Of a stretch of 64,000 nt of DNA, positions 1 to 64,000 are shown one piece after another. Source of the DNA: Pontimicrobium aquaticum (GTDB taxonomy: Bacteria; Bacteroidota; Bacteroidia; Flavobacteriales; Flavobacteriaceae); the NCBI RefSeq assembly GCF_005047595.1, contig NZ_SUPL01000001.1, forward strand, positions 124,001 through 188,000. Direction: 5' to 3'. The position numbers and the translations under genes were made by a program. Positions within the stretch are counted from its first letter, which is position 1. Every line of letters begins with the position of its first letter. Under the pieces are notes generated by a model. That model did not search any database and was not told where the DNA came from. It saw only the letters and a list, made by a program, of their open reading frames with translations.

Positions 1-1589
1 ATCCCTAGAAGAAGTGTAAGGAAAAGCATTATAGGTCCAATCATACTAAGAGAAAGCCCTTGAAAAATTATTATAATAATAGGTAGCCAAATAATTATTG
101 CTGGTAAACCTAATAAAAATCCATATTTTTCATAAATTATTTTATTACCTACTTTAAGTAATGACCACAATTTTCCTAATAAGATTATAATTAAAGGAAC
201 ATAAAATAGATAAGCTGCAGTAGGTGCTAACATTGTAACAACCAACATTAAAATAACCAAAACTATAATAGGGCCTAAGAACTTTGCTTCATCATTAATC
301 TTTGAGCCAATTCTTTGGAAATAAACACAAAAAAGTAATATCGCTAAAGTGAATATTCCCCAAAAGTAGGTGTAAGCATTATACATACCTGAAGTGCCTA
401 ATAACTTATAATTTGGATGAATAAGCTCTATCAAAAACCATAACCCATATGAAATACTTGGAATTAGAACTAAAACACCTAGATACAGCATTACAGACTT
501 TAATACACTAACAATTTTAAATTCATTTTTTCGTTTACCAAAAATTAGGACAGCTACAAATAGTAAAAACGTCAGAATTACAAATGGCCAAATTAATGAT
601 TTTGGATGCATTACCATAAAATCCCCCAGTGTATTAAAATACACAGAGTTACCACCTCCAGATAGAGTGCTGAAATCTAAATTACCAAAATGATTAGCTA
701 CTCCAAAAATATGGTTTCCATAACTTTGTAGGCTGGCAAGTGATAAATTCTCTGGGTTGTCTTTACTAGTATGATAATTATCAACCCCGTCTACAATTGC
801 ACCAGTTGCACCTCGAATTCCTTTAGCTTTAAAAATTGTAAAATCTGTCCCTTGGGGAACCATTTTATATATTTCATAAAAAATAGATGATGCTAACATG
901 CTTGGAACTGCTTTATGTAGTTCACTAATAACTTTACCATTATTAGCACTAGTTTCAAACATAAGTACTGGGCCTGAGTTTCCTCTAGCATCCATATTTA
1001 ATAAAAACCCAATGTCATTTTTATTTTTTAATTGCTCTACATATGAAATTGCGCCAAATAGCCCTGCTTCTTCACCATCTGTAAACAAAAAAATTATGTC
1101 GTTTTTATAACCTTCCTTTTTTGCAACTAATGTTCTTGCTGTCTCTAACATAGATGCCACAGCCGACCCACTATCTCCAGCACCAGGTGTGTGATAATCT
1201 GAATCGTAATGTGACGAAATAACTAAAGATTTCGAACTAGTTCCTTTACCTGGGAGAACTGCAGTAATATTCTGCACATTCGCAATCATTTTTTGAGACC
1301 TATTGAATCTTGCTTCTCTGAATGCGGTTTCATTAGAAACAGTTACTTCTAATCCTAAATTCTTAAGTTCACTTACTATATATTCTTGCACTAAACGGTG
1401 CTCATTCATACCCAAATAATGTGGGGCTTTAGCAATGCTCTTTACGTGATTCATAGCTCGTTCAGCAGAATAACCAGATTCTAAAGCTGGCTTTGAAATT
1501 TTATCACTAGGAGTAAGTGAAAAAGTACTTAACCAAGCAACAAGTATAAACGAACCTATTACTACAACTATTGGTTTAATTTTATCCAT
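1..1589 (-). CDS. M28 family zinc aminopeptidase with multi-pass membrane C-terminus (3' end beyond window)
   Basis: Reads leftward from ATG at 1589 and has no stop before the window edge, so it is partial. Residues 6-24 form a membrane anchor. The catalytic domain shows the M28 metal ligands in order: HYD, the bridging Asp in PGAGDSGS, the DGEE pair, an Asp in NMDARG, and a late His in DNYHTS. After about residue 300 there are at least seven hydrophobic helices, the layout of ERMP1/Fxna-like membrane M28 peptidases. It probably cleaves peptides on the outer face of the inner membrane. The family call is firm; the substrate is unknown. Confidence 0.9.
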   Translation of the reverse strand, partial: MDKIKPIVVVIGSFILVAWLSTFSLTPSDKISKPALESGYSAERAMNHVKSIAKAPHYLGMNEHRLVQEYIVSELKNLGLEVTVSNETAFREARFNRSQKMIANVQNITAVLPGKGTSSKSLVISSHYDSDYHTPGAGDSGSAVASMLETARTLVAKKEGYKNDIIFLFTDGEEAGLFGAISYVEQLKNKNDIGFLLNMDARGNSGPVLMFETSANNGKVISELHKAVPSMLASSIFYEIYKMVPQGTDFTIFKAKGIRGATGAIVDGVDNYHTSKDNPENLSLASLQSYGNHIFGVANHFGNLDFSTLSGGGNSVYFNTLGDFMVMHPKSLIWPFVILTFLLFVAVLIFGKRKNEFKIVSVLKSVMLYLGVLVLIPSISYGLWFLIELIHPNYKLLGTSGMYNAYTYFWGIFTLAILLFCVYFQRIGSKINDEAKFLGPIIVLVILMLVVTMLAPTAAYLFYVPLIIILLGKLWSLLKVGNKIIYEKYGFLLGLPAIIIWLPIIIIIFQGLSLSMIGPIMLFLTLLLG

Positions 1590-1614
1590 AGTCTTTAAAT
1601 TATTTGTCAGGTTG

Positions 1615-2082
1615 TTATTTGCTCATTGCTAGTTTAGCCGAATGCTTAAAGACATCTTCAATTTTTTTTGCAAAATTATTGTCTACACCTTTATAAAATG
1701 TAACTTTCATATCTCTTTTTCTACTGTTTTTAGCTTTAACACTTATTAATAGACTCTTCTTAATTGTAATTAACAAAGAGCCTTCCGATTCTGAGTATGC
1801 GAATAGAACATTCTTCCCTACCTTCATTTTTGACAAATCAAAGTCATAAATAACTTTTCTTTCGTCCCCTGATTTTTTTAAGTTTTGTGAAATCTTAATT
1901 ATAGAGCCTGTATAAGACACATTGTAACTAACATCATAACCATATACATTTCCTTTAATTTTAGTTTCCATTTGAGTTTTAATCCATTCAAGAGATTCCG
2001 AAAGGGACATGCTATCTTTATTTTGACCATAAGACATTAAACTACTAGCTGCTAAAAACAGAAATACTACAAAATTCTTCAT
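1615..2082 (-). CDS. Small secreted protein of unknown function
   Basis: 155 residues with a clear signal peptide ending near SLMSYGQ (residue 20). The mature part is lysine-rich and predicted beta-strand-rich, with no cysteines or catalytic motif that I recognise. It lies 25 bases upstream of the M28 peptidase on the same strand and may be co-transcribed with it. I do not recognise the family; some exported proteins of this size carry a PH-like or lipocalin-like fold, but nothing here proves that. Confidence 0.7.
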   Translation of the reverse strand: MKNFVVFLFLAASSLMSYGQNKDSMSLSESLEWIKTQMETKIKGNVYGYDVSYNVSYTGSIIKISQNLKKSGDERKVIYDFDLSKMKVGKNVLFAYSESEGSLLITIKKSLLISVKAKNSRKRDMKVTFYKGVDNNFAKKIEDVFKHSAKLAMSK

Positions 2083-2214
2083 TATTCTTAATTTAAGTTA
2101 ATATTAACCACAAATGTATCTAATGAAGGGAATGTATGCTCGCAAAATTTATTGATAGTTGTTGCAAATCTTGAATTGCCAATAAGCAAAACACGAATTG
2201 AGTACTTGAAAAAT

Positions 2215-3363
2215 TTAATTTTTTCTGGTTTTCCTGAAGTCAGTTGGCGTTAAACCTGTATGTCGTTTAAAAGAACGATAAAAGCTATCTATTGAATTGA
2301 ACCCTGCGTCTAAAGCTATTGATTCAATAGTAAAAATATCATTATTTAAGTCGCTTAATCTTTTCGTGGTTTCTTTAATTCGGTAACTATTTATAAACTC
2401 AGAAAAATTCATATTCATTTGTTCATTAATAATTTGAGATAAGTGCTTTGAAGAAATATTAAGCTCGTCGGCTAGCTGATTTAAAGATATTTTTGGGTCT
2501 TTGTATCTTTTTTCTTTTTCAACCAACTGAAGTATTTTGTTTAAACGGATATTAGTGTCATTCTTTGATAAATAGGAAGAAGAATATTTTTGGGTCCAAC
2601 CGTGATACGGAATATCTGTACCCATTTGGTTAATCCATAAAAATGAAATAATTAGCGTAAATAATGAATAAAGAATAATTTCTACCGCTGAATGACTAAT
2701 GTTTATTATTTCAAAATTGCTTAACAAAATAGACCCTTTAAGCAGTAACCAAATTAAAAGATAGAAGTAAAGTAATCTTTTAACCCAAATTCTATTAATT
2801 TTATACTTATTGATGAATCCTATGGAAGATTTTTTAAATTTTGATAATAAGATGAATGTAAGAATTATATAAATAATTATTGACAGATCTATTATTCCAA
2901 CATCTATTTGACGCACTACACCAGCTTTCACATCCCAATGCCTGATTAATTTTTCAATTTTTATTGAAGATGGTTTAAAGTATGATTTAATGTGAATTAT
3001 TTGCCAAATCAAAAACGGTATAAAGTGTAGTAAGTATACCGATCGAAGAGTGAACTCTTTTTTTATTAAAGATAGGGAGTAAATATACAATAATGGTCCA
3101 TAAGCCAACAAAAAAACACCTCCCCAACCAAACCAAGACGGAATTTTAAATATGAATCCTGAACGAATAACAATCCCATAACACAATTCATAACTTGCAA
3201 TCAATAATAACAATGCTAATAATTTATTTGGAAAAGATTTAATTGAAGAGCTTGTTAAAATGGATGTCACAAAAAAAACACCGACACTTAGTGCTATTAA
3301 ACCAAGTATTATATAGATGTCAACAACTAAATTACTTGTCATGTTTAAAAAGTACATTTTCAA
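2215..3363 (-). CDS. Membrane-tethered AraC-family transcriptional regulator
   Basis: 382 residues. The N-terminal 240 or so hold seven hydrophobic helices (beginning VVDIYIILGLIALSVGVFF). The C-terminal 100 residues are an AraC/XylS helix-turn-helix pair, with NISSKHLSQIINEQ as the first recognition region and AGFNSIDSFYRSFKRHTGLTP as the family signature. Such fusions are common in Flavobacteriia and probably sense an envelope signal and act on nearby genes. It has the same layout as the regulator at 47404-48438, at the other end of the exported-enzyme island, so it is a plausible regulator of that island. Target genes are inference. Confidence 0.9.
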   Translation of the reverse strand: MKMYFLNMTSNLVVDIYIILGLIALSVGVFFVTSILTSSSIKSFPNKLLALLLLIASYELCYGIVIRSGFIFKIPSWFGWGGVFLLAYGPLLYIYSLSLIKKEFTLRSVYLLHFIPFLIWQIIHIKSYFKPSSIKIEKLIRHWDVKAGVVRQIDVGIIDLSIIIYIILTFILLSKFKKSSIGFINKYKINRIWVKRLLYFYLLIWLLLKGSILLSNFEIINISHSAVEIILYSLFTLIISFLWINQMGTDIPYHGWTQKYSSSYLSKNDTNIRLNKILQLVEKEKRYKDPKISLNQLADELNISSKHLSQIINEQMNMNFSEFINSYRIKETTKRLSDLNNDIFTIESIALDAGFNSIDSFYRSFKRHTGLTPTDFRKTRKN

Positions 3364-3505
3364 TTATAAGATTCTAAATATCTATGATATTTATTTTGCT
3401 TTATCCCCTCCTCTTTTCAGCAAGATAACTTGGCTAAGTTACTTAAAATATCACTTACTTTTATTTTGGCAAAACTAATTATTCTTAATTTCTTTTTATT
3501 TAACA

Positions 3506-4648
3506 TCATTTAATGCTATTTGTTAATTTCCTAACTCTAGAGCCATCAGTTTTCATTATATAGATTTCAGAATTACCGCTACGATTCGATTCAAAAGCAA
3601 TAAACTTACCATCGCCAGAAAGTACTGGACGATCATCTACATATGAATTATTTGTTAACCTCTTTAGTTTTCCATCTTTTTTATTTCTCGTATATATTTC
3701 AGTATTTCCATCACGACGGGAAGTAAAAACAATTTTATTTCCCACAACCATCGGATTTGTATTAGAAGTAGAAGTTCTTGTTAAGTTTTTTTCATTTGTT
3801 CCATCAATATTCATAATAAAAACATCTGCTGATCCACGTTTTTCTGAATCAAATAGAATTCGCTTACTATCTGGAGTAAATGAAACAAAATATTCATCCC
3901 TATCCGTATTAGTAAGTCTTTTCATATTCTTACCTGTACTATCCATTATATACAGTTCGTAATTTCCTTTCATATTAGATGTAAATGCTATCTTCTTGTT
4001 GTCTGGAGAAATTGCAATAAGAAAATGTTTGTTTGGGTTACGAATTAACTCTTTCGGTTGACCTCCATTCATCATGTCAACTTCATAAATACTTGAAGTA
4101 TTATCCTCATGATTTAATATATAATATGCTTTTTTAAGATCTTTGGATACAATTGTTCTATTAGGATTTGGAGTGCGTTTAACTAACTTTTGTCCCGAAC
4201 CATCCAAATTCATGGTGTAAATCCCATCACCGTCATGTGTAAAATAAATTTTATCTTTTGTCCAAGCAATGGCACCTGAATATTCTCCATCTTTAAAATT
4301 TGTAAGCTCTTTTACGTCAGATCCGTCTGCCTTCATACTTATAATTGGACCTGATATCCGCTTCCCATTTGCATCTTGTAATGAAGATTGTGAATACAAA
4401 ATTCTTTTTCCATCAGGTGACCAAATAGGCTGTATATGGGTTCCATCACCAACTGATAATATTTGTTGATTAGATCCATCTGGATTCATTGTAAAAATTT
4501 TACCTTTTCCTGGTCTATAGGAATAAAAAACTATTTTTTTTTCATCATTAGACATAACTGCTGAATAATCATTTGGAGTTTGTGCTATGACAATACTACT
4601 TTGCAATGTTAAAAGCAAAATCAAAAAGATGTAAATTATTTTTTTCAT
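3506..4648 (-). CDS. Exported TolB-like beta-propeller (PD40 repeats)
   Basis: 380 residues with a signal peptide (cleavage near VIAQ). The rest is a chain of PD40/WD40-like blades, each with the pattern SPDGK followed by SNRSGNSEIYIM-DG-LT. This matches the C-terminal propeller of TolB, but the protein lacks the TolB N-terminal domain and any Pal context, so it is not tolB. Such stand-alone propellers usually bind proteins or glycans in the periplasm. A paralogue with a similar upstream region lies at 42269-43222. A TAAATTTG promoter element sits 27 bases before the start. Confidence 0.87.
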   Translation of the reverse strand: MKKIIYIFLILLLTLQSSIVIAQTPNDYSAVMSNDEKKIVFYSYRPGKGKIFTMNPDGSNQQILSVGDGTHIQPIWSPDGKRILYSQSSLQDANGKRISGPIISMKADGSDVKELTNFKDGEYSGAIAWTKDKIYFTHDGDGIYTMNLDGSGQKLVKRTPNPNRTIVSKDLKKAYYILNHEDNTSSIYEVDMMNGGQPKELIRNPNKHFLIAISPDNKKIAFTSNMKGNYELYIMDSTGKNMKRLTNTDRDEYFVSFTPDSKRILFDSEKRGSADVFIMNIDGTNEKNLTRTSTSNTNPMVVGNKIVFTSRRDGNTEIYTRNKKDGKLKRLTNNSYVDDRPVLSGDGKFIAFESNRSGNSEIYIMKTDGSRVRKLTNSIK

Positions 4649-4674
4649 ACTTATTATATTAAAAAAGTTCTTTA

Positions 4675-4682
4675 CAAATTTA
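4675..4682 (-). promoter_or_regulatory. Putative -7 element TAAATTTG of the TolB-like gene
   Basis: On the minus strand this reads TAAATTTG, an exact match to the Bacteroidota -7 consensus TAnnTTTG, 27 bases before the ATG at 4648. The same element and spacing, in a longer conserved block, precede the paralogue at 42269-43222. No convincing -33 TTTG was found. Confidence 0.55.
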
Positions 4683-4742
4683 ATTGGAGCTTAAGTGATT
4701 TTTATAAAAAATGTTATGAATAGTTATTTTTGTGATAGTTTG

Positions 4743-5282
4743 CTATTTTTTAGTAAGCTGAGCTTGTATTTGTTTAGTCCATGTGTCATAATCAGCATAA
4801 TCTTTATGAATAGTTATTTTACCATTTTTAATTTGAAGGACCGTTAGGAAAGGAATGGATACCATTATCTTTTCTGTGTTAGAGTTTTTATACCATGAAT
4901 TTGGTAGTATACTTTCATAAGTAGAGTTAATTACAACAAAAGAGCCTGAACTAAAAATTTTATCAACGTTTATACTAATGTATGGTGGTTTATTATTTTC
5001 AAATGCTTGATAAACTCCTTTAAACATAGTATAAACTTTTTCTTTGCCAACTGTTTCAAACCCGCTTTTAAACGCTTCGGCTGCTGTAGGGTCTTCAAAG
5101 TGAATGTTTTCATCGTAAAAAGTTTTCATTTTTTCAAAATCCCAATTGCCATAGGCTTTCATATATTCTAAAGCTATAGTCTCAGATGACTTTACTGCTG
5201 AAGATGTTTGACCGTAGGAGAAAAAAGAGGTAAGTAGTAAAAGTATAATTATTAAATTTGATTTGTTAAGTAGTATTCTCAT
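4743..5282 (-). CDS. Secreted SnoaL/NTF2-like protein
   Basis: 179 residues with a signal peptide ending at FFSYGQ. The mature protein follows the NTF2-like cone fold: an N-terminal helix with ALEYMKAYGNWDFEKMKTFYDENIHFEDP, then strands carrying the typical late DYADYDTW sequence. SnoaL-like proteins bind small molecules or act as hydrolases or isomerases. No ligand can be assigned here. It lies between the TolB-like propeller and a Zn-peptidase on the same strand. Confidence 0.8.
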   Translation of the reverse strand: MRILLNKSNLIIILLLLTSFFSYGQTSSAVKSSETIALEYMKAYGNWDFEKMKTFYDENIHFEDPTAAEAFKSGFETVGKEKVYTMFKGVYQAFENNKPPYISINVDKIFSSGSFVVINSTYESILPNSWYKNSNTEKIMVSIPFLTVLQIKNGKITIHKDYADYDTWTKQIQAQLTKK

Positions 5283-5613
5283 GAGGTTCTTTTTTTGTTA
5301 AAAATATTAGAATAGTTTGTGCTTGTTACAATAATGATTTGAATAGCTTAATTGATGAAGTTAAACATATTATCACTTAAATTTTTCTATTTATTGAAGT
5401 ATTTTTTTTAGCGCCTTGACTCTTATTAACTCACCCTAGTAGTTAATAATTTAACTATATAAATTCAATCCATTTATATTTTAAACTACTTTTCCGAATA
5501 AATTCATTGCAGATTTTTTATAAAATCCTAATTTATCTGATTAATATATAGGATTATGCTTAAAAGTTACGTTATTCTATTGTTTCTTTATATGTGTTGT
5601 GTTTACAACTAAC
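5283..5613. other. Intergenic region without a recognised gene
   Basis: 331 AT-rich bases between two minus-strand genes. All frames carry frequent stops. A weak inverted repeat (AATCCTA/TAGGATT) lies near 5523-5555. I see no RNA gene or terminator I would defend. Confidence 0.5.
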
Positions 5614-6522
5614 TTATTGCTTTTTAACTTTCTCCTCATACTTTTCTAAATAGCCACTTTCTTTTAAAAATCTATCATAATCTTCGATATTCAGAATATG
5701 GTTAACAGCTAATTTTTTGTCTTCAGCTTTGTTAAAATATGCTTTTACTATTTCATAACCAATCCAGTATCCTAAATCATGTGGTCTATCATCTTTACCA
5801 CTTACCCCATATAACCAATCTTGAAAATTATTTCCATGCATTACTTGTAAAAACTCTTTACATAGATTATCTTTATGTTTATTTCCATATCTGTTTGTGC
5901 CTCCATTAAGTTTTGTTCCAGTTATTAGTTCTGCAATAAAGTCTGCTGCTCCTTCTAGAATAGACTGTTGAAGTAGGTTTTTCTCTCCTTTAGGCCATTT
6001 TTGTTGGAAATGAATTGATTCATGAACAATTAATCCAGGAATATATTCAAAATTATTGTTATTTAGCATTTCAGCTCCAATTAGCAAACCGTTTTTAGAG
6101 ATAGTCCCCATAGTATTAAAACGTCCAACTACAAAATAAACTGGAGGATAAACAGTATAAGGGTACCAATATTCCAAAGCATAGAAATATGGTTTAACCT
6201 TTTTTTCAATGTCTTTAATTTTTTCTTCAATATCTCTTACTTTTTCATAATCTTGTTTTCGTCGAATTACCATATTCAATAAAGAATCTGCACTAATTAT
6301 TCTATTACGAATGAAACCCTGTAGCCCAGCAGTTCCATTTTTAATATAACCCTCAAAAGGGTTTTTATCAGAATCTTCATATGCGTCAAATGCTATCCAG
6401 AAATTTTGAATATCGGAAGTTTCAAATTTTGAATCTATTGGCTTTTGGGGGAAAGATTTCTCTTGGCTTATTACTTTTGCAAAGCTTAGCGTAATAAATG
6501 TTAATATTAATGCTCTTTTCAT
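5614..6522 (-). CDS. Putative secreted zinc peptidase (GldB/DUF2268-like)
   Basis: 302 residues with a signal peptide ending near KVISQ. A gluzincin-like site is visible: HESIH at residues 167-171, then E190 in ILEGAADFIAELI, the usual downstream third ligand plus helix. The arrangement resembles DUF2268-type predicted Zn proteases and the GldB-related family of Bacteroidota. It is not the essential gliding lipoprotein GldB itself, because there is no lipobox and no gld context. It has a shared intergenic motif about 130 bases upstream. The substrate is unknown. Confidence 0.72.
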   Translation of the reverse strand: MKRALILTFITLSFAKVISQEKSFPQKPIDSKFETSDIQNFWIAFDAYEDSDKNPFEGYIKNGTAGLQGFIRNRIISADSLLNMVIRRKQDYEKVRDIEEKIKDIEKKVKPYFYALEYWYPYTVYPPVYFVVGRFNTMGTISKNGLLIGAEMLNNNNFEYIPGLIVHESIHFQQKWPKGEKNLLQQSILEGAADFIAELITGTKLNGGTNRYGNKHKDNLCKEFLQVMHGNNFQDWLYGVSGKDDRPHDLGYWIGYEIVKAYFNKAEDKKLAVNHILNIEDYDRFLKESGYLEKYEEKVKKQ

Positions 6523-6649
6523 CGTATTTTCTAATTTTAAGTTATACTATAATGAGTCATATTATTTGCAATTGTTACTACCTTTTATTATAAACATATA
6601 TGAATAATTCAATAAGCAATATGAGCAGCTGATATATTGAAGCGAGAAT

Positions 6650-6667
6650 ATGATTTTATGACTTAAA
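6650..6667 (-). promoter_or_regulatory. Copy 1 of recurrent TTTAAAATCATAAAA-like upstream motif
   Basis: On the plus strand this reads ATGATTTTATGACTTAAA, a variant of the consensus TTTTATGATTTTAAA found five times between 6.6 and 13.5 kb. It lies about 130 bases before the ATG of the Zn peptidase (6522) and downstream of paiB. Confidence 0.4.
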
Positions 6668-6705
6668 GAAATAGTTAATTAAACAAAAGCTAACATTTTT
6701 AATTT

Positions 6706-7311
6706 TTATAAAGATTTTCTCATATAATCTGCAATAAGCTTTTCGTTATAAGTTCCACTATTAGAGAGAGAATCGATAATATTTTTTTGCTCTTTTTTAG
6801 TTTTATTCTGACTTAATTTTTCTTTGGCTTGTATTTCAGAGACATTTATCTCAAAAGCAACAATGCCATTTGCCATTTTAGTTTTAAAGTCTAATGGTAG
6901 TTTATTCCATTGCTGTTTATATGCAACCTCAAAATTTTCAATCGAATGCTCTAACAATTCAAAAGTTTTCTCTAAATCGGTAATAATTTTTCCTTTACCA
7001 TAGGCATGCACTGAAATATAATTCCAAGTGGGTACATTTAATTCCTTTTCGTAATTTTTGGGAGAAATATAGGCATGTGGTTCACTAAAAATCACCAAAA
7101 CATTTTTATCAATATCTCTCCATTGATTATTGGCTTTAGCAAAATGAGATGTTAATATAATATCACCTTGATCTTCTGAGACTACAAAAGGTAAATGTGT
7201 TGCAATTGGCAAATTTCTTTTTGATGTGATAATAGTTCCAAAACTAAATCGTTGTATAAATTCAACAATTTGTTTTTTGTTAGTTTGTAAGTTTTTTTTA
7301 GGAATATACAT
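6706..7311 (-). CDS. PaiB-like FMN-binding split-barrel protein
   Basis: 201 residues, close to the family's usual length. The N-terminus MYIPKKNLQTNKKQIVEFI and the sequence SFGTIITSKRNLPIATHLPFVV are typical of PaiB, an FMN-binding negative regulator first linked to sporulation and protease control in Bacillus. PNYEKELNVPTWNYISVHAYGKG is the conserved split-barrel core. It has no signal peptide and is one of the few cytoplasmic products in this stretch. It starts 4 bases after the M1 peptidase stop, so the two are likely co-transcribed. A scar of this gene start recurs at about 14733. Confidence 0.88.
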   Translation of the reverse strand: MYIPKKNLQTNKKQIVEFIQRFSFGTIITSKRNLPIATHLPFVVSEDQGDIILTSHFAKANNQWRDIDKNVLVIFSEPHAYISPKNYEKELNVPTWNYISVHAYGKGKIITDLEKTFELLEHSIENFEVAYKQQWNKLPLDFKTKMANGIVAFEINVSEIQAKEKLSQNKTKKEQKNIIDSLSNSGTYNEKLIADYMRKSL

Positions 7312-7315
7312 AACC

Positions 7316-8704
7316 TTATTTACTATAGTTTTTTACAATTTCCTTTATAATATTTTGTTTAAAATTTTTGTTGGATATGAATTCTTTTTCAAATGCTTCA
7401 AAAGCGTCTTTTTTAATGCCACTTTTAATTGCAGATTGTTTCCAGTGCTCTAATGTTAAAGTTTCATCGTAAGAAAGCTCTAACAAAGATTTAATGATAT
7501 GATTCATTTTATCTCTTCCAAATCTATCTTCAAAACATTTTAACATTAAAGGCGCTAAAATGTACCTGTATTTACTTCCTATATCACTTCTTTTTTTTAC
7601 CTCACTTAACGCTATAAATGTATCCTCTTCGTTAATGCTTTTAACTTGTTTTATTAGTGTTTCTTTTAAAAAATCCTTTCCACATAAATCTTCTGCTATG
7701 TTATAGGATAAGTATTCTGTAAACGATTCCCCCCAAAACCACTTTAACTTACCTGAATTTACATTGTTTCCAAAATAGTTATGTCCAAATTCATGCCCAA
7801 AATATCTAACATTATTATTTGTGAACTGACCTTCATCATCTAACATCTTGTCAAAATTTAATGCTGTGAAAGCAAATGTTGGATACGTGTTAAATCCCCA
7901 ACTGCTACCTTTTTTTCTTTTATTTATAGCTTTATGACTAACCAAATAAATTTTATCAGTAAATACTATACCAAGTTTGTTTGATAAATTAGATTTAATT
8001 ATCTCTATATTGCTAAACACTTTTTTTGAAGTTTCTTTTGTGATTTTTGTGTTGAGAATATAATTTCCATTGCTCTCCACAAAATCATAATTACCAGCAA
8101 ACAGTAATAAACGCTGTGCTTTTTTTGACACAAAGCGAGACGTTTTTCCTTTTTTAGGAGCACTACCATTAATAAAAATGGTAGTACCTCCTTTTATACT
8201 AATGGTCAAATCATACGTATAGCTATTAATTAATCTGTCATTAGTAACATCATAAATCACGGGATACCATTTGGTCTGCTCAGTGGCTCTTAAGGTTTCT
8301 CCGTTAAAAGCTATTATTCCTTTGTAATCAAATGCACTAAATTCGTCATTCTTATATATTGGAAAAGCACCTCTATAGGTGACATGAAGCTTACTAGGAA
8401 TATATGTTGTATCTGTTCTTAATGTATATTCAATAGCTTCTCCATTAGTATTTCCGTTATGATGACCATTATAGCTTATTAATTGATTTTTATCATCTTT
8501 AAAATATTTTATATTCATTCCTTTGTTGAGTAAAATGCGATACTCTTCAATTTTTGGAATGTTAGATAAATCAAAATCACAATTAATTAATCCAGAATTC
8601 ATATCTATTTCAACAGTTCCTTTTATATTAATTTGTGCATAACCAATACTAAACATTAGTAATGCCCAAATAATTATTACCTTTTTAAAGTTATTTTTTT
8701 TCAT
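7316..8704 (-). CDS. Secreted M1-family-like metallopeptidase
   Basis: 462 residues with a signal peptide ending at SIGYAQ. The gluzincin site is intact: HEFGH at 304-308 and E326 in WFWGESFTEYL, one residue closer than the usual 18-residue spacing. The N-terminal half resembles the beta-saddle of M1 enzymes, but the protein lacks the long C-terminal helical domain of full PepN. It probably trims peptides in the periplasm or outside the cell. The 5' end overlaps the 3' end of the frameshifted serine hydrolase by 14 bases. A copy of its C-terminal third lies at 14343-14711. Confidence 0.85.
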   Translation of the reverse strand: MKKNNFKKVIIIWALLMFSIGYAQINIKGTVEIDMNSGLINCDFDLSNIPKIEEYRILLNKGMNIKYFKDDKNQLISYNGHHNGNTNGEAIEYTLRTDTTYIPSKLHVTYRGAFPIYKNDEFSAFDYKGIIAFNGETLRATEQTKWYPVIYDVTNDRLINSYTYDLTISIKGGTTIFINGSAPKKGKTSRFVSKKAQRLLLFAGNYDFVESNGNYILNTKITKETSKKVFSNIEIIKSNLSNKLGIVFTDKIYLVSHKAINKRKKGSSWGFNTYPTFAFTALNFDKMLDDEGQFTNNNVRYFGHEFGHNYFGNNVNSGKLKWFWGESFTEYLSYNIAEDLCGKDFLKETLIKQVKSINEEDTFIALSEVKKRSDIGSKYRYILAPLMLKCFEDRFGRDKMNHIIKSLLELSYDETLTLEHWKQSAIKSGIKKDAFEAFEKEFISNKNFKQNIIKEIVKNYSK

Positions 8705-9711
8705 TTTCTAAAATTTCTATTAAATTATTTGTTAGCTCAAACAGCTTACGTTTTTTATTATTCCCTAATAAGATAATTATATAGTCCTTTTGAGTAATTT
8801 GAATATAAGAGAGCTTCAAAGTTTCTAGATTCTCCATTATGTAAATGCGTTTCCCATTTCTCATCTTTAAATTCAACACTTCCTAAAGCAGACTGATTGC
8901 CATTAAAACTTTGCCCTAAAATTTTAATTGATTCTTTATCTATTAATCGATAATTCTTTAATGACTGATCCCATTTTAAAAGATCATGTGCCGTTACATA
9001 AATTACTCCCGTAAAACGATCTTCGATTTTATCATTAACTAATGAGTTAGAATATCCTAAGGCTATATTTTTAGTATCAATTGTTGGGTTCGCAATTGCC
9101 GTTTTCATGCCAATAGGGTCAAATAGGCGTTCTTTAACAAATACATTAAATGGCGTACCAGATACTTTCTCAACTATAAATTGTCTAACAGATATATCAT
9201 TATTGTTATAAAAATAATCAGTTCCTGGTTCAAACTTTAACGAGTTTAAATTTTTTAAGTCATTTAAAATATCCAAATCACTTTTGATGGTTCCCCATTT
9301 TAAATTTGGCAAACCACTAGTATATTGAAGCAAGTGTTTTACCTTAATTTTCTTTCCCCATGAAGGTAGTGATAAGATGAATTTTGAAATAGAATCATCT
9401 AAGTTTAATTTTCCACCTTCTACCAAAACCATTAAAGCTACAGCACTAAACTCTTTGTAAATAGATCCTATATTAAATCGTGTTGCAAGGCTAATTTCCT
9501 TTTCTTTAGATGCATCCGTATATCCAAATGAGGCAGAATAGATTATCTCATTATTTTTTACGATTAATGCATTTCCATTGAAATTTCCTAAAGAGTATGC
9601 ATTGTGTAGCAATGAGTCTATTAGAATTGTATTTTGAATATGAGCAAACCCGCTATTAAATACGATTAGCGCAAAACTGATTATGAACGTTTTAAAACTG
9701 TTTGTTCTCAT
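8691..9711 (-). pseudogene. Serine hydrolase (class C beta-lactamase fold), frameshifted near its C-terminus
   Basis: Signal peptide near residue 23; catalytic S83-I-Y-K86 (SxxK) and a YNN motif (YxN). The main frame (8758-9711, 317 aa) reads HNGESRNFEALLYSNYSKG and then stops early. The next frame from the same point continues QKDYIIILLGNNKKRKLFELTNNL, the normal C-terminal strand and helix of this family, down to 8691. Removing one A from the AAAA run near 8795 restores one 339-residue protein. This is either a real frameshift or a sequencing error. The truncated form lacks the last strand of the hydrolase sheet and is probably inactive. Confidence 0.8.
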
Positions 9712-9831
9712 GAAATATTGTTTATAATAATGACAACTATTATTTAAAATAGTTACAACCTGTTTTGCAAAAACAGCATGAATAACTTAAAAGGCACAAT
9801 AACTAATCACACTTTTGATGTGAAAACACAG

Positions 9832-9847
9832 TTTTATGATTTTAAAG
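9832..9847 (-). promoter_or_regulatory. Copy 2 of recurrent upstream motif
   Basis: Plus strand TTTTATGATTTTAAAG, a near-consensus copy of the five-copy motif, about 121 bases before the serine hydrolase ATG at 9711. Confidence 0.4.
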
Positions 9848-9908
9848 AAATAAATATTAGTAAAGCTAATTATTCATTATACCTACTGTTCCTGTTCTTA
9901 ATTATCGT

Positions 9909-10892
9909 TTAATCCATTTTTTTAAAGTAATTGAAATTTTGTTGAGGAAGACTGTAAATCATTACTCCATTAGCTTGAAGGCTATTAATTATTTCTAAAT
10001 CTTTAGAACCAGTGTCCAAATCAATGTAGTTGTCATTTACAGATAGGCGTTTTAAGTTTTTAAGTGTTGACAATGAATTTATGTCACTAATATTATTTGC
10101 TCCCAGTTCTAACCATTCAAGATTATGTAATTTTGAAAGCGTAGTAATATCTTGAATGTTGTTCTTCCAAAGAAACAACCTCTTTAATTTATAATTGCCA
10201 ACTAAAGGGCTTATATCTTCAATACGATTATTTCTAAGGTCGAGGTACTCAAGTAACACTAAATTGGAAATAGGTTGAAGGTTAGATATCTGATTTCCAT
10301 TGAGTGTAAGTAATTCAATTTTTTTAAGATTTGAAAATGAAGCTAAATCTGAATCATTTATCTGAATATTATCAATATTTACCTGTTGAAGATTAGTTAA
10401 GTTATTTATAGGAGTAATATTACTAACTGGGTTATTTGCGATAATAAGGTGCTTTAGATTGACTAAATCTTTTATAGGGGTAATATCAGAAATCTTGTTA
10501 TTAGGTAGCCAAATTCCAACTAAACTTTTTATTTGAGACACGGGAGAGATATCTGTTAAATTAGCATTTCCTATATTAATCGCTCGCAGTTTCTTTAAAT
10601 TGGATAAAGGACTGAGATCACTAATAGGGTTATAATCTGCTGAAATTGCAATAAGATTTTCTAAATTTTCCACCCCTTTAAGTGAAGAAATATTTTTATG
10701 TCTGATATCTAACTTTGTAACATCTATTAAATGACTCTTTTTTATAGACTTATTGGGTAAATTAATAAGTTGTCTTATTGCTAATTCTAAATTGGGGTCT
10801 TCGAATGATACTTTTTGAGCATAGACATTGTTACAGCAAAATATAATAATGATTAACGCTTTAGCTATTTTATTAAATACTGGTTTTTTCAT
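9909..10892 (-). CDS. Secreted leucine-rich-repeat protein (SDS22/internalin-like)
   Basis: 327 residues with a signal peptide ending near CNNVYAQ. From about residue 60 to 300 there are roughly ten 22-residue leucine-rich repeats of the SDS22-like type (pattern LTDISPVSQIKSLVGIWLPNNKISDITPI). A short N-terminal cap reads FEDPNLELAIRQLINLP, as in internalin-like proteins. There is no sortase signal or T9SS tail, so it is likely periplasmic or released. LRR proteins of this kind mediate protein binding; the partner is unknown. Confidence 0.9.
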   Translation of the reverse strand: MKKPVFNKIAKALIIIIFCCNNVYAQKVSFEDPNLELAIRQLINLPNKSIKKSHLIDVTKLDIRHKNISSLKGVENLENLIAISADYNPISDLSPLSNLKKLRAINIGNANLTDISPVSQIKSLVGIWLPNNKISDITPIKDLVNLKHLIIANNPVSNITPINNLTNLQQVNIDNIQINDSDLASFSNLKKIELLTLNGNQISNLQPISNLVLLEYLDLRNNRIEDISPLVGNYKLKRLFLWKNNIQDITTLSKLHNLEWLELGANNISDINSLSTLKNLKRLSVNDNYIDLDTGSKDLEIINSLQANGVMIYSLPQQNFNYFKKMD

Positions 10893-11086
10893 AATAATTT
10901 TATTAATAGTTAGTTTACTTTAGGTTATTTGTTTGCTTTTAAGGCTAATCTTTTTACTGATTTAGATGTTGTTGTATATAAAAGATATGAATTATTTGTA
11001 TTTGTTACTAACCTAGACTTGTCAAAACAACAAACACCTTAATAAAAGCATTATGTGCTGGTATATTGCTATAGATACATGTTTTT

Positions 11087-11102
11087 ATGATTTTAAAATC
11101 AT
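11087..11102. promoter_or_regulatory. Copy 3 of recurrent motif, here a perfect 16-bp palindrome
   Basis: ATGATTTTAAAATCAT is self-complementary over 16 bases. It contains the recurrent TTTTATGATTTTAAA core found upstream of neighbouring genes and lies about 195 bases before the LRR gene ATG. A dimeric regulator could bind it; that is inference. Confidence 0.4.
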
Positions 11103-11113
11103 ACAACTCAAGT

Positions 11114-11269
11114 CTATTGATTTAATGATTTTACTACAAATTCAAGCCATTCATGTTTTGGAATACTTTTATCTATATAAAAATCTGGTTTAATACCTTT
11201 ATTATCAACAACCATTTCTGGTATTCTCATACTTTTTGTTAAGCTATATCTTATTTTGGTGTGAATCCT
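11114..11269 (-). pseudogene. C-terminal remnant of an S41 (tail-specific) peptidase
   Basis: An open stretch on the minus strand ends in TAG at 11114-11116 and reads KIRYSLTKSMRIPEMVV, then DNKGIKPDFYIDKSIPKHEW. This is the usual C-terminus of Bacteroidota S41 peptidases, where the sequence PD-YI follows the last strand of the catalytic domain. It has no start, no catalytic Ser/Lys region and only about 50 codons, with a stop in frame just upstream. It is the tail of a deleted gene. Confidence 0.6.
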
Positions 11270-11313
11270 TTAATGTATTATTTATTTACTATTATTAATA
11301 CTTTTTATGTAAT

Positions 11314-12319
11314 CTATTTTACTTTATAACTTCTTATCATTTTCTTAATTATTTTAACAATAAGTTTAGGCTCATCAATATGAACATTATGCCCACTCTT
11401 TTTAGCTATAATCTGCTTGCTATTTGTAGATAAACTTAAAAGGTCTTTTTGTAAATTCTTTGAGTGTTCTGCTAATCTCTCTGAGCTCCAATTTCCATCA
11501 CCTTTTGAAGTGTCTTTATCTCCACCAGAGATAACCACTAGAGGTATATCTCCTAAATTATATTTTTCTTTATTGGTATGCATGTCCTGCATTATTTCAG
11601 ATTCATAAGTATTACTTTGACCTTTAACATAGGTCCATTTACGCTCATTGTAAATCCAATTGAAACGTGCCTTATCTTCATCAGAAAATTTATTTAGCAT
11701 ATCTCCAAAATCTCTTCTTGCTTGAAAAGATTTTGTTTCTTTAGGCTCACTTAAAGGCGTCGTAACCACTTCTTTTATTGGTTGATCTGCTTTTAACCGC
11801 ATACGCATCCATTCCATTTTCTTTGTCTCTTTATTGTAAACCTTCAAGACTACATCTGGATGTGTGGCATCTACCATTACAACACCAATAACTTCCTTAC
11901 TATATTTTGCTGCAAATAAATTGGCAGTTATACCTCCTAATGAATGACCGACTACTATATAAGGAGCGTTAAAGCCTCCTTTTTTAAGTGCTTTGTAAGT
12001 GTCATATACTTGTTGGTTTAAGGCCATACCATGACCATGATCGCTCCATCCTTCTCCAGCATGGTCTATGGCTACAGCTTTTGCAAACTTTCCAACTTTA
12101 GGTAATACCAAATTCCAATGTAAAGCGATATCTCCTGCTCCGTGGAAGAAGACAACTGTTGGACCTATTTTATTTTCTCCAGATGCTAGTAAGTGAATTT
12201 TATAACCTCCAATATCTACTAACTTTCCAGGTGCTGAGTACTCTTTTGACTGTTGCCCATTTTACTGAAAGGACCATTAATATAAATATTATGCTTATTG
12301 TTTGAATTCTTTTTTTCAT
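11314..12319 (-). pseudogene. Secreted alpha/beta hydrolase with N-terminal frameshift
   Basis: From ATG at 12319 the first frame encodes a signal peptide, MKKRIQTISIIFILMVLS, and then leaves the gene frame. The remaining protein, in the next frame, begins NGQQSKEYSAPGKLVDIGGY and continues unbroken to 11314. Removing one A from the AAAA run near 12262 joins the two. The hydrolase body is complete: oxyanion HG in VFFHGAGD, nucleophile in VVGHSLGG, Asp in ISGGDKD, and His in SGHNVHID. A TTG at 12111 is not a credible start because it lies after the HG motif. Either a real frameshift or a sequence error. Confidence 0.8.
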
Positions 12320-12453
12320 TTGATTTTTGATTTAATTTAAGGAATTTAAAAGTTTAGGTAAATAATTTTTGATTAATTTATATAGCTTTCTCTATTTCGA
12401 ATTTTTTAATAAAAAACATTATGTGGTTAAAATATCACTGTTATTAAGTATAT

Positions 12454-12471
12454 GTTTTTATGATTTAAAAT
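12454..12471 (-). promoter_or_regulatory. Copy 4 of recurrent upstream motif
   Basis: Plus strand GTTTTTATGATTTAAAAT, 135 bases before the alpha/beta hydrolase ATG (12319). It resembles copy 3 over a longer stretch: both are preceded by a CATTATGTG-like block about 35-45 bases to the left. Confidence 0.4.
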
Positions 12472-12486
12472 TATATTTATATATTA

Positions 12487-13374
12487 TCAAAGGTTGTTAT
12501 AAATAAAAGTAATCCACTTGTCTTGCGATACATATTTAGCCCCTTCACTTAAATACTTAAACTTTTCAGGGAGTCCTTGTTTAAGAGCTTCTTCAATTGA
12601 AAGCCCTTTTGTTTTCATAGCATTTATTTTAGAAATGGATTCTTTAATTTTATTAATGTGTAAGCTATATTCTTTTTTAGATAAGTATCTTTTCTTTACT
12701 TCTTTAAAAGAGGTATGTCCAGGGATAATTTTGGTGTTATTATCTGCTAAACTTAGTATGTAATCTATATTTTTAAAGTATCCATCAATGCTTCCTCCTC
12801 CTCCTTTTAAGTCAATTCTTGGATACATATCTTGAAACAAATAATCGCCTACAATCAATACATTTGCTTGCTTGAAAAAAAAGAGGGCATCTGAATCTGT
12901 ATGACCAGAAGTGTTAGGAAAAGAATGAATTTCTAATTCTTCTTGTCCAAGTTTTAGATGGTATTTGTCATCAGAAGATATGATATTTTTAATATCCATA
13001 TTTGAAATGTTTTTTTGTTGATTTGATGACAGAAGGATCGTGGTATTGTTGTAATAGTTTTCCATAGCTTGTACATGGTCTAAATGAAAATGTGAGGTCA
13101 TAATGAATTTAATGCTACCACCGTTTAAAGCATTGATGCTGTCTTTAACACTTAATTGCATTTGCTTGTAACCTGGATCTATTAAGATGGAAAGTTCAGG
13201 TGAACTATACACAATACTTGAAGGGTTGGTAATATTAGTTTGTTGAACAAATAAATAAATATCTTTACCAACTTTTTCAATTTCAAGTTTTGATTTGCTT
13301 AAATCCAATTGTGCAGAAGCACTATATACCATTAATACAATAATTAAAAGTGTAATAATTCTGTTATGTTTCAT
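12487..13374 (-). CDS. Secreted metallo-beta-lactamase-fold hydrolase (copy A)
   Basis: 295 residues with a signal peptide ending at SASAQ. The zinc site is intact: HFHLDH at residues 95-100, then HTDSDA, GDYLFQD and the final PGHTSF. The length and motifs fit periplasmic MBL-fold hydrolases related to class B lactamases, but that does not make it a resistance enzyme; the substrate is unknown. A close paralogue lies at 14748-15632 with a hydrolase and an M1 fragment between them, which points to segmental duplication. A copy of the recurrent motif lies 71 bases upstream. Confidence 0.87.
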   Translation of the reverse strand: MKHNRIITLLIIVLMVYSASAQLDLSKSKLEIEKVGKDIYLFVQQTNITNPSSIVYSSPELSILIDPGYKQMQLSVKDSINALNGGSIKFIMTSHFHLDHVQAMENYYNNTTILLSSNQQKNISNMDIKNIISSDDKYHLKLGQEELEIHSFPNTSGHTDSDALFFFKQANVLIVGDYLFQDMYPRIDLKGGGGSIDGYFKNIDYILSLADNNTKIIPGHTSFKEVKKRYLSKKEYSLHINKIKESISKINAMKTKGLSIEEALKQGLPEKFKYLSEGAKYVSQDKWITFIYNNL

Positions 13375-13444
13375 CTGTTCGTTTTTTATTTTTTTTAAGA
13401 ATAAGTTTTAATAAGTACTCATCAAGCAATTATCTAATGGGCTT

Positions 13445-13460
13445 AATTTATGATTTTAAT
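13445..13460 (-). promoter_or_regulatory. Copy 5 of recurrent upstream motif
   Basis: Plus strand AATTTATGATTTTAAT, the least conserved of the five copies, 71 bases before the ATG of the metallo-hydrolase at 13374. Confidence 0.33.
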
Positions 13461-13510
13461 AGGTTAACATATATCTACTAGTCCACAGGAAGTTTATTGT
13501 TAGAAACTTA

Positions 13511-13533
13511 AAACTTAAGAAGCTCTTAAGTTT
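13511..13533 (-). terminator. Perfect hairpin downstream of alpha/beta hydrolase
   Basis: AAACTTAAGA and TCTTAAGTTT form a perfect 10-bp stem with an AGC loop, 55 bases after the stop of the gene at 13588. The stem is AT-rich and no clean U-run follows, so terminator activity is uncertain; it could also be an operator. Confidence 0.35.
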
Positions 13534-13587
13534 GCTCAATAATAATAAAATGATGCAATCATTTAAAAACATGAATTAAACCATTAA

Positions 13588-14334
13588 CTACTTGAGGCTT
13601 AGAATTTTTTCAATCCAGTTAGACATATAAGCTGCTAAATTTGGATCAAACTCAAAAAGAGGGTAGCCATGCCTTTTACCTTTATACGTAATCTTTTGAG
13701 AATATTCGGATTCATTACCTGGGAATACAGCGTTAATACCAGCTTGCGCAAAAGTATCTTCAATAGATGAAACGGCTAAAATAGGTAACTGCTTCATTTC
13801 TTTAAATTGATTTAAATATTCTGATTCTATCCAATGTTCTCTGACACTTGGAGAAAAGAGAACAATACCTTTTATTATGTTCTTGTTTTTATTAAGTGCA
13901 ACAACTTTGAGTGTTTGTGCTCCTCCACAACTTGCTCCCACAACAAAATACTTTTTTGATGAACTTGTCTTTTTTAACCAAAACTCATTTATATCTTCAA
14001 TATCTTTTTTAAAATGATTAGTAACATAGTCGTAATCGTTCTTATCTATATCAAAATCTTTAGAAACACTCTTGCCATAACCTCTCATATCAACAGTTAA
14101 TATATTATAATTATTCTTAGACAGCAGTTCTATCAAAGGCTTCCACATTTTTTGATCTTGATTGCACTGATGTAGCATTAGAATTGATGGATTCTCATAA
14201 TTACCTTTATGAAAAGTTCCAAATAATGTATACCCATCTTTTAATTTAATTGATACTCCTTCTTGTGCATGAATAATATTACTTAAGAAAAGTAGTGTAA
14301 CAGTAGTGAATAAAATTTTGCTTAATGTTTTCAT
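13588..14334 (-). CDS. Secreted alpha/beta hydrolase
   Basis: 248 residues with a signal peptide ending near IIHAQ. The hydrolase sites are visible: LMLHQCNQ at the oxyanion position (Q replaces the usual G), nucleophile S135 in GASCGGAQ, an Asp in SSIEDTF, and His in GKRHGYPLF. It resembles the dienelactone-hydrolase/serine-aminopeptidase group. It begins 8 bases after the stop of the M1 C-terminal fragment, which mirrors how paiB follows the intact M1 gene. The substrate is unknown. Confidence 0.82.
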   Translation of the reverse strand: MKTLSKILFTTVTLLFLSNIIHAQEGVSIKLKDGYTLFGTFHKGNYENPSILMLHQCNQDQKMWKPLIELLSKNNYNILTVDMRGYGKSVSKDFDIDKNDYDYVTNHFKKDIEDINEFWLKKTSSSKKYFVVGASCGGAQTLKVVALNKNKNIIKGIVLFSPSVREHWIESEYLNQFKEMKQLPILAVSSIEDTFAQAGINAVFPGNESEYSQKITYKGKRHGYPLFEFDPNLAAYMSNWIEKILSLK

Positions 14335-14342
14335 AATCTCTT

Positions 14343-14711
14343 TTATTTAGGAGTGTTTATTTGTATTTTAATTGTAGTTTTTTTAATCTCTTTAATAATG
14401 TTTTCTTTGAATTTTTCATTAGAGATAAATTCTTTTTCAAATGCTTCAAAGGCATCTTTTTTAATGCCACTTTTTATTGCAGATTGTTTCCAGTACTCTA
14501 ATGTTAAAGTTTCATCGTAAGAAAGCTCTAATAAAGATTTAATGATATGATTTATTTTATCTCTTCCAAATCTATCTTCAAAACATTTTAGCATTAAAGG
14601 CGCTAAAATGTATCTGTATTTACTTCCTATATCACTACTGTTTTCTATACTGCTTAATGGAATGAAATTATCTTCTTCGTAAATGTTTTTAACTTGTTTT
14701 GTGTCAAATTG
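14343..14711 (-). pseudogene. C-terminal fragment of the M1-like metallopeptidase (duplicate)
   Basis: The last 83 codons (14343-14594) match the C-terminus of the intact M1-like gene (7316-8704) almost residue for residue: MLKCFEDRFGRDKINHIIK and FEAFEKEFIS are shared. Similarity extends upstream in the same frame to about 14711 (KQVKNIYEEDNFIPLS against the intact KQVKSINEEDTFIALS). The HEFGH site and everything before it are missing, and there is no start for the full stretch. This is a truncated gene copy; an 83-residue product from the internal ATG would have no known role. Confidence 0.8.
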
Positions 14712-14745
14712 TATGTTTTTTTGGAATATACATGTTGCTATTTAC
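14712..14745 (-). pseudogene. Scar of the paiB 5' end and its leader
   Basis: On the minus strand the sequence ATAGTAAATAG is followed by ATG TAT ATT CCA AAA AAA, giving MYIPKK and then a quick stop. This matches the intact paiB start at 7311 and the bases just before it. Here it lies directly upstream of the M1 C-terminal fragment, the reverse of the intact gene order. That is what a tandem duplication followed by an internal deletion would leave. It is only about 30 bases, so the match alone is modest evidence. Confidence 0.45.
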
Positions 14746-14747
14746 TA

Positions 14748-15632
14748 TTACATGTTGTTATATATAAAAGTAATCCATTTGTCTTGTGATACATATTTCA
14801 TCCCTTCATTGAAATACTTAAATTTTTCTGGAAGCCCTTGTTTTATAGCTTCTTGAATTGAAAGTCCTTTCGATTTCATTGAATTTATTTCAGACATAGA
14901 TTCTTTCAATGTTTTAATATGTAAGCTATATTCGGCTTTAGATATATATCTATTTTTAACATCTTTAAAAGAGGTATGACCTGGTATTATTTTGGTATTA
15001 TTATTAGCTAAGCTAAGAATGTATTCAATATTTTTAAAGTATCCTTCAATGCTTCCACCTCCTTTTACGTCAATTATTGGATACATATCCTGAAACAAAT
15101 AATCGCCTACAACCAATACATTTGCTCGTTTGAAAAAGAAAAGAGCATCTGAACCTGTATGACCTGAAGCGTTAGGAAAAGAATGAATTTCTAATTCTTC
15201 ATTTCCAAGTTTTAGATGGTATTTATCATTAGAAGACATGACATTTTTGATATCCATATCTGTAGTGCTTTTGTATTGACTTGATGACAAAAGGATTGTG
15301 GTGGTGTTGTAATAGTCTTCCATAGCCTGTGCATGATCTGTATGAAAGTGAGAGGCCATCGTAAACTTAATGTCACCACCGCTTAAAGCACTTATGCTAT
15401 CTTTTATAATGGGTTGCATTTGCTTGAAACCTGGATCTATAAGAATAGAGAGTTCAGGAGAACTATATACAATACTTGAAGGGTTGGCTATGTTGGTTTG
15501 TTGAACAAATAAATAGATGTTTTCACCAACTTTTTCAATTTCAAGTTTTGATTTATTTAAATCTAATTGTGCAAAAATACTATTTGTAGTTAATGTTAAC
15601 ATAAATAGCAAAGTGATTTTAAAATGTTTCAT
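14748..15632 (-). CDS. Secreted metallo-beta-lactamase-fold hydrolase (copy B)
   Basis: 294 residues with a signal peptide ending near SIFAQ. It is a close paralogue of 12487-13374 along its full length, with all zinc motifs kept (HFHTDH, HTGSDA, GDYLFQD, PGHTSF). It differs mainly in the signal peptide and scattered surface positions. It lies 30 bases downstream of the DUF5916 gene and was probably the source or product of a local duplication. Substrate unknown. Confidence 0.87.
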   Translation of the reverse strand: MKHFKITLLFMLTLTTNSIFAQLDLNKSKLEIEKVGENIYLFVQQTNIANPSSIVYSSPELSILIDPGFKQMQPIIKDSISALSGGDIKFTMASHFHTDHAQAMEDYYNTTTILLSSSQYKSTTDMDIKNVMSSNDKYHLKLGNEELEIHSFPNASGHTGSDALFFFKRANVLVVGDYLFQDMYPIIDVKGGGSIEGYFKNIEYILSLANNNTKIIPGHTSFKDVKNRYISKAEYSLHIKTLKESMSEINSMKSKGLSIQEAIKQGLPEKFKYFNEGMKYVSQDKWITFIYNNM

Positions 15633-15662
15633 TTGTTTTTATTTTAATGTTTGTGTTTTTAT

Positions 15663-18098
15663 TTAAATAATATTTTTTTTCTTAAAGAGATTTTTAACAC
15701 TTGAATAATCAATGAAATATTGAACACGCAAAGAAATGATATTTTGTATAGGTTGATTAAATAGTGTTTTTAAACTAGCTCCATAAGTGTCTGTTGAGGC
15801 ATTATTATAATTAAATAATTGATTTCTATATAAAGCAGTTAAAAAGCTACCTGGTGCAAATTGCCAGGTGTAATTCAAATCAAAATTCCATGTATTATAA
15901 TTTATATTAGGATTGGTTTCTAAATCATTCATTTTGTATGCTGAGTTTTGGTTTAAACGACCATTATCTCCTAAAGTAAAGAAGTCATTTTTATAGGTTA
16001 CGGTAGACCAGTAATTTCTAAAGGTTAATGATAATCCATGAAACGGATTGAATGTATAAAATGCAACTACTTTATTTTCTAAGGTTTTTCTATCACGCTC
16101 TCCAAATATAATGTCATCATTTACTGTTGTTGCGTAACCTCTGTCATTAAACTGTTTGTTATTTGCAAAAGTATAGTCAATTAAAAATTTGTCATTTAAA
16201 CGAATCCTCGGGCTTATAAGTAATCTAAGTTCGTTTGTATTCCTGTTTTTTTCAAAAAAGGTATTACCGCCAACGCGAATATCTAAAGCGAATGTTTTAT
16301 TGTAATTACTTCTAACCCAAAGACCTAAATCAGTTTTATTCTCATAAATAAAAAATCTACCTTCTGTTCTTGGCTCAAAATAGTCATATTGTTTACCAAC
16401 ATAAAATTTTGAATTTACTCCAAAATCAATAAGGTTTTTTGTGCGAGCATAAAAATCAAATCCAAAATTAGTGCCAGTATAAACTCCAGGACTCGCTAGC
16501 CTTTTGTAGTTTATATAAGTTCCTATAAAAAGCCTATTTAAATTATTGGTAGGCTTAAATATTCTATAGGTTACATCTGCTGCAAAATTGTTATAATTAT
16601 TTCTTAATAAAAGGCCTAAATCATTAATATCAAATTTTGTATCGGCAAAACTATGAATAAAACTATATCTTAATTTACCGTGAGATTTTTCTACTTTAAC
16701 AAGCGAACTATATCCTGTAGAATTTCCATCGACTAAATTGAGATAGCTCATTTTGCCTTCTCCATAGATATTATATGTATTTTTCTTATTAGAAATATTA
16801 TAAACTAAACCTGTGACATTAGCATCTTTAAAATCACCACCTCTTGTAACATTAGTATTAATTAAACTTATTGATGAATTTTTATTGAACTGCTGGTCCA
16901 CAACTAAAATATTGTAATTAGCAACAGGTTCTATAACCTGTTCTCTTAGCTCTCCAGAAATAGTATCTCTTATGGTTGCATTAGCTTTTTTAGTTATAGC
17001 GTTAAAAACACCTATGCCTAGTCCGTTTTTAGTCCTCCCAGAGAGTTTAACTGCGTTTAATACCTTAACATTATTGGTGTCATCGATAATTTCTTCATCT
17101 TCATTTAAAGTCGCTTCTCCTGTTGGATTACTACCAATACGCCTTGAGAAAAACAAATTACCTTTGTTAAATAAATCAACACCTTCAGTAAAAAATTGTC
17201 GTTGTTCAGAAAAAGTTTGCTCAAATGGGCCTAAATTTAATTCTAGATTATCAAAACCAGCTTGACTAAAGTCTGGTACCAAAGTAGCATCTAAGGTAAA
17301 ATTTTCACTGATTCCATATTTTATATCAAGCCCAAAATTAAAATCTGTAACTGTTTCACCATCATGATTACTTATTAAACCAGACGTAAATGGATAAAAA
17401 CTAAGTCTAGTTGGAGGTTCAATATTTTCAAGACCAACTAATTCCCCATGATATAGACCAATATTTCCTTTTGAAACGTTAATTGGATTCCATGAATATT
17501 CAGAGCTATGCCTTCTAAATTGTCTTTGAAATTGTATGCCCCAGGTTTTTATATTGTCATTTGAAAACCTTAGTGCACTATAAGGTATTTTAGCTTCAAC
17601 AATCCAACCATCGCTAATTAATTTTACTTTACTTTCCCAAACAGCATTCCAATCATAATCCTCTCCAATATTAGGGTTGGAAATAGCATCTGCTTGTGTC
17701 CCTGAACTCATAATAAAGAACATTGTATCGTTTTGGGCGTCATTATTAGGGTTAATAATAATGGTAAAAACATCTGACTGACCAAAAAGATCTCTAGGAG
17801 TAATTTGTCGCATTATTTTTGAAGGATCATCTTGTAAATAAGCTCCAAAGTAGATAGCATTATCATCATAAGCTATCTTTACTATGGTTTTAGAGCCTAT
17901 AGTATCTTTTACACCCATTTCGGGTTTAAATTGTGTAAAATCTTTAGCTTCTGCAGAGTGTTTCCAAACTTCATCATTTAAAACACCATCTATTTTTGGA
18001 GCTGTATTTGCTCGCTTAATTTGATATGTCTTTTTGTTTTGAGAAACACCAGTTGAATAAATTGTTATAGCAAACACTAAGAAAAGAAAGTATTTCAT
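15663..18098 (-). CDS. DUF5916 outer-membrane barrel with CBM9-like N-terminal domain
   Basis: About 811 residues from the ATG at 18098, chosen because MKYFLFLVFAITIYSTGVSQ is a clean signal peptide; an upstream ATG at 18137 would add 13 residues before it. Residues 25-220 resemble the CBM9-like domain of this family (KIDGVLNDEVW, AYDDNAIYFGAYLQDDP). The rest is a long series of alternating amphipathic strands typical of an outer-membrane barrel (DUF5916). The family often accompanies secreted peptidases and hydrolases in Bacteroidota; its exact role is unknown. Confidence 0.85.
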   Translation of the reverse strand: MKYFLFLVFAITIYSTGVSQNKKTYQIKRANTAPKIDGVLNDEVWKHSAEAKDFTQFKPEMGVKDTIGSKTIVKIAYDDNAIYFGAYLQDDPSKIMRQITPRDLFGQSDVFTIIINPNNDAQNDTMFFIMSSGTQADAISNPNIGEDYDWNAVWESKVKLISDGWIVEAKIPYSALRFSNDNIKTWGIQFQRQFRRHSSEYSWNPINVSKGNIGLYHGELVGLENIEPPTRLSFYPFTSGLISNHDGETVTDFNFGLDIKYGISENFTLDATLVPDFSQAGFDNLELNLGPFEQTFSEQRQFFTEGVDLFNKGNLFFSRRIGSNPTGEATLNEDEEIIDDTNNVKVLNAVKLSGRTKNGLGIGVFNAITKKANATIRDTISGELREQVIEPVANYNILVVDQQFNKNSSISLINTNVTRGGDFKDANVTGLVYNISNKKNTYNIYGEGKMSYLNLVDGNSTGYSSLVKVEKSHGKLRYSFIHSFADTKFDINDLGLLLRNNYNNFAADVTYRIFKPTNNLNRLFIGTYINYKRLASPGVYTGTNFGFDFYARTKNLIDFGVNSKFYVGKQYDYFEPRTEGRFFIYENKTDLGLWVRSNYNKTFALDIRVGGNTFFEKNRNTNELRLLISPRIRLNDKFLIDYTFANNKQFNDRGYATTVNDDIIFGERDRKTLENKVVAFYTFNPFHGLSLTFRNYWSTVTYKNDFFTLGDNGRLNQNSAYKMNDLETNPNINYNTWNFDLNYTWQFAPGSFLTALYRNQLFNYNNASTDTYGASLKTLFNQPIQNIISLRVQYFIDYSSVKNLFKKKNII

Positions 18099-18185
18099 TG
18101 ATTTTAATTGATTAATATGTAAATAAGAGTAATCCATTTTGATTTTTAACTTTATTTGTCTTTAATGTTTATATAATAGGTTGCT

Positions 18186-19313
18186 TTATTTTTCTAAAAA
18201 TAATTCTGTAAGCTTCTTCTCTAGTTCATTTCCATGAATATTCTTAGCAAGGATTATCCCATTTGCATCAACAAGAAAATTTTTAGGCAATGCTGTTATT
18301 GAATAATTAGCAGAAACATCATTAGAATACCAATTTAGAGTTGAAACTTCTATCCATGTTTTTTTGTCTTTTCTAATCGCTCTAGTCCAACTTTCTCTGT
18401 TACTTTCTATAGCAAATCCAAAAATATTGAAGCCTGAATTATTAAACTTATTATACATTTGAACAAGATGATTACTCTCAGATCTACAAGGCCCACACCA
18501 GCTTCCCCAAAAGTCTATTAATGTATACTTTCCAAGATTTTTATATAATGATTTTTCATTACCAAAAGTGTCTTCTGCTATAATATCCGAAACTTTACCA
18601 CCAAGAGAAACTTGTTTCAAAATTTTGATCTTTTCTGAAATTAGATTAGCAACTTCTAAACCTTTATGCTTTGCAACAAATTTTTCCGCAAGTTGTTCAT
18701 AATACTGCATATGTTGATCACCATTCCAACGAATTATGGTTGGGTAAATAGCTATTGAAGTACCCATTTTCTTTACCACATTAATTAATGTGTCTCGGTA
18801 TTTCTCTTCAGCTTTTACTAACTGCTCTCCCAAATCATTAATTAGCTTTGGGTTAGCACCCTTTTTATTCATTAATTTCCTCAATTCACCTCGTTTAGGG
18901 TATACTGTTTCTTTTAACACATCTGACCTAAATTTTTCATACTCTTCAAGTAGCTTTGTGTCTGGAGACCCTGTGATACTATACCTTTCTTCAGCAAGAA
19001 AATCTATTTTAATTTTTTGTCCATAATTAGCTATAAAAGGAATTTCTATAGAATCAAATACCTTTAAAAAGTAATAATGTGGTTGAAGATTATATGTGGC
19101 TAAAAAAGTACCATCCTTTTTTATATATAAAGTATCTACAATGTCGTATTTCTTTCTGTTTAGATCAGTTGCTTTGTAAAGTAAAACTTCCCCTGCTTTA
19201 ATTTCGTCTAACTTTCCTTGTATAGAAAAAGTAAAATTCTTTTCTTTTTCTTCACAAGATGCTAAGAAAATTGAAGACATTATCAGTACAAAAATTGAAA
19301 TTCTATAATTCAT
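18186..19313 (-). CDS. TlpA-type thioredoxin lipoprotein with DUF4369-like N-terminus
   Basis: 375 residues. The lipobox FLASC places the lipid anchor at Cys20. Residues 28-110 resemble the DUF4369 beta domain, followed by a helical linker, and the C-terminal thioredoxin fold carries WCGPC at 272-276 (C273, C276) with the cis-Pro region ITALPKNFLVD. It probably keeps envelope cysteines reduced, with electrons supplied through a DsbD-type protein (one is encoded at 51274-53784). It lies directly downstream of the alpha/beta hydrolase at 19339. Confidence 0.9.
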   Translation of the reverse strand: MNYRISIFVLIMSSIFLASCEEKEKNFTFSIQGKLDEIKAGEVLLYKATDLNRKKYDIVDTLYIKKDGTFLATYNLQPHYYFLKVFDSIEIPFIANYGQKIKIDFLAEERYSITGSPDTKLLEEYEKFRSDVLKETVYPKRGELRKLMNKKGANPKLINDLGEQLVKAEEKYRDTLINVVKKMGTSIAIYPTIIRWNGDQHMQYYEQLAEKFVAKHKGLEVANLISEKIKILKQVSLGGKVSDIIAEDTFGNEKSLYKNLGKYTLIDFWGSWCGPCRSESNHLVQMYNKFNNSGFNIFGFAIESNRESWTRAIRKDKKTWIEVSTLNWYSNDVSANYSITALPKNFLVDANGIILAKNIHGNELEKKLTELFLEK

Positions 19314-19338
19314 ATTTTATGTTTTTGCTTAATTCGTT

Positions 19339-20169
19339 CTATTTGTTTACCCACTTAGATACTTTATGAATTAACTCCAAACGCTTGTCTGAAAAAGAAT
19401 GATCTGTTTTCATTAGTATATACTCAACATTCTCTATGTTTTCTATCCAGTGTTTATTTCTTTCATTTTCATCAAATATTAACACCTGTTTATTTTTTAA
19501 TTGGTTTTTATAGTTGATAATACTATACTGCTCACTATTTTTTACAATGTCTTCAAGAAAGCGCTTTGGCTCTATGTTAAGCATGAATAAAGGTTTTAGC
19601 ATTGCTTTAAATCCATTAATTTGTTGTGTAGTAAATTTTGTACCTCCGGCATTCCAAGGTGAGTACACGGCAATTTTTTTAACTCTATTATCTTTTGCGC
19701 CACTAATTAAGGCAACACCACCACCCATACTATGCCCAAAAAGGATAAAAGAATCTAGTTTAATTCTATACTTATCTGAATTCTTTGATGTAGAGAAAAA
19801 GTCTATTATTTTTTTAACATCTTCAATACAGTTTGCATACATAAATTCACCTTGACTTCCCCATGCGCCACGGTAATTAAAATAGATTACATTTTTTCCA
19901 TTTCGTCTTAATTCTTGTGCTACATCTAGGTTTCTTTCATTACCTGGAAGACCATGTAATAGAATCACGGTTTCCTTTTTAGCTTTCCCTCTAGCTAACA
20001 TTGCCCAAGCTACAATTGAATCGTTCTCTATTGGAATAATTATTTGTTCGCTACTTGCAGGACAACTATTGTTTTGAGCACTTAAGTTATAGTTAAATAG
20101 AGCTAAAATGAAGAATAGAGTTATTATTGCAGTAAATGTATTTACCTTTAAATTAATTATTGTATTCAT
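19339..20169 (-). CDS. Membrane-anchored or secreted alpha/beta hydrolase
   Basis: 276 residues. An N-terminal hydrophobic segment (residues 11-31, ending NLSAQ) is a signal peptide. Motifs: LLHGLPG oxyanion region at 71-76, nucleophile S147 in GHSMGGG, and a late His in KTDHSFSD. It belongs to the broad serine aminopeptidase/hydrolase group; the substrate is unknown. Its ATG overlaps the stop of the upstream monooxygenase-like gene by 4 bases (ATGA), so the two are translationally coupled. Confidence 0.85.
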   Translation of the reverse strand: MNTIINLKVNTFTAIITLFFILALFNYNLSAQNNSCPASSEQIIIPIENDSIVAWAMLARGKAKKETVILLHGLPGNERNLDVAQELRRNGKNVIYFNYRGAWGSQGEFMYANCIEDVKKIIDFFSTSKNSDKYRIKLDSFILFGHSMGGGVALISGAKDNRVKKIAVYSPWNAGGTKFTTQQINGFKAMLKPLFMLNIEPKRFLEDIVKNSEQYSIINYKNQLKNKQVLIFDENERNKHWIENIENVEYILMKTDHSFSDKRLELIHKVSKWVNK

Positions 20170-20501
20170 TTTTGATTAAGTCGTTTTGGCATAATGGCAC
20201 AATTAATTGTATTAAATGTTCCTATTTTTACTTCTGTTTCGTAAATATTTTCAAATCTAGAGCTTAAGCTTTCGTAAAAACTTTCATTTGTGTTTTTGAA
20301 ATTTTCATAGGATTGTTCGTCTGTCCAGGTATCAATAAGAAGATATGTCTCGTTCTTGTCAGAACTTTTATATAAAGAAGAATTTATATAATTATCAGAA
20401 CTCTTAAATAGTTTTGACCAAGTTCCAAGATTTCCATACTCTAATTCAAATTCTGTTTGATTGTTTTTATTCACTTTATACTTCCAAACTACTAAGTACA
20501 T
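20166..20501 (-). CDS. Antibiotic-biosynthesis-monooxygenase-like (ABM, dimeric alpha/beta barrel) protein
   Basis: 111 residues, no signal peptide. The start MYLVVWKYKV and the core YLLIDTWTDEQSYENFK match the ABM/dimeric alpha-beta barrel family, small homodimeric proteins that include quinol monooxygenases and heme-degrading enzymes. No heme-binding residue can be assigned from sequence alone. It overlaps the alpha/beta hydrolase by 4 bases. Confidence 0.78.
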   Translation of the reverse strand: MYLVVWKYKVNKNNQTEFELEYGNLGTWSKLFKSSDNYINSSLYKSSDKNETYLLIDTWTDEQSYENFKNTNESFYESLSSRFENIYETEVKIGTFNTINCAIMPKRLNQK

Positions 20502-20568
20502 ATAATTTTATCAAATTTAATTTTAGCTTTAATCCATCATTTAGAACTATTTTTTTATTAATAGTTCA

Positions 20569-22107
20569 TTAAAGCTTTTCATAATAATTATCTTTATAAG
20601 TAAACCCTTTAACTCGGTCTCCTTCAACATCTAGTTGGAGTGTTTCACCTCCTCCAGTCATGTCTATTCTAATGGCATTTGGAAACCCTTGAGGTTCAAC
20701 TCTAGCATTCATAATGCCTTGTGACACACCTAGTTCGCCATCTTTTTCAAAAACTCTAATAATAGGTAAATTTTCATCTTTACATTTATAGGCTCCTGTT
20801 ATGGCACTAAATGGCACTGATAAATCCCATGTACGTTTTGAACGATTTAAAAAATCTTGATACATAGGGTCTAAACCATATTTTTTAGTTTCAGCCTTCG
20901 ATTTTGTTATCCATTTGTAGTAAGATTGCTTCCAATCTTTATCTTTTAGGGTTTCGTCAAAAAAATCATAAGCAAAAGTGGATAGAAAGTGTGTAAAGCT
21001 ATTTCCTATATTACTATCATTAACCATTACGACGACACCAGATTTTGTTTCAGGAATATATGAAATCATAGTTCTGTAGCCTGCAAACGCACCTCCATGA
21101 TGATAGAGCAATTTGTCTTTGTATTTTGCAATATTCCACCCAAGACCATAACTAATATTCATACCGTTAAACCCAAACCCTTTTCCTTTAACCTCTCCTC
21201 TAATTTTTCTAGTTTTAGCTAATGCTGTAGGTGATATAACAGTTTTAGAATTAATTTTTCCATCACTAACCTGAACAAGTAACCACTTTAAAACATCATC
21301 AACCGAAGCGTATAATCCGCCTGCAGCATGCATGGTTTCGTCTCGTTTAAAAAGGTTTGGGATTGCAAAAAAGTCTTTACCATTTACTCCAAGTGCTTGA
21401 TAAGGTGTAGCAACATCTTCTTTGTTTTCTAATAAATTTATATAGCTACTGTATGTGTGATTCATACCTATAGGGTTTAACACTTCTTCTTGCACAACGT
21501 CTTTCCAAGTTTTACCTAACTCTTTAAGAAAGATTAAATTCATGATGTTGTATCCTAAATTAGAATACCTATAAGTACCATAAGGAAGTCGTGCACATGT
21601 ATTCTCCATTAAATCAAAAAGTTGATCTATGGTATATGAACCTGTGTTTGATAGTGCATACGTCATACCTGCACAATTATCAATTCCTGAGGTATGACCA
21701 AGCAAATCAGGGATTTTTATTTTATCTGCTTGAATGGAATCTGCGAACTTTACTTTAGGAAAATAATCTGCCAACGATTTATTAAAATCCAATAAACCCT
21801 TTTCTCCTAAAATAGTAGCTGCCAGAGCTGTAAAAGATTTGGTTGTGGATGCAATATAATATTGTGTAGAGGTTTTTGCAGGCATTTTGTTTTCTACATT
21901 GCTGTAACCATAAGCTTTTTTGTGCACTATTTTACCATTATGGATAACACCTATTGAAATACTCGGCGCATATGGTATTGAATCGTATATTGTTTCAACA
22001 AATTCATCTAGGGCTTTAATGCTTTTTGTTTGAGCATTTATTGATAAACTAGCAGTTATCAATGCTATAATAATTAAGCTTTTAGTATTCATATTGATTG
22101 TTTTCAT
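20569..22107 (-). CDS. Serine hydrolase, class C beta-lactamase / DD-peptidase family
   Basis: 512 residues; an ATG six codons in (MNTKSLIIIA) is an equally good start. The signal peptide ends at SINAQ. The catalytic S87-T-T-K90 is in SxxK form, YSN lies in YRYSNLGYNIM, and HHGGAFAGYR is the third motif. The last 110 residues form the extra C-terminal domain seen in Bacteroidota members of this group. Likely an esterase, peptidase or cell-wall enzyme; beta-lactam hydrolysis is not implied. Confidence 0.88.
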   Translation of the reverse strand: MKTINMNTKSLIIIALITASLSINAQTKSIKALDEFVETIYDSIPYAPSISIGVIHNGKIVHKKAYGYSNVENKMPAKTSTQYYIASTTKSFTALAATILGEKGLLDFNKSLADYFPKVKFADSIQADKIKIPDLLGHTSGIDNCAGMTYALSNTGSYTIDQLFDLMENTCARLPYGTYRYSNLGYNIMNLIFLKELGKTWKDVVQEEVLNPIGMNHTYSSYINLLENKEDVATPYQALGVNGKDFFAIPNLFKRDETMHAAGGLYASVDDVLKWLLVQVSDGKINSKTVISPTALAKTRKIRGEVKGKGFGFNGMNISYGLGWNIAKYKDKLLYHHGGAFAGYRTMISYIPETKSGVVVMVNDSNIGNSFTHFLSTFAYDFFDETLKDKDWKQSYYKWITKSKAETKKYGLDPMYQDFLNRSKRTWDLSVPFSAITGAYKCKDENLPIIRVFEKDGELGVSQGIMNARVEPQGFPNAIRIDMTGGGETLQLDVEGDRVKGFTYKDNYYEKL

Positions 22108-22142
22108 ATTGATATTAAGGGAACCTAGGGTCTTTTATTTAC

Positions 22143-22913
22143 TCATAGTTGTTTATCAATTTCGGCGCTAATTAGTTCTGGTACTTGTTTGTTATAGCCT
22201 ATTTTCATAAACGTGATTTTTCCGTTTTTATCAATTACAACATTGGTTGGATAACTACTAATCCCAAATTTTTTAATAATCGAGTAATTTTGTGGAACAA
22301 TGTTATAGTTAAATGCTTTTGTTTTAAGAAACTTTTGTATTTGTTCTTTAGAATCATTAGGTGAAATAGCAATAAAGACCACATCATCACTTTTGTATTT
22401 TTTAACCAATTTATTTAAATCTGGCATTTCCATAATACAAGGTGGGCATTTTATAAACCAAAAATTTAGCACCACTACTTTACCCTTAAGTTCTTCTAGT
22501 GAATATGAGTTTCCATTAATATCTGTTACAGAAAATGATGGTGATGGTTTGTTAACTAAGGGTGATTTTTTCCTAGAATTAGAAGCTGCAAAATTAAAGA
22601 CACCTTTTCCAGCTAGTCTAAGCGCTAAAGCTTTTAGTTTCCCATTACTATCTGCATAAAGATCTGCACTATATTTTTTATCTCGCAATTGAGGTGTTAT
22701 GCTTTCAAAAGACATTTTTCTTCCTTCTAGGTCGAAGCTCACTATGGATGGATTAAGTTCCAGCTTTTTTCCCATTACATCTTCTTTGGTAAGCTTTTTT
22801 AAGTCCTTTAAAAAGGCTTCCTCTTCTTTGGTTTGAGAATGCCCAACAAAGGATATTAATGGTATCATAAATAATAGTAGATACTTTGATATATTTATTT
22901 TTTTCGTTTTCAT
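22143..22913 (-). CDS. Periplasmic TlpA-like thioredoxin
   Basis: 256 residues with a signal peptide ending near VGHSQ. An N-terminal region of about 95 residues has no family I recognise. The thioredoxin/redoxin domain starts near residue 123 (KPSPSFSVTDINGNSYSLEELKGK) and has active-site C156-P-P-C159 and the cis-Pro region GISSYPTNVVID. The CPPC motif is usual for AhpC/TSA-TlpA family reductases. It lies 49 bases downstream of the unknown secreted protein at 22962. Confidence 0.88.
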   Translation of the reverse strand: MKTKKINISKYLLLFMIPLISFVGHSQTKEEEAFLKDLKKLTKEDVMGKKLELNPSIVSFDLEGRKMSFESITPQLRDKKYSADLYADSNGKLKALALRLAGKGVFNFAASNSRKKSPLVNKPSPSFSVTDINGNSYSLEELKGKVVVLNFWFIKCPPCIMEMPDLNKLVKKYKSDDVVFIAISPNDSKEQIQKFLKTKAFNYNIVPQNYSIIKKFGISSYPTNVVIDKNGKITFMKIGYNKQVPELISAEIDKQL

Positions 22914-22961
22914 AATGATTGTTTTTAATTGATATTTTAATTCTTATAATAAATTAGAAAG

Positions 22962-23741
22962 CTATTCATCAAATGGTTCTTCTAATAAATTCATTTGATA
23001 GGTAAAAAAACTATCAGAATTAATATCAGTTTTAAAGGCTAAAACTTTACCAGATTTTTTATCAATATACCTGTAACCACCAGATTTAACTTCTCCATTT
23101 GATCTTTCAACAGTAAATTGTAAGACCCAAGTCTCAATAGATTGCTTATTTGGTAGAATAAAGTCTTTTTCGTCAATTACCTTAATTTTAAAAACTGCTG
23201 GTTTTTTCTCAGGAGAGAAGGTTTTAAATTGTACTCTTTTGTTTTTTGAAAAATCTATCGATTGAAGAATTTCAGAAAAACTATTGGATAAAAATACTCC
23301 CGTCTGATTATTAAATTCTTTTTTGATTTCTTTAGAATTCTTTATTTCTACAAGTAGAATTTTATCTTTCTTAAAATTATATTTTTTGATTAATGTATCG
23401 CTTGACTGAACTTCAAGATATAGAGGTAACAAGGTTTTTAAATCTATATAGCATAAAGTTTTAGTATTCGTTTTATTGTTATTGTACTCCTCAGTAATTT
23501 TTATGATTGGTGTTTGGTTATAAGTGTCTCTACTTATTTTTCTGTCTAAAATTGCTATGTCAGAAAGCGCGTTTTCTTTTTGATTATATAATACGAGCTT
23601 GTATTTAACATTTTTAACCCTACTTGGGTTAAATATATCAACAGCATTTACAAATGATTCTTTATTTTGTCCAATTAAATTTATTGAAAAAAAATAATTG
23701 AAGTTTATTAAAACCAACAATAAGAGTGATTTTAATTTCAT
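22962..23741 (-). CDS. Secreted protein, DUF3108-like, unknown function
   Basis: 259 residues with a signal peptide (cleavage near INLIGQ). The mature part has alternating strands with LKTLLPLYLEVQSSDTLIKKYNF and a late GYRYIDKKSGKVLAF, the pattern of DUF3108/LolA-superfamily-like half-barrel proteins that bind lipids or hydrophobic ligands. There are no catalytic motifs. The assignment is by pattern only. Confidence 0.6.
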   Translation of the reverse strand: MKLKSLLLLVLINFNYFFSINLIGQNKESFVNAVDIFNPSRVKNVKYKLVLYNQKENALSDIAILDRKISRDTYNQTPIIKITEEYNNNKTNTKTLCYIDLKTLLPLYLEVQSSDTLIKKYNFKKDKILLVEIKNSKEIKKEFNNQTGVFLSNSFSEILQSIDFSKNKRVQFKTFSPEKKPAVFKIKVIDEKDFILPNKQSIETWVLQFTVERSNGEVKSGGYRYIDKKSGKVLAFKTDINSDSFFTYQMNLLEEPFDE

Positions 23742-23968
23742 AATAATTGTTTTAAATATGGGGTTAAATTTAGAGCCCTGTAAGCCAAAAAATTGTTAAG
23801 TATTGTTAATAGAGTCCAATGGCTCAATAAATGAATTGAATGGGTTCTTTTTTGATGTAAAAATCAAAAAAAAGATAATGAACATAATGTTACGTATAGT
23901 TGCTTAGTAATGGTTATGTTATTAAATTGTGTTTCAGCGTTTTTGCAATAACAAATCTTAAGGCATTT

Positions 23969-24700
23969 TTACCATTCCATTTCAGAAAATCTTGAGCTAT
24001 CTAGTAGGTTTTTTGGAAGCTTTTTTGGCACTTCTATGTCGTAATATGTTTCCTTCATAATTATTTCACCATCTTTATAAAATATTACGGTAGGTGCTAT
24101 CCAAGCTTCGTTTAATTTTTCATAATCCATAAATTCAGTGGTAGAAATAGTGCCATTTGGGTAATGTGTTTCCACTTTAGTAAAAAGTAGGTGTTCAGTA
24201 TCTATCCAAAATTGTTTTTTCGAAGGCTCCCCAACGACATAATAAGACTTATTGTCTATGGTGTCGGTTTTAACAATATTAAGGTTAAAACCGACCTCTT
24301 CTAGTTTAGAGATTGTTGTTTCTGGATTATCGAGATAAACACTAAAACCAAGTACTAAAAGTTCATGAACTCTTCTCATCTTGTTTGCTGCTTTTCCATC
24401 TTTAAAAACAGTCATAGAATCATTCTTAAAAAGTAATCCGTTACCACCATGTATATCTTCAATCTTAATTATTAATCCTTTAGGGATTTGCATAGCCTCA
24501 TGCCATAATTCTTCTTTTGAAACTCTTCCTTCTTTATAGAAAATAGTTTGCTGTTTAAAAGTAAGATTGCTGTACCATTTTTTATAGTACTTCTCATGCA
24601 TTTTATGTACCAAGTCATTTCCGTTTTTCACTTCTTGTTTTGACCTAACTGGAGTTATAAAAATGATTGAAATTAGGATAATTGAAAATAGATGTTTCAT
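23969..24700 (-). CDS. LolA-like outer-membrane lipoprotein-sorting-fold protein
   Basis: 243 residues with a signal peptide near residue 20. The mature domain reads as a LolA-like half barrel (ELWHEAMQIPKGLIIKIED, NKSYYVVGEPSKKQFWID, FTKVETHYPNGTISTTEF), with the usual substrate-linked Gly/Tyr positions. Bacteroidota encode several LolA-like proteins in hydrolase loci; this one is probably accessory, not the housekeeping LolA. It lies 45 bases downstream of the DUF885 gene. Confidence 0.72.
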   Translation of the reverse strand: MKHLFSIILISIIFITPVRSKQEVKNGNDLVHKMHEKYYKKWYSNLTFKQQTIFYKEGRVSKEELWHEAMQIPKGLIIKIEDIHGGNGLLFKNDSMTVFKDGKAANKMRRVHELLVLGFSVYLDNPETTISKLEEVGFNLNIVKTDTIDNKSYYVVGEPSKKQFWIDTEHLLFTKVETHYPNGTISTTEFMDYEKLNEAWIAPTVIFYKDGEIIMKETYYDIEVPKKLPKNLLDSSRFSEMEW

Positions 24701-24745
24701 TATTTGTTTATTTGTGTTAATAGATTATTAAGGAAAAAGAAACTT

Positions 24746-26059
24746 TTATTTAGGTTTATTATTTAATGTTTTATTAATAATAGATAAAGGTAACGATCCA
24801 TTTTCCAGTAAGAGCTTATGGAAATCTTTTAACCCAAAAGTATCATTTTCCGCTAAGTATTTCTTTTTCCATCTTATTAGTTTATCTGCTCCATATTTAT
24901 AGGTTATAACTTGTGCTGGCCACCTTTTTATACGTGCAATTTCTCTTAGTGCTATATCATCTTTATTTTGGATGTGTTGTCTCCAAAAATTCATAGCTTT
25001 ATAATCATCCCACCCATAATAATTAATACCTACATCTAGTACTATTCTAACCGAGCGAATAATATCCCATTCCCATTTGCCTAGTTCTTCATATATATCT
25101 TCATAAGCATTAATTTCAAAACCAATTTCCTCAATGTATGCAGCATAACCCTCTAAAAAGCCATAATATTCAAACATTCTTTGAATTGATGACCTAGGTA
25201 ATACTTTATCGAGCATTAACTGGTAATGATGCCCTGGAATGGCTTCGTGAATATACACCCAGCTTATTTGTCTTTTATTATATGGAGAACCTCTGTAATT
25301 ATAATAAAAGGTTCTTTCTTTTGGAGTATAAAAAGCTGGGGCATTTACTAAATTTTCATCAGGTATCCTTGCGATTGTTACTTTGGGTATTTTTTCAAGA
25401 AAAGGAAAGTGCTTGTTTAATGCTACATCAATTTTATATTGTTTCATTTCAAAAGCTTCTTGAATGTCAATCTCATCATTGTAAAAAAATGAAGGCTGAT
25501 TAATATGCTTTTGAAATGAAATACTATCCATTCCAGAGCTTATTTGTATATCTTTTATTTTAGATTTTACTCGCTCGATTTCTTTTAAACCAAATTGATA
25601 TATAGCATCTGGATTGACCTCTTCATCAACCCATTTTTTTAAAAAATAGGCATACCATTCTTTGCCATTAGGGATGTTATAAATCCCTTTTGTTGACACA
25701 CTGTCAATTTTTAAGTCCTTCCACTCTTTTTCTAGATTTATCCTCTCTAAATTAAGTCTTGTTTCATACTTTATTAATTCATAATCCAACCATTGACTTT
25801 TTGTTAATAATTCAGGCTTAATTTTTTTTAGTGATGCCTCTGTATATTTAAAAAAACTTTCTTGATATTGAATAGAATCATTGCTCTTTATGGACTTAAT
25901 ATTTTCAATATAGCTCATTGCAAGAGGAGCTATACTTAGTTTCTTAAAGTCTTGCTGAAACTGTTGACTAAATTCATCCCATTCAATGGTTTTTCTTTCA
26001 TTTTTGCAGGAAAATATTAAAAGAAAAAACACTGTTAATAATGAAACACTTCTTATCAT
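24746..26059 (-). CDS. DUF885 family lipoprotein (putative Zn carboxypeptidase-like peptidase)
   Basis: 437 residues with lipobox IFSC (Cys18). The family hallmark HEAIPGHH occurs at residues 271-278, with Glu-rich helices after it (EYYGFLEGYAAYIEE). DUF885 proteins are all-helical and look like gluzincin-type peptidases; several act as dipeptidyl or carboxypeptidases. The usual family length is about 550-600, so this is a shorter member. It is exported and lipid-anchored. Confidence 0.87.
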   Translation of the reverse strand: MIRSVSLLTVFFLLIFSCKNERKTIEWDEFSQQFQQDFKKLSIAPLAMSYIENIKSIKSNDSIQYQESFFKYTEASLKKIKPELLTKSQWLDYELIKYETRLNLERINLEKEWKDLKIDSVSTKGIYNIPNGKEWYAYFLKKWVDEEVNPDAIYQFGLKEIERVKSKIKDIQISSGMDSISFQKHINQPSFFYNDEIDIQEAFEMKQYKIDVALNKHFPFLEKIPKVTIARIPDENLVNAPAFYTPKERTFYYNYRGSPYNKRQISWVYIHEAIPGHHYQLMLDKVLPRSSIQRMFEYYGFLEGYAAYIEEIGFEINAYEDIYEELGKWEWDIIRSVRIVLDVGINYYGWDDYKAMNFWRQHIQNKDDIALREIARIKRWPAQVITYKYGADKLIRWKKKYLAENDTFGLKDFHKLLLENGSLPLSIINKTLNNKPK

Positions 26060-26263
26060 AATTGATATAATTATTTAGTTAATTTCTTTCCTTTACTATA
26101 TAAAACAGCAAATTGATGAACTCAAGACTATAATAATAAGCGGAGAGTATAGGTAAATTTCTTTGACTTCTGTAGAGTTTAAGATTTTCATGTTTTTGAT
26201 TACATTAATGGTAGTAATATTATTTAGGTGTTTTATAAATTCCATAAATAATGTTTACTCTCC

Positions 26264-27508
26264 TTATTCTTTTAAATATTGATATAATTTTTTAGCATTT
26301 CGTTCAATAACTTCAATTTTTCCATCTTTTGAAATAAGAATAAATGTTGGATAGGAATATGTTTTAAATTTCTCTACAAATGCTTTAGACATTAGTGCTA
26401 CAGGCCATTCTATACTATGCTTTTTAACATAGTTGGCGACTCTTTCTTCGGTATCGTGCGCAAAAACACCAATGATATCTACTAGCTGTTCTTTATATAT
26501 TTTCTTTACTGTAGGTTCTTGGGTAATACAACCACCACACCATGTACCACCTACATCTATAAGTAACGGCTTGTCTTTTATTAGGTTTGATATAGCTTTT
26601 GTTTCTCCAGACAGTAAATCAATAGAAAAATTAGAGACATCAGTTTCTTTATTAAACATCACTCTGGTATTTTTGTCAGTTTCAGATATTGTTAGTTTAT
26701 TTCCATTTTTAGACAAATGTTTCACATAATAGTTTTTGCCATATAGTTCAAATACAGCATTGTGGTCTATAGGTTCTGCATCCATAAGAAAAGACAATAA
26801 GCTTTGTGTTTCGTCTATAGATTTATCTAATAAGACTATTCTATCTCTATTATTATCAGGATTAAAAGTATATATTCCATTAACATCACCATCACGAATA
26901 AGAATGGTTATGGGCTTTCCATTAATTTTACCTTTTGAAACTCTTACAGAAAGCTTCTCAAAAACTAACCAAAATTTTGTAGATACAATTTTGCTCTTAG
27001 GAAAATTAGCACTATATCGATTAGTAATAGAAACTTCATTTTCTTTACTAATTCTACTTTTAGACACTACATATAAAAATTTACTATCTTTTAAATCGCT
27101 ATTAGATAGTTTTAATAAGAATTTGTCTTTAAAATAAATAGGCTTCCCATCGTCTGTGAAATCTAAATTACCGTTTCTGTCGATATGTAAAATAGGAGTA
27201 GTGCTATCATAATTCTCAACCAATACAGTTGTCTCTCTATTGAAAACAGAATGACTATTTCCTAAAAACAGAATAAAACCATAAGCAATTTTAGATGGAT
27301 TAGAAAAACTTGGTTTGGCTTTAATTGTTCCAGATTGGTTCTTATTATAAATAGTATTTGATTCTAACTTAAAAAGCGGCGAAAAAGTTACCATATCACT
27401 ACTTTCCCCAAACTCACTCACATAATTTTCAGCTATGTCGAAAGTCATGCTGTTTTGAGCAAATAAAAATTGACTGACTAAAGCAAAAAATATAAATTTG
27501 AATTTCAT
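26264..27508 (-). CDS. Secreted protein with C-terminal TlpA-like thioredoxin domain
   Basis: 414 residues with a signal peptide ending at FLFAQ. The first 300 residues are an unrecognised beta-rich region with a DRNGNLDFTDDGK segment, resembling a calcium-binding EF-like loop. Residues 300-414 are a thioredoxin domain with C324-G-G-C327 in the sequence GGTWCGGC, and a cis-Pro region TYSYPTFILIS. It is 16 bases upstream in coordinate from the single-cysteine redoxin gene and follows it in transcription, so the two may work as a pair. Confidence 0.82.
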   Translation of the reverse strand: MKFKFIFFALVSQFLFAQNSMTFDIAENYVSEFGESSDMVTFSPLFKLESNTIYNKNQSGTIKAKPSFSNPSKIAYGFILFLGNSHSVFNRETTVLVENYDSTTPILHIDRNGNLDFTDDGKPIYFKDKFLLKLSNSDLKDSKFLYVVSKSRISKENEVSITNRYSANFPKSKIVSTKFWLVFEKLSVRVSKGKINGKPITILIRDGDVNGIYTFNPDNNRDRIVLLDKSIDETQSLLSFLMDAEPIDHNAVFELYGKNYYVKHLSKNGNKLTISETDKNTRVMFNKETDVSNFSIDLLSGETKAISNLIKDKPLLIDVGGTWCGGCITQEPTVKKIYKEQLVDIIGVFAHDTEERVANYVKKHSIEWPVALMSKAFVEKFKTYSYPTFILISKDGKIEVIERNAKKLYQYLKE

Positions 27509-27524
27509 GATTATTACTATTTTT

Positions 27525-28319
27525 TTAATTAATTAGTGATTTTGCTATCTTATTGACATCTTCTCCATATCCTGTTTGTTTTAAAACTATTTCGCCTTTT
27601 TTATTAAACAAATAAACTGTTGGTGTATTTTGTACATCGTATATTACTTTAATTGGGCTAAAGTCTCCTTTAAGGTCGGACAACAAAGGGATGTCTAAAT
27701 TATATTTAGATTCTTTAATCCATTCTTCTTTTGAATCAGTAAAAAAGTAATTGAGTATGTTGATTTTATCACCATATTCATTATGAAAATTCTTTAATAT
27801 TTTTCGACCATGTTCCCTCATGCAATAAAGACCACCTAAAATAATTAGTAGTGGCTTATTCTGATTTAATATGTTCGAAATTTTAATCTCTCTTCCTTTA
27901 AGAGATTTAGCGGATATATCAGTGTATAAATCACCAACATTAAGTGTTTTTGAGTGAGTATAGGCATTCAAAACTTGTACATAAGGGTTGTTTTTTAATT
28001 TAGCAGAAACATTATTTAACACCTTGGTAATAGCCTTTTTATCTATGTATAGTCTAAACTTATAAAGTTCTTCAATAGTAAGTTTGCTATTAGGGTTTTT
28101 TAAGCTAAGATCTAAAATATCTTTGGCTAAATTTTTTCTTAATAGAGTTAATGAGTCATGTTTTTTTTCTTTACTTAATCTTCCAAACTCAGAAAAAAAA
28201 TGGGTGTATCTTTTGTCAATAACATCTTTTATACTATCTTCACTTGTCTTGTAAACAAAAGATTGACTGTAGGTTAGTAGAGGAAATAATACTGCTAAAA
28301 TTCTAAGTGTTTTTTTCAT
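27525..28319 (-). CDS. Secreted redoxin-fold protein with only one active-site cysteine
   Basis: 264 residues with a signal peptide ending near LLTYSQ. From residue 129 it follows the redoxin/AhpC-TSA fold (GDLYTDISAKSLKGREIKISNI, cis-Pro in DVQNTPTVYLFNKKGEIV). The active site is C166-M-R-E169 where TlpA-type proteins carry CxxC, so the resolving cysteine is missing. It could act by a monothiol mechanism, pair with the neighbouring CGGC thioredoxin, or be non-catalytic. Confidence is high for the fold and low for the role. Confidence 0.8.
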   Translation of the reverse strand: MKKTLRILAVLFPLLTYSQSFVYKTSEDSIKDVIDKRYTHFFSEFGRLSKEKKHDSLTLLRKNLAKDILDLSLKNPNSKLTIEELYKFRLYIDKKAITKVLNNVSAKLKNNPYVQVLNAYTHSKTLNVGDLYTDISAKSLKGREIKISNILNQNKPLLIILGGLYCMREHGRKILKNFHNEYGDKINILNYFFTDSKEEWIKESKYNLDIPLLSDLKGDFSPIKVIYDVQNTPTVYLFNKKGEIVLKQTGYGEDVNKIAKSLIN

Positions 28320-28330
28320 AACTGTTTTCT

Positions 28331-28463
28331 TTATTGATTACTTATTTTGCTTATCGAATTTAATAATGAAGGGATATAATCATCTATCGATTTGTAAAGA
28401 TGTCTGTTTGTTTCATATTCTTCTATGCTCTTTTCTAGATGAGGTATATAAATAAATTTTATA
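28331..28463 (-). pseudogene. Possible C-terminal remnant of an unidentified gene
   Basis: An open minus-strand frame with protein-like composition ends in TAA at 28331-28333 and reads IPHLEKSIEEYETNRHLYKS, then IDDYIPSLLNSISKISNQ. It has no start codon. It lies 11 bases before the next gene start, as a real upstream operon gene would. It may be the tail of a gene otherwise lost. I do not recognise the family. Confidence 0.35.
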
Positions 28464-28465
28464 AT

Positions 28466-28511
28466 GAGAAAATAACCACTGAGTAATCATCAAACTTCAG
28501 TGGCTATTCTC
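28466..28511 (-). terminator. Hairpin downstream of NHL-propeller gene
   Basis: GAGAAAATAACCACTGA and TCAGTGGCTATTCTC can pair over about 14-15 positions with one bulge and a G-U pair. It is about 100 bases after the stop of the gene at 28609. A short A/T run but no strict U-tract follows, so strength is uncertain. Confidence 0.4.
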
Positions 28512-28608
28512 AATTCTTCTTGATCTACTTAAAATAATCACCAACCTATCTATATAATTGACCAAAAAAGAAAATAAGCTATTTAGCTATTCCATTATGT
28601 TTATTTAA

Positions 28609-29724
28609 TTACGTTTTTAGAAATTTTCCGCCACTAACAATTGAATTGTCAGTAGATTTATATTGGTAAAAATACATTCCATCTTCAATAGCATCTACTT
28701 TTATACTATTTGAATTTGTATTGTTAAATTGTATTTCTTTTATCATTTTAGTATTAATATCGTAAACTGTAAACTTTCCATTCACATTTTTATTAAACTT
28801 TATGGTTAATTCATCCAAATCTTTGTTATTAATCACATTTATTTTTAAAGTGTTTTTTTTAACAGTATCAACTGAAAGGCTTGAAGTTGTTATTTTTCTA
28901 ATACGATTTTTTTCTACAATATAAATGTATAAGTCTGTACCATTAATAAAAGTTCCTATTCCAGTAGGTGCATTAAACGTTGCTTGGTTAATGTTACCAT
29001 TATCTCCTCCTAAAGCTCCAGTACCAGAATAGATTGACCAAGTACCATTTGGTGCTACTTTGTATATTCTATGATCTGAAAAACTAGCTACTAATATATC
29101 TTCACCTAAAAAAGTTAAGTATTGAAGTTTTGTGTTTGGAATATTAGCAAAGGTAGTAACGACTCCTTCAGGGGTGATTTTTGAAATAGTATGAGGGGCT
29201 TCATGAGAAACAAAAAGATTATCATTATTATCTATAATAATACCAGTAGGTTCGGCTGCAGTATAAGCAAAAGTAGAAACATTACCATTCGGTAAAACCT
29301 TCATGATTTGATTATACTGAAAATTTGCAACAAATAGGTTTCCTGCGCTATCAAAAGCCATTCCAGCTGGCACTCCAGTTCCATTTGCATAAATAGATTT
29401 TAATCCATTTGGTAAAACTTTCCATATTTTTCCTGTATTTAATTCTGAAACATATAAATTTCCTGATTGATCAAAAACTAATCCAGTTGCCCCGAAGAGA
29501 CCACTTACAAATATTGAAGTTGACCCATTCGATAGGGTTTTGTATATATATTGTCCATTATAACTACCATTGCCAAAAACATCTGTACTATAAATTATTC
29601 CATTAGATGAAATTGCACACCCATGATTCATGGTAAAGGAACCACTGTTAACAAGTGTTTCTACAATTTGAGCATTGGCACATCCAATTATAAACAAGGC
29701 ATAAATTAAAATGTTTTTTTTCAT
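28609..29724 (-). CDS. Secreted NHL/SMP-30-like beta-propeller with type IX sorting tail
   Basis: About 371 residues from ATG at 29724, chosen because MKKNILIYALFIIGCANAQ is a clean signal peptide; upstream in-frame ATGs would add 25 residues. Six or so blades follow the NHL/SMP-30 pattern (GLVFDQSGNLYVSELNTGKIWKV). The last 80 residues are a Por-type C-terminal domain ending GMYFYQYKSTDNSIVSGGKFLKT, the signal for T9SS export. It is therefore likely a surface or released protein. The propeller could bind or hydrolyse a lactone or glycan. Confidence 0.85.
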   Translation of the reverse strand: MKKNILIYALFIIGCANAQIVETLVNSGSFTMNHGCAISSNGIIYSTDVFGNGSYNGQYIYKTLSNGSTSIFVSGLFGATGLVFDQSGNLYVSELNTGKIWKVLPNGLKSIYANGTGVPAGMAFDSAGNLFVANFQYNQIMKVLPNGNVSTFAYTAAEPTGIIIDNNDNLFVSHEAPHTISKITPEGVVTTFANIPNTKLQYLTFLGEDILVASFSDHRIYKVAPNGTWSIYSGTGALGGDNGNINQATFNAPTGIGTFINGTDLYIYIVEKNRIRKITTSSLSVDTVKKNTLKINVINNKDLDELTIKFNKNVNGKFTVYDINTKMIKEIQFNNTNSNSIKVDAIEDGMYFYQYKSTDNSIVSGGKFLKT

Positions 29725-29965
29725 AAGTTCAACACTTTTATTAATTATAAAAGAACTAGTAGGGTTACTTAGGTTTTTTTTAAATAAATAACCCAACAAC
29801 CTTATAGCTACTTAACTAGTCCAAATAATATTAATAAAAATCGATGTAAAAATATAGACCCCTTATACTGCAAGACATAGATTTGATATGAATGATACGA
29901 AAAAATGAATTGTAACTAACTAAATATGATTTAAAAAAACCAAACTCATAGCAGATTTGGATTAA

Positions 29966-31090
29966 TTAATCACAATGAATTTTATATTCAGCAATTGTAA
30001 AAGGGATTACTGTTTTGACAACTACTTCTTGGTTTACATTGCTTATTTTAAATAAAAAATTAGCTTGATATATAATTTTCATCCTCTCAATTAAATTTGT
30101 TAGTCCAGAACCATTATTAATAGTTTTCTCAATAGGCTCTTCAATTGCTTTTCCATTATTTTTTACTAACACCATTAATTTGTCTTTATTTTTTTTAACA
30201 ATAATTTGAATGGTTAATTGTGTGTTTTTAGAAGAATATCCATGCTTAATAGCATTTTCTATAAGAGTTTGAATTAGCATACTAGGTATTAAAGCACTTG
30301 TTGTATTTTCATCTATATCCTTAATAATTTTTATATCATCTAAAAACCTAACTTTAATAATATCTAAATACTTATCCACAATGGTTAGCTCTTCACTTAG
30401 TTCCCATAAATTGTCATTCCTATTATCAATCAATTCACGTAATAAATCACTTAAATCCACTAACATAGATTTAGATTTATTTTTATCAATATCAATAAGG
30501 CTAACAATATTATTTAAAGTGTTAAATAAAAAGTGAGGTTGAATATGAGATTTAAGAGCCTGAAGCTTATTTTGAGTAAGGTTTTCACGTAATTTAACCT
30601 CATCTAGTTTGATTCTTTTTATTTCTTTTTGATTAATATATATATGGGTAATTCCAACTAATGAAAAGTAGATTAAAAAGTTTAAATCTATTACATTCAT
30701 ATAATAATGAAATACTAGAGAAACGGAGATATTGGTACTAATAGAACCTGTTAAGCTTTGAACAAGGAATAATGCAAAAAAGATAATAATACCTAATAGT
30801 GTAGAAAGAAATAGATGTATTATCACTACATATATTAATTTATATTTTTTAACTATTAGTTGCTTTGTGATAATTAATGCAGTGGACATGAAGAGAATAA
30901 CAATAACGTAGTCAACAAAATAGGTTTCAAAAAACATAAACGACCATGTTTCATTATTAAACCTTGCGCCTGTGCTTTTAAAATAGATCATTTTTAATAA
31001 TGAGAAGAAACTAAAAGCACTATAGAACACTATAGTAAGATTTATTAGTTTCTTATCAATATAAGGTTTAATGCTTTTTAATACTTTCAT
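29966..31090 (-). CDS. LytS-type sensor histidine kinase
   Basis: 374 residues. Four or five membrane helices occupy the first 155 residues, a short coiled coil follows, and the His_kinase domain (LytS/YehU type) has H186 in QPHFLFNTLNN. A C-terminal HATPase carries IPSMLIQTLIENAIKHG and GSGLTNLIERM. It lies downstream of the LytTR regulator on the same strand, 41 bases apart. The pair probably senses an envelope signal and controls the divergent susC/susD operon or other nearby genes. Confidence 0.93.
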   Translation of the reverse strand: MKVLKSIKPYIDKKLINLTIVFYSAFSFFSLLKMIYFKSTGARFNNETWSFMFFETYFVDYVIVILFMSTALIITKQLIVKKYKLIYVVIIHLFLSTLLGIIIFFALFLVQSLTGSISTNISVSLVFHYYMNVIDLNFLIYFSLVGITHIYINQKEIKRIKLDEVKLRENLTQNKLQALKSHIQPHFLFNTLNNIVSLIDIDKNKSKSMLVDLSDLLRELIDNRNDNLWELSEELTIVDKYLDIIKVRFLDDIKIIKDIDENTTSALIPSMLIQTLIENAIKHGYSSKNTQLTIQIIVKKNKDKLMVLVKNNGKAIEEPIEKTINNGSGLTNLIERMKIIYQANFLFKISNVNQEVVVKTVIPFTIAEYKIHCD

Positions 31091-31131
31091 ATTCTATCAT
31101 ATGTACAATTATCCAAAATTTGCTTCAAGAC

Positions 31132-31905
31132 TTACACACCCATTTTTTTAAGAAATTGTTTTTTATAACTTTTACTTACTCTAAGAATTTTATTATCACT
31201 CATTTTAACATCTAATTCTCCATAGTTTGAAGAAATTAATTCTTGCACAAACTGGATATTAATAATTGTAGACCTATGTATTCTAATAAAACTGTTATTT
31301 CCTAATTCTAAAATTAATTTTGACAAAGACTCCCTTAAAACATGTTTTTTCTCTAAAGCGTGTATTTCAGAATAGTATCCAGACGCGATTATATATTTTA
31401 CATTATGTGATTTAATAAAAGATATTTTATTCCCTAACTTTATTGGGATAGAAGTTCTATATTCTTGTTGATTTGGATTTTTAATATATTTTAATAATTT
31501 ATTAATTTCAGCACTAAAACTTTCCTCTTCATTCTGAGAAAGGGTCTTAATTGCGCGATTTACAGATTTATAAAACCTTTCATCCTTAAAAGGTTTAAGT
31601 AAATAATCGAAAGCAAAAAAATCAAAAGCTTTTAATGCAAACTCATTAAATGCTGTTGTGAATATTGTTAGCGGAATATTTTCTTTTGGAAGTTGTTCTA
31701 GTATATCAAACCCAGTAATATCTTTAAGTTGAATGTCTAAAAAAATTAATTCAGGTTTAAGTGTTTTGATTTTTTTTATGGCCTCTGTCCCTGTTTTACA
31801 TGTTCCAATAATATTAATATTAGACATGTCCATAAGCAAATTTTCAATTCTTTTTATAGCTAATTCTTCATCATCAATAATCATTACAGTTATTGGCATA
31901 ATCAC
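31132..31905 (-). CDS. LytTR-family response regulator
   Basis: 257 residues. The receiver domain shows the DD pair at residues 11-12, phospho-acceptor D57 in IFLDIQL and K104 in LLKPFKD. The C-terminal LytTR DNA-binding domain carries RIHRSTIINIQFVQ and KMSDNKILRVSKSYKKQF. The gene is divergent from susC across 483 bases of AT-rich DNA that hold phased AAAGCAT repeats. With the LytS kinase it forms a two-component system; the susC promoter is the obvious candidate target. Confidence 0.93.
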   Translation of the reverse strand: MIMPITVMIIDDEELAIKRIENLLMDMSNINIIGTCKTGTEAIKKIKTLKPELIFLDIQLKDITGFDILEQLPKENIPLTIFTTAFNEFALKAFDFFAFDYLLKPFKDERFYKSVNRAIKTLSQNEEESFSAEINKLLKYIKNPNQQEYRTSIPIKLGNKISFIKSHNVKYIIASGYYSEIHALEKKHVLRESLSKLILELGNNSFIRIHRSTIINIQFVQELISSNYGELDVKMSDNKILRVSKSYKKQFLKKMGV

Positions 31906-32015
31906 TTTGTTTTTGGTGAATATAAAATATTAATAAAAATAAATTAATCAAAAAAAATAATTTAATATCATTATAAATACTTTTCAATGCATATATATAA
32001 TATTTAAAATCATTT

Positions 32016-32102
32016 TTAAAGCATTTTGGTGCATTATTCTTTTAAAATAAAACATGTTTATTGATTATTTCAAAGCATTTAAAAGCATGTTTAAAGCATT
32101 AT
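32016..32102. repeat. Phased AAAGCAT direct repeats
   Basis: Four copies of AAAGCAT, all in the same orientation, plus two related GCATTATTC units (32031 and 32096). The spacing of 10-11 bases in the right cluster fits side-by-side binding on one face of the helix by a transcription factor, most simply the adjacent LytTR regulator. The sequence does not match the published Gram-positive LytTR consensus, so another regulator is possible. Confidence 0.55.
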
Positions 32103-32298
32103 TCATTAAACATATATTCACTTCACTTTTAAGGTTATTTAAATCATCCTTTAACACGCAAGCATCTTAACACCTCAAATAAGGATTAATTATATCTTTA
32201 TTTATCCCGCAATTGTAAAGGTAAGGCAGTTTAAAGTTCCTTGCTATAATACATTAAAAGTTCTACTAAACTTTGATTTCATTATTTAGTAAATAATT

Positions 32299-32335
32299 TA
32301 TTTGAATTAGTCACTTTAATAAATTTCTTTAGCTG
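32299..32335 (+). promoter_or_regulatory. Conserved block shared with the promoter region at 37394
   Basis: TATTTGAATTAGTC is identical to the sequence at 37394, and the following 20 bases (CTTTAATAAATTTCTTTAGC here) are similar there. TTTG at 32301 could serve as a -33 box with TAAATTTC at 32320, although the spacing is shorter than usual for Bacteroidota promoters. Confidence 0.45.
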
Positions 32336-32388
32336 TCTTCCTTTTTAATAATTGCACTAACTAGAATTTTAAACAAAATTTACAACTT

Positions 32389-35300
32389 ATGAGAGTAAAA
32401 AATTATTTTGTGATGTTAGTGCTATTAGCTTTTAATATAGCACCAGCATTAGCACAAGAAAAAACAATTTCGGGAACGGTTTCAGATGAATCTGGAATGC
32501 CCCTTCCTGGAGTTAACATTATTGTAAAAGGTACAACTAATGGAACACAAACAGATTTTGATGGTAATTATACTATTACTGCAAACACTGGTGACGTTCT
32601 TACTTTTACTTATGTAGGCCTTAAAACTGTTGAACAAACAATTGGATCTTCTAACACTATTAATGTTACCATGCAGGAGGATGCTGCAATGTTAGATGAA
32701 GTAGTTGTAACAGCATTAGGTATTAAAAGAGAAAAAAAATCTCTTGGTTATGCACAACAATCTGTTGGAGGCGAAGAACTTGTAAAAGCAAAAGAAACAG
32801 ATATTGCTGATGCTTTAGCTGGTAAGATTGCCGGAGTACAAATTGTTGGTAACTCAAGTACAACATTTGGAGCTTCGCAAATTAGGCTAAGAGGGGAAAA
32901 CAATGTCTTATATGTGGTCGATGGTGTTAGAGTATATGCTGTAAACGATATCAACCCAGACGATGTAGCAGATATTTCAGTGCTTAAAGGAGGTTCTGCA
33001 ACGGCTATCTATGGTCCTGAAGGAGCTAATGGTGTTATTGTTATTACAACTAAAAGAGGTGAAAACGGTATAGCAAAGTTTGAAATTGACCACACTACTT
33101 CTATTAATCAAGTAACCAATTTGCCTGACTACCAAAATGAGTATGGTGGTGGTTATAGCCAAACGTTCAATACGTTTGCTTACGATCCTGCTATAGACCC
33201 TGTTGAATGGGCTGCATTTGATGGACAACAATATCCTGATTTTTGGGCAGATGAAAGCTGGGGTCCTAAATTGGATGGCACATTAGTACGCCATTGGGAC
33301 AGTTGGGTACAAGGAACCCCTGAGTTTGGTGAATTAAGACCTTGGTCACCAACAAAGAATGGAATTGATTCATTTTACGAAGATGCTTATACTTCCAATA
33401 CATCATTAGCTTTTTCTAAAGCTGGTGAAAAATACAATATCAGAACTTCATTAACATATGTAGATCAAAATGGTATTGTTCCAAATACTAGTAATAAAAC
33501 TACAAGATTTGCGCTTAATACCTCATATAACGTTTCAGAGAAGTTCGAGTTCTTTGCTAATGTAAATATTGAAGATACCGATAGATTAAATAACCCTGAT
33601 CAAGGATATGCCAACTTAGGGTCTAACTTCAATCAATGGTGGCAAAGACAATTGGACTTTAAACGTTTACGCCGTTATGAACGTGCAGGACAAGTAGTGT
33701 CTTGGAATATTCGTGGCCCAAGAGATGCACGCCCTTTATATTGGGATATGCCTTATTTTGAGTCTTATGAAAACGACAGGAACTGGAGAAAAAATTCGTA
33801 TTTCGGCAAAGTTGGAGGAACTTATACATTTAACGATAATTTTAACATCACTGCTGAGATTAGAAAGTCGTTCCACTCTTATTATGAGGATGATAGATTC
33901 ACAACCAAGAGTTTGTTAGCAGATGCTTTTTATACAGAGTTTCAAATAAGAAACGAAAGGACCGATTATTTTGCCATGGCCAACTATAGCAATACGGCTT
34001 TAGATGGAGATTTAGATTATACTATAAGTGCAGGTGTAGAAAAAATTGAGAAAGACTTTAGAAGATTGGATATTAATACAACAGGTGATTTAGCCATTCC
34101 TGACTTTTATAACTTGACAAACTCAACAGGGCCTCTTTCTGCCGCTGCAGCTAATAGAAGGGATAAAGTACTGGAAAAAAGAGACGGTATCTTTATCAAG
34201 GGATCCCTAGGGTATAAAAAATTCTTGTATTTAGATGGCTCATATAGATTAGACTGGTCCTCTACAGCAAACCCTGATGATAACCGTATTGAAACAATTG
34301 GTGCGTCTTTAAGTTTCTTAGCACATGAAGTATTACCAAAAAACAATGTCGTAACCTTTGCTAAATTTAGAGCAGGGTATGCTGAAGCACCATTCTTTCC
34401 AAATCCTTACCAAACACAAAGTGCATTTACTGTTGGAACTAACTTATATCAAGGGTTGAATACGCTTTCTAGTAATAATACAGAAGCAAATCCTAATCTT
34501 ATTGGCGGTACTAGAGCCGAATTTGAAGTTGGTGCCGAGTTACGCTTATTTAATGGAAAGGTTGGCTTAGATTTATCTTACTTCAATAGAACCGATAAGG
34601 ATTTACCAGTTACTGCTCCCTTAGATGGTGGAACAGGTTATAATCAAATTGTTTTGAATTCAGGTAAACAAAGTGCAAATGGATTTGAAGTTTCGTTACT
34701 AGGTGATGTTATTAAAAATGACAACTTTACTTGGGAACTCGGTGTAAACTTTGCAACCTTAAACAAGTTTGTGGATGCAATATACCCAGGAATCAACAAT
34801 AATGACCTAAGCACTTATACATCTAATATGAGATTACAAGAAAGAGTTGGCGAAGAGTGGGGTACATTAGTCGGTACAGGATATGCTACAGGGCCTAATG
34901 GAGAAATTCTTTTTGAGGAATCTTCACCTGGAAGTGGACGCTATTACTATAGTTTAAAAACAAATAAAATCTTAGGAAATGTATTGCCTGATTTCACAGG
35001 TGGTTTAACTTCTAACATGAGTTATAAAAACTGGGACTTAAGTTTAGGATTCGATTTCCAAAAAGGCGGTAAATATTACTCTAGAACTGAGAGATATATG
35101 GATCATTCAGGATTGTCAAAACAAACAGCGGGACTCAATGACAAAGGCAACCCAAAAAGGGATCCTGTGGCCAATGGTGGAGGTGTACACATTGTAGGGC
35201 TGTTACAGACTGGTACCGATGCAAATGGAGATCCTATTACGGATGGCACAGTTGTAGATACCTATGCAGATCCACAGTTTCTATATAACCTTGGAAATTT

Positions 35301-35574
35301 AGGTCAGGTTTACGAAAACAATTTACACGATGCCTCTTATATTAAATTAAGAAGCGTAAAGCTAAACTACAATTTCGAAAAGGATTTTGTAAGCAAGTTT
35401 AACTTAACTGGAGCTTCTATAGGACTTTTTGCTAACAATGTATGGCTAATTGATTCTGAACTTAATTGGGTAGATCCTTCGGAACTTGAAAGAAGAGGTG
35501 GCATTAACTGGGCTGAAGCAGGACAATTGCCTCCAACAAGATCTATGGGAGTTAACTTAAAACTAACATTCTAA
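32389..35574 (+). CDS. susC: SusC/RagA-type TonB-linked outer-membrane transporter
   Basis: 1061 residues, normal for the family. Signal peptide ends at PALAQ. A carboxypeptidase-regulatory-like domain (TISGTVSDESGMPLPGVNI) spans residues 25-95. The plug holds NVLYVVDGVRV and ISVLKGGSATAIYGPEGANGVIVITT, the SusC signature, with PEG in place of the common SRA. A long barrel follows and ends in LKLTF, the C-terminal aromatic needed for outer-membrane insertion. It imports oligomers with the SusD partner encoded 13 bases downstream. The substrate is unknown; no glycoside hydrolase is nearby, while peptidases are abundant, so peptides are possible (inference). Confidence 0.96.
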   Translation: MRVKNYFVMLVLLAFNIAPALAQEKTISGTVSDESGMPLPGVNIIVKGTTNGTQTDFDGNYTITANTGDVLTFTYVGLKTVEQTIGSSNTINVTMQEDAAMLDEVVVTALGIKREKKSLGYAQQSVGGEELVKAKETDIADALAGKIAGVQIVGNSSTTFGASQIRLRGENNVLYVVDGVRVYAVNDINPDDVADISVLKGGSATAIYGPEGANGVIVITTKRGENGIAKFEIDHTTSINQVTNLPDYQNEYGGGYSQTFNTFAYDPAIDPVEWAAFDGQQYPDFWADESWGPKLDGTLVRHWDSWVQGTPEFGELRPWSPTKNGIDSFYEDAYTSNTSLAFSKAGEKYNIRTSLTYVDQNGIVPNTSNKTTRFALNTSYNVSEKFEFFANVNIEDTDRLNNPDQGYANLGSNFNQWWQRQLDFKRLRRYERAGQVVSWNIRGPRDARPLYWDMPYFESYENDRNWRKNSYFGKVGGTYTFNDNFNITAEIRKSFHSYYEDDRFTTKSLLADAFYTEFQIRNERTDYFAMANYSNTALDGDLDYTISAGVEKIEKDFRRLDINTTGDLAIPDFYNLTNSTGPLSAAAANRRDKVLEKRDGIFIKGSLGYKKFLYLDGSYRLDWSSTANPDDNRIETIGASLSFLAHEVLPKNNVVTFAKFRAGYAEAPFFPNPYQTQSAFTVGTNLYQGLNTLSSNNTEANPNLIGGTRAEFEVGAELRLFNGKVGLDLSYFNRTDKDLPVTAPLDGGTGYNQIVLNSGKQSANGFEVSLLGDVIKNDNFTWELGVNFATLNKFVDAIYPGINNNDLSTYTSNMRLQERVGEEWGTLVGTGYATGPNGEILFEESSPGSGRYYYSLKTNKILGNVLPDFTGGLTSNMSYKNWDLSLGFDFQKGGKYYSRTERYMDHSGLSKQTAGLNDKGNPKRDPVANGGGVHIVGLLQTGTDANGDPITDGTVVDTYADPQFLYNLGNLGQVYENNLHDASYIKLRSVKLNYNFEKDFVSKFNLTGASIGLFANNVWLIDSELNWVDPSELERRGGINWAEAGQLPPTRSMGVNLKLTF

Positions 35575-35587
35575 AAAACTAAGAAAA

Positions 35588-37042
35588 ATGAAGAATAATA
35601 TAATTAAAAACTTAGCATTATTAATATGCGTTACAGTGTTCTTTAGTTCATGTGAAACTATAGACTATGGTAATACTAATGATGACCCTAGTGGACCAAC
35701 AAAGCCAGTAACATCACAATTACTAACCGCTGCTCAATCTTTTATGCCTTTTATAACAGTTGATGAAAAGGCAATATTATATACACAGCATATTGCAGAA
35801 GGGCAATACCCTGGGTGGTCTAACTATTCTGTACTAACGTTTAACTATAATGGCTGGTACATAGGAGCAATGCATGACTTGCATTTAATTGTTAATCTTC
35901 TTGAAGATCCTGAAACAGCAATCAGTGCAGTGCCATTTGGACCTATAGAAAATCAATTAGCTGTTGCTAAACTGTTAAGAACTTACTACTTACAGTATAT
36001 GACTGATAGATGGGGTTACTTACCTTGGACTGAAGCATTCCAAGGTGTAGCCAATCCACAACCAGCATTCGATTCTCAAGAAAGTATTTATAACTTTATG
36101 TTTGCTGAAGTAGATGCTGCACTAGCTATGTTAAACACAAGTAAAGATGGTCCTCAAGGAGATGTACTGTTTGGAGGTGACATGGACAGATGGGAAACTT
36201 TTGGAAATTCGTTAAAAATGCAATTAGCTATGAGAGTTTCTGATGTGAATCCTACTTTAGCTCAAACCAAGTTTGAACAAGCAGTAGCATCAGGCACATT
36301 AATTATGGATAATAGTGATAACATTGAGTGGCATTATGGCACTGATGAGAATGCTGATAGTCCATGGGAAGACAATTTTCGAACTCGTGAAGACTATGTG
36401 ATGTCCGTAACTATGATAGAAGCATTAAGATCTAACTTAGATCCAAGATTATTTAAATATGCTGAACCTGCAAGAGATAGTGTATTTGCTTCACCTAACT
36501 TTCCAGGAGGTATAGATGCAGGTTATGTTGGCGCACCAATTGGTAAAGTTAATGGTAATGTACCTGATTACTCTTTTATTACTGAGGATATTATTTACGA
36601 AAAACTGACTCCATCACCAATTTTTACAGCAGCACAAACAAGATTAAATTTAGCTGAAGGCGCATTGAAAGGTTGGAATGTTGGAAGTGGAACAGCTTCT
36701 GAGCATTATGAAGCGGGTATTCAGGCTTCTATGGATTATTGGGGCGTAGATTCATCTGATACAGCTGATTATATTGCTGCACATCCTTATAATGGTATTG
36801 AAGAAATTGCTTATGAAAAGTGGGTATCATTATTCTTACAAGGACCTGAAGCTTGGGCGGAATGGAGACGATTGGATTTGCCAGTGCTAACACCTTCTCC
36901 TTATGCAAGTGATGTAAGAATACCTGTTAGAGATGCTTATGATGCTGCTATAGAGACTAACAATCAAGAGAATTATAATGCCATGATAGCTGCACAAGGA
37001 CCAGATGATTTACATACTAAACTATGGTGGGATGTAAACTAG
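35588..37042 (+). CDS. susD: SusD/RagB family substrate-binding lipoprotein
   Basis: 484 residues. Lipobox FFSSC anchors it to the outer membrane at Cys22. The helical TPR-like scaffold reads typically (YLQYMTDRWGYLPWTEAFQG, GDMDRWETFGNSLKMQLAMRV, WVSLFLQGPEAWAEWRRLDLPVL). It matches the second SusD type (SusD-like 2), not the classic starch type. It binds substrate on the cell surface and forms the lid of the SusC transporter. It follows susC directly and ends in a strong terminator. Confidence 0.95.
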   Translation: MKNNIIKNLALLICVTVFFSSCETIDYGNTNDDPSGPTKPVTSQLLTAAQSFMPFITVDEKAILYTQHIAEGQYPGWSNYSVLTFNYNGWYIGAMHDLHLIVNLLEDPETAISAVPFGPIENQLAVAKLLRTYYLQYMTDRWGYLPWTEAFQGVANPQPAFDSQESIYNFMFAEVDAALAMLNTSKDGPQGDVLFGGDMDRWETFGNSLKMQLAMRVSDVNPTLAQTKFEQAVASGTLIMDNSDNIEWHYGTDENADSPWEDNFRTREDYVMSVTMIEALRSNLDPRLFKYAEPARDSVFASPNFPGGIDAGYVGAPIGKVNGNVPDYSFITEDIIYEKLTPSPIFTAAQTRLNLAEGALKGWNVGSGTASEHYEAGIQASMDYWGVDSSDTADYIAAHPYNGIEEIAYEKWVSLFLQGPEAWAEWRRLDLPVLTPSPYASDVRIPVRDAYDAAIETNNQENYNAMIAAQGPDDLHTKLWWDVN

Positions 37043-37074
37043 TTTATTAAAAACTTTCTTTATATATAAAAAGG

Positions 37075-37101
37075 GGCTCAACTAATAGTTGAGCCTTTTT
37101 T
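37075..37101 (+). terminator. Rho-independent terminator of susCD
   Basis: GGCTCAACT and AGTTGAGCC form a perfect 9-bp stem with an AAT loop, followed by TTTTTTGG. It lies 33 bases after the susD stop. Confidence 0.93.
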
Positions 37102-37482
37102 GGCAAAAAAGCTATAAATTAGATATTAAATTTGATTGCTTGAGTAATATTTCAATCAAATAATTTAGTGATTTTTGTTAGATTATTTTTTGTAAAAATG
37201 ATATAAAGAATCAATTTTTTGTAATAAAACTTTCTGATTAATGAATGTTTTAAATCAAAAACACATAATTTGAGATCGCATATAATATACTCTACTTCAT
37301 TGTTTGTAATGTATTGATTTAATATGCGTTATTTTAACTTTTAACCGTTAAGGATTGAGCATTTTAGTTAAATAAATTTTATTAAGTAATTAATATTTGA
37401 ATTAGTCGCTTAAAAATTTGTTAGCTACCTGTTACTTTTTTGTATAAAATACTAAGTCAAGAAACAAAATAAACTAAATTTC
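37102..37482. other. Intergenic region between susD terminator and UlaG-like gene
   Basis: 381 AT-rich bases with no open frame worth calling. The conserved block at 37394-37428 is the only structure seen. Confidence 0.5.
37394..37428 (+). promoter_or_regulatory. Block shared with the susC upstream region
   Basis: TATTTGAATTAGTC is followed by GCTTAAAAATTTGTTAGC, matching 32299-32335 at most positions. The AAAATTTG at 37413 resembles the TAnnTTTG element. It lies about 60-90 bases before the ATG at 37483, so the hydrolase gene probably shares a regulator with susC. Confidence 0.45.
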
Positions 37483-38295
37483 ATGAAGAATAAAGGCTAT
37501 CTTATCTTATCAATTTTATTCTTTTCAATTATTAACATTTTTTCTCAAAACATTAAAATTAAATATTTGGCAAATGAAGGAGTTTTAATAAAATCAAAAA
37601 GCACTCAAATATTAATTGATGCTCTATTTAAAAAAGAGTTTGATTTTTTAGATGTTTTGCCTAATTCAGAATTAGATATAATTGAAAAAGCAAAGGCTAG
37701 CTATGGCTCTATAGATATAGTACTTGCTACACATTTACATGGTGATCATTTTAATCCTCATTTAGTTGGAAATCATTTATTAAACAATAAGGAGGCTATA
37801 TTTCTTGCTCCAGAAGAAACAGTTAATTACTTTAAAGATGATTTCAAAGACTTTAACCAAATAGTTTCAAGAGTAAAACCCTCAACTCCTAACCTTTTTA
37901 AAAGTCAAGCTATTACAATAAAAAATGTAGAAATTAAAGTATTAAGATTTGAACACTTTGGCGATTCTCCTTGGAAAGAAGCAGAAAATGTGGGTTATTT
38001 AATTTCAATTGAAGGCAAAAAAATTCTTCACCTTGGTGATTCCAAAATAAATATTGAAAATCTTAAAAACTTTAATTTGCAAAATGAAAATGTTGATGTA
38101 GCAATTCTTCCTTATTGGCAATTGGGTGCAGACCAACAAAAAGATATTATTGAAAAACACATAAAACCTAAGCAAATATTTGTTGCGCACATTCCTATAG
38201 AAGATCATATTAAGGCTCGTGACGTTATTAAAAGTATCGGATACAAAAATACCTTCCTATTGATTGATAAGTTCAAAACTATTACAATTAAATAA
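37483..38295 (+). CDS. Secreted UlaG-like metallo-beta-lactamase-fold hydrolase
   Basis: 270 residues with a signal peptide near residue 21 (IFSQ). HLHGDH at 84-89 is the zinc site, with HFGDSPW, LHLGDSK and a late VAHIPIEDH completing the ligands. It resembles UlaG-like lactonase/MBL subfamily proteins rather than the tandem MBL pair at 12.5 and 14.7 kb. It could open lactones or act as a nuclease-type hydrolase; the substrate is unknown. Its upstream block is shared with the susC promoter, which links it to that locus. Confidence 0.85.
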   Translation: MKNKGYLILSILFFSIINIFSQNIKIKYLANEGVLIKSKSTQILIDALFKKEFDFLDVLPNSELDIIEKAKASYGSIDIVLATHLHGDHFNPHLVGNHLLNNKEAIFLAPEETVNYFKDDFKDFNQIVSRVKPSTPNLFKSQAITIKNVEIKVLRFEHFGDSPWKEAENVGYLISIEGKKILHLGDSKINIENLKNFNLQNENVDVAILPYWQLGADQQKDIIEKHIKPKQIFVAHIPIEDHIKARDVIKSIGYKNTFLLIDKFKTITIK

Positions 38296-38327
38296 TCGCT
38301 TAAAAAATTAATTTTTGATTAGAAACT

Positions 38328-39107
38328 ATGAATTCCAAATTTCAAAAAATTAAACAAAACACTTTTTTTTTCTTTCTCTTAACAATTTTGATTTCATGTT
38401 TTATGGGATGTGAAAATCAAAAAAAAGAACAAAACAAAAAATGGTTAGAAAAAAATGTTTTAATTAACAATTTAATAGAAACTACAAATTATTATCATAT
38501 GTACGATTCTACTAACTCTAAAGTTGGATCCATGGTTTTTGGCACTTATTTTGAGAATGGATTTTTTGTAGCTAGAGATACATCACTATTTGACGATGGT
38601 AGTGTATATGAAACAGCCGAATTTAAAATAGACACTACAAATTTAAAAATGAGTCAAACAAGAATCAATTTTCAATTTGGCAAGATAAACTCAGTAAATA
38701 TATCGTTAAACAATAATGAAAATAGAATAACAGGAGATTACATAATAAAAAAAGACACAATTACCAATTCAGTAAAAGTTGACTCTGTTTACAAGTATAA
38801 TATCTATAGAGGAGAATTATTTATGCTTTTAAACACCATTAAAATACAAAAAGGAGATTCTTTAAATCTTAATATTTTTGTTCCTATGCAACTTAATACT
38901 TCTAAGGTGCTAATAACAGGCTTAGGAGAAGAAAAAATTAAGGTGCCATATTATGATGATATGCAATTATGTGATCGAATAAAAATTAAGGCAGATGGTG
39001 TAATGCCTGATAATATTATCTGGATTACTAAAACAGAGCCTAGAAGAATGCTTAAAGTACATGTGCCAAATAATAAGCTTGATATAGAGCTAGTAGATGT
39101 TAAATAA
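38328..39107 (+). CDS. Lipoprotein of unknown function
   Basis: 259 residues. The lipobox region FMGC places the lipid anchor at about Cys28. The mature part contains strands with KMSQTRINFQFGKINSVNISL and ends in MLKVHVPNNKLDIELVDVK. I recognise no family or catalytic motif. It lies 32 bases after the UlaG-like gene and is probably co-transcribed with it. Confidence 0.68.
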   Translation: MNSKFQKIKQNTFFFFLLTILISCFMGCENQKKEQNKKWLEKNVLINNLIETTNYYHMYDSTNSKVGSMVFGTYFENGFFVARDTSLFDDGSVYETAEFKIDTTNLKMSQTRINFQFGKINSVNISLNNNENRITGDYIIKKDTITNSVKVDSVYKYNIYRGELFMLLNTIKIQKGDSLNLNIFVPMQLNTSKVLITGLGEEKIKVPYYDDMQLCDRIKIKADGVMPDNIIWITKTEPRRMLKVHVPNNKLDIELVDVK

Positions 39108-39244
39108 TATTATAAATATTTACAAAGCTAAACATCTGTAAAATGTATATCCTGAGATAAGATAAAAATTAAATAAAGTATCAATAATGAGATACATAAG
39201 ACAAAAGTATTAACGAAGAAGATGCCTTAATTACTTGAAATAAA

Positions 39245-39823
39245 ATGAAAAATAAAATGAAAAATAAAACCATAATGACTAAAAAAAATTTGCTAACCAT
39301 AATGCTGGTTATAGTTGGTGTAAATATATATGCACAAAATAATGAAAAATTGCAGCTTGAGAAATTAACACAAAAATTTAAAGATTCAATAGAGAATTTT
39401 GAAGATAATTCTTCATTTAATAGTTTATTAAGTTTAAAAACTCTTATAAGAACAAAAGATTTTGAAGCTTCAAAAACATTCTATACTCAGATTTTGAATT
39501 TGGAAATAATTGAAGAATATGATGATGGCAATGGCTCTAAAGGAATAATCATGAGATTTGGTCCAATAGGTAGTAATGCATTTTTTGAAATTTCAGAAAT
39601 TTCAGATAACCATAGTTATTATCAAGAACAATTTAGTAAAAACCTAGAAAATGATAAGATAGATATACAGTTAAGAACTGATAATATAGAATTTTGGGCT
39701 ATGCGTTTAAAAGAAAAATGGAATGCAAGAGGACCTATACTTAGACCATGGGGCTCTCAATATCTTTATTTGAGAGATCCTGATGGATTACAGATTATTA
39801 TATATCAAGAAAAATCTAAATAG
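39245..39823 (+). CDS. Exported VOC-family (glyoxalase/bleomycin-resistance-fold) protein
   Basis: 192 residues. The signal-like segment NLLTIMLVIVGVNIYAQ follows a long polar start; an internal ATG at 39275 is an equally good start and gives a more usual signal. From residue 60 the VOC fold is clear: LIRTKDFEASKTFYTQILNLEI, FGPIGSNAFFEI, and the closing YLYLRDPDGLQIIIYQE with the metal-site Glu. VOC enzymes act on small molecules in metal-dependent ways. Export of a VOC protein is unusual. No substrate can be assigned. Confidence 0.82.
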   Translation: MKNKMKNKTIMTKKNLLTIMLVIVGVNIYAQNNEKLQLEKLTQKFKDSIENFEDNSSFNSLLSLKTLIRTKDFEASKTFYTQILNLEIIEEYDDGNGSKGIIMRFGPIGSNAFFEISEISDNHSYYQEQFSKNLENDKIDIQLRTDNIEFWAMRLKEKWNARGPILRPWGSQYLYLRDPDGLQIIIYQEKSK

Positions 39824-39989
39824 CACTAAACAATAAAAGAAATATACATTTTTTAGAGTTGTTTCCAATAACAAACTACAATAAGGAAAAATGATGAAAA
39901 AGGTCAAATAAAATTTATCATTTCGCTAAAATTTTTATTTATTAGACAATTGTATATTAATGTTTAACAAAGTAGTATCAAAAGGGTTT

Positions 39990-41087
39990 TTAGTTTTTAA
40001 GAGAAAAACTCGATTGAATAACAAATTCAATAACCTTTGTCTTAGATGTTCTGTAGGATTGTTTTGCCTGCAGATCAGTTTCAAAAAGGCGATTTAAATT
40101 ATTTCCTGATAAATCTTCTAACCTACTTTCTATAACAATTTTATAACGTCCTTTTTTCCATAACACATTAGGAACAAATAAGATACTAGTTGCTTTTTTT
40201 GATAGTTTAAACTCACCTTTAATGAGTTTATTCTCATCTAAAAACACCTGAATTGTTTCTTGTGCCAAAAAAGCATCTAATGATTCATTAAAAACAATTT
40301 TAAGGGGAGCTTTAGTTCTTTCCTGAGGTATTGTAAGTTTCCAATTATTAACAGAAGGACTTTTTGTATCCCTCTCGCTAACAATTATTTTTTTTATATA
40401 CTCCTTATCTAGCTCAACTCCCTCTGCATCAGTTAGTTTTTTAGAAATTTTAATTTCATAAATATTGTCTTTTTTTATAGGAATACCTAGCTTTTCATTC
40501 GGAATTAAGCCTTGTTTAATTCTTCCAGGATCTAACCATAAAGTCAACTCTGTATGGTCTGTATTCCATAATTCATTTTCAAGCGATAGGAATATATCTT
40601 CAGTTTTGTTTGTTAAACAATTTGTAACTGTAATAAAATTTAATATAGGTTGAGATTGCTGCATTGGTTTTGAAAAAACAAAATACATTTTTAATAAGTT
40701 TTCAGGAACTGTATCATTATATGGATGAATGGCAATAACTTTAGGTTGAATTTGATTTTCTGGCTTTGAAATACTAAATTCTTTATAAAGTTTACCATTT
40801 TTAAAAACCTCATAGTTCTCACCTACAGAGAAAGGAATTATTGGCGTAAATATAATTTCATCTCTATTCAATATGAATTCGCCAAGAACTGAACTTTTCT
40901 TTCCTTTTAGTTTTATTTGATATTGACTCTCAAAATCACCAGAAAATAAAACAGCAATAGCAAAACCTGTTTGATTATAGTCGATTCGTAATTGTGATTC
41001 GACTAACCTTTCTTGACAGGAAAGCATTAATAGAACACAAAAAAAGATCAAGAAACACCTACTCTTTTTAAAATATGTTGCGTTCAC
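39990..41087 (-). CDS. Lipoprotein with SbsA/Big_5-like Ig domains
   Basis: A GTG at 41087 gives VNATYFKKSRCFLIFF with lipobox LMLSC shortly after; an ATG at 41138 lies inside the preceding gene and would add 17 residues with no gain, so the GTG is preferred, though neither start is proven. Two Ig-like domains are visible: VIAIHPYNDTVPENLLKMYF with FSKPM, and a second around LKIVFNES. This matches the Big_5 (SbsA) family in surface proteins. Function unknown; probably envelope-attached and co-expressed with the propeller upstream. Confidence 0.72.
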   Translation of the reverse strand: MNATYFKKSRCFLIFFCVLLMLSCQERLVESQLRIDYNQTGFAIAVLFSGDFESQYQIKLKGKKSSVLGEFILNRDEIIFTPIIPFSVGENYEVFKNGKLYKEFSISKPENQIQPKVIAIHPYNDTVPENLLKMYFVFSKPMQQSQPILNFITVTNCLTNKTEDIFLSLENELWNTDHTELTLWLDPGRIKQGLIPNEKLGIPIKKDNIYEIKISKKLTDAEGVELDKEYIKKIIVSERDTKSPSVNNWKLTIPQERTKAPLKIVFNESLDAFLAQETIQVFLDENKLIKGEFKLSKKATSILFVPNVLWKKGRYKIVIESRLEDLSGNNLNRLFETDLQAKQSYRTSKTKVIEFVIQSSFSLKN

Positions 41088-41100
41088 AAAAAAGTAATTA

Positions 41101-42216
41101 TTATAAACTTCTATTTTGTAAAGATAAATGGCCTTCACTTCTTATTAAAAGTAGTGCATTATTATCATCATATTTATCCATTTGTTCAACATTAACATAA
41201 GGAAGGTTTACAGCTTTAACTCCACCAACCTTTCTTCCTAATTCTCTAGTAACAACTGGTTTTGTCATAGAGCCTTTAAAATCAATAATATCAGAAAGAT
41301 TAATGCGTTTTACTGGAGTATCAGTATTTGACAAAAAGAACTTTAATTCTTTACCTTTTTTAAAACTGATAATATCTATAGGTGCATTTCCTGAACCGAG
41401 TTCGGAAACGGTTCTACCTTTTATATGCTTACCATTTTCTAGTTTATCAATAGGAAATAAAACCAGAGGTGTACAAGTATAACTAGCTAATATAAACTCC
41501 TTACCTTTAATCGTTGTAATATCAAATGTTTCGATAGGCGCATTAGTTTCATATCTTCCGTGAGCTGCATGATATATTTCTAAGGTTGAAAAATCTTGCT
41601 TATTATTGAAAGGAAAAGGAATACTGCTAAAAGAAGAACTAAATTCTTTATTTGATAATCCTGACACAAAAACTTTGCCATTGTAATATTTCATATCAGA
41701 TATAGCCCATCTTCTATGAGCGTAATAACCTTTTGTTTTAGGAGATTTAGAAATAGGGTTGGTTAATGTTGTTTTTGCATAGCTAACATTATTAAGAGAA
41801 ACATTTTCTAGCTTTCCATTTGTTAGTCTTAATAAAACAGGAGTGCCATTTTTAGTTTGAATAGAAAAATAAACATTTTTAGAGATAGGGTTTACAGACA
41901 TGTCTGTAATATTTATATTCTTTACAGTTGTTCCTAAAGCTGAGGCAATTTTCTCATCAAAAGAATCAAGAGCAATATTTTCAGGTTTATTTTTTGCAAT
42001 ATTATCTTTTGTGTCAAGAGCAAAAATGGTAGCACTATCAGAATCTCCAATAAATAATATTCCTTCTGGACCAAAACTTAAGCGATAAATTGATTTTATA
42101 TTGGGATTTCCTGTAATAAAGTTTTCAGTTAATGAAGAATTTTCAGTCTTATTGGCCGCAGCAACTGTTACTAAAATAGCAACGAGTAAACTAAATGTGC
42201 AAATAATTTTTTTCAT
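41101..42216 (-). CDS. Secreted beta-propeller-like protein, unknown function
   Basis: 371 residues from the ATG at 42216, chosen because MKKIICTFSLLVAILVTVAAA is a clean signal peptide; the ATG at 42255 would add 13 residues before it. The body is strand-rich with a GPEGILFIGDSDSATIFALD start, resembling NHL/PQQ-like propellers, but blades are irregular and I cannot assign a family. The 3' end overlaps the only ATG start of the next gene. Confidence 0.72.
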   Translation of the reverse strand: MKKIICTFSLLVAILVTVAAANKTENSSLTENFITGNPNIKSIYRLSFGPEGILFIGDSDSATIFALDTKDNIAKNKPENIALDSFDEKIASALGTTVKNINITDMSVNPISKNVYFSIQTKNGTPVLLRLTNGKLENVSLNNVSYAKTTLTNPISKSPKTKGYYAHRRWAISDMKYYNGKVFVSGLSNKEFSSSFSSIPFPFNNKQDFSTLEIYHAAHGRYETNAPIETFDITTIKGKEFILASYTCTPLVLFPIDKLENGKHIKGRTVSELGSGNAPIDIISFKKGKELKFFLSNTDTPVKRINLSDIIDFKGSMTKPVVTRELGRKVGGVKAVNLPYVNVEQMDKYDDNNALLLIRSEGHLSLQNRSL

Positions 42217-42268
42217 GAAATAATTTTTATAATTAGTTTTTCTGTAGTTCAACAATCTATTATATCTA

Positions 42269-43222
42269 CTATTTTGGAGTCATTCGTTTTAAACCTTTAC
42301 CGTTTCTTCTTATCGTATAAATATCACCCTTATCTTTTTTCCCATGTCGATAAGTTCCAAATGCAATAGTACTTCCATCTGGTGACCAACTAGGCAGAAC
42401 ATCTAAAACTTCGTTAAAAGTCAATTGTCTTTGGTTTGACCCATCTGAATTCATGATAAAAATTTCATTATCCCCATCTCTATTAGAAATAAAAGCAATT
42501 TCATTGTTCACTGACCAACTTGGGTCTATATCATTATAATTATTATTAGTCAATCTTTTAATGTTAGTTCCATCAACATTCATAACATATATTTCAAAAT
42601 TACCATCTCTATTCGATTGAAATATTACTTTTTCCCCATCTGGTGACCAACTTCCAAATTGGTCTTTAGCTGGATTATTACTTAAATTCACTTCTTCTAA
42701 AGATTCATTGATTAGATAAATTTCTGAATTTGTGTAATGAAAAGCGTCAGATGAATATAGTAACTGATTCCCTTTTGGGGATACTCTTGGCATTATATTA
42801 TAAGTAGTGTCCCGAGATTTAGTTACTTGCCTAACATTAGTTCCATCAACATTCATAACGTAAATTTCACTGCCGCCAAATCTTTTTTTCTTGTCTTTAT
42901 CAGAGCTAAAGAATATATTCTTTCCATCTTTTGAATAATCACTCCACCATTCATTATGAAAGGTATTCGTTAATCGAGTCATTTTCTCACTACTAATATC
43001 CAAACTGTACAATTCTGCTCCTTTATCATCGTGTCTATATGTGTAAAATAAAATTTTGGTTCCATCAGGTGACCATCGCGGAGCAGTATCATAGACTAAA
43101 GAATCGTTTTGAGTTACCACATCTTTTACCTCAACCTTTGAATTAGTTTTTGTTTTTGAATTACAACTTACTAGTTGAATTAAAAAAATTACTAGAACTG
43201 TTGCTTTAATTAGTTTTTTCAT
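42269..43222 (-). CDS. TolB-like beta-propeller lipoprotein (PD40 repeats)
   Basis: About 317 residues from the ATG at 43222, chosen for the signal MKKLIKATVLVIFLIQLVSC (lipobox LVSC). Six or so PD40 blades with SPDGEKVIFQSNRDGNFEIYV repeat. It is a paralogue of the soluble propeller at 3506-4648 but is lipid-anchored. The upstream region, including TAAATTTG 25 bases before the start, is conserved with that paralogue, so both may share a regulator. Confidence 0.88.
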   Translation of the reverse strand: MKKLIKATVLVIFLIQLVSCNSKTKTNSKVEVKDVVTQNDSLVYDTAPRWSPDGTKILFYTYRHDDKGAELYSLDISSEKMTRLTNTFHNEWWSDYSKDGKNIFFSSDKDKKKRFGGSEIYVMNVDGTNVRQVTKSRDTTYNIMPRVSPKGNQLLYSSDAFHYTNSEIYLINESLEEVNLSNNPAKDQFGSWSPDGEKVIFQSNRDGNFEIYVMNVDGTNIKRLTNNNYNDIDPSWSVNNEIAFISNRDGDNEIFIMNSDGSNQRQLTFNEVLDVLPSWSPDGSTIAFGTYRHGKKDKGDIYTIRRNGKGLKRMTPK

Positions 43223-43246
43223 GTTTAATGAGTTTAAATTTCCTTT

Positions 43247-43254
43247 CAAATTTA
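43247..43254 (-). promoter_or_regulatory. Putative -7 element TAAATTTG of the TolB-like lipoprotein gene
   Basis: On the minus strand this reads TAAATTTG, an exact TAnnTTTG match, 25 bases before the ATG. It lies in a block of about 75 bases similar to the region upstream of the propeller gene at 4648. Confidence 0.55.
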
Positions 43255-43823
43255 ATTGGTGCTTATTTATTATTTATGAATAATGTTATGGATGGTTAAT
43301 TTTGTGACAAACTGTTATTTATTGACAATTTATTAGGTTTTAAAAACTCCCTACAAAAACGTAAGAGCTTTTTTCTATAATCTAAAACCGTGGGTCACCC
43401 ATACTTTCAAATTAAACCATTTTTTCAGAATATAATCCTAAAGTAACTTGTATGTCGTCAGCTTAATTTGAACTTTTTGAGTAAGCTGCTGTAGTAAAAG
43501 TTTTATTTGCTTAAACAAAAAATGATTCAATAAAGAGATTAATAGTATTTAAAATTGTGTTAGTAAATCTCTACTGGGGGAACATAAAGCACCTTAATCC
43601 TATTTATAAGCATTTCATGAAAAGTGGCAAAAATGCAGTCAATTATTTTAAAATATAGATTTGAACAAACTAATATAATGGTTCGAACATAAGTAAATAT
43701 AGTTTACAGTAGAACCTTCAACCTTTTCGGTTCGAGATTTTTATCTTCTAATTTACAAACTTTAATCTTGCGGTCTGGACGGAACTTTATGAGGTTTAAA
43801 TTTTAATTATAATAACCACCTAA
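43255..43823. other. Intergenic region with tRNA-like fragments
   Basis: About 570 bases with no gene. TGCGGTCTGGACGG at 43769 matches the 3' end (minus strand) of a Bacteroidota tRNA-Asp, but no full tRNA fold can be drawn. GGTTCGAACATAAGT at about 43682 recurs, with one change, at about 48685 near another degenerate tRNA-like sequence. Confidence 0.4.
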
Positions 43824-44222
43824 TTACCAAATTGTCCCAATTCCTTTATGTACTGCTTTGAGTAATTTAAATGGTTCATGCCCTATATCATTAACAATTA
43901 TTATTTTAATTTTTTGATTATTATATGGATTGAGCTTATTCATGACATTTGACCAGTTTTTTCCTCTTTCTATACGTGTGTTCCCAATAACTCCTTTTAT
44001 GCTTTTTAAAGAGATCGTATCATTAGCACCTATTATAATTCGTATTGGGATTTGATTTACCGCTTTTATTGCTTTTTTAAGGTTTGGAGAAAATAACATT
44101 CCAGCTGCTTTATTTGGATTATTTTTAAACTGGATTGTTCCGTTAAAAATAGAATCTCTAACAATAGACTTAAATCCATATGGCCAATTAACTTCATCAT
44201 TAGGAAAAGGTTTACTTTGCAT
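43824..44222 (-). pseudogene. C-terminal half of an alpha/beta hydrolase
   Basis: 132 residues with no signal peptide and no nucleophile region. It holds only the last parts of a hydrolase: IRIIIGANDTISL, with the acid, and NDIGHEPFKLL, with the catalytic His. An in-frame stop lies just before the ATG. It probably is the remnant of a truncated gene; an expressed protein of this form could not be a working hydrolase. Confidence 0.55.
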
Positions 44223-44252
44223 TTAGACTACAAAAAAAACTTTTTTTTACTT

Positions 44253-44288
44253 AAAATAGTTCGACTACATGAATTCGAACTATTTTTT
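44253..44288. terminator. Bidirectional hairpin terminator
   Basis: AAAATAGTTCGA and TCGAACTATTTT make a 12-bp stem with a 10-base loop, with T-rich flanks on the plus side. It lies about 120 bases after the stop of the S33-like hydrolase (44406) and upstream of the hydrolase fragment. Confidence 0.55.
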
Positions 44289-44405
44289 CCTAGCATAAAA
44301 GAAAAAATATAACTGAAGTCTTAAAAAGGTTAGCAATCAAATATTATTACTATCTATATTATTAATGTGATATATAGAATTAGCTATTTGAAAATACAAT
44401 CATAA

Positions 44406-45788
44406 TTACTTATGTACTTTAAAGTTGACAGGAGCTTCAATTATTGCTGGTGAACTAAATAATTTAGGATTAGGAGCTGTAAGATAATTTATCATTACTG
44501 GTTTTATTTCATCCCATACTTCCTTGAATAAATCATGAGAGCCATTTTTTACTCTTATAGTATGAGCATTTTTAAAATGCTTCATTATATCTTGAGTATT
44601 TGATGGTGGTGTTCTAGCGTCTTGACTACCATAGATTAATACAATTGGAATTTCGGTATAAAAATCACTTGAAAGTTCATTTGATAGATTTAAGTTTGGT
44701 AATGAGTCGCAGACCTTAAATCTAATACTATTAAGAGCATCTCCCAAAATAGCTTTCTTACTTTGTTTTTTAAGTTTAAGCCATCTATCAGCTTTAGCCC
44801 CAGAAGCACAATCGGTTAATACTGGCATTAAATTCTCATCTTGATTAACACGTATATTAATTGCTCTTTGAGCTAGCCAACTATAATCACCTTCTTGCAT
44901 CTGAAGATATCTATAAGGCAGCTCCCTGTATTCTTTTCTACCTAAAAGCGAAGCAGTTATTAGCTGCAAATCGTAACCTCCTACGACAATTTGAACCCAT
45001 TCATTCGTTTCTGGGTGTTTTACATCAACTTTAATGGGTGAGGTCTCTAAAGATTGTATTTGCCTTTTAACCATCTTAATAAAAGATGGTATTTTATTAT
45101 TTAAAATAGTGTCACGAGACACCATTTTCGACAATCCTTTTAGAATTCTATCTACATTTAAAGGTAGTTTTACTGTATGTGTTAAACCTTCAGGACTATC
45201 CACCAAAATCCTATCTACATGTTTAGGATAGTTTTTTGCATAAGTAAGCCCATGATGACTTCCAAAACTTCCCCCAAACAGCATGATTTTATCATGATTT
45301 AAACTCTTTCTTATATCATTAATATCATCCGCCATAGAAATAACATTATACGATGATAAGTCTCTAGATTTTTCCTGCCAAAACTCTTTACAACCATTAA
45401 TATAATCTCTATATACTTGAGAAAATTTTTCTATTCTCAATGGTTCGTCTAATGGAAGATTAAAGGAACCAGGGCATGTTAAATTTGGAGTAGCCAACCC
45501 ATTACCCCTTTGTTCTACTATAACAACATCACTTTTTAATGTAAAATCATATAAACTCGGCACAATGCTTTTTATCTCTTGAAGAATTGAAGGATTGTCC
45601 CCTGGTCCGCCATCAAGTAAAAAAATAGGAGGTAAAGGATTTGGGTTCTTCGTTTTTATTATAAAAAAAGGGATTTCAATGAGTCTAGAATCTTTCTTTT
45701 CTCTGTTTTCCTTTACTTTAATGCTTTTTAACTCACCTTGAAAAATTTCTCCCGATTCAGAATTGAAGTTAATAAGTCCTTTTTTTAG
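44406..45788 (-). CDS. S33/TAP-like alpha/beta hydrolase domain without its own start codon
   Basis: The open frame runs from 45788 to 44406 (460 codons) directly out of the M61 gene end in the -1 frame, with no ATG, GTG or TTG until a GTG at 45563. That GTG lies after the oxyanion motif FLLDGGPGD, so it cannot start a working enzyme. Motifs present: GGPG, nucleophile in LFGGSFGSHHG, acid in IYGSQDARTPP, His in VKNGSHDLF. The family (proline iminopeptidase/TAP) normally has a signal peptide; here only that is missing. See the finding on the slippery junction. Confidence 0.75.
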   Translation of the reverse strand, partial: LKKGLINFNSESGEIFQGELKSIKVKENREKKDSRLIEIPFFIIKTKNPNPLPPIFLLDGGPGDNPSILQEIKSIVPSLYDFTLKSDVVIVEQRGNGLATPNLTCPGSFNLPLDEPLRIEKFSQVYRDYINGCKEFWQEKSRDLSSYNVISMADDINDIRKSLNHDKIMLFGGSFGSHHGLTYAKNYPKHVDRILVDSPEGLTHTVKLPLNVDRILKGLSKMVSRDTILNNKIPSFIKMVKRQIQSLETSPIKVDVKHPETNEWVQIVVGGYDLQLITASLLGRKEYRELPYRYLQMQEGDYSWLAQRAINIRVNQDENLMPVLTDCASGAKADRWLKLKKQSKKAILGDALNSIRFKVCDSLPNLNLSNELSSDFYTEIPIVLIYGSQDARTPPSNTQDIMKHFKNAHTIRVKNGSHDLFKEVWDEIKPVMINYLTAPNPKLFSSPAIIEAPVNFKVHK

Positions 45789-47299
45789 TTTTTTTTACTT
45801 AGTTCATTACCGTAAATACTATTTATTATATCTTGTTCAAAAGCGGAAGTATTTATTTTCTTCTGAACTTGTAATTTATTATCCTTGATTTCTGAAGAGA
45901 AACCAACTCGAGACATGTAATTTTCAATAGGAATACGCTTTGTTCCGTAGATATAATCTTTAAAAAACTCTGTTTGATCTTTACCACTTAAATTTGACAG
46001 CATTTCCTGTAAATCTTGTATTGTATAAGCTTTATCACTGCCAGAATAATTCTGGAACAAGTTTCTCATTAAATCATCTAAACTTTTAGTATTATTGGAA
46101 TTGAGCCGTATTTCTATATCTTGAGCTATTCCATTAAACATCCCTCCTGCATAAATTAGCCCCCAATGATTATGTTTTTCTTCTCCTTGTACTGCAGGAA
46201 TCTTCCCTAAACCATCATCATTTATATAACTTTGGTAAAATAAATCATCTAAAATACTTAGGAATTCATCTTCAGACAAATACCCAATACTGAATAAGGC
46301 TTTTAGAGTATAATAATTACTATACCCTTCTTTAAACCATTCAACGGTATTAGGGTTTTTAGGAAAAAATGATTTGCCATTCCACAAATGGAAAAACTCA
46401 TGAGCAAAAATAAAATTAGCTATATTTTTATCCATACCTTTTGCATCCTTTTTCACCAATAAACTTATGTTATTTCCAATAGCTTCACCATCTGTTTTAC
46501 TCCAAGAATTAATAAATACGGTAAAGGTTGAAGAATCTAGCTTTGGGAGTCCTTTCATTAGCTTTTCATAATAATTTAAAACTCCAGAAGCCATATTGGC
46601 ATAATACTCTTTTTTAGCCAAAACGTCATCACCTCCTAGGGCAAAAACAAGCTTAAAACCACCCTTGTCTATTAAAATTTCTTCCTGAGTTCCAGCAAAA
46701 AACATAGATTGGGTAAGTTCCTCATAATTATGTACAATATAAGAATGCTTATTATTTGGTTTTGGAGTCCATGACGTGGTTAACTTCCAGGAATCATCAA
46801 TTTTGAAATTAACCTCGATATTAGTTCTATCAGAACCGTTTAAAATCAAAAAAGCTCTTGTCGTAGAAAACACACCCCAATCTGTATTAAAAGCAACGCC
46901 ATCTATTCCTCCACCCCATCTATGTTCATCATGAGTAAGATTTATGTTATACTTTAATGTTACTCTTCCTTTTTGCGGTGTTTTTATCAACCATTTAGCG
47001 CCTCCAAGTTCACTTATTTCAACAGGGGCATTCTCTTTATTTAATAACTGTAAATCTGAAACAAAAGTAGCCCACCTATTAGGTAATTGATATGCTCCTG
47101 GAGCCATATATAATGTATCATTTTTTGGAATGAATGAAACCACTATTTGGGCTTTTTTATTATGGTTTTTATTTATAGTTATTGTATATTGTGTTATATT
47201 TTCTCTACCATTTTTCGATATATTATTTAAAGAAATCTGATTAAAAGCATTTGAATAACTAAAGGCTAAAAAAGAAAAAATGATAATTAAATGTTTCAT
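45785..47299 (-). CDS. Secreted M61-like (glycyl aminopeptidase family) metallopeptidase
   Basis: 504 residues with a signal peptide (MKHLIIIFSFLAFSYSNAF). The zinc site HEFFHLWNG (H300, E301, H304) with E324 in WFKEGYSNYY is the M61 signature. The usual PDZ domain is absent. The last codons are AGT AAA AAA AAC TAA, a classic -1 slippery heptamer (A AAA AAC) immediately before the stop, and the hydrolase domain opens in the -1 frame at this point. A -33/-7-like promoter lies upstream. Confidence 0.88.
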   Translation of the reverse strand: MKHLIIIFSFLAFSYSNAFNQISLNNISKNGRENITQYTITINKNHNKKAQIVVSFIPKNDTLYMAPGAYQLPNRWATFVSDLQLLNKENAPVEISELGGAKWLIKTPQKGRVTLKYNINLTHDEHRWGGGIDGVAFNTDWGVFSTTRAFLILNGSDRTNIEVNFKIDDSWKLTTSWTPKPNNKHSYIVHNYEELTQSMFFAGTQEEILIDKGGFKLVFALGGDDVLAKKEYYANMASGVLNYYEKLMKGLPKLDSSTFTVFINSWSKTDGEAIGNNISLLVKKDAKGMDKNIANFIFAHEFFHLWNGKSFFPKNPNTVEWFKEGYSNYYTLKALFSIGYLSEDEFLSILDDLFYQSYINDDGLGKIPAVQGEEKHNHWGLIYAGGMFNGIAQDIEIRLNSNNTKSLDDLMRNLFQNYSGSDKAYTIQDLQEMLSNLSGKDQTEFFKDYIYGTKRIPIENYMSRVGFSSEIKDNKLQVQKKINTSAFEQDIINSIYGNELSKKN

Positions 47300-47328
47300 G
47301 CGTCTCTATTATTTTGATTAATGATTGT

Positions 47329-47361
47329 CAAAAATAGATAACCTAAAAGCCCATTACCAAA
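47329..47361 (-). promoter_or_regulatory. Putative promoter of the M61 gene
   Basis: On the minus strand TTTG (47361-47358) and TATTTTTG (47336-47329) are separated by 21 bases, in line with the Bacteroidota consensus TTTG / TAnnTTTG. The -7 box is 30 bases before the ATG at 47299. Confidence 0.45.
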
Positions 47362-47403
47362 TACTAGTTGTTTGGATTTTAAAATCAGAACAAGTTAAAA
47401 AAA

Positions 47404-48438
47404 CTATAGTGTATCAATATACTTTGAAGGCGTGGTTCCTGTTTCTTTTTTAAAAGCTTTATAAAATGCCGAGGTTGATTTAAAACCTACTTTATTGGCA
47501 AGCCCTTTAATAGTTAAAGATTGGTGGCTATTTTGGCGTATTTCTTTAATAAATTCTTTTACACGGATACTATTTATAAATTCATTGAAATTTTGATTGA
47601 ATGCTGTATGTATAAATGCACTCACTTTATAATAAGGCATATTAATTTTATCTGACAAAACACGAATATTTAAATCTGCATTCTCGTAAATTTTCTGTTC
47701 TATAATTGTCTTTACAAGCGTATCTGGATCTATTTCTATTTCAAGTTTTGTGTTTGCAAAAGACGTCCTTTTTTGTGGAACCTTTTTTAAAGTAGCATAC
47801 AAATAGATGATGCTAATTCCTGTAAAAAACAATGTAATATTAAGATAAACACTTGATGGCAATGGATTGAAAATATGTCGATATAAAAAAATAAGTAGGT
47901 TAACCCCCCAAGATAAAGAAACACCAAAAATCAATACTCTTGAAAAGAAGCTTAATTTTTGCTTTCCCCTTTTAACCAAAAAGAATATTTTAAAAAGATA
48001 GATAGCAAAATACAGATTCCATACTACTTGATATGGCATTCCTTCTAGTACCGATTGACTATTGTATCCAAAAATATTAAATGAATATATTAAAGAAAAT
48101 ACTACTAGAAAGAAATAGCAAAAAAAAGGTATTAAATGCTTTAACCATTCTTGGAGGTTTACCTCTTTAAAAAGTGTTTTCACATATACATATAATGTAG
48201 AAGCCAAAATAAACATAAAGGCATTTGATATAGTTTCAAAGCCATAAAACAATTCGCTGTAACCGCTATGATTTAGAATGGTATTTAAAGTTATCCAACT
48301 TAAAATAAAAAAGATAGCTGATAGAAAATAACGTTGACTAGAGTGTTTCTTCCCTCTACTAGTAAGTTGAAATATTGACAGCAAGAATAAATTACCTACA
48401 CCTATAATATTTAACAATAATGTTATGTCTTTTCCCAT
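47404..48438 (-). CDS. Membrane-tethered AraC-family transcriptional regulator
   Basis: 344 residues. The N-terminal 220 hold six or seven hydrophobic helices (starting ITLLLNIIGVGNLFLLSIF). The C-terminal domain is AraC-type, with INMPYYKVSAFIHTAFNQNF and GFKSTSAFYKAFKKETGTTP. It resembles the regulator at 2215-3363 in layout and lies at the right end of the exported-enzyme island. It sits upstream of the M61-hydrolase unit on the same strand and may control it or the island. Target genes are not known. Confidence 0.9.
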   Translation of the reverse strand: MGKDITLLLNIIGVGNLFLLSIFQLTSRGKKHSSQRYFLSAIFFILSWITLNTILNHSGYSELFYGFETISNAFMFILASTLYVYVKTLFKEVNLQEWLKHLIPFFCYFFLVVFSLIYSFNIFGYNSQSVLEGMPYQVVWNLYFAIYLFKIFFLVKRGKQKLSFFSRVLIFGVSLSWGVNLLIFLYRHIFNPLPSSVYLNITLFFTGISIIYLYATLKKVPQKRTSFANTKLEIEIDPDTLVKTIIEQKIYENADLNIRVLSDKINMPYYKVSAFIHTAFNQNFNEFINSIRVKEFIKEIRQNSHQSLTIKGLANKVGFKSTSAFYKAFKKETGTTPSKYIDTL

Positions 48439-48575
48439 ATGATAAGTTAAACAACTTTGACGATTACAAAAAGATAAAGTTACAATTTTAACCAGTAACT
48501 GATTACAGCATCACCTAGACCACAAAACATCACCTCTATACCTACTGTTATTACTGAACTAGCTATCCTAAAACG

Positions 48576-48603
48576 AAAAAGCCTCAACTGGTTAAGGCTT
48601 TTA
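48576..48603 (-). terminator. Hairpin next to the degenerate tRNA-like sequence
   Basis: AAAAGCCT and AGGCTTTT form an 8-bp stem, with an inner AAC/GTT pairing and a T-rich end. On the minus strand it lies just after the tRNA-like 3' end (TTTGCGG at 48607), as a tRNA terminator would. It survives although the tRNA itself is broken. Confidence 0.6.
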
Positions 48604-48680
48604 GCAATTTTGCGGTCTGAACGGGAGTCGAAACTACGATACTTATTTCATTTCACTTAGTTTTTTAACTAAACCGAATA
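48604..48680 (-). pseudogene. Decayed tRNA-like sequence (tRNA-Asp-like 3' end)
   Basis: On the minus strand, TTTCGACTCCCG resembles a T arm and is followed by TTCAGACCGCA, the 3' acceptor. The 5' TCGGTTT can pair with six of the seven acceptor bases. The D arm and anticodon arm do not fold and no anticodon can be read, so no working tRNA exists. The 3' sequence matches the tRNA-Asp type of Flavobacteria (TGCGGTCTGGACGG on the plus strand). It marks the edge between the island and the core genes. Confidence 0.5.
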
Positions 48681-48711
48681 AACGGTTCAAACATAAGTCA
48701 ATGTTGTGTAC

Positions 48712-48752
48712 AAAAAAACCCTCTTAGAATAACATCTTAAGAGGGTTTTTTA
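48712..48752 (-). terminator. Terminator of trxB
   Basis: AAAAAACCCTCTTA and TAAGAGGGTTTTTT form a 14-bp stem with an 11-base loop and a T-run, 20 bases after the trxB stop. A strong Rho-independent terminator, active on the minus strand. Confidence 0.92.
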
Positions 48753-48771
48753 TTTATAGTAAAAGATTTTT

Positions 48772-49722
48772 TTATCCTTCCTTAGCTGCTAAGTATCGCT
48801 CGGCATCTAAAGCTGCCATACATCCTGTTCCTGCTGCAGTTACTGCTTGTCGATAAACATGGTCTGCCGCATCACCGCTTACAAACACACCATCGATATT
48901 TGTTTTTGATGTTCCAGGTTTATTAATGATATAACCCGTTTCATCCAACTCTAAATAATCTTTAAAAATATCTGTATTTGGTTTGTGCCCAATAGCTACA
49001 AAAAATCCTGTTGCTGGAATCTCATGTTTTTCGTTGGTTTGGTTGTTAAACACTCTAACACCTGTTACAACTTGGCCATCGCCTAAAACTTCATCAGTTT
49101 CAGTATTAAATAAAATTTCAATATTCTCAGTGTTCCTAACTCTTGATGCCATAATCTTAGAAGCTCTAAACTCATCCCTTCTAACTAGCATTGTTACTTT
49201 TTTACAAAGTTTCGATAAATAATGTGCTTCTTCACAAGCTGAATCTCCAGCTCCAACTATTACTACTTCTTGGTTACGATAAAAGAACCCATCACAAATA
49301 GCACATGCCGAAACTCCTCCACCTAGTTTCAAGTATTTTTGTTCAGATTCTAAACCAAGGTATTTTGCTGATGCTCCTGTAGAAATAATTACAGTATCAC
49401 AGTGAATTTCTTTAGTATCGTTTACCCAAACTTTATGTATATCTCCTGAAAAATCGACTTTAGTTATCCAACCATCTCTTACATCAGTATCAAATCTTTC
49501 GGCTTGTTGCTGTAACTGAATCATCATTTCCGGACCAGTAACCCCTTCTGGGTATCCTGGAAAATTTTCAACTTCGTTAGTGGTTGTTAATTGTCCCCCT
49601 GGTTGCGAACCTTGATATAACACAGGATTCATATTAGCTCTTGCAGCATAAATTGCTGCGGTATAACCTGCAGGTCCTGAACCTATAATTAGGCACTTTA
49701 CTCTTTCTATTGTTTCTGACAT
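48772..49722 (-). CDS. trxB: Thioredoxin-disulfide reductase
   Basis: 316 residues from ATG at 49722 (MSETIERVKCLIIGSGPAG), the usual Flavobacteria start; an ATG four codons earlier is possible. FAD site GSGPAGYTAAIYA at the N-terminus, redox centre CAIC (C144 and C147, counted from the earlier ATG) and NADPH fold VVIVGAGDSACEEAH. It passes electrons from NADPH to thioredoxin and so supplies the envelope thiol pathway with cytoplasmic reducing power. It starts 15 bases after the class V aminotransferase gene, likely in one transcript, and ends in a strong terminator. Confidence 0.96.
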   Translation of the reverse strand: MSETIERVKCLIIGSGPAGYTAAIYAARANMNPVLYQGSQPGGQLTTTNEVENFPGYPEGVTGPEMMIQLQQQAERFDTDVRDGWITKVDFSGDIHKVWVNDTKEIHCDTVIISTGASAKYLGLESEQKYLKLGGGVSACAICDGFFYRNQEVVIVGAGDSACEEAHYLSKLCKKVTMLVRRDEFRASKIMASRVRNTENIEILFNTETDEVLGDGQVVTGVRVFNNQTNEKHEIPATGFFVAIGHKPNTDIFKDYLELDETGYIINKPGTSKTNIDGVFVSGDAADHVYRQAVTAAGTGCMAALDAERYLAAKEG

Positions 49723-49737
49723 GTTATTAATCAATTT

Positions 49738-51210
49738 TTAAACATTAAACCAATTACTGGTTATTTTTTTCTCTATTTCTAAATTTTGGGTGTGTTCGAA
49801 TTCGTTCTTAATCGCATTATATTCGTAATCCTTACTCCAAACTTCAAAGTTTTCTGCAACGTCTTTAATAGCATCACAAATAAAATAAATTTCTTCATTA
49901 GTCATTGTTGGATGAATAGACATGCGCACCCATCCTGGTCTTTCAATTAAACAACCTTCTAAAATTTTAAGCTCAATAGCTTTAGAGGTTGGCAAATCTA
50001 CATTTAACAGAAAATGTCCATACGTTCCTGCACATGAACAACCTCCACGAGTCTGAATACCATAATAGTCGTTTAAAAGCTTTACTACTAAATTATAATG
50101 TGCATCTTCAATATAAAATGAATACACACCTAAGCGATCTTTATGATGTCCAGCTAAAATGCGTAGGTTTTTAATTTTTGATAATTTGTCGAAAATAATA
50201 TCGTTTATTTCATGTTCTCGTGCCAAAATATTTTCAACACCCATTTGGTCTTTAAGCTTAATTGCCAAAGCTACTTTTATAGCTTGCAAAAATCCTGGTG
50301 TACCTCCATCTTCTCTAGATTCTATATCATCAATATAATCATGATCTCCCCATGGGTTTGTGTAAGATACGGTTCCTCCTCCTGGATTATCTGGCACTAA
50401 ATTTTTATATAATTTCTTATTAAAAATTAATACTCCTGACGCTCCAGGACCTCCTAAAAACTTATGTGGTGAAAACATGACAGCATCTAAATAGGCTTCA
50501 TCATCTTCTGGATGCATATTAATCTCAACATAAGGTGCCGAACATGCAAAGTCCACAAAACATAATCCATTATTTTGATGAATTAATTTCGCAATAGCGT
50601 GATAATCTGTTTTTATTCCTGTAACATTAGAACAAGCTGTTACTGCAGCTATTTTTATAGGATGATCTTTATACTGATTAAGCAGTTTTTTATAGCTTTT
50701 CATGCACACCGAGCCTTTTTCATCGCAAGGTATTACCTCAACTTTTGCAATGGTTTCTAACCATGAAGTTTGATTAGAATGGTGCTCCATATGTGTTACA
50801 AATACTACTGGACGTAATTCTTCTGGAACGGTTGTGTACTCTTTTAAATTCTCTGATACTTTTAAACCTAAAATGCGCTGAAACTTATTAATAGCTCCAG
50901 TCATTCCTGTACCAACAGTTATTAAAACATCATCTTTAGAAGCATTTACATGTTGTTTAATAATGTTGCGTGCCTCGTGGTACGCATGCGTCATTGACGA
51001 GCCAGTTATAGAAGTTTCGGTATGTGTATTAGCCACATAAGGGCCAATAACATTCATCATCTTTTCTTCTATAGGTTTATACAACCTTCCACTTGCAGTC
51101 CAATCGGCATATATAATGTCCTTTTTTCCATAAGGAGACACAAAAGATTGGTCGATTCCAACGATGTTTTCTCTGAATTTTTGAAAATAGTTTTCTAGCT
51201 GTGTTGACAT
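49738..51210 (-). CDS. Class V aminotransferase (cysteine-desulfurase-like fold)
   Basis: 490 residues from ATG at 51210 (MSTQLENYFQKFRENIVG); the ATG at 51237 adds 9 residues with no family support. PLP-binding lysine in SPHKFLGGPGASGVL and the Gly-rich ALTVGTGMTGAIN-like region are visible. The C-terminal domain carries GGCSCAG. It resembles a group of class V enzymes annotated as cysteine desulfurase-like; it differs from SufS/IscS in length and active-site surroundings, so the actual reaction is not certain. It lies just upstream of trxB. Confidence 0.85.
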   Translation of the reverse strand: MSTQLENYFQKFRENIVGIDQSFVSPYGKKDIIYADWTASGRLYKPIEEKMMNVIGPYVANTHTETSITGSSMTHAYHEARNIIKQHVNASKDDVLITVGTGMTGAINKFQRILGLKVSENLKEYTTVPEELRPVVFVTHMEHHSNQTSWLETIAKVEVIPCDEKGSVCMKSYKKLLNQYKDHPIKIAAVTACSNVTGIKTDYHAIAKLIHQNNGLCFVDFACSAPYVEINMHPEDDEAYLDAVMFSPHKFLGGPGASGVLIFNKKLYKNLVPDNPGGGTVSYTNPWGDHDYIDDIESREDGGTPGFLQAIKVALAIKLKDQMGVENILAREHEINDIIFDKLSKIKNLRILAGHHKDRLGVYSFYIEDAHYNLVVKLLNDYYGIQTRGGCSCAGTYGHFLLNVDLPTSKAIELKILEGCLIERPGWVRMSIHPTMTNEEIYFICDAIKDVAENFEVWSKDYEYNAIKNEFEHTQNLEIEKKITSNWFNV

Positions 51211-51273
51211 TATCTTCTTAAAATTTAGCGTGTACAAAAATAGTGAAAAGAATTGCTTTAAGTAACTAAAAAA

Positions 51274-53784
51274 TTAAGGTGTTATATTAAAGTCTGTTTT
51301 ATTGGAGTTTTTAAAAACATTGAGTCCACATTCTAAAAACCGAGCATATTCATCCTCATTTGGAGTGTAAGCAACAGGCTGGTTTAAAATTTTGGTTCCA
51401 TCTGGATTTAACAAGACATAATAAGGTTGCGAATTGGTTTGAAAAAACTGTGTTTGAAAATGCGCCCATTTGTGTCCATAATTTTTTAAGGTTCTTGTGC
51501 CTCCATTAATCCTAGGCACATCTATTTGCTGGCTTTCTGGCAATTCTTTTTTATCATCAACGTATAACGAAATTAGTACATAATCATTCCTTAAATATTT
51601 ATCAATAGATGGTAATGGCCAAACATGCTCTTCCATTTTTCTACAGTTTACACAAGCATATCCTGTAAAATCTAACATAATGGGTTTGTTAACTTTTTTT
51701 GCATATGCAATTCCTGTTTTTAAATCTTTAAAACAATCTAGATTGTTTGGGCAGTCATTAGGTTTCAAGAAACTATACCCTACAGGTGGTGCTAAACCAC
51801 TTAAAAGTGTTAAAGGTGTGAACGTGTTTGTTTCTTTATTAACCCTAAATCCTGATGCTAAATACACCACAAATGCTGCTACCAAAACTCCTGAAGATAT
51901 TCTAAAGAATGATAATTTTCTAATAGGTGAATCGTGCGGAAACTTGACTTTTCCTAAAATATATAAAGCTAATCCAGCAAATATAATAATCCATAAACCT
52001 AAGAATACTTCAATTTTTAATATTCCCCAATGTTGTACTAAATCGGCATTCGATAAAAACTTAAATGCCAATGCTAATTCTAAAAACCCTAAAACAACTT
52101 TGGTTGTATTTAACCAACCTCCCGATTTTGGTAATGCATTTAACATATTAGGGAACATGGCGAACAATGCAAAAGGTAATCCTAAAGACACACCAAATCC
52201 TGCCATTCCTGCCGTGAGTTGCCACGCACCACCATCAACAGTTAATGATCCTGCCAGTAAGGATCCTAAAATTGGTCCAGTACAAGAAAACGATACAATA
52301 GCCAAAGTTAAAGCCATAAAAAACACTCCTAAAACACCACCAAAATTCTCACCTTGTGTTGTTTTATTTGTCCATTTTGCAGGTAAGGTTAATTCGTAAT
52401 ATCCAAAAAATGAAAATGCAAAAAAGATAAAAATGATAAAGAAAATAACATTCAACACTACATTGGTTGAAATTTCGTTAAGGATATCAGGATTTACAGA
52501 ATCCAACAAGTGAAATGGCACACTTAATACCACATATACGGCAAAAATAAAAAACCCATAAAGTAGTGCCTTGTAAATTCCAGAGCCATTATCTCCATTG
52601 TCTTTTTTAGTAAAGAAACTTACTGTTAAAGGTATCATTGGAAACACGCAAGGCGTTAACAACGCTAACAAACCTCCCAGAAAACCAAGTCCGAAAATAC
52701 TCCAAAGCGATTTCCCTTGTTCTTTAACATCTGTAGCAATTGAACTTCCTTCATTATTACATTTAATATCTGATTTTGAAATATCTCCTACAGACATCCC
52801 ATAAAGCAATTGATTTGTATCATTAGAGTTTATAGTAGGCACATTAGTAAGTAAAGCATCCTCTTCATTTGCAACATCCAAGCCTTTATTTACTGAAAAA
52901 CTAAACTCAAATGGGTTGTCTGGTTTAAATATACACTGCTCATCATCACAGGTCATATATTCAATATTCCCACTTATTCTAAATTGATCTCCAACCACTT
53001 TAATTCGTTGCTTAAAGGTGGCTTTATTGAAGAATTTAGAAACCTCCATATCAAACACTTTATCGTGCTTAGTGACTTTGTTTTCATCACTTTCAACAAC
53101 GCTATCTATGAGTTGATAATTCTCGTTTTCTTCAAAATTAAATATGGTTGGTAAAGGCCCTCCTTCTTCAACAAATTGTGAATATACAGCCCATTTATCT
53201 TCAATGTTAGCTGTAAATATGATGTCATATTCGTCATCGCTAATTTTGTTTGTTTCAAATTGCCAAGATACTGGATCTAATATTTGAGAATCTCCTAAAT
53301 CAAATTCAGGCATGCTTTCTTGCTCCATTAAATTATCTGAAACAACAAACTCAAAAGGCACATCTGTTGGTGGTAAACAGCGTTTATCATCACAAGTCAT
53401 AAAATTAAGCGTTCCTGTGATGATAGTATTAGGGTTTAAAAGCGTTACGACTTGAGTAAATTCAGCTTTATTATAAAATTTAGATAAGGTCATGTCAAAC
53501 ACTGGATCGTGTTTTGTCACTTTATTCTCATCACTCTCTACAACGTCACCAACTAAAGTCACAGCAGCGTTCTCATCAAAATTAAAAGTTGTGGGTATTG
53601 GCCCATCTTCTGGAATGCTTTGAGAATAGATTGCCCAATTATCGTCCACCAAGGCAATAAACTTTAACTTATATTCATTTTCAGAAATCTTTTCTGTTTG
53701 AAACTCCCACTTCACAGGCTCTAAAATTTGGGCAGAAAGTGTGACACTCAATAAAAAGGTGAAAAGGGCAATAATATGTTTCAT
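51274..53784 (-). CDS. DsbD-type thiol:disulfide interchange protein with duplicated N-terminal domain
   Basis: About 836 residues from ATG at 53784 (MKHIIALFTFLLSVTLSAQ), chosen over one six codons earlier. Two copies of the DsbD N-terminal domain occur in tandem (each with ILEPVKWEF/ILDPVSWQF starts, SDENKVTKHD and MTCDD-xC). Then comes a CcdA-like eight-helix region (ALLTPCVFPMIPL, FSCTGPILGS) and a C-terminal thioredoxin domain with CVNC. It moves electrons from the cytoplasmic thioredoxin system across the inner membrane to TlpA-like proteins. It probably feeds the many exported thioredoxins of this window. Confidence 0.93.
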   Translation of the reverse strand: MKHIIALFTFLLSVTLSAQILEPVKWEFQTEKISENEYKLKFIALVDDNWAIYSQSIPEDGPIPTTFNFDENAAVTLVGDVVESDENKVTKHDPVFDMTLSKFYNKAEFTQVVTLLNPNTIITGTLNFMTCDDKRCLPPTDVPFEFVVSDNLMEQESMPEFDLGDSQILDPVSWQFETNKISDDEYDIIFTANIEDKWAVYSQFVEEGGPLPTIFNFEENENYQLIDSVVESDENKVTKHDKVFDMEVSKFFNKATFKQRIKVVGDQFRISGNIEYMTCDDEQCIFKPDNPFEFSFSVNKGLDVANEEDALLTNVPTINSNDTNQLLYGMSVGDISKSDIKCNNEGSSIATDVKEQGKSLWSIFGLGFLGGLLALLTPCVFPMIPLTVSFFTKKDNGDNGSGIYKALLYGFFIFAVYVVLSVPFHLLDSVNPDILNEISTNVVLNVIFFIIFIFFAFSFFGYYELTLPAKWTNKTTQGENFGGVLGVFFMALTLAIVSFSCTGPILGSLLAGSLTVDGGAWQLTAGMAGFGVSLGLPFALFAMFPNMLNALPKSGGWLNTTKVVLGFLELALAFKFLSNADLVQHWGILKIEVFLGLWIIIFAGLALYILGKVKFPHDSPIRKLSFFRISSGVLVAAFVVYLASGFRVNKETNTFTPLTLLSGLAPPVGYSFLKPNDCPNNLDCFKDLKTGIAYAKKVNKPIMLDFTGYACVNCRKMEEHVWPLPSIDKYLRNDYVLISLYVDDKKELPESQQIDVPRINGGTRTLKNYGHKWAHFQTQFFQTNSQPYYVLLNPDGTKILNQPVAYTPNEDEYARFLECGLNVFKNSNKTDFNITP

Positions 53785-53929
53785 TCTTCTAGTTTTGTTC
53801 ATGGTAAAAATAAAACAATAGAATTAATGTATTTTAAGTCTCATTTATTTTAACATAACATTAAATGGGTTTTCTATTGTCAATTTATTGAATTAGTGAT
53901 TACACCCGAAGCTGTTTTCTTATTACTAT

Positions 53930-55345
53930 TTACAAAGTTAACTTTTCAAATAATAACTCTAGTTTATCATCAGATGGTCTAGGAGCATCGGCATCTACAA
54001 CATATCCTTCTGGGTCAATTAAAATAAATCGTGGAATACCACTACCAGCAATGGCATATTTTTTAATAAAACTTGATTTCCAATCTTTATCCGCTAAAAG
54101 TTGTGTTCCTCCTAAATTTTCTTCTTTAACCATTCTTTTCCATTCTTCCTTTGCTTTTGGAGTATCTATAGAAATACTAACAAACTCAATATTCTTATCC
54201 TCATATTCTTTCTCTAATTTTTTCAAATAAGGCACTTCTTTTTTACAAGGAGCGCACCAAGTTGCCCAAATATCAATATAGACATACTTTCCTTTAAAAT
54301 CGCTTAAGGATTTAGTATCGCCAGAAGCAGTTTCATAATTAACAAAACTTGGTGACACATCTCCTTTATTAGGCTTAGCTATTAACTTTTTATACTTATT
54401 TGTAATGTATTGTTTATGCTCATCATTGGTAGAGCCTTCAATAAAGGTGTTATAATAATCATCTAACTGGTTAGCATTGTTAATTCCATACATTGCTTTT
54501 TTAAACAATAAGTAGTTTTTAACAATAGGGCTTTTTGAATACTTGATTACAGCTTTAAAGTAAGCAATGTTTTTATCCAGTAATGTATCCTCACTATTTA
54601 GCTCTTGCGATAATTTATCATATTCTGTCAATATAAAAGTTTGGTATGGCTTTATATTTAACAGTGCTTCATTTTCTAAATCATATAATTCTTTTGGAAT
54701 TGTTGGGAACGCCTTTGAAACTGTAAACCCATCATCTTTGAGCACATAACGTCTATAGTCTTGGTAGCGGTTAATTCTATTTACCCATTCATATTCAATC
54801 TTTTTCTGTTCAATATTTCTCAACTCTTTGGTTAAGTTTTTATATTCCTCCAAAAAAATCAACATCTCTTTTTTAATAAGGTTAATTTTATTTAAAAAAG
54901 CAGGCTCATCTAATTTTGCTAACGATAAAAGAGAAGGATTCCCATAGGATAGTTCTTTTAAGTGCTTCTGTATTAAATAGATGTTTTCTATACTTCCCTT
55001 CCCTTCAAAAGTGAGCGTTTTGTCAAAATTCTTTATATCAAATTTTACATTTAATTCATTTCCTGGTTTTAAATATATATATGCTTTTTCTCCTTCATAA
55101 TACATTGAATAATGCCCTTCTGCGAGGTGTAGTGTATCCCTAAATGTACCGTCTTTATGTACTAAAATATTATGAATAGGTTCTTTATCTCTACTACTAA
55201 TAGCAAGTTTATCGCTATTTTGACTTAATTCAGTATCTACTTTTGCGTTTTTAATAACTCCAGATATTATTATATAATCTGTTGTTTTTTCTGCACAAGA
55301 TGTAAAAATCAATGTCAGTATTAAAATAGATATTATATTCTTCAT
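53930..55345 (-). CDS. TlpA-like thioredoxin lipoprotein
   Basis: 471 residues. Lipobox FTSC anchors Cys17. An N-terminal DUF4369-like beta domain and a helical middle part lead to a thioredoxin domain with C364-A-P-C367 and the cis-Pro region GSGIPRFILIDPEG. It is the last member of the sigma factor operon (57639 to 53930) and lies near the dsbD-like gene. It probably reduces envelope disulfides. Confidence 0.9.
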   Translation of the reverse strand: MKNIISILILTLIFTSCAEKTTDYIIISGVIKNAKVDTELSQNSDKLAISSRDKEPIHNILVHKDGTFRDTLHLAEGHYSMYYEGEKAYIYLKPGNELNVKFDIKNFDKTLTFEGKGSIENIYLIQKHLKELSYGNPSLLSLAKLDEPAFLNKINLIKKEMLIFLEEYKNLTKELRNIEQKKIEYEWVNRINRYQDYRRYVLKDDGFTVSKAFPTIPKELYDLENEALLNIKPYQTFILTEYDKLSQELNSEDTLLDKNIAYFKAVIKYSKSPIVKNYLLFKKAMYGINNANQLDDYYNTFIEGSTNDEHKQYITNKYKKLIAKPNKGDVSPSFVNYETASGDTKSLSDFKGKYVYIDIWATWCAPCKKEVPYLKKLEKEYEDKNIEFVSISIDTPKAKEEWKRMVKEENLGGTQLLADKDWKSSFIKKYAIAGSGIPRFILIDPEGYVVDADAPRPSDDKLELLFEKLTL

Positions 55346-55372
55346 TTAATTAAATTTTTAAATAGTGTTTTT

Positions 55373-56182
55373 TTACTGTTTCCTTACGAAAACATCAGTA
55401 TTATAGCCTTTAATTTGAATTTCTGTTCCTCCTCCATTTATTGAGGTAGTCAGCCATTCTTTAGCCTTTATTACATATTGACTTCCTTTTTTTCTAGGGT
55501 TTGCTTTTTCTGGTTCTTTTTTAGATGAAATTATTTTCCAATCGAAGTTTGAATATATATCTCCTCCTTCTAAGTTTATTTTCATATCTGCTTTAATGCT
55601 GTTAGGAAAGGTGACATCTATATCACCATTCATACAACTAAATGCCATTGGCTCATTAGGATTAACTTTTAAAAAATTGGTTATAATATCACCATTCATA
55701 GCACTGGCAATTACAGAACCACTAATATCTTTTAATGTTATTTTACCATTTGTATTATTAATGTCCATTATGCCATTTACATTCTCTACATGAACTTCCC
55801 CTTGATTATGAGTAGTGACTTTTAAAGAAAATTTTTCAGGTACTTGCACTTCAAAATCTATTATTTTTTTTGAAGAATTTCTGACATTTACTTCATTACC
55901 ATATTTTTCTACTCTAAACTCAATAGAAGTATTGGAAACTTTTTTTAACCCATTAACTAATTGTTCTTTTTCGTTTGCTTGTATCCTAGCCGTTCCTTTT
56001 ACAATGACTTCATTCCCAGAATACCCTTTTATGCTTATAGAACCATTCATTGTCGCTATTTCTAGTAGTCCCTTTTCATTAGGGTTATCCATAGGAACAG
56101 TAATTATTTTTTGTGCTGTTATATTTAGTGTTAGTAAAAATAACAGTGTTGTAATCGTTTGTTTTAAATGTTTAGTCTTCAT
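55373..56182 (-). CDS. DUF4097 beta-helix-like secreted protein
   Basis: 269 residues with a signal peptide ending at NITAQ. The rest has the DUF4097 beta-strand repeats (EIATMNGSISIKGYSG, VENVNGIMDINNTNGKITLKDI, ASAMNGDIITNF, FSCMNGDIDVTF). Such proteins are common downstream of ECF sigma/anti-sigma pairs in Bacteroidota and probably serve in an envelope stress response; no activity is known. It sits between the HEAT-repeat anti-sigma gene and the TlpA-like gene. Confidence 0.85.
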   Translation of the reverse strand: MKTKHLKQTITTLLFLLTLNITAQKIITVPMDNPNEKGLLEIATMNGSISIKGYSGNEVIVKGTARIQANEKEQLVNGLKKVSNTSIEFRVEKYGNEVNVRNSSKKIIDFEVQVPEKFSLKVTTHNQGEVHVENVNGIMDINNTNGKITLKDISGSVIASAMNGDIITNFLKVNPNEPMAFSCMNGDIDVTFPNSIKADMKINLEGGDIYSNFDWKIISSKKEPEKANPRKKGSQYVIKAKEWLTTSINGGGTEIQIKGYNTDVFVRKQ

Positions 56183-56263
56183 TGCTTTTTTGTTTTTTTT
56201 AATTCATTTTAAGTCTTAAAGTATAAGGTACATTAAGCTTATTGCATTTTTTTAGTAATTGTT

Positions 56264-57058
56264 CTAAATGGCTATACTCTGTATACTTTCTTCCATTTTT
56301 TCTTTTGCACTTTCATTAATGTTCTCTTTTTCAATTAATTCTTTAAATATTTCAACAGCATCTTTTTCTTGCATTTCTACCATCAAATCTGCCATAGCTA
56401 TCTGTACTAAAGGTGACTCTTGGTTTATTATTGATGCTACTAAGCCTTCCCTTACCAATGAAATATTTGTATAATTTTTCAAAGCCTCTATGGCTGACAA
56501 ACGAACATTTACATTCTCATCATTATTTAAGGTCATAAATAACGCTTTAATAATAGTTTCTGTAACATTGTCCATTTTATTCACCTCATTAACCGCTTGT
56601 AGTCTTTTATTTGCCGAAGGCTGGTCTAATAAGGTTACAACCAATTGTGAGCGAACATTCTCTATCTCTTGCTTGGCCACAGCCAACTCCTTTTCAGGGA
56701 AGCTTTTTGAAGGATTTATATGGTTTCCTATAAAAAACCCAATAGCTAAAGTTGCAAGTGTATATGCTAATTGTTTTGAAAAACTACCAAATAGAAAGTT
56801 TTCTATGCTTTTAATAATTGATACCTCTTTAGTGGATTTTGTTTGAGAGTTTAACATTGCGTAAAACTTCATATCCATCTCTGGTGTTGGATCTGGAGTT
56901 TCATTATCAAACTCGCTCCAAAATAGCTTTGCTGTTTCAAACTCAATGTTGTACTGAGGGTTTTCTACTAAAAACTGCTTGAACTCTTGTTGCTTATCTT
57001 CTGATAAGTTCTCAGATAGATAATCTACTATTGTTTCTTTAAATTCTTTGTAATTCAT
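56264..57058 (-). CDS. Anti-sigma-factor-like membrane protein with HEAT-type repeats
   Basis: 264 residues. The first 60 residues (YLSENLSEDKQQEFKQFLVENPQY) resemble the zinc-free anti-sigma N-terminal domain that masks an ECF sigma. One membrane helix follows (LAYTLATLAIGFFIGN). The periplasmic part holds two or three HEAT-like repeats (DENVNVRLSAIEALKNYTN, QESPLVQIAMADLMVEM). It is 2 bases downstream of the sigma gene, with which it forms the usual regulatory pair. The repeats may sense a protein ligand; that is inference. Confidence 0.8.
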   Translation of the reverse strand: MNYKEFKETIVDYLSENLSEDKQQEFKQFLVENPQYNIEFETAKLFWSEFDNETPDPTPEMDMKFYAMLNSQTKSTKEVSIIKSIENFLFGSFSKQLAYTLATLAIGFFIGNHINPSKSFPEKELAVAKQEIENVRSQLVVTLLDQPSANKRLQAVNEVNKMDNVTETIIKALFMTLNNDENVNVRLSAIEALKNYTNISLVREGLVASIINQESPLVQIAMADLMVEMQEKDAVEIFKELIEKENINESAKEKMEESIQSIAI

Positions 57059-57060
57059 TG

Positions 57061-57639
57061 CTATCTGTTATCTAGTGTTAGAAAAATATTTTTTAATTCA
57101 TTTACAGCCCTATGCACCTTAATTCTTGCGTTTCCTTCTGAGCACCCAATAATTTTACCTATCTCCTTGTATTTTAATTCTTTAAACTTGCTAAGTAAAA
57201 TGACCTCTTTTTTTTCTGGTGACAACAATTCAATTGCTTTTTTTAAAATGGCTGTATTCTCATTTTTAACAATCACCCCATCAATATCATCTGTTGCGTT
57301 TAATGAATACTCTACATCTTCTATATCTTTATGAACATTCTTTTTATTTTTCTTAAAGCTATCATAACTTGTATTTCTAGCAATTTGAAAAATCCACACA
57401 ACAAATTTGCTCTCCTCTGTATAGGTGTGCTTATATTTCAATATTTTCATAAAGACATTTTGAACTAGATCCTCACTTAAATACGCGTCTTTATTCATGT
57501 TATAAAAGAATCCAAAAAGTCGCTTTTTATAACGCTCGTACAATAAGCCTAACTTATGGTTATCTCCAGCTTTTACTCCAAGCATTAAGGCATTGTCTGA
57601 TAATGTATTCAATTTTATCTTTGTTAGTTGGTTCTTCAA
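57061..57639 (-). CDS. ECF RNA polymerase sigma factor
   Basis: 192 residues, within the usual ECF range. Region 2 reads LYERYKKRLFGFFYNMNKDAYLSEDLVQNVFMKIL and region 4 LSPEKKEVILLSKFKELKYKEIGKIIGCSEGNARIKVHRAVNELK. It is followed by an anti-sigma/HEAT protein, DUF4097 and a TlpA-like protein. It probably controls an envelope stress response, in which the sigma also drives this operon. The regulon is unknown. Confidence 0.95.
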   Translation of the reverse strand: MKNQLTKIKLNTLSDNALMLGVKAGDNHKLGLLYERYKKRLFGFFYNMNKDAYLSEDLVQNVFMKILKYKHTYTEESKFVVWIFQIARNTSYDSFKKNKKNVHKDIEDVEYSLNATDDIDGVIVKNENTAILKKAIELLSPEKKEVILLSKFKELKYKEIGKIIGCSEGNARIKVHRAVNELKNIFLTLDNR

Positions 57640-58052
57640 TAATTAGGGTATCGTATTTTGCCAATAGTTTCTAGTCAATTTAATATCCCTCTAATAAAAA
57701 TTAGTTTACTAATTCTTTAAGCTCTAACTATTTTCTACTTTAGAAAAAACAAAAAGTTTCGCTTTCAGTATAGATATACATCTATTTTCTAAAAACGTTA
57801 CAAAAAATAATTAAATACTTTAAATATTTGATACACTAAGCTATTTTATAATAGCAAAAAACAGATTTTGATGGTGAGCTCGTAAGTAGTAATGCCACTG
57901 ACCTCCCATAATAATAGATAGCAACTCGAAGTTTAAGTATAGCAACTTCAGAAAGAACGATATTTAGCTACTAAAGAATAAAACAAGGGATTAAAAATCC
58001 TTGCATGTAGCAAACTAATGCTTCTTAATATTTTCCTTATGAAGTGCAAATA
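57640..58052. other. Intergenic region between sigma operon and M16 peptidase
   Basis: 413 bases with no gene. A hairpin at 57984-58003 is listed separately. The rest is AT-rich with nothing that I can assign. Confidence 0.5.
57984..58003 (-). terminator. Terminator-like hairpin of the M16 gene
   Basis: CAAGGGATT and AATCCTTG pair with one bulged G and an AAA loop. On the minus strand a TTTTATTCTTT tract follows. It lies 50 bases after the M16 stop. Confidence 0.5.
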
Positions 58053-60857
58053 TTACTCAATAGGTTTAAACACAATTTCAAACGATTTATGGTTGTCTAA
58101 CAGTCTTTTTACCATATCTTGAATATCATTCTTTGTGATTGATTTAACAATGTTCTTAAAATTTTCAGGTGCTTCCATATTATAACCTTCTAAAATTAGG
58201 TTTTTTAATAACGACATCTCGTATGCATTAAAGTTCTTACTATCTTCTCTTTCTTTTATAAGATTTGTGGTGACCTTATCAAGGTCGGTTTGAAGTACTG
58301 TTCCTTTCTTTATTTTATCAATTTCAGCGTGAACAATGCCAATTAGCTTTTCAACTAAATCCGGATTACAATCGAATGTTACTGACAAATAGGCTATTGA
58401 TCTTGGCTCTTTAAATACTTGTCCCCAACTACTTGCTCCATAGGTTCCTCCTTCATCTTCTCTTAATAATTCATTATATCTTAATTGAAGTATTTTACCT
58501 AATGCTGTCATTAACAATTGATCTTTCAAGTTAAAAGGCATTTCTTTTTTAATGGCCATTTGTACTGATCCTTTAGGGTCTTCCATAGGTAGATAAATAT
58601 CTTTATCTATGTTTTTAGCAGACCATTCTACTGCATTATTCACCCAGTTTTCTTTAACATTTGTTGTTGGGATACTTGCAATATAATTTTCTAATAGAGG
58701 CTTTACGTCTTCTTTTTTAACGTCTCCAACTATAAAAAATGTAAAATCAGCAGCATTGTTAAATCTACTTTTATAAACCGCTTTTGATTTCTCGAAACTC
58801 ATATCTGCCACAAACGATTTATTAAAAATACGCTTTGTAGAATGATTATGTCCATAAAGCGTCGTAGTAACACTATCGGACATTTTTGAGTTTAAATCTT
58901 GACTTCTTCTTACTAAGAAATTATCAATATTCTGCATTAACACTTTATAGCTGGTTTCGTCAAAACGTGGTTTTGTAAAACGCAAGTTTACCATTTGCAA
59001 CATGGTTTCAACATCTTTAGTTGAAGATGCTCCAACAATAGCCTCAGTAGTTTCTCCAATACTAAAACTTGTATTGGCTGTTTTTCCTGCAAGCACTTTT
59101 GGTAAATCGGTCATAGAAAATTCTCCCAATCCAGATAACTGTACCACATTACTAACAATTTCTGCTGAAGGTAATTCATCAACTTTTAATAATGATTTTC
59201 CGCCATCGCTTATAGCTTCCAATTTTACATCATTTTTGTTCTTATCTGCAAATTTGTAATACACCTTAATACCATTGCTAAGAGTAAAAGTTGTAAATCC
59301 TAACTCGCTGTTTTCTTTTTCTTCTACAATCTTACCAGGAACCAAGTTTACACCATCCATTAACGATTTTGCTTCTTCATCTTCTTCATAAGGTTGAAGC
59401 GTTGTGTCATTTTCGGCGTCTTTAATAATCTGATTTGCTTGTTCTTCGGTTAAGTTATTTTTCCCTTCAACTCCTGTAACCACAAGAGTTCGGTTTTTTT
59501 GAGTATAAATGTCTTGCATTCTTTGAAGTAAATCTGCTTGAGTAATTTGACTGAACAGCCCTTTTACTATTTCAAATTCTTTTTCAATATCAGTTAAGTG
59601 AGCGTTCTCTAAATAATTCTTTTGAATAGATTGAATAATTTGCCCATGCGGACGATCGTTACGTTTCGCTATTTGATTTTCGTAAAAGCTACTAAACTGT
59701 GCTTTTACAAGTTTAATTTCAGCATTGGTAAACCCAAATTTTACAGCTCTATTAATTTCGGTCATTACCAACTTAAAGGCTTCTTGTTGTTTTTCTGGTT
59801 TTGGTGCTACACGAACATTAAACGCATTGTGCACTCTTGTCATGTCTCCAAAACCAGCTCCAACTGCTATAAATGGTGCATCTGGTTGTTGTGAAATTTC
59901 TCGAAAACGCGTACCTAAAATACTTGAAATCATGCTATTTAAAAGTCCAATTCTTAAATCGGCTACAGTTTCATTTTCTAAAGATTTATCGTGACGAATA
60001 CCAAAAGAAATATTTGCTGTTGACACCTCTTTATCCATAGCAATATCATACATGAGCTTATCATTATCTTCAATCTTTACAATGAAGCGTTCAGGTGCAT
60101 TTTCAACAGCTGGAATCGTTGAAAATTTTTCTTTAATTTTTACCTCCATGTCATCAACATCAATATCTCCAACAATAGCTATTGCTTGTAGATCTGTTCG
60201 ATACCAATCGTGATAAAAATCGCGAAGTGCTTTGTACTCAAAATTCTGAATAACATCCATATTGCCAATTGGAATGCGTTTAGCATATTTTGAACCTCCA
60301 AACATGGTCTCGATAGATTGCTGCAAAATTCGCATTTGCCCACTTTGGCGTGTTCTCCATTCTTCTTTAATCACACCTCTTTCGGCGTCAATTTCTTCGT
60401 CAGTTAACAATAAATAATTAGACCAATCACGAAGAATTTGCAATCCAGTTTCTACTAGCTCAGGTGTGGTTGGCACATTATCAATATTATATACTGTTTC
60501 ATCAAAAGATGTATAGGCATTAATATCTTTTCCAAATACAATGCCTTCTTTTTCTAGCGTATTTAAAATACCTTTCCCTTCAAAATTCTCGGTACCATTA
60601 AAAGCCATGTGCTCTAAAAAATGTGCTAATCCTTGTTGATCATCATTTTCTAAAACTGATCCAACGTTTTGGATGATATAATAACTTGCCACATCTTTAG
60701 TGACATCTGTACTATGCAAATAATACGTCATTCCGTTGGGTAAAACGCCTTTTTTAATGGTATTATCTAATGGCAATGGTTGATTTAAATTTAGTGACTG
60801 TGCATTAACTACAAACACACATGCGAGAGCAAAAAATTGTAAAAGTATTCTTTTCAT
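58053..60857 (-). CDS. Secreted M16 family zinc peptidase (pitrilysin/PqqL-like)
   Basis: 934 residues with a signal peptide ending at VVNAQ. The inverted zinc motif HFLEH is at 79-83, with the downstream Glu in DAERGVIKEEW. Two M16 plus M16_C halves follow; the second half has no zinc motif, as usual for this long bacterial type. It is the size of PqqL-type periplasmic peptidases, which degrade peptides in the envelope. It is transcribed away from the arsenosugar cluster. Confidence 0.93.
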   Translation of the reverse strand: MKRILLQFFALACVFVVNAQSLNLNQPLPLDNTIKKGVLPNGMTYYLHSTDVTKDVASYYIIQNVGSVLENDDQQGLAHFLEHMAFNGTENFEGKGILNTLEKEGIVFGKDINAYTSFDETVYNIDNVPTTPELVETGLQILRDWSNYLLLTDEEIDAERGVIKEEWRTRQSGQMRILQQSIETMFGGSKYAKRIPIGNMDVIQNFEYKALRDFYHDWYRTDLQAIAIVGDIDVDDMEVKIKEKFSTIPAVENAPERFIVKIEDNDKLMYDIAMDKEVSTANISFGIRHDKSLENETVADLRIGLLNSMISSILGTRFREISQQPDAPFIAVGAGFGDMTRVHNAFNVRVAPKPEKQQEAFKLVMTEINRAVKFGFTNAEIKLVKAQFSSFYENQIAKRNDRPHGQIIQSIQKNYLENAHLTDIEKEFEIVKGLFSQITQADLLQRMQDIYTQKNRTLVVTGVEGKNNLTEEQANQIIKDAENDTTLQPYEEDEEAKSLMDGVNLVPGKIVEEKENSELGFTTFTLSNGIKVYYKFADKNKNDVKLEAISDGGKSLLKVDELPSAEIVSNVVQLSGLGEFSMTDLPKVLAGKTANTSFSIGETTEAIVGASSTKDVETMLQMVNLRFTKPRFDETSYKVLMQNIDNFLVRRSQDLNSKMSDSVTTTLYGHNHSTKRIFNKSFVADMSFEKSKAVYKSRFNNAADFTFFIVGDVKKEDVKPLLENYIASIPTTNVKENWVNNAVEWSAKNIDKDIYLPMEDPKGSVQMAIKKEMPFNLKDQLLMTALGKILQLRYNELLREDEGGTYGASSWGQVFKEPRSIAYLSVTFDCNPDLVEKLIGIVHAEIDKIKKGTVLQTDLDKVTTNLIKEREDSKNFNAYEMSLLKNLILEGYNMEAPENFKNIVKSITKNDIQDMVKRLLDNHKSFEIVFKPIE

Positions 60858-61049
60858 CTTCTGTTAGCTTTTCTTAAATTTTATTGAAGTTGCAATTTAA
60901 TTACTTTTCTTATGGTTTCCTTGTTAAAACATTCTTAATGATAAACAGCAACTAGTTTAAGACATTAAATTAGTGCTTTTTTAATAGCGGAATTGTAAAC
61001 TTTTACATATTTTTCGAACTAAAGAGAACGACTTAAACCTTAATAATAC

Positions 61050-61385
61050 ATGTCTAAATCATATTACGACCCAGCAGACCTTAGGAAATTTGGGAACATC
61101 ACCGAATGGAGTGAAGAATTAGGAACCAAATTCTTTGATTATTACAACTCTGTTTTTCAAGAAGGAGCACTTACAGCACGTGAAAAATCATTAATTGCCT
61201 TAGCAGTATCACATACCGAAAAATGTCCTTACTGCATAGATGCATATTCAAAAGATGGCTTACAACGCGGCTTAACCAAAGAAGAAATGATGGAAGCTGT
61301 TCATGTTGGCGCTGCTATTAAAAGTGGTGCTGCATTGGTACATGGTGTACAAATGATGAATAAAGTAAATAAACTAGATGGATAA
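61050..61385 (+). CDS. Arsenosugar-cluster carboxymuconolactone-decarboxylase/AhpD-like protein
   Basis: 111 residues. The AhpD-like helical core carries CPYC in SHTEKCPYCIDAYSKDGLQRG, with a conserved His two helices later (MEAVHVGAAI). This is the alkylhydroperoxidase-like protein typically encoded beside arsS. It lies 45 bases upstream of arsS and starts the plus-strand operon. It may protect radical SAM chemistry or reduce an intermediate; the exact reaction is not established. Confidence 0.88.
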   Translation: MSKSYYDPADLRKFGNITEWSEELGTKFFDYYNSVFQEGALTAREKSLIALAVSHTEKCPYCIDAYSKDGLQRGLTKEEMMEAVHVGAAIKSGAALVHGVQMMNKVNKLDG

Positions 61386-61430
61386 GAAAGCTTAACGACA
61401 AAAGATTTTTTATCTATTTAAAATTTAAAT

Positions 61431-62495
61431 ATGGCAAAACTTAAAATACAATCTTTACATAAACGCGACAGCGAATTAGCTAACAGCAACAGGCAATTGG
61501 AAATTCTATCTAACGGTATTTTTAAAACTGGAGAATTACCAAAATTTAAAGATAAAATTGCAGAAATAGGTCAGTTTCCTTTAAAACCAAGAAAGCTTGA
61601 GGTATTACAGATTAATGTGGGCTATATGTGCAACCAAGTTTGTGAACATTGTCATGTTGATGCTGGACCAGACCGAAAAGAAATTATGACGCGCGAAACT
61701 ATGCAACAATGTTTGGAGGTTATAAAAAACACTGGAGCACATACGTTAGACTTAACTGGAGGCGCGCCAGAAATGAATCCAAATTTTAAATGGTTTGTCG
61801 AGGAAGCTTCAAAAGCTGGTATTAAAGATTTTATTGTACGTTCTAACTTAACCATTATTAGAGCCAATAAGAAATATTACGATTTACCTGATTTTTTTAA
61901 AAAGCACAACGTACACGTTATAAGCTCTATGCCACATTGGACTCGTGGAAAAACAGATAAGCAACGTGGCGAAGGTGTGTTTGATCAATCCATAAAAGCG
62001 TTGCAAGATTTAAACGCCATAGGTTATGGTGTGCCTAATAGCGATTTAAAATTAGACCTAGTTTATAACCCTTCAGGTGCTTTTTTACCAAGTGATCAAG
62101 CCTCTATGGAAAAAGACTTTAAAAGAGCCTTATTAGAAGATTTCAATATTCAGTTTCACAATTTATTTGCTATTACTAATTTACCTATTTCTAGATTTTT
62201 AGATTATTTGATTGCTTCCGAAAACTATGAAGATTACATGTACGCATTAGTAGAGGCCTATAATCCGATGGCTGTTGCGAATGTTATGTGCACCAATACC
62301 ATTTCTGTAAGTTGGGATGGTTGGTTATACGATTGTGATTTTAATCAAATGTTAGATTTAAAAGTAGCTAGTAAAGTAAAACATATAAGTGAATATAATG
62401 AAGAGGTACTCAATGACAGAAATATTGTTATTTCGCAACATTGCTATGGGTGTACAGCAGGTGCAGGTAGTAGTTGTCAAGGCTCTGTTGTATAA
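61431..62495 (+). CDS. arsS: Arsenosugar biosynthesis radical SAM protein ArsS
   Basis: 354 residues. The radical SAM motif C67-NQV-C71-EH-C74 lies in INVGYMCNQVCEHCHVDAGPD. The C-terminal DUF3641-type domain has further cysteines (DGWLYDCDFNQ, CYGCTAGAGSSCQG) for an auxiliary cluster. ArsS is proposed to transfer a 5'-deoxyadenosyl group to dimethylarsenite, the first committed step to arsenosugars. The arsM methyltransferase is not in this window. The neighbours fit the known cluster. Confidence 0.93.
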   Translation: MAKLKIQSLHKRDSELANSNRQLEILSNGIFKTGELPKFKDKIAEIGQFPLKPRKLEVLQINVGYMCNQVCEHCHVDAGPDRKEIMTRETMQQCLEVIKNTGAHTLDLTGGAPEMNPNFKWFVEEASKAGIKDFIVRSNLTIIRANKKYYDLPDFFKKHNVHVISSMPHWTRGKTDKQRGEGVFDQSIKALQDLNAIGYGVPNSDLKLDLVYNPSGAFLPSDQASMEKDFKRALLEDFNIQFHNLFAITNLPISRFLDYLIASENYEDYMYALVEAYNPMAVANVMCTNTISVSWDGWLYDCDFNQMLDLKVASKVKHISEYNEEVLNDRNIVISQHCYGCTAGAGSSCQGSVV

Positions 62496-62505
62496 ATTTA
62501 TTTCT

Positions 62506-63000
62506 ATGAAACTTATAACTCAAATCTTAATTCTACTCTTTTCGATATTTAGTTTCTCACAAGAAACAATGTGTGATTTATTAAAAAACCACAATACTAA
62601 AAATATTCCTTATATATCTGTACAAGAATTGGCAATGCCTAAAACAGAAGCCATTATTTTAGATGCTAGAGAACCTAAAGAATACGAAACAAGCCATATA
62701 AAGAATGCTATTCATATTGGATACGATAATTTTAATATTGAAACTGTTTCAAGCATCATAAAAAACAAAGATATGCAAATTGTAGTGTATTGTTCAATTG
62801 GTATTCGATCGGAAAACATTGCAAAAAAACTAAAGAAAGCTGGCTACACTAAAGTTTATAATCTCTATGGAGGTATTTTTGAATGGAAAAATAAAGATTT
62901 TAATGTTTATAATTCAGAAGCAACAGAAACAGAAAGCATACATGTTTTTTCTAAAGAATGGAGCCAATGGCTAACAAAAGGAATAAAAGTATATGAGTAA
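62506..63000 (+). CDS. Exported rhodanese-domain protein
   Basis: 164 residues from ATG at 62506 (MKLITQILILLFSIFSFSQ is a clean signal peptide); the longer frame from 62389 would overlap arsS by 107 bases and is rejected. The rhodanese domain carries LDAREPKEYETSHIKNAIHI and the active-site loop CSIGIRS, with the catalytic cysteine. It overlaps the next gene by 8 bases. Rhodanese proteins commonly accompany arsenosugar clusters; a sulfur or arsenic transfer role is inference. Confidence 0.88.
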   Translation: MKLITQILILLFSIFSFSQETMCDLLKNHNTKNIPYISVQELAMPKTEAIILDAREPKEYETSHIKNAIHIGYDNFNIETVSSIIKNKDMQIVVYCSIGIRSENIAKKLKKAGYTKVYNLYGGIFEWKNKDFNVYNSEATETESIHVFSKEWSQWLTKGIKVYE

Positions 63001-63598
63001 AAACTTGCTCATCATATTCACCCGAAATCCAGAGCTTGGTAAAGTAAAAACCCGTTTAGCAAAATCTATTGGTGAAGAAAATGCATTAACCATTTACAAA
63101 ACCCTTCTAGATAGAACTGAAAAAACAACCAGAAATTTAAAGTGCGACAAAGCTGTTTATTATTCAGTAAAAATTAGAGAGCATGATATTTGGGATACTT
63201 CAATTTATCAGAAACACCAACAACATGGAGACGATTTAGGTGTTCGCATGCACAATGCTTTTTTTGAAGCATTCAGCAATAATTATGACAAGGTTGCAAT
63301 TATAGGAAGTGACCTCTTCAATTTAAATCCAAACCATATAAATGAAGCCTTTAAAGCGTTAGGTGAAAATGATATAGTCATAGGTCCTGCTCATGATGGA
63401 GGCTACTATTTATTAGCAATGAAATCTTTATATTCACAAGTCTTTAAAAATAAAAAATGGGGAACCTCTACCGTTTTTAAAGACACTATAAAAGATTTAA
63501 AAAACAAACATCTTTATTTACTGGAAACATTAAATGATATTGATGTTTACGACGATTTAAAAAATATTCAAGCTTTTAAAAAATATTTAAATAAATGA
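62993..63598 (+). CDS. DUF2064 / TIGR04282-type glycosyltransferase-like protein of arsenosugar cluster
   Basis: 201 residues. The start [23 protein letters not shown] is the nucleotide-binding motif of the family, related to MobA-like NTP transferases and glycosyltransferase A folds. [18 protein letters not shown] and [16 protein letters not shown] are the other conserved blocks. It probably attaches the sugar to, or modifies, the arsenoriboside. It overlaps both neighbours, which indicates tight coupling. Confidence 0.9.
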
Positions 63599-64000
63599 TT
63601 AAACAAATAAAAAAAACCACCGAATATTTAATAGAAAAAGGATTTGACAAACCAGAAATAGGCATTATTCTAGGTACTGGTTTAGAGCAGCTTCTTAATG
63701 AAATAGACATTATTAATGAAGTTAGTTACAACCATATTCCATACTTCCCAACAGCTACTGTAGAGTTCCATAAAGGAAAGTTAATTTATGGTGTTTTGGA
63801 AGGCAAAAAAGTAGTCGTTATGCAAGGTCGCTTTCATGTATATGAAGGCTACTCACTTCAAGATGTGACGTATCCTGTTCGTATTATGGAAAAATTAGGC
63901 ATTCATACGTTATTAGTATCTAATGCCTCAGGCGCAATTAATTTGAATTTTAACAAAGGTGAATTAATGCTTATTGATGACCATATTAATCTTCAAGGTA
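63595..64000 (+). CDS. Purine-nucleoside phosphorylase (3' end beyond window)
   Basis: Starts at ATG 63595, overlapping the stop of the previous gene by 4 bases (ATGA). 135 residues are visible. The type I PNP motifs [23 protein letters not shown] and [25 protein letters not shown] are present. In this cluster it would remove adenine from the adenosyl-arsenic intermediate, leaving the ribose-arsenic core. It could also be the housekeeping nucleoside phosphorylase. The symbol punA is plausible but not certain. Confidence 0.92.

Follow-up and report, generated by a model that had tools for sequence, protein, structure and literature searches.

A start-less TAP-like hydrolase frame behind an M61 peptidase gene of Pontimicrobium aquaticum, probably a recent 5' truncation rather than a programmed frameshift

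In the 64,000-nucleotide stretch of Pontimicrobium aquaticum DNA analyzed here (the window), a gene for an M61 metallopeptidase ends on a slippery heptamer, and the -1 frame continues directly into a hydrolase domain. Is this domain reached by programmed frameshifting, or has an ordinary gene lost its beginning? The preliminary description favored the former, proposing a secreted two-enzyme polyprotein, and named a dead 5'-truncated gene among the alternatives. We found that the hydrolase is probably the result of a recent 5' truncation of an ordinary operon gene, although the evidence that the gene is dead is mixed.

The M61 gene and the frame that follows it

The M61 (glycyl aminopeptidase-like) metallopeptidase gene is located on the minus strand at 45785..47299 and encodes 504 amino acids. 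Its family assignment was confirmed by matches above the Pfam cut-offs to PF17899 (57.2 bits, cut-off 23) and PF05299 (28.1 bits, cut-off 22). Residues H300, E301, H304 and E324 are invariant in the six aligned rows, and we take the HExxH sequence formed by the first three to be the zinc motif. The protein is complete at its C-terminus, where it aligns to the end with five relatives, and it carries, as had been proposed, a signal-like N-terminus; here and throughout, signal peptides and signal-like N-termini were judged by eye. Upstream of this gene is an AraC-type regulator (47404..48438, minus strand; PF12833 and PF00165).

As described earlier, the M61 gene ends with AGT AAA AAA AAC TAA (45799-45785, minus strand). 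The sequence places its TAA stop at 45785..45787 and a run of eight adenines (A8) at 45789..45796, which together with the next C provides the slippery heptamer A AAA AAC (45794-45788) just before the 0-frame stop. A frame scan showed that the last upstream stop in the hydrolase frame is a TAA at 45795..45797 on the same strand; therefore, a -1 slip is possible solely within the M61 codons AAA AAA AAC.

The full hydrolase domain said to follow the heptamer in the -1 frame is indeed present. The TAP-like/S33-type alpha/beta hydrolase frame is open from 45794 to 44406 (44406..45794, minus strand; 462 codons plus a stop), and the 460 codons that lie after the M61 stop are the longest such extension among the 48 window genes. 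This open frame is genuine coding sequence. In a Pfam scan taken from residue 4 onward, PF00561 (69.4 bits, cut-off 25.8), PF08386 (24.9 bits, cut-off 21) and PF12146 all scored above their cut-offs, in agreement with the S33-type assignment. The GGPG and GGSFGS motifs and the catalytic Asp and His are also present and conserved: D392 and H420 are invariant and S176 occurs in at least 90% of 19 rows, and we take S176, D392 and H420 to be the putative Ser-Asp-His catalytic residues.

The frame has neither a start codon nor a signal peptide at its beginning. The first ATG, GTG or TTG is a GTG at 45561..45563 (minus strand), which, as the preliminary description had stated, comes only beyond the GGPG motif, and initiation at this codon would drop the N-terminal part of the hydrolase fold. 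AlphaFold modeled all 462 residues with confidence (mean pLDDT 92.8, pTM 0.92) and placed the first predicted strand at residues 6-11, so that the modeled hydrolase appears complete apart from its missing N-terminus. The extent of the loss can be read from the conserved Glu of the GE motif, which is preceded by 20 residues in the window frame, 48 in the second copy of the gene in this genome, and 44-51 in the other close relatives (counted from the listed start; for L019, L043 and L046 the count begins at the Met that precedes the hydrophobic stretch). This difference indicates that approximately 24-31 residues, comprising the start and the export signal, were lost from the window hydrolase, and the earlier remark that it lacks the signal peptide of its relatives was correct.

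The hydrolase resembles the large secreted TAP-like hydrolases. The best Foldseek match was TnmK1 (8e18; E 3.0e-18, TM 0.63), and M. tuberculosis Hip1 (7sfm, 5ugq) gave TM values of 0.65-0.69 and a profile match with E 7.9e-14 over 179 positions. However, the fold matches to TnmK1 and Hip1 have only 12-15% identity, with an rmsd of ~6-8 Å.

Arrangement in relatives and in the second copy

The eight close relatives of the window hydrolase are 49-59% identical to it, with 59% for the second copy in the same genome and 49-53% for the seven from outside this genome (L042-L048). In five of these seven the hydrolase is immediately preceded by an M61 gene of the same orientation, namely in L043 and the loci with the paired labels L016/L042, L017/L045, L018/L044 and L020/L048. 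The preliminary description had looked to relatives for in-frame M61-hydrolase fusions, and none was found: in all five the two enzymes are encoded by separate genes, and each hydrolase has its own start (possibly TTG in L045/L017) and a signal-like N-terminus, with a position relative to the M61 stop that varies between a 4-base overlap and a gap of ~25 bases. M61 and hydrolase are ~16 kb apart in L047/L019, and in L046 no M61 gene was found within the 8818 bases examined. The hydrolase N-termini of all eight close relatives are signal-like by eye, and the -1 junction of the window occurs in none of the eight.

The second pair in this genome is located on another contig (locus L014), where the hydrolase (5267-6739; 59% identical) is followed by the M61 gene (6747-8252; 48% identical). 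The order is thus reversed with respect to the window, and the two are separate genes, each with a start of its own and a signal-like N-terminus. Just upstream of this second hydrolase, an esterase-like gene (by eye) at L002 is split over two frames (365-955 and 925-1344), probably because it too is a recent pseudogene or was assembled wrongly. It breaks near a T5 and not at a long run, and so gives no reason to suspect homopolymer errors in general.

The order regulator, M61, hydrolase is shared by three relatives, in which the regulator was recognized by PF12833 (L016) or by similar sequence (L018 and L020). The window locus resembles an AraC - M61 - TAP-like hydrolase operon of Flavobacteriaceae, as in Ulvibacterium marinum (L042/L016) and Muriicola sp. 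Z0-33 (L048/L020), in gene order, regulator family and enzyme families; identity to these two operons is 51-52% for the hydrolase and 46-47% for M61. The difference is that a start and a signal-like N-terminus are present in their hydrolases and missing from the window copy. M61 frequently occurs without this hydrolase. M61 matches at 1e-40 were obtained in 18 of 397 genomes of the family, and 6 of those 18 also had a hydrolase match at 1e-60. In the five other genomes of the genus there was no hydrolase match at 1e-60, and one of them had a partial, weaker M61 match.

A conserved M61-hydrolase fusion was also sought more widely, and none was seen in 57 loci or in the family, order and relatives genome samples (397, 395 and 395 genomes, overlapping, with only matches above set thresholds counted). 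The 57 loci were found with two peptide patterns, an earlier scan with a single protein having given none, and they include one, L098, for which no hydrolase match was obtained. An M61 match is present in 5 of the 57, as a separate gene in each. The hydrolase matches in the genome samples lie in open frames of 484-513 amino acids, which are too short for such a fusion; the exceptions are the window copy (462) and one match of 636 amino acids, whose extra part is C-terminal. Some open frames at distant, GC-rich loci extend far upstream, and no M61 match was found there with the window M61 as query at E 1e-5, a search that could miss a very distant M61. Two distant hydrolases, at L052 (3878-5785; Winogradskyella luteola) and L103 (1057-2967; same order), have a C-terminal extension that appears ankyrin-repeat-like by eye. 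Literature searches linking peptidase M61, alpha/beta hydrolases and operons in Flavobacteriaceae returned nothing, and the titles and abstract openings of papers on M61 or glycyl aminopeptidase fusions mention no such fusion.

The slippery heptamer and its surroundings

Heptamers of the form X XXY YYZ are a feature of bacterial programmed -1 frameshifts, such as that in dnaX, and the window site resembles those of IS transposases in that the heptamer stands directly before the 0-frame stop. At 30% GC, the composition of the window, such a heptamer is unremarkable. The 17,811 codons of the 48 window genes contain 255 in-frame X XXY YYZ heptamers, 21 of which are A AAA AAC; in four genes such a heptamer falls in the last three codons and in seven it falls no more than five codons from the stop, with the M61 gene included in both counts. 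On the two strands of the window AAAAAAC was seen 73 times versus 58.6 expected, a count reached by 3 of 100 shuffles.

The stimulatory hairpin for which a search downstream of the heptamer had been suggested was not found. When hairpin folding of the RNA was compared with that of shuffles, the 108 nt from the stop gave -10.7 kcal/mol with a z of +0.72, and 158 of 200 shuffles folded at least as well. Upstream, none of five motifs for an SD-like stimulator is present in the 36 nt up to the first base of the heptamer. According to the part of the source available (PMC4066793), A_AAA_AAC is a low-efficiency heptamer in E. coli, yet it is among the motifs that exceed 0.10% without a stimulator; the same part reports proven frameshift sites without a known stimulator, among them one IS cluster with A_AAA_AAC for which a stimulator is not established. 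The missing stimulator consequently only makes the frameshift claim less likely. Antonov and colleagues found 4010 pseudogene clusters versus 146 recoding clusters in 1106 genomes, a base rate that favors truncation over recoding. Frame transitions outside any cluster they explain by sequencing error, indels of recent date or false positives, while also allowing for recoding in an orphan gene (PMC3711429).

The secreted polyprotein of ~960 residues made by programmed -1 frameshifting is thus not supported, since the two enzymes are separate in the five relatives with M61 directly upstream, an outcome that the preliminary description had itself named as refuting, and in the second pair of the same genome, the hairpin and the SD-like element were not found, and the motif is described as of low efficiency in E. 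coli. Unlike programmed -1 frameshifts, the window site has no stimulator that we could find and is not conserved, and the relatives make two separate proteins.

Truncation and its alternatives

The window hydrolase (C1) was compared with its sister, the second genome copy (C12), for signs of decay. At otherwise invariant columns, private changes were found at 12 of 127 positions in C1 and at 1 of 116 in C12 (Fisher p 0.003). By the same measure no difference was seen between the two copies of M61 (29/153 versus 28/152, p 1.0). The C1 value, 9.4%, is the second highest of nine rows, the seven other rows ranging from 0 to 12.9%; in four of those seven the presence of a close sister depresses the value. 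With 2 of 10 outgroups the Tajima statistic was above 3.84, the excess being in C1; for M61 this was so with none of 5. The terminal branches are nearly equal (0.54 for C1 and 0.50 for C12), with a support of 93/99 for the C1-C12 pairing, just below the tool's own mark. In its 462 codons C1 has no stop; 217 of the 4158 possible single changes would create one, and ~19 unconstrained substitutions (1.4% divergence) would be expected to yield a stop. The decay measures for C1 therefore point both ways and fall short of proving that the gene is dead; given the intact frame and the near-equal branches, the signal was either lost recently or lost without disabling the gene. The earlier alternative of a dead 5'-truncated gene fits best as regards truncation, with start and signal both lost, and is left in doubt as regards deadness. 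The gene resembles recent 5'-truncated pseudogenes in these losses and in the presence of an intact second copy, and is unlike them in showing no further disabling change.

We consider it reasonably probable that the hydrolase is a recent 5' truncation of an ordinary operon gene and not a programmed frameshift. The ancestor would have possessed an AraC - M61 - hydrolase operon, with both enzymes separate, closely spaced and exported. A deletion of ~24-31 codons, together with any intergenic bases, would have removed the start codon and the export signal of the hydrolase, so that the folded domain would come to abut the M61 stop in the -1 frame while M61 remained intact. The remnant is most likely recent, non-exported and largely unexpressed, and may be tolerated thanks to the intact 59%-identical copy on another contig. 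The heptamer at the junction would mirror the A-rich composition of a genome with 30% GC. The separate genes in relatives, the absent N-terminus, the intact remainder and the high heptamer background are direct observations, and beyond these we infer the deletion event, its recency, the absent expression and the back-up by the second copy. If this ordinary account is true, the locus adds to the known cases of genes at an early stage of loss, here with a probable back-up copy, and warns against reading much into slippery heptamers at the ends of genes when a genome is rich in AT.

Several observations do not sit easily with truncation. C1 is free of stops, its branch length is close to that of C12, and its private changes are within the range of the other rows. 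Moreover, the cut is located at the edge of the domain, with the first strand starting at residue 6, as a selected fusion would require. This position and the stop-free frame are consistent with the view, close to another of the earlier alternatives, that the deletion fused M61 and the hydrolase, respecting domain edges on both sides, and that the A run was miscounted in the assembly or varies between cells or strains by indels, possibly as phase variation. The M61 signal would then restore export of the hydrolase, and A/T runs of at least 8 are common (the window has 34, of which 26 fall within its 48 genes). However, runs of at least 9 are nearly absent (2 in the window), no fusion was seen, with M61 separate in 5 of the 57 loci and the sampled hydrolase frames too short, and we regard this explanation as unlikely. 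If the fusion were true, a deletion would have given rise to a new bifunctional enzyme that is secreted and bridged by slippage, which would be unusual.

The intact frame might also be maintained by slippage, either of the ribosome (-1, at A AAA AAC) or of RNA polymerase (at A8), yielding a minor but useful exported M61-hydrolase. The heptamer occupies the sole three codons in which a slip could work, and the stimulator-free activity of A_AAA_AAC above 0.10% in E. coli and the proven IS cluster (PMC4066793, in the part available) argue for this explanation, and the IS cluster also counts against truncation. In addition, the available part of a further article states that single-base insertions during transcription cluster in A/T runs and increase with run length (PMC5574713). 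The lack of conservation in relatives, the absence of a hairpin and of an SD-like element near the heptamer, the low efficiency of the motif in E. coli (PMC4066793, same part) and the abundance of chance heptamers make it rather unlikely. A secreted two-enzyme M61-hydrolase whose dose is set by slippage or run-length variation at A8, an operon turned by one deletion into a frame-switchable fusion, seems to us quite unlikely; slippage would in that case substitute for the lost export signal. Finally, the hydrolase might be initiated at a non-standard codon after M61 termination, for example ATT at 45773, and now be cytoplasmic. ATT codons are present near the beginning of the frame, with A-rich sequence upstream, and the closely spaced genes of the relatives (4-base overlap to ~25 bases) are compatible with this idea. 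However, non-standard start codons are rare and weak, the ATT at 45773 is residue 8 and falls within the predicted first strand, and the N-termini of 8/8 close relatives are signal-like by eye. We consider this explanation very improbable, although Kozak-like initiation is reported in Flavobacterium johnsoniae in the available part of PMC6847099.

Downstream of the hydrolase, an ORF of 132 amino acids (43824-44222, minus strand) matched nothing in Pfam or NCBIfam, and a search of the genome gave no paralogue of it. Two further minus-strand ORFs, 41101-42255 and 39990-41138, overlap by 38 bases. We considered whether they form one broken gene; both begin, by eye, with a signal-like N-terminus and appear to be distinct genes, and the ORF at 39990-41138 shows a weak match to Big_5.
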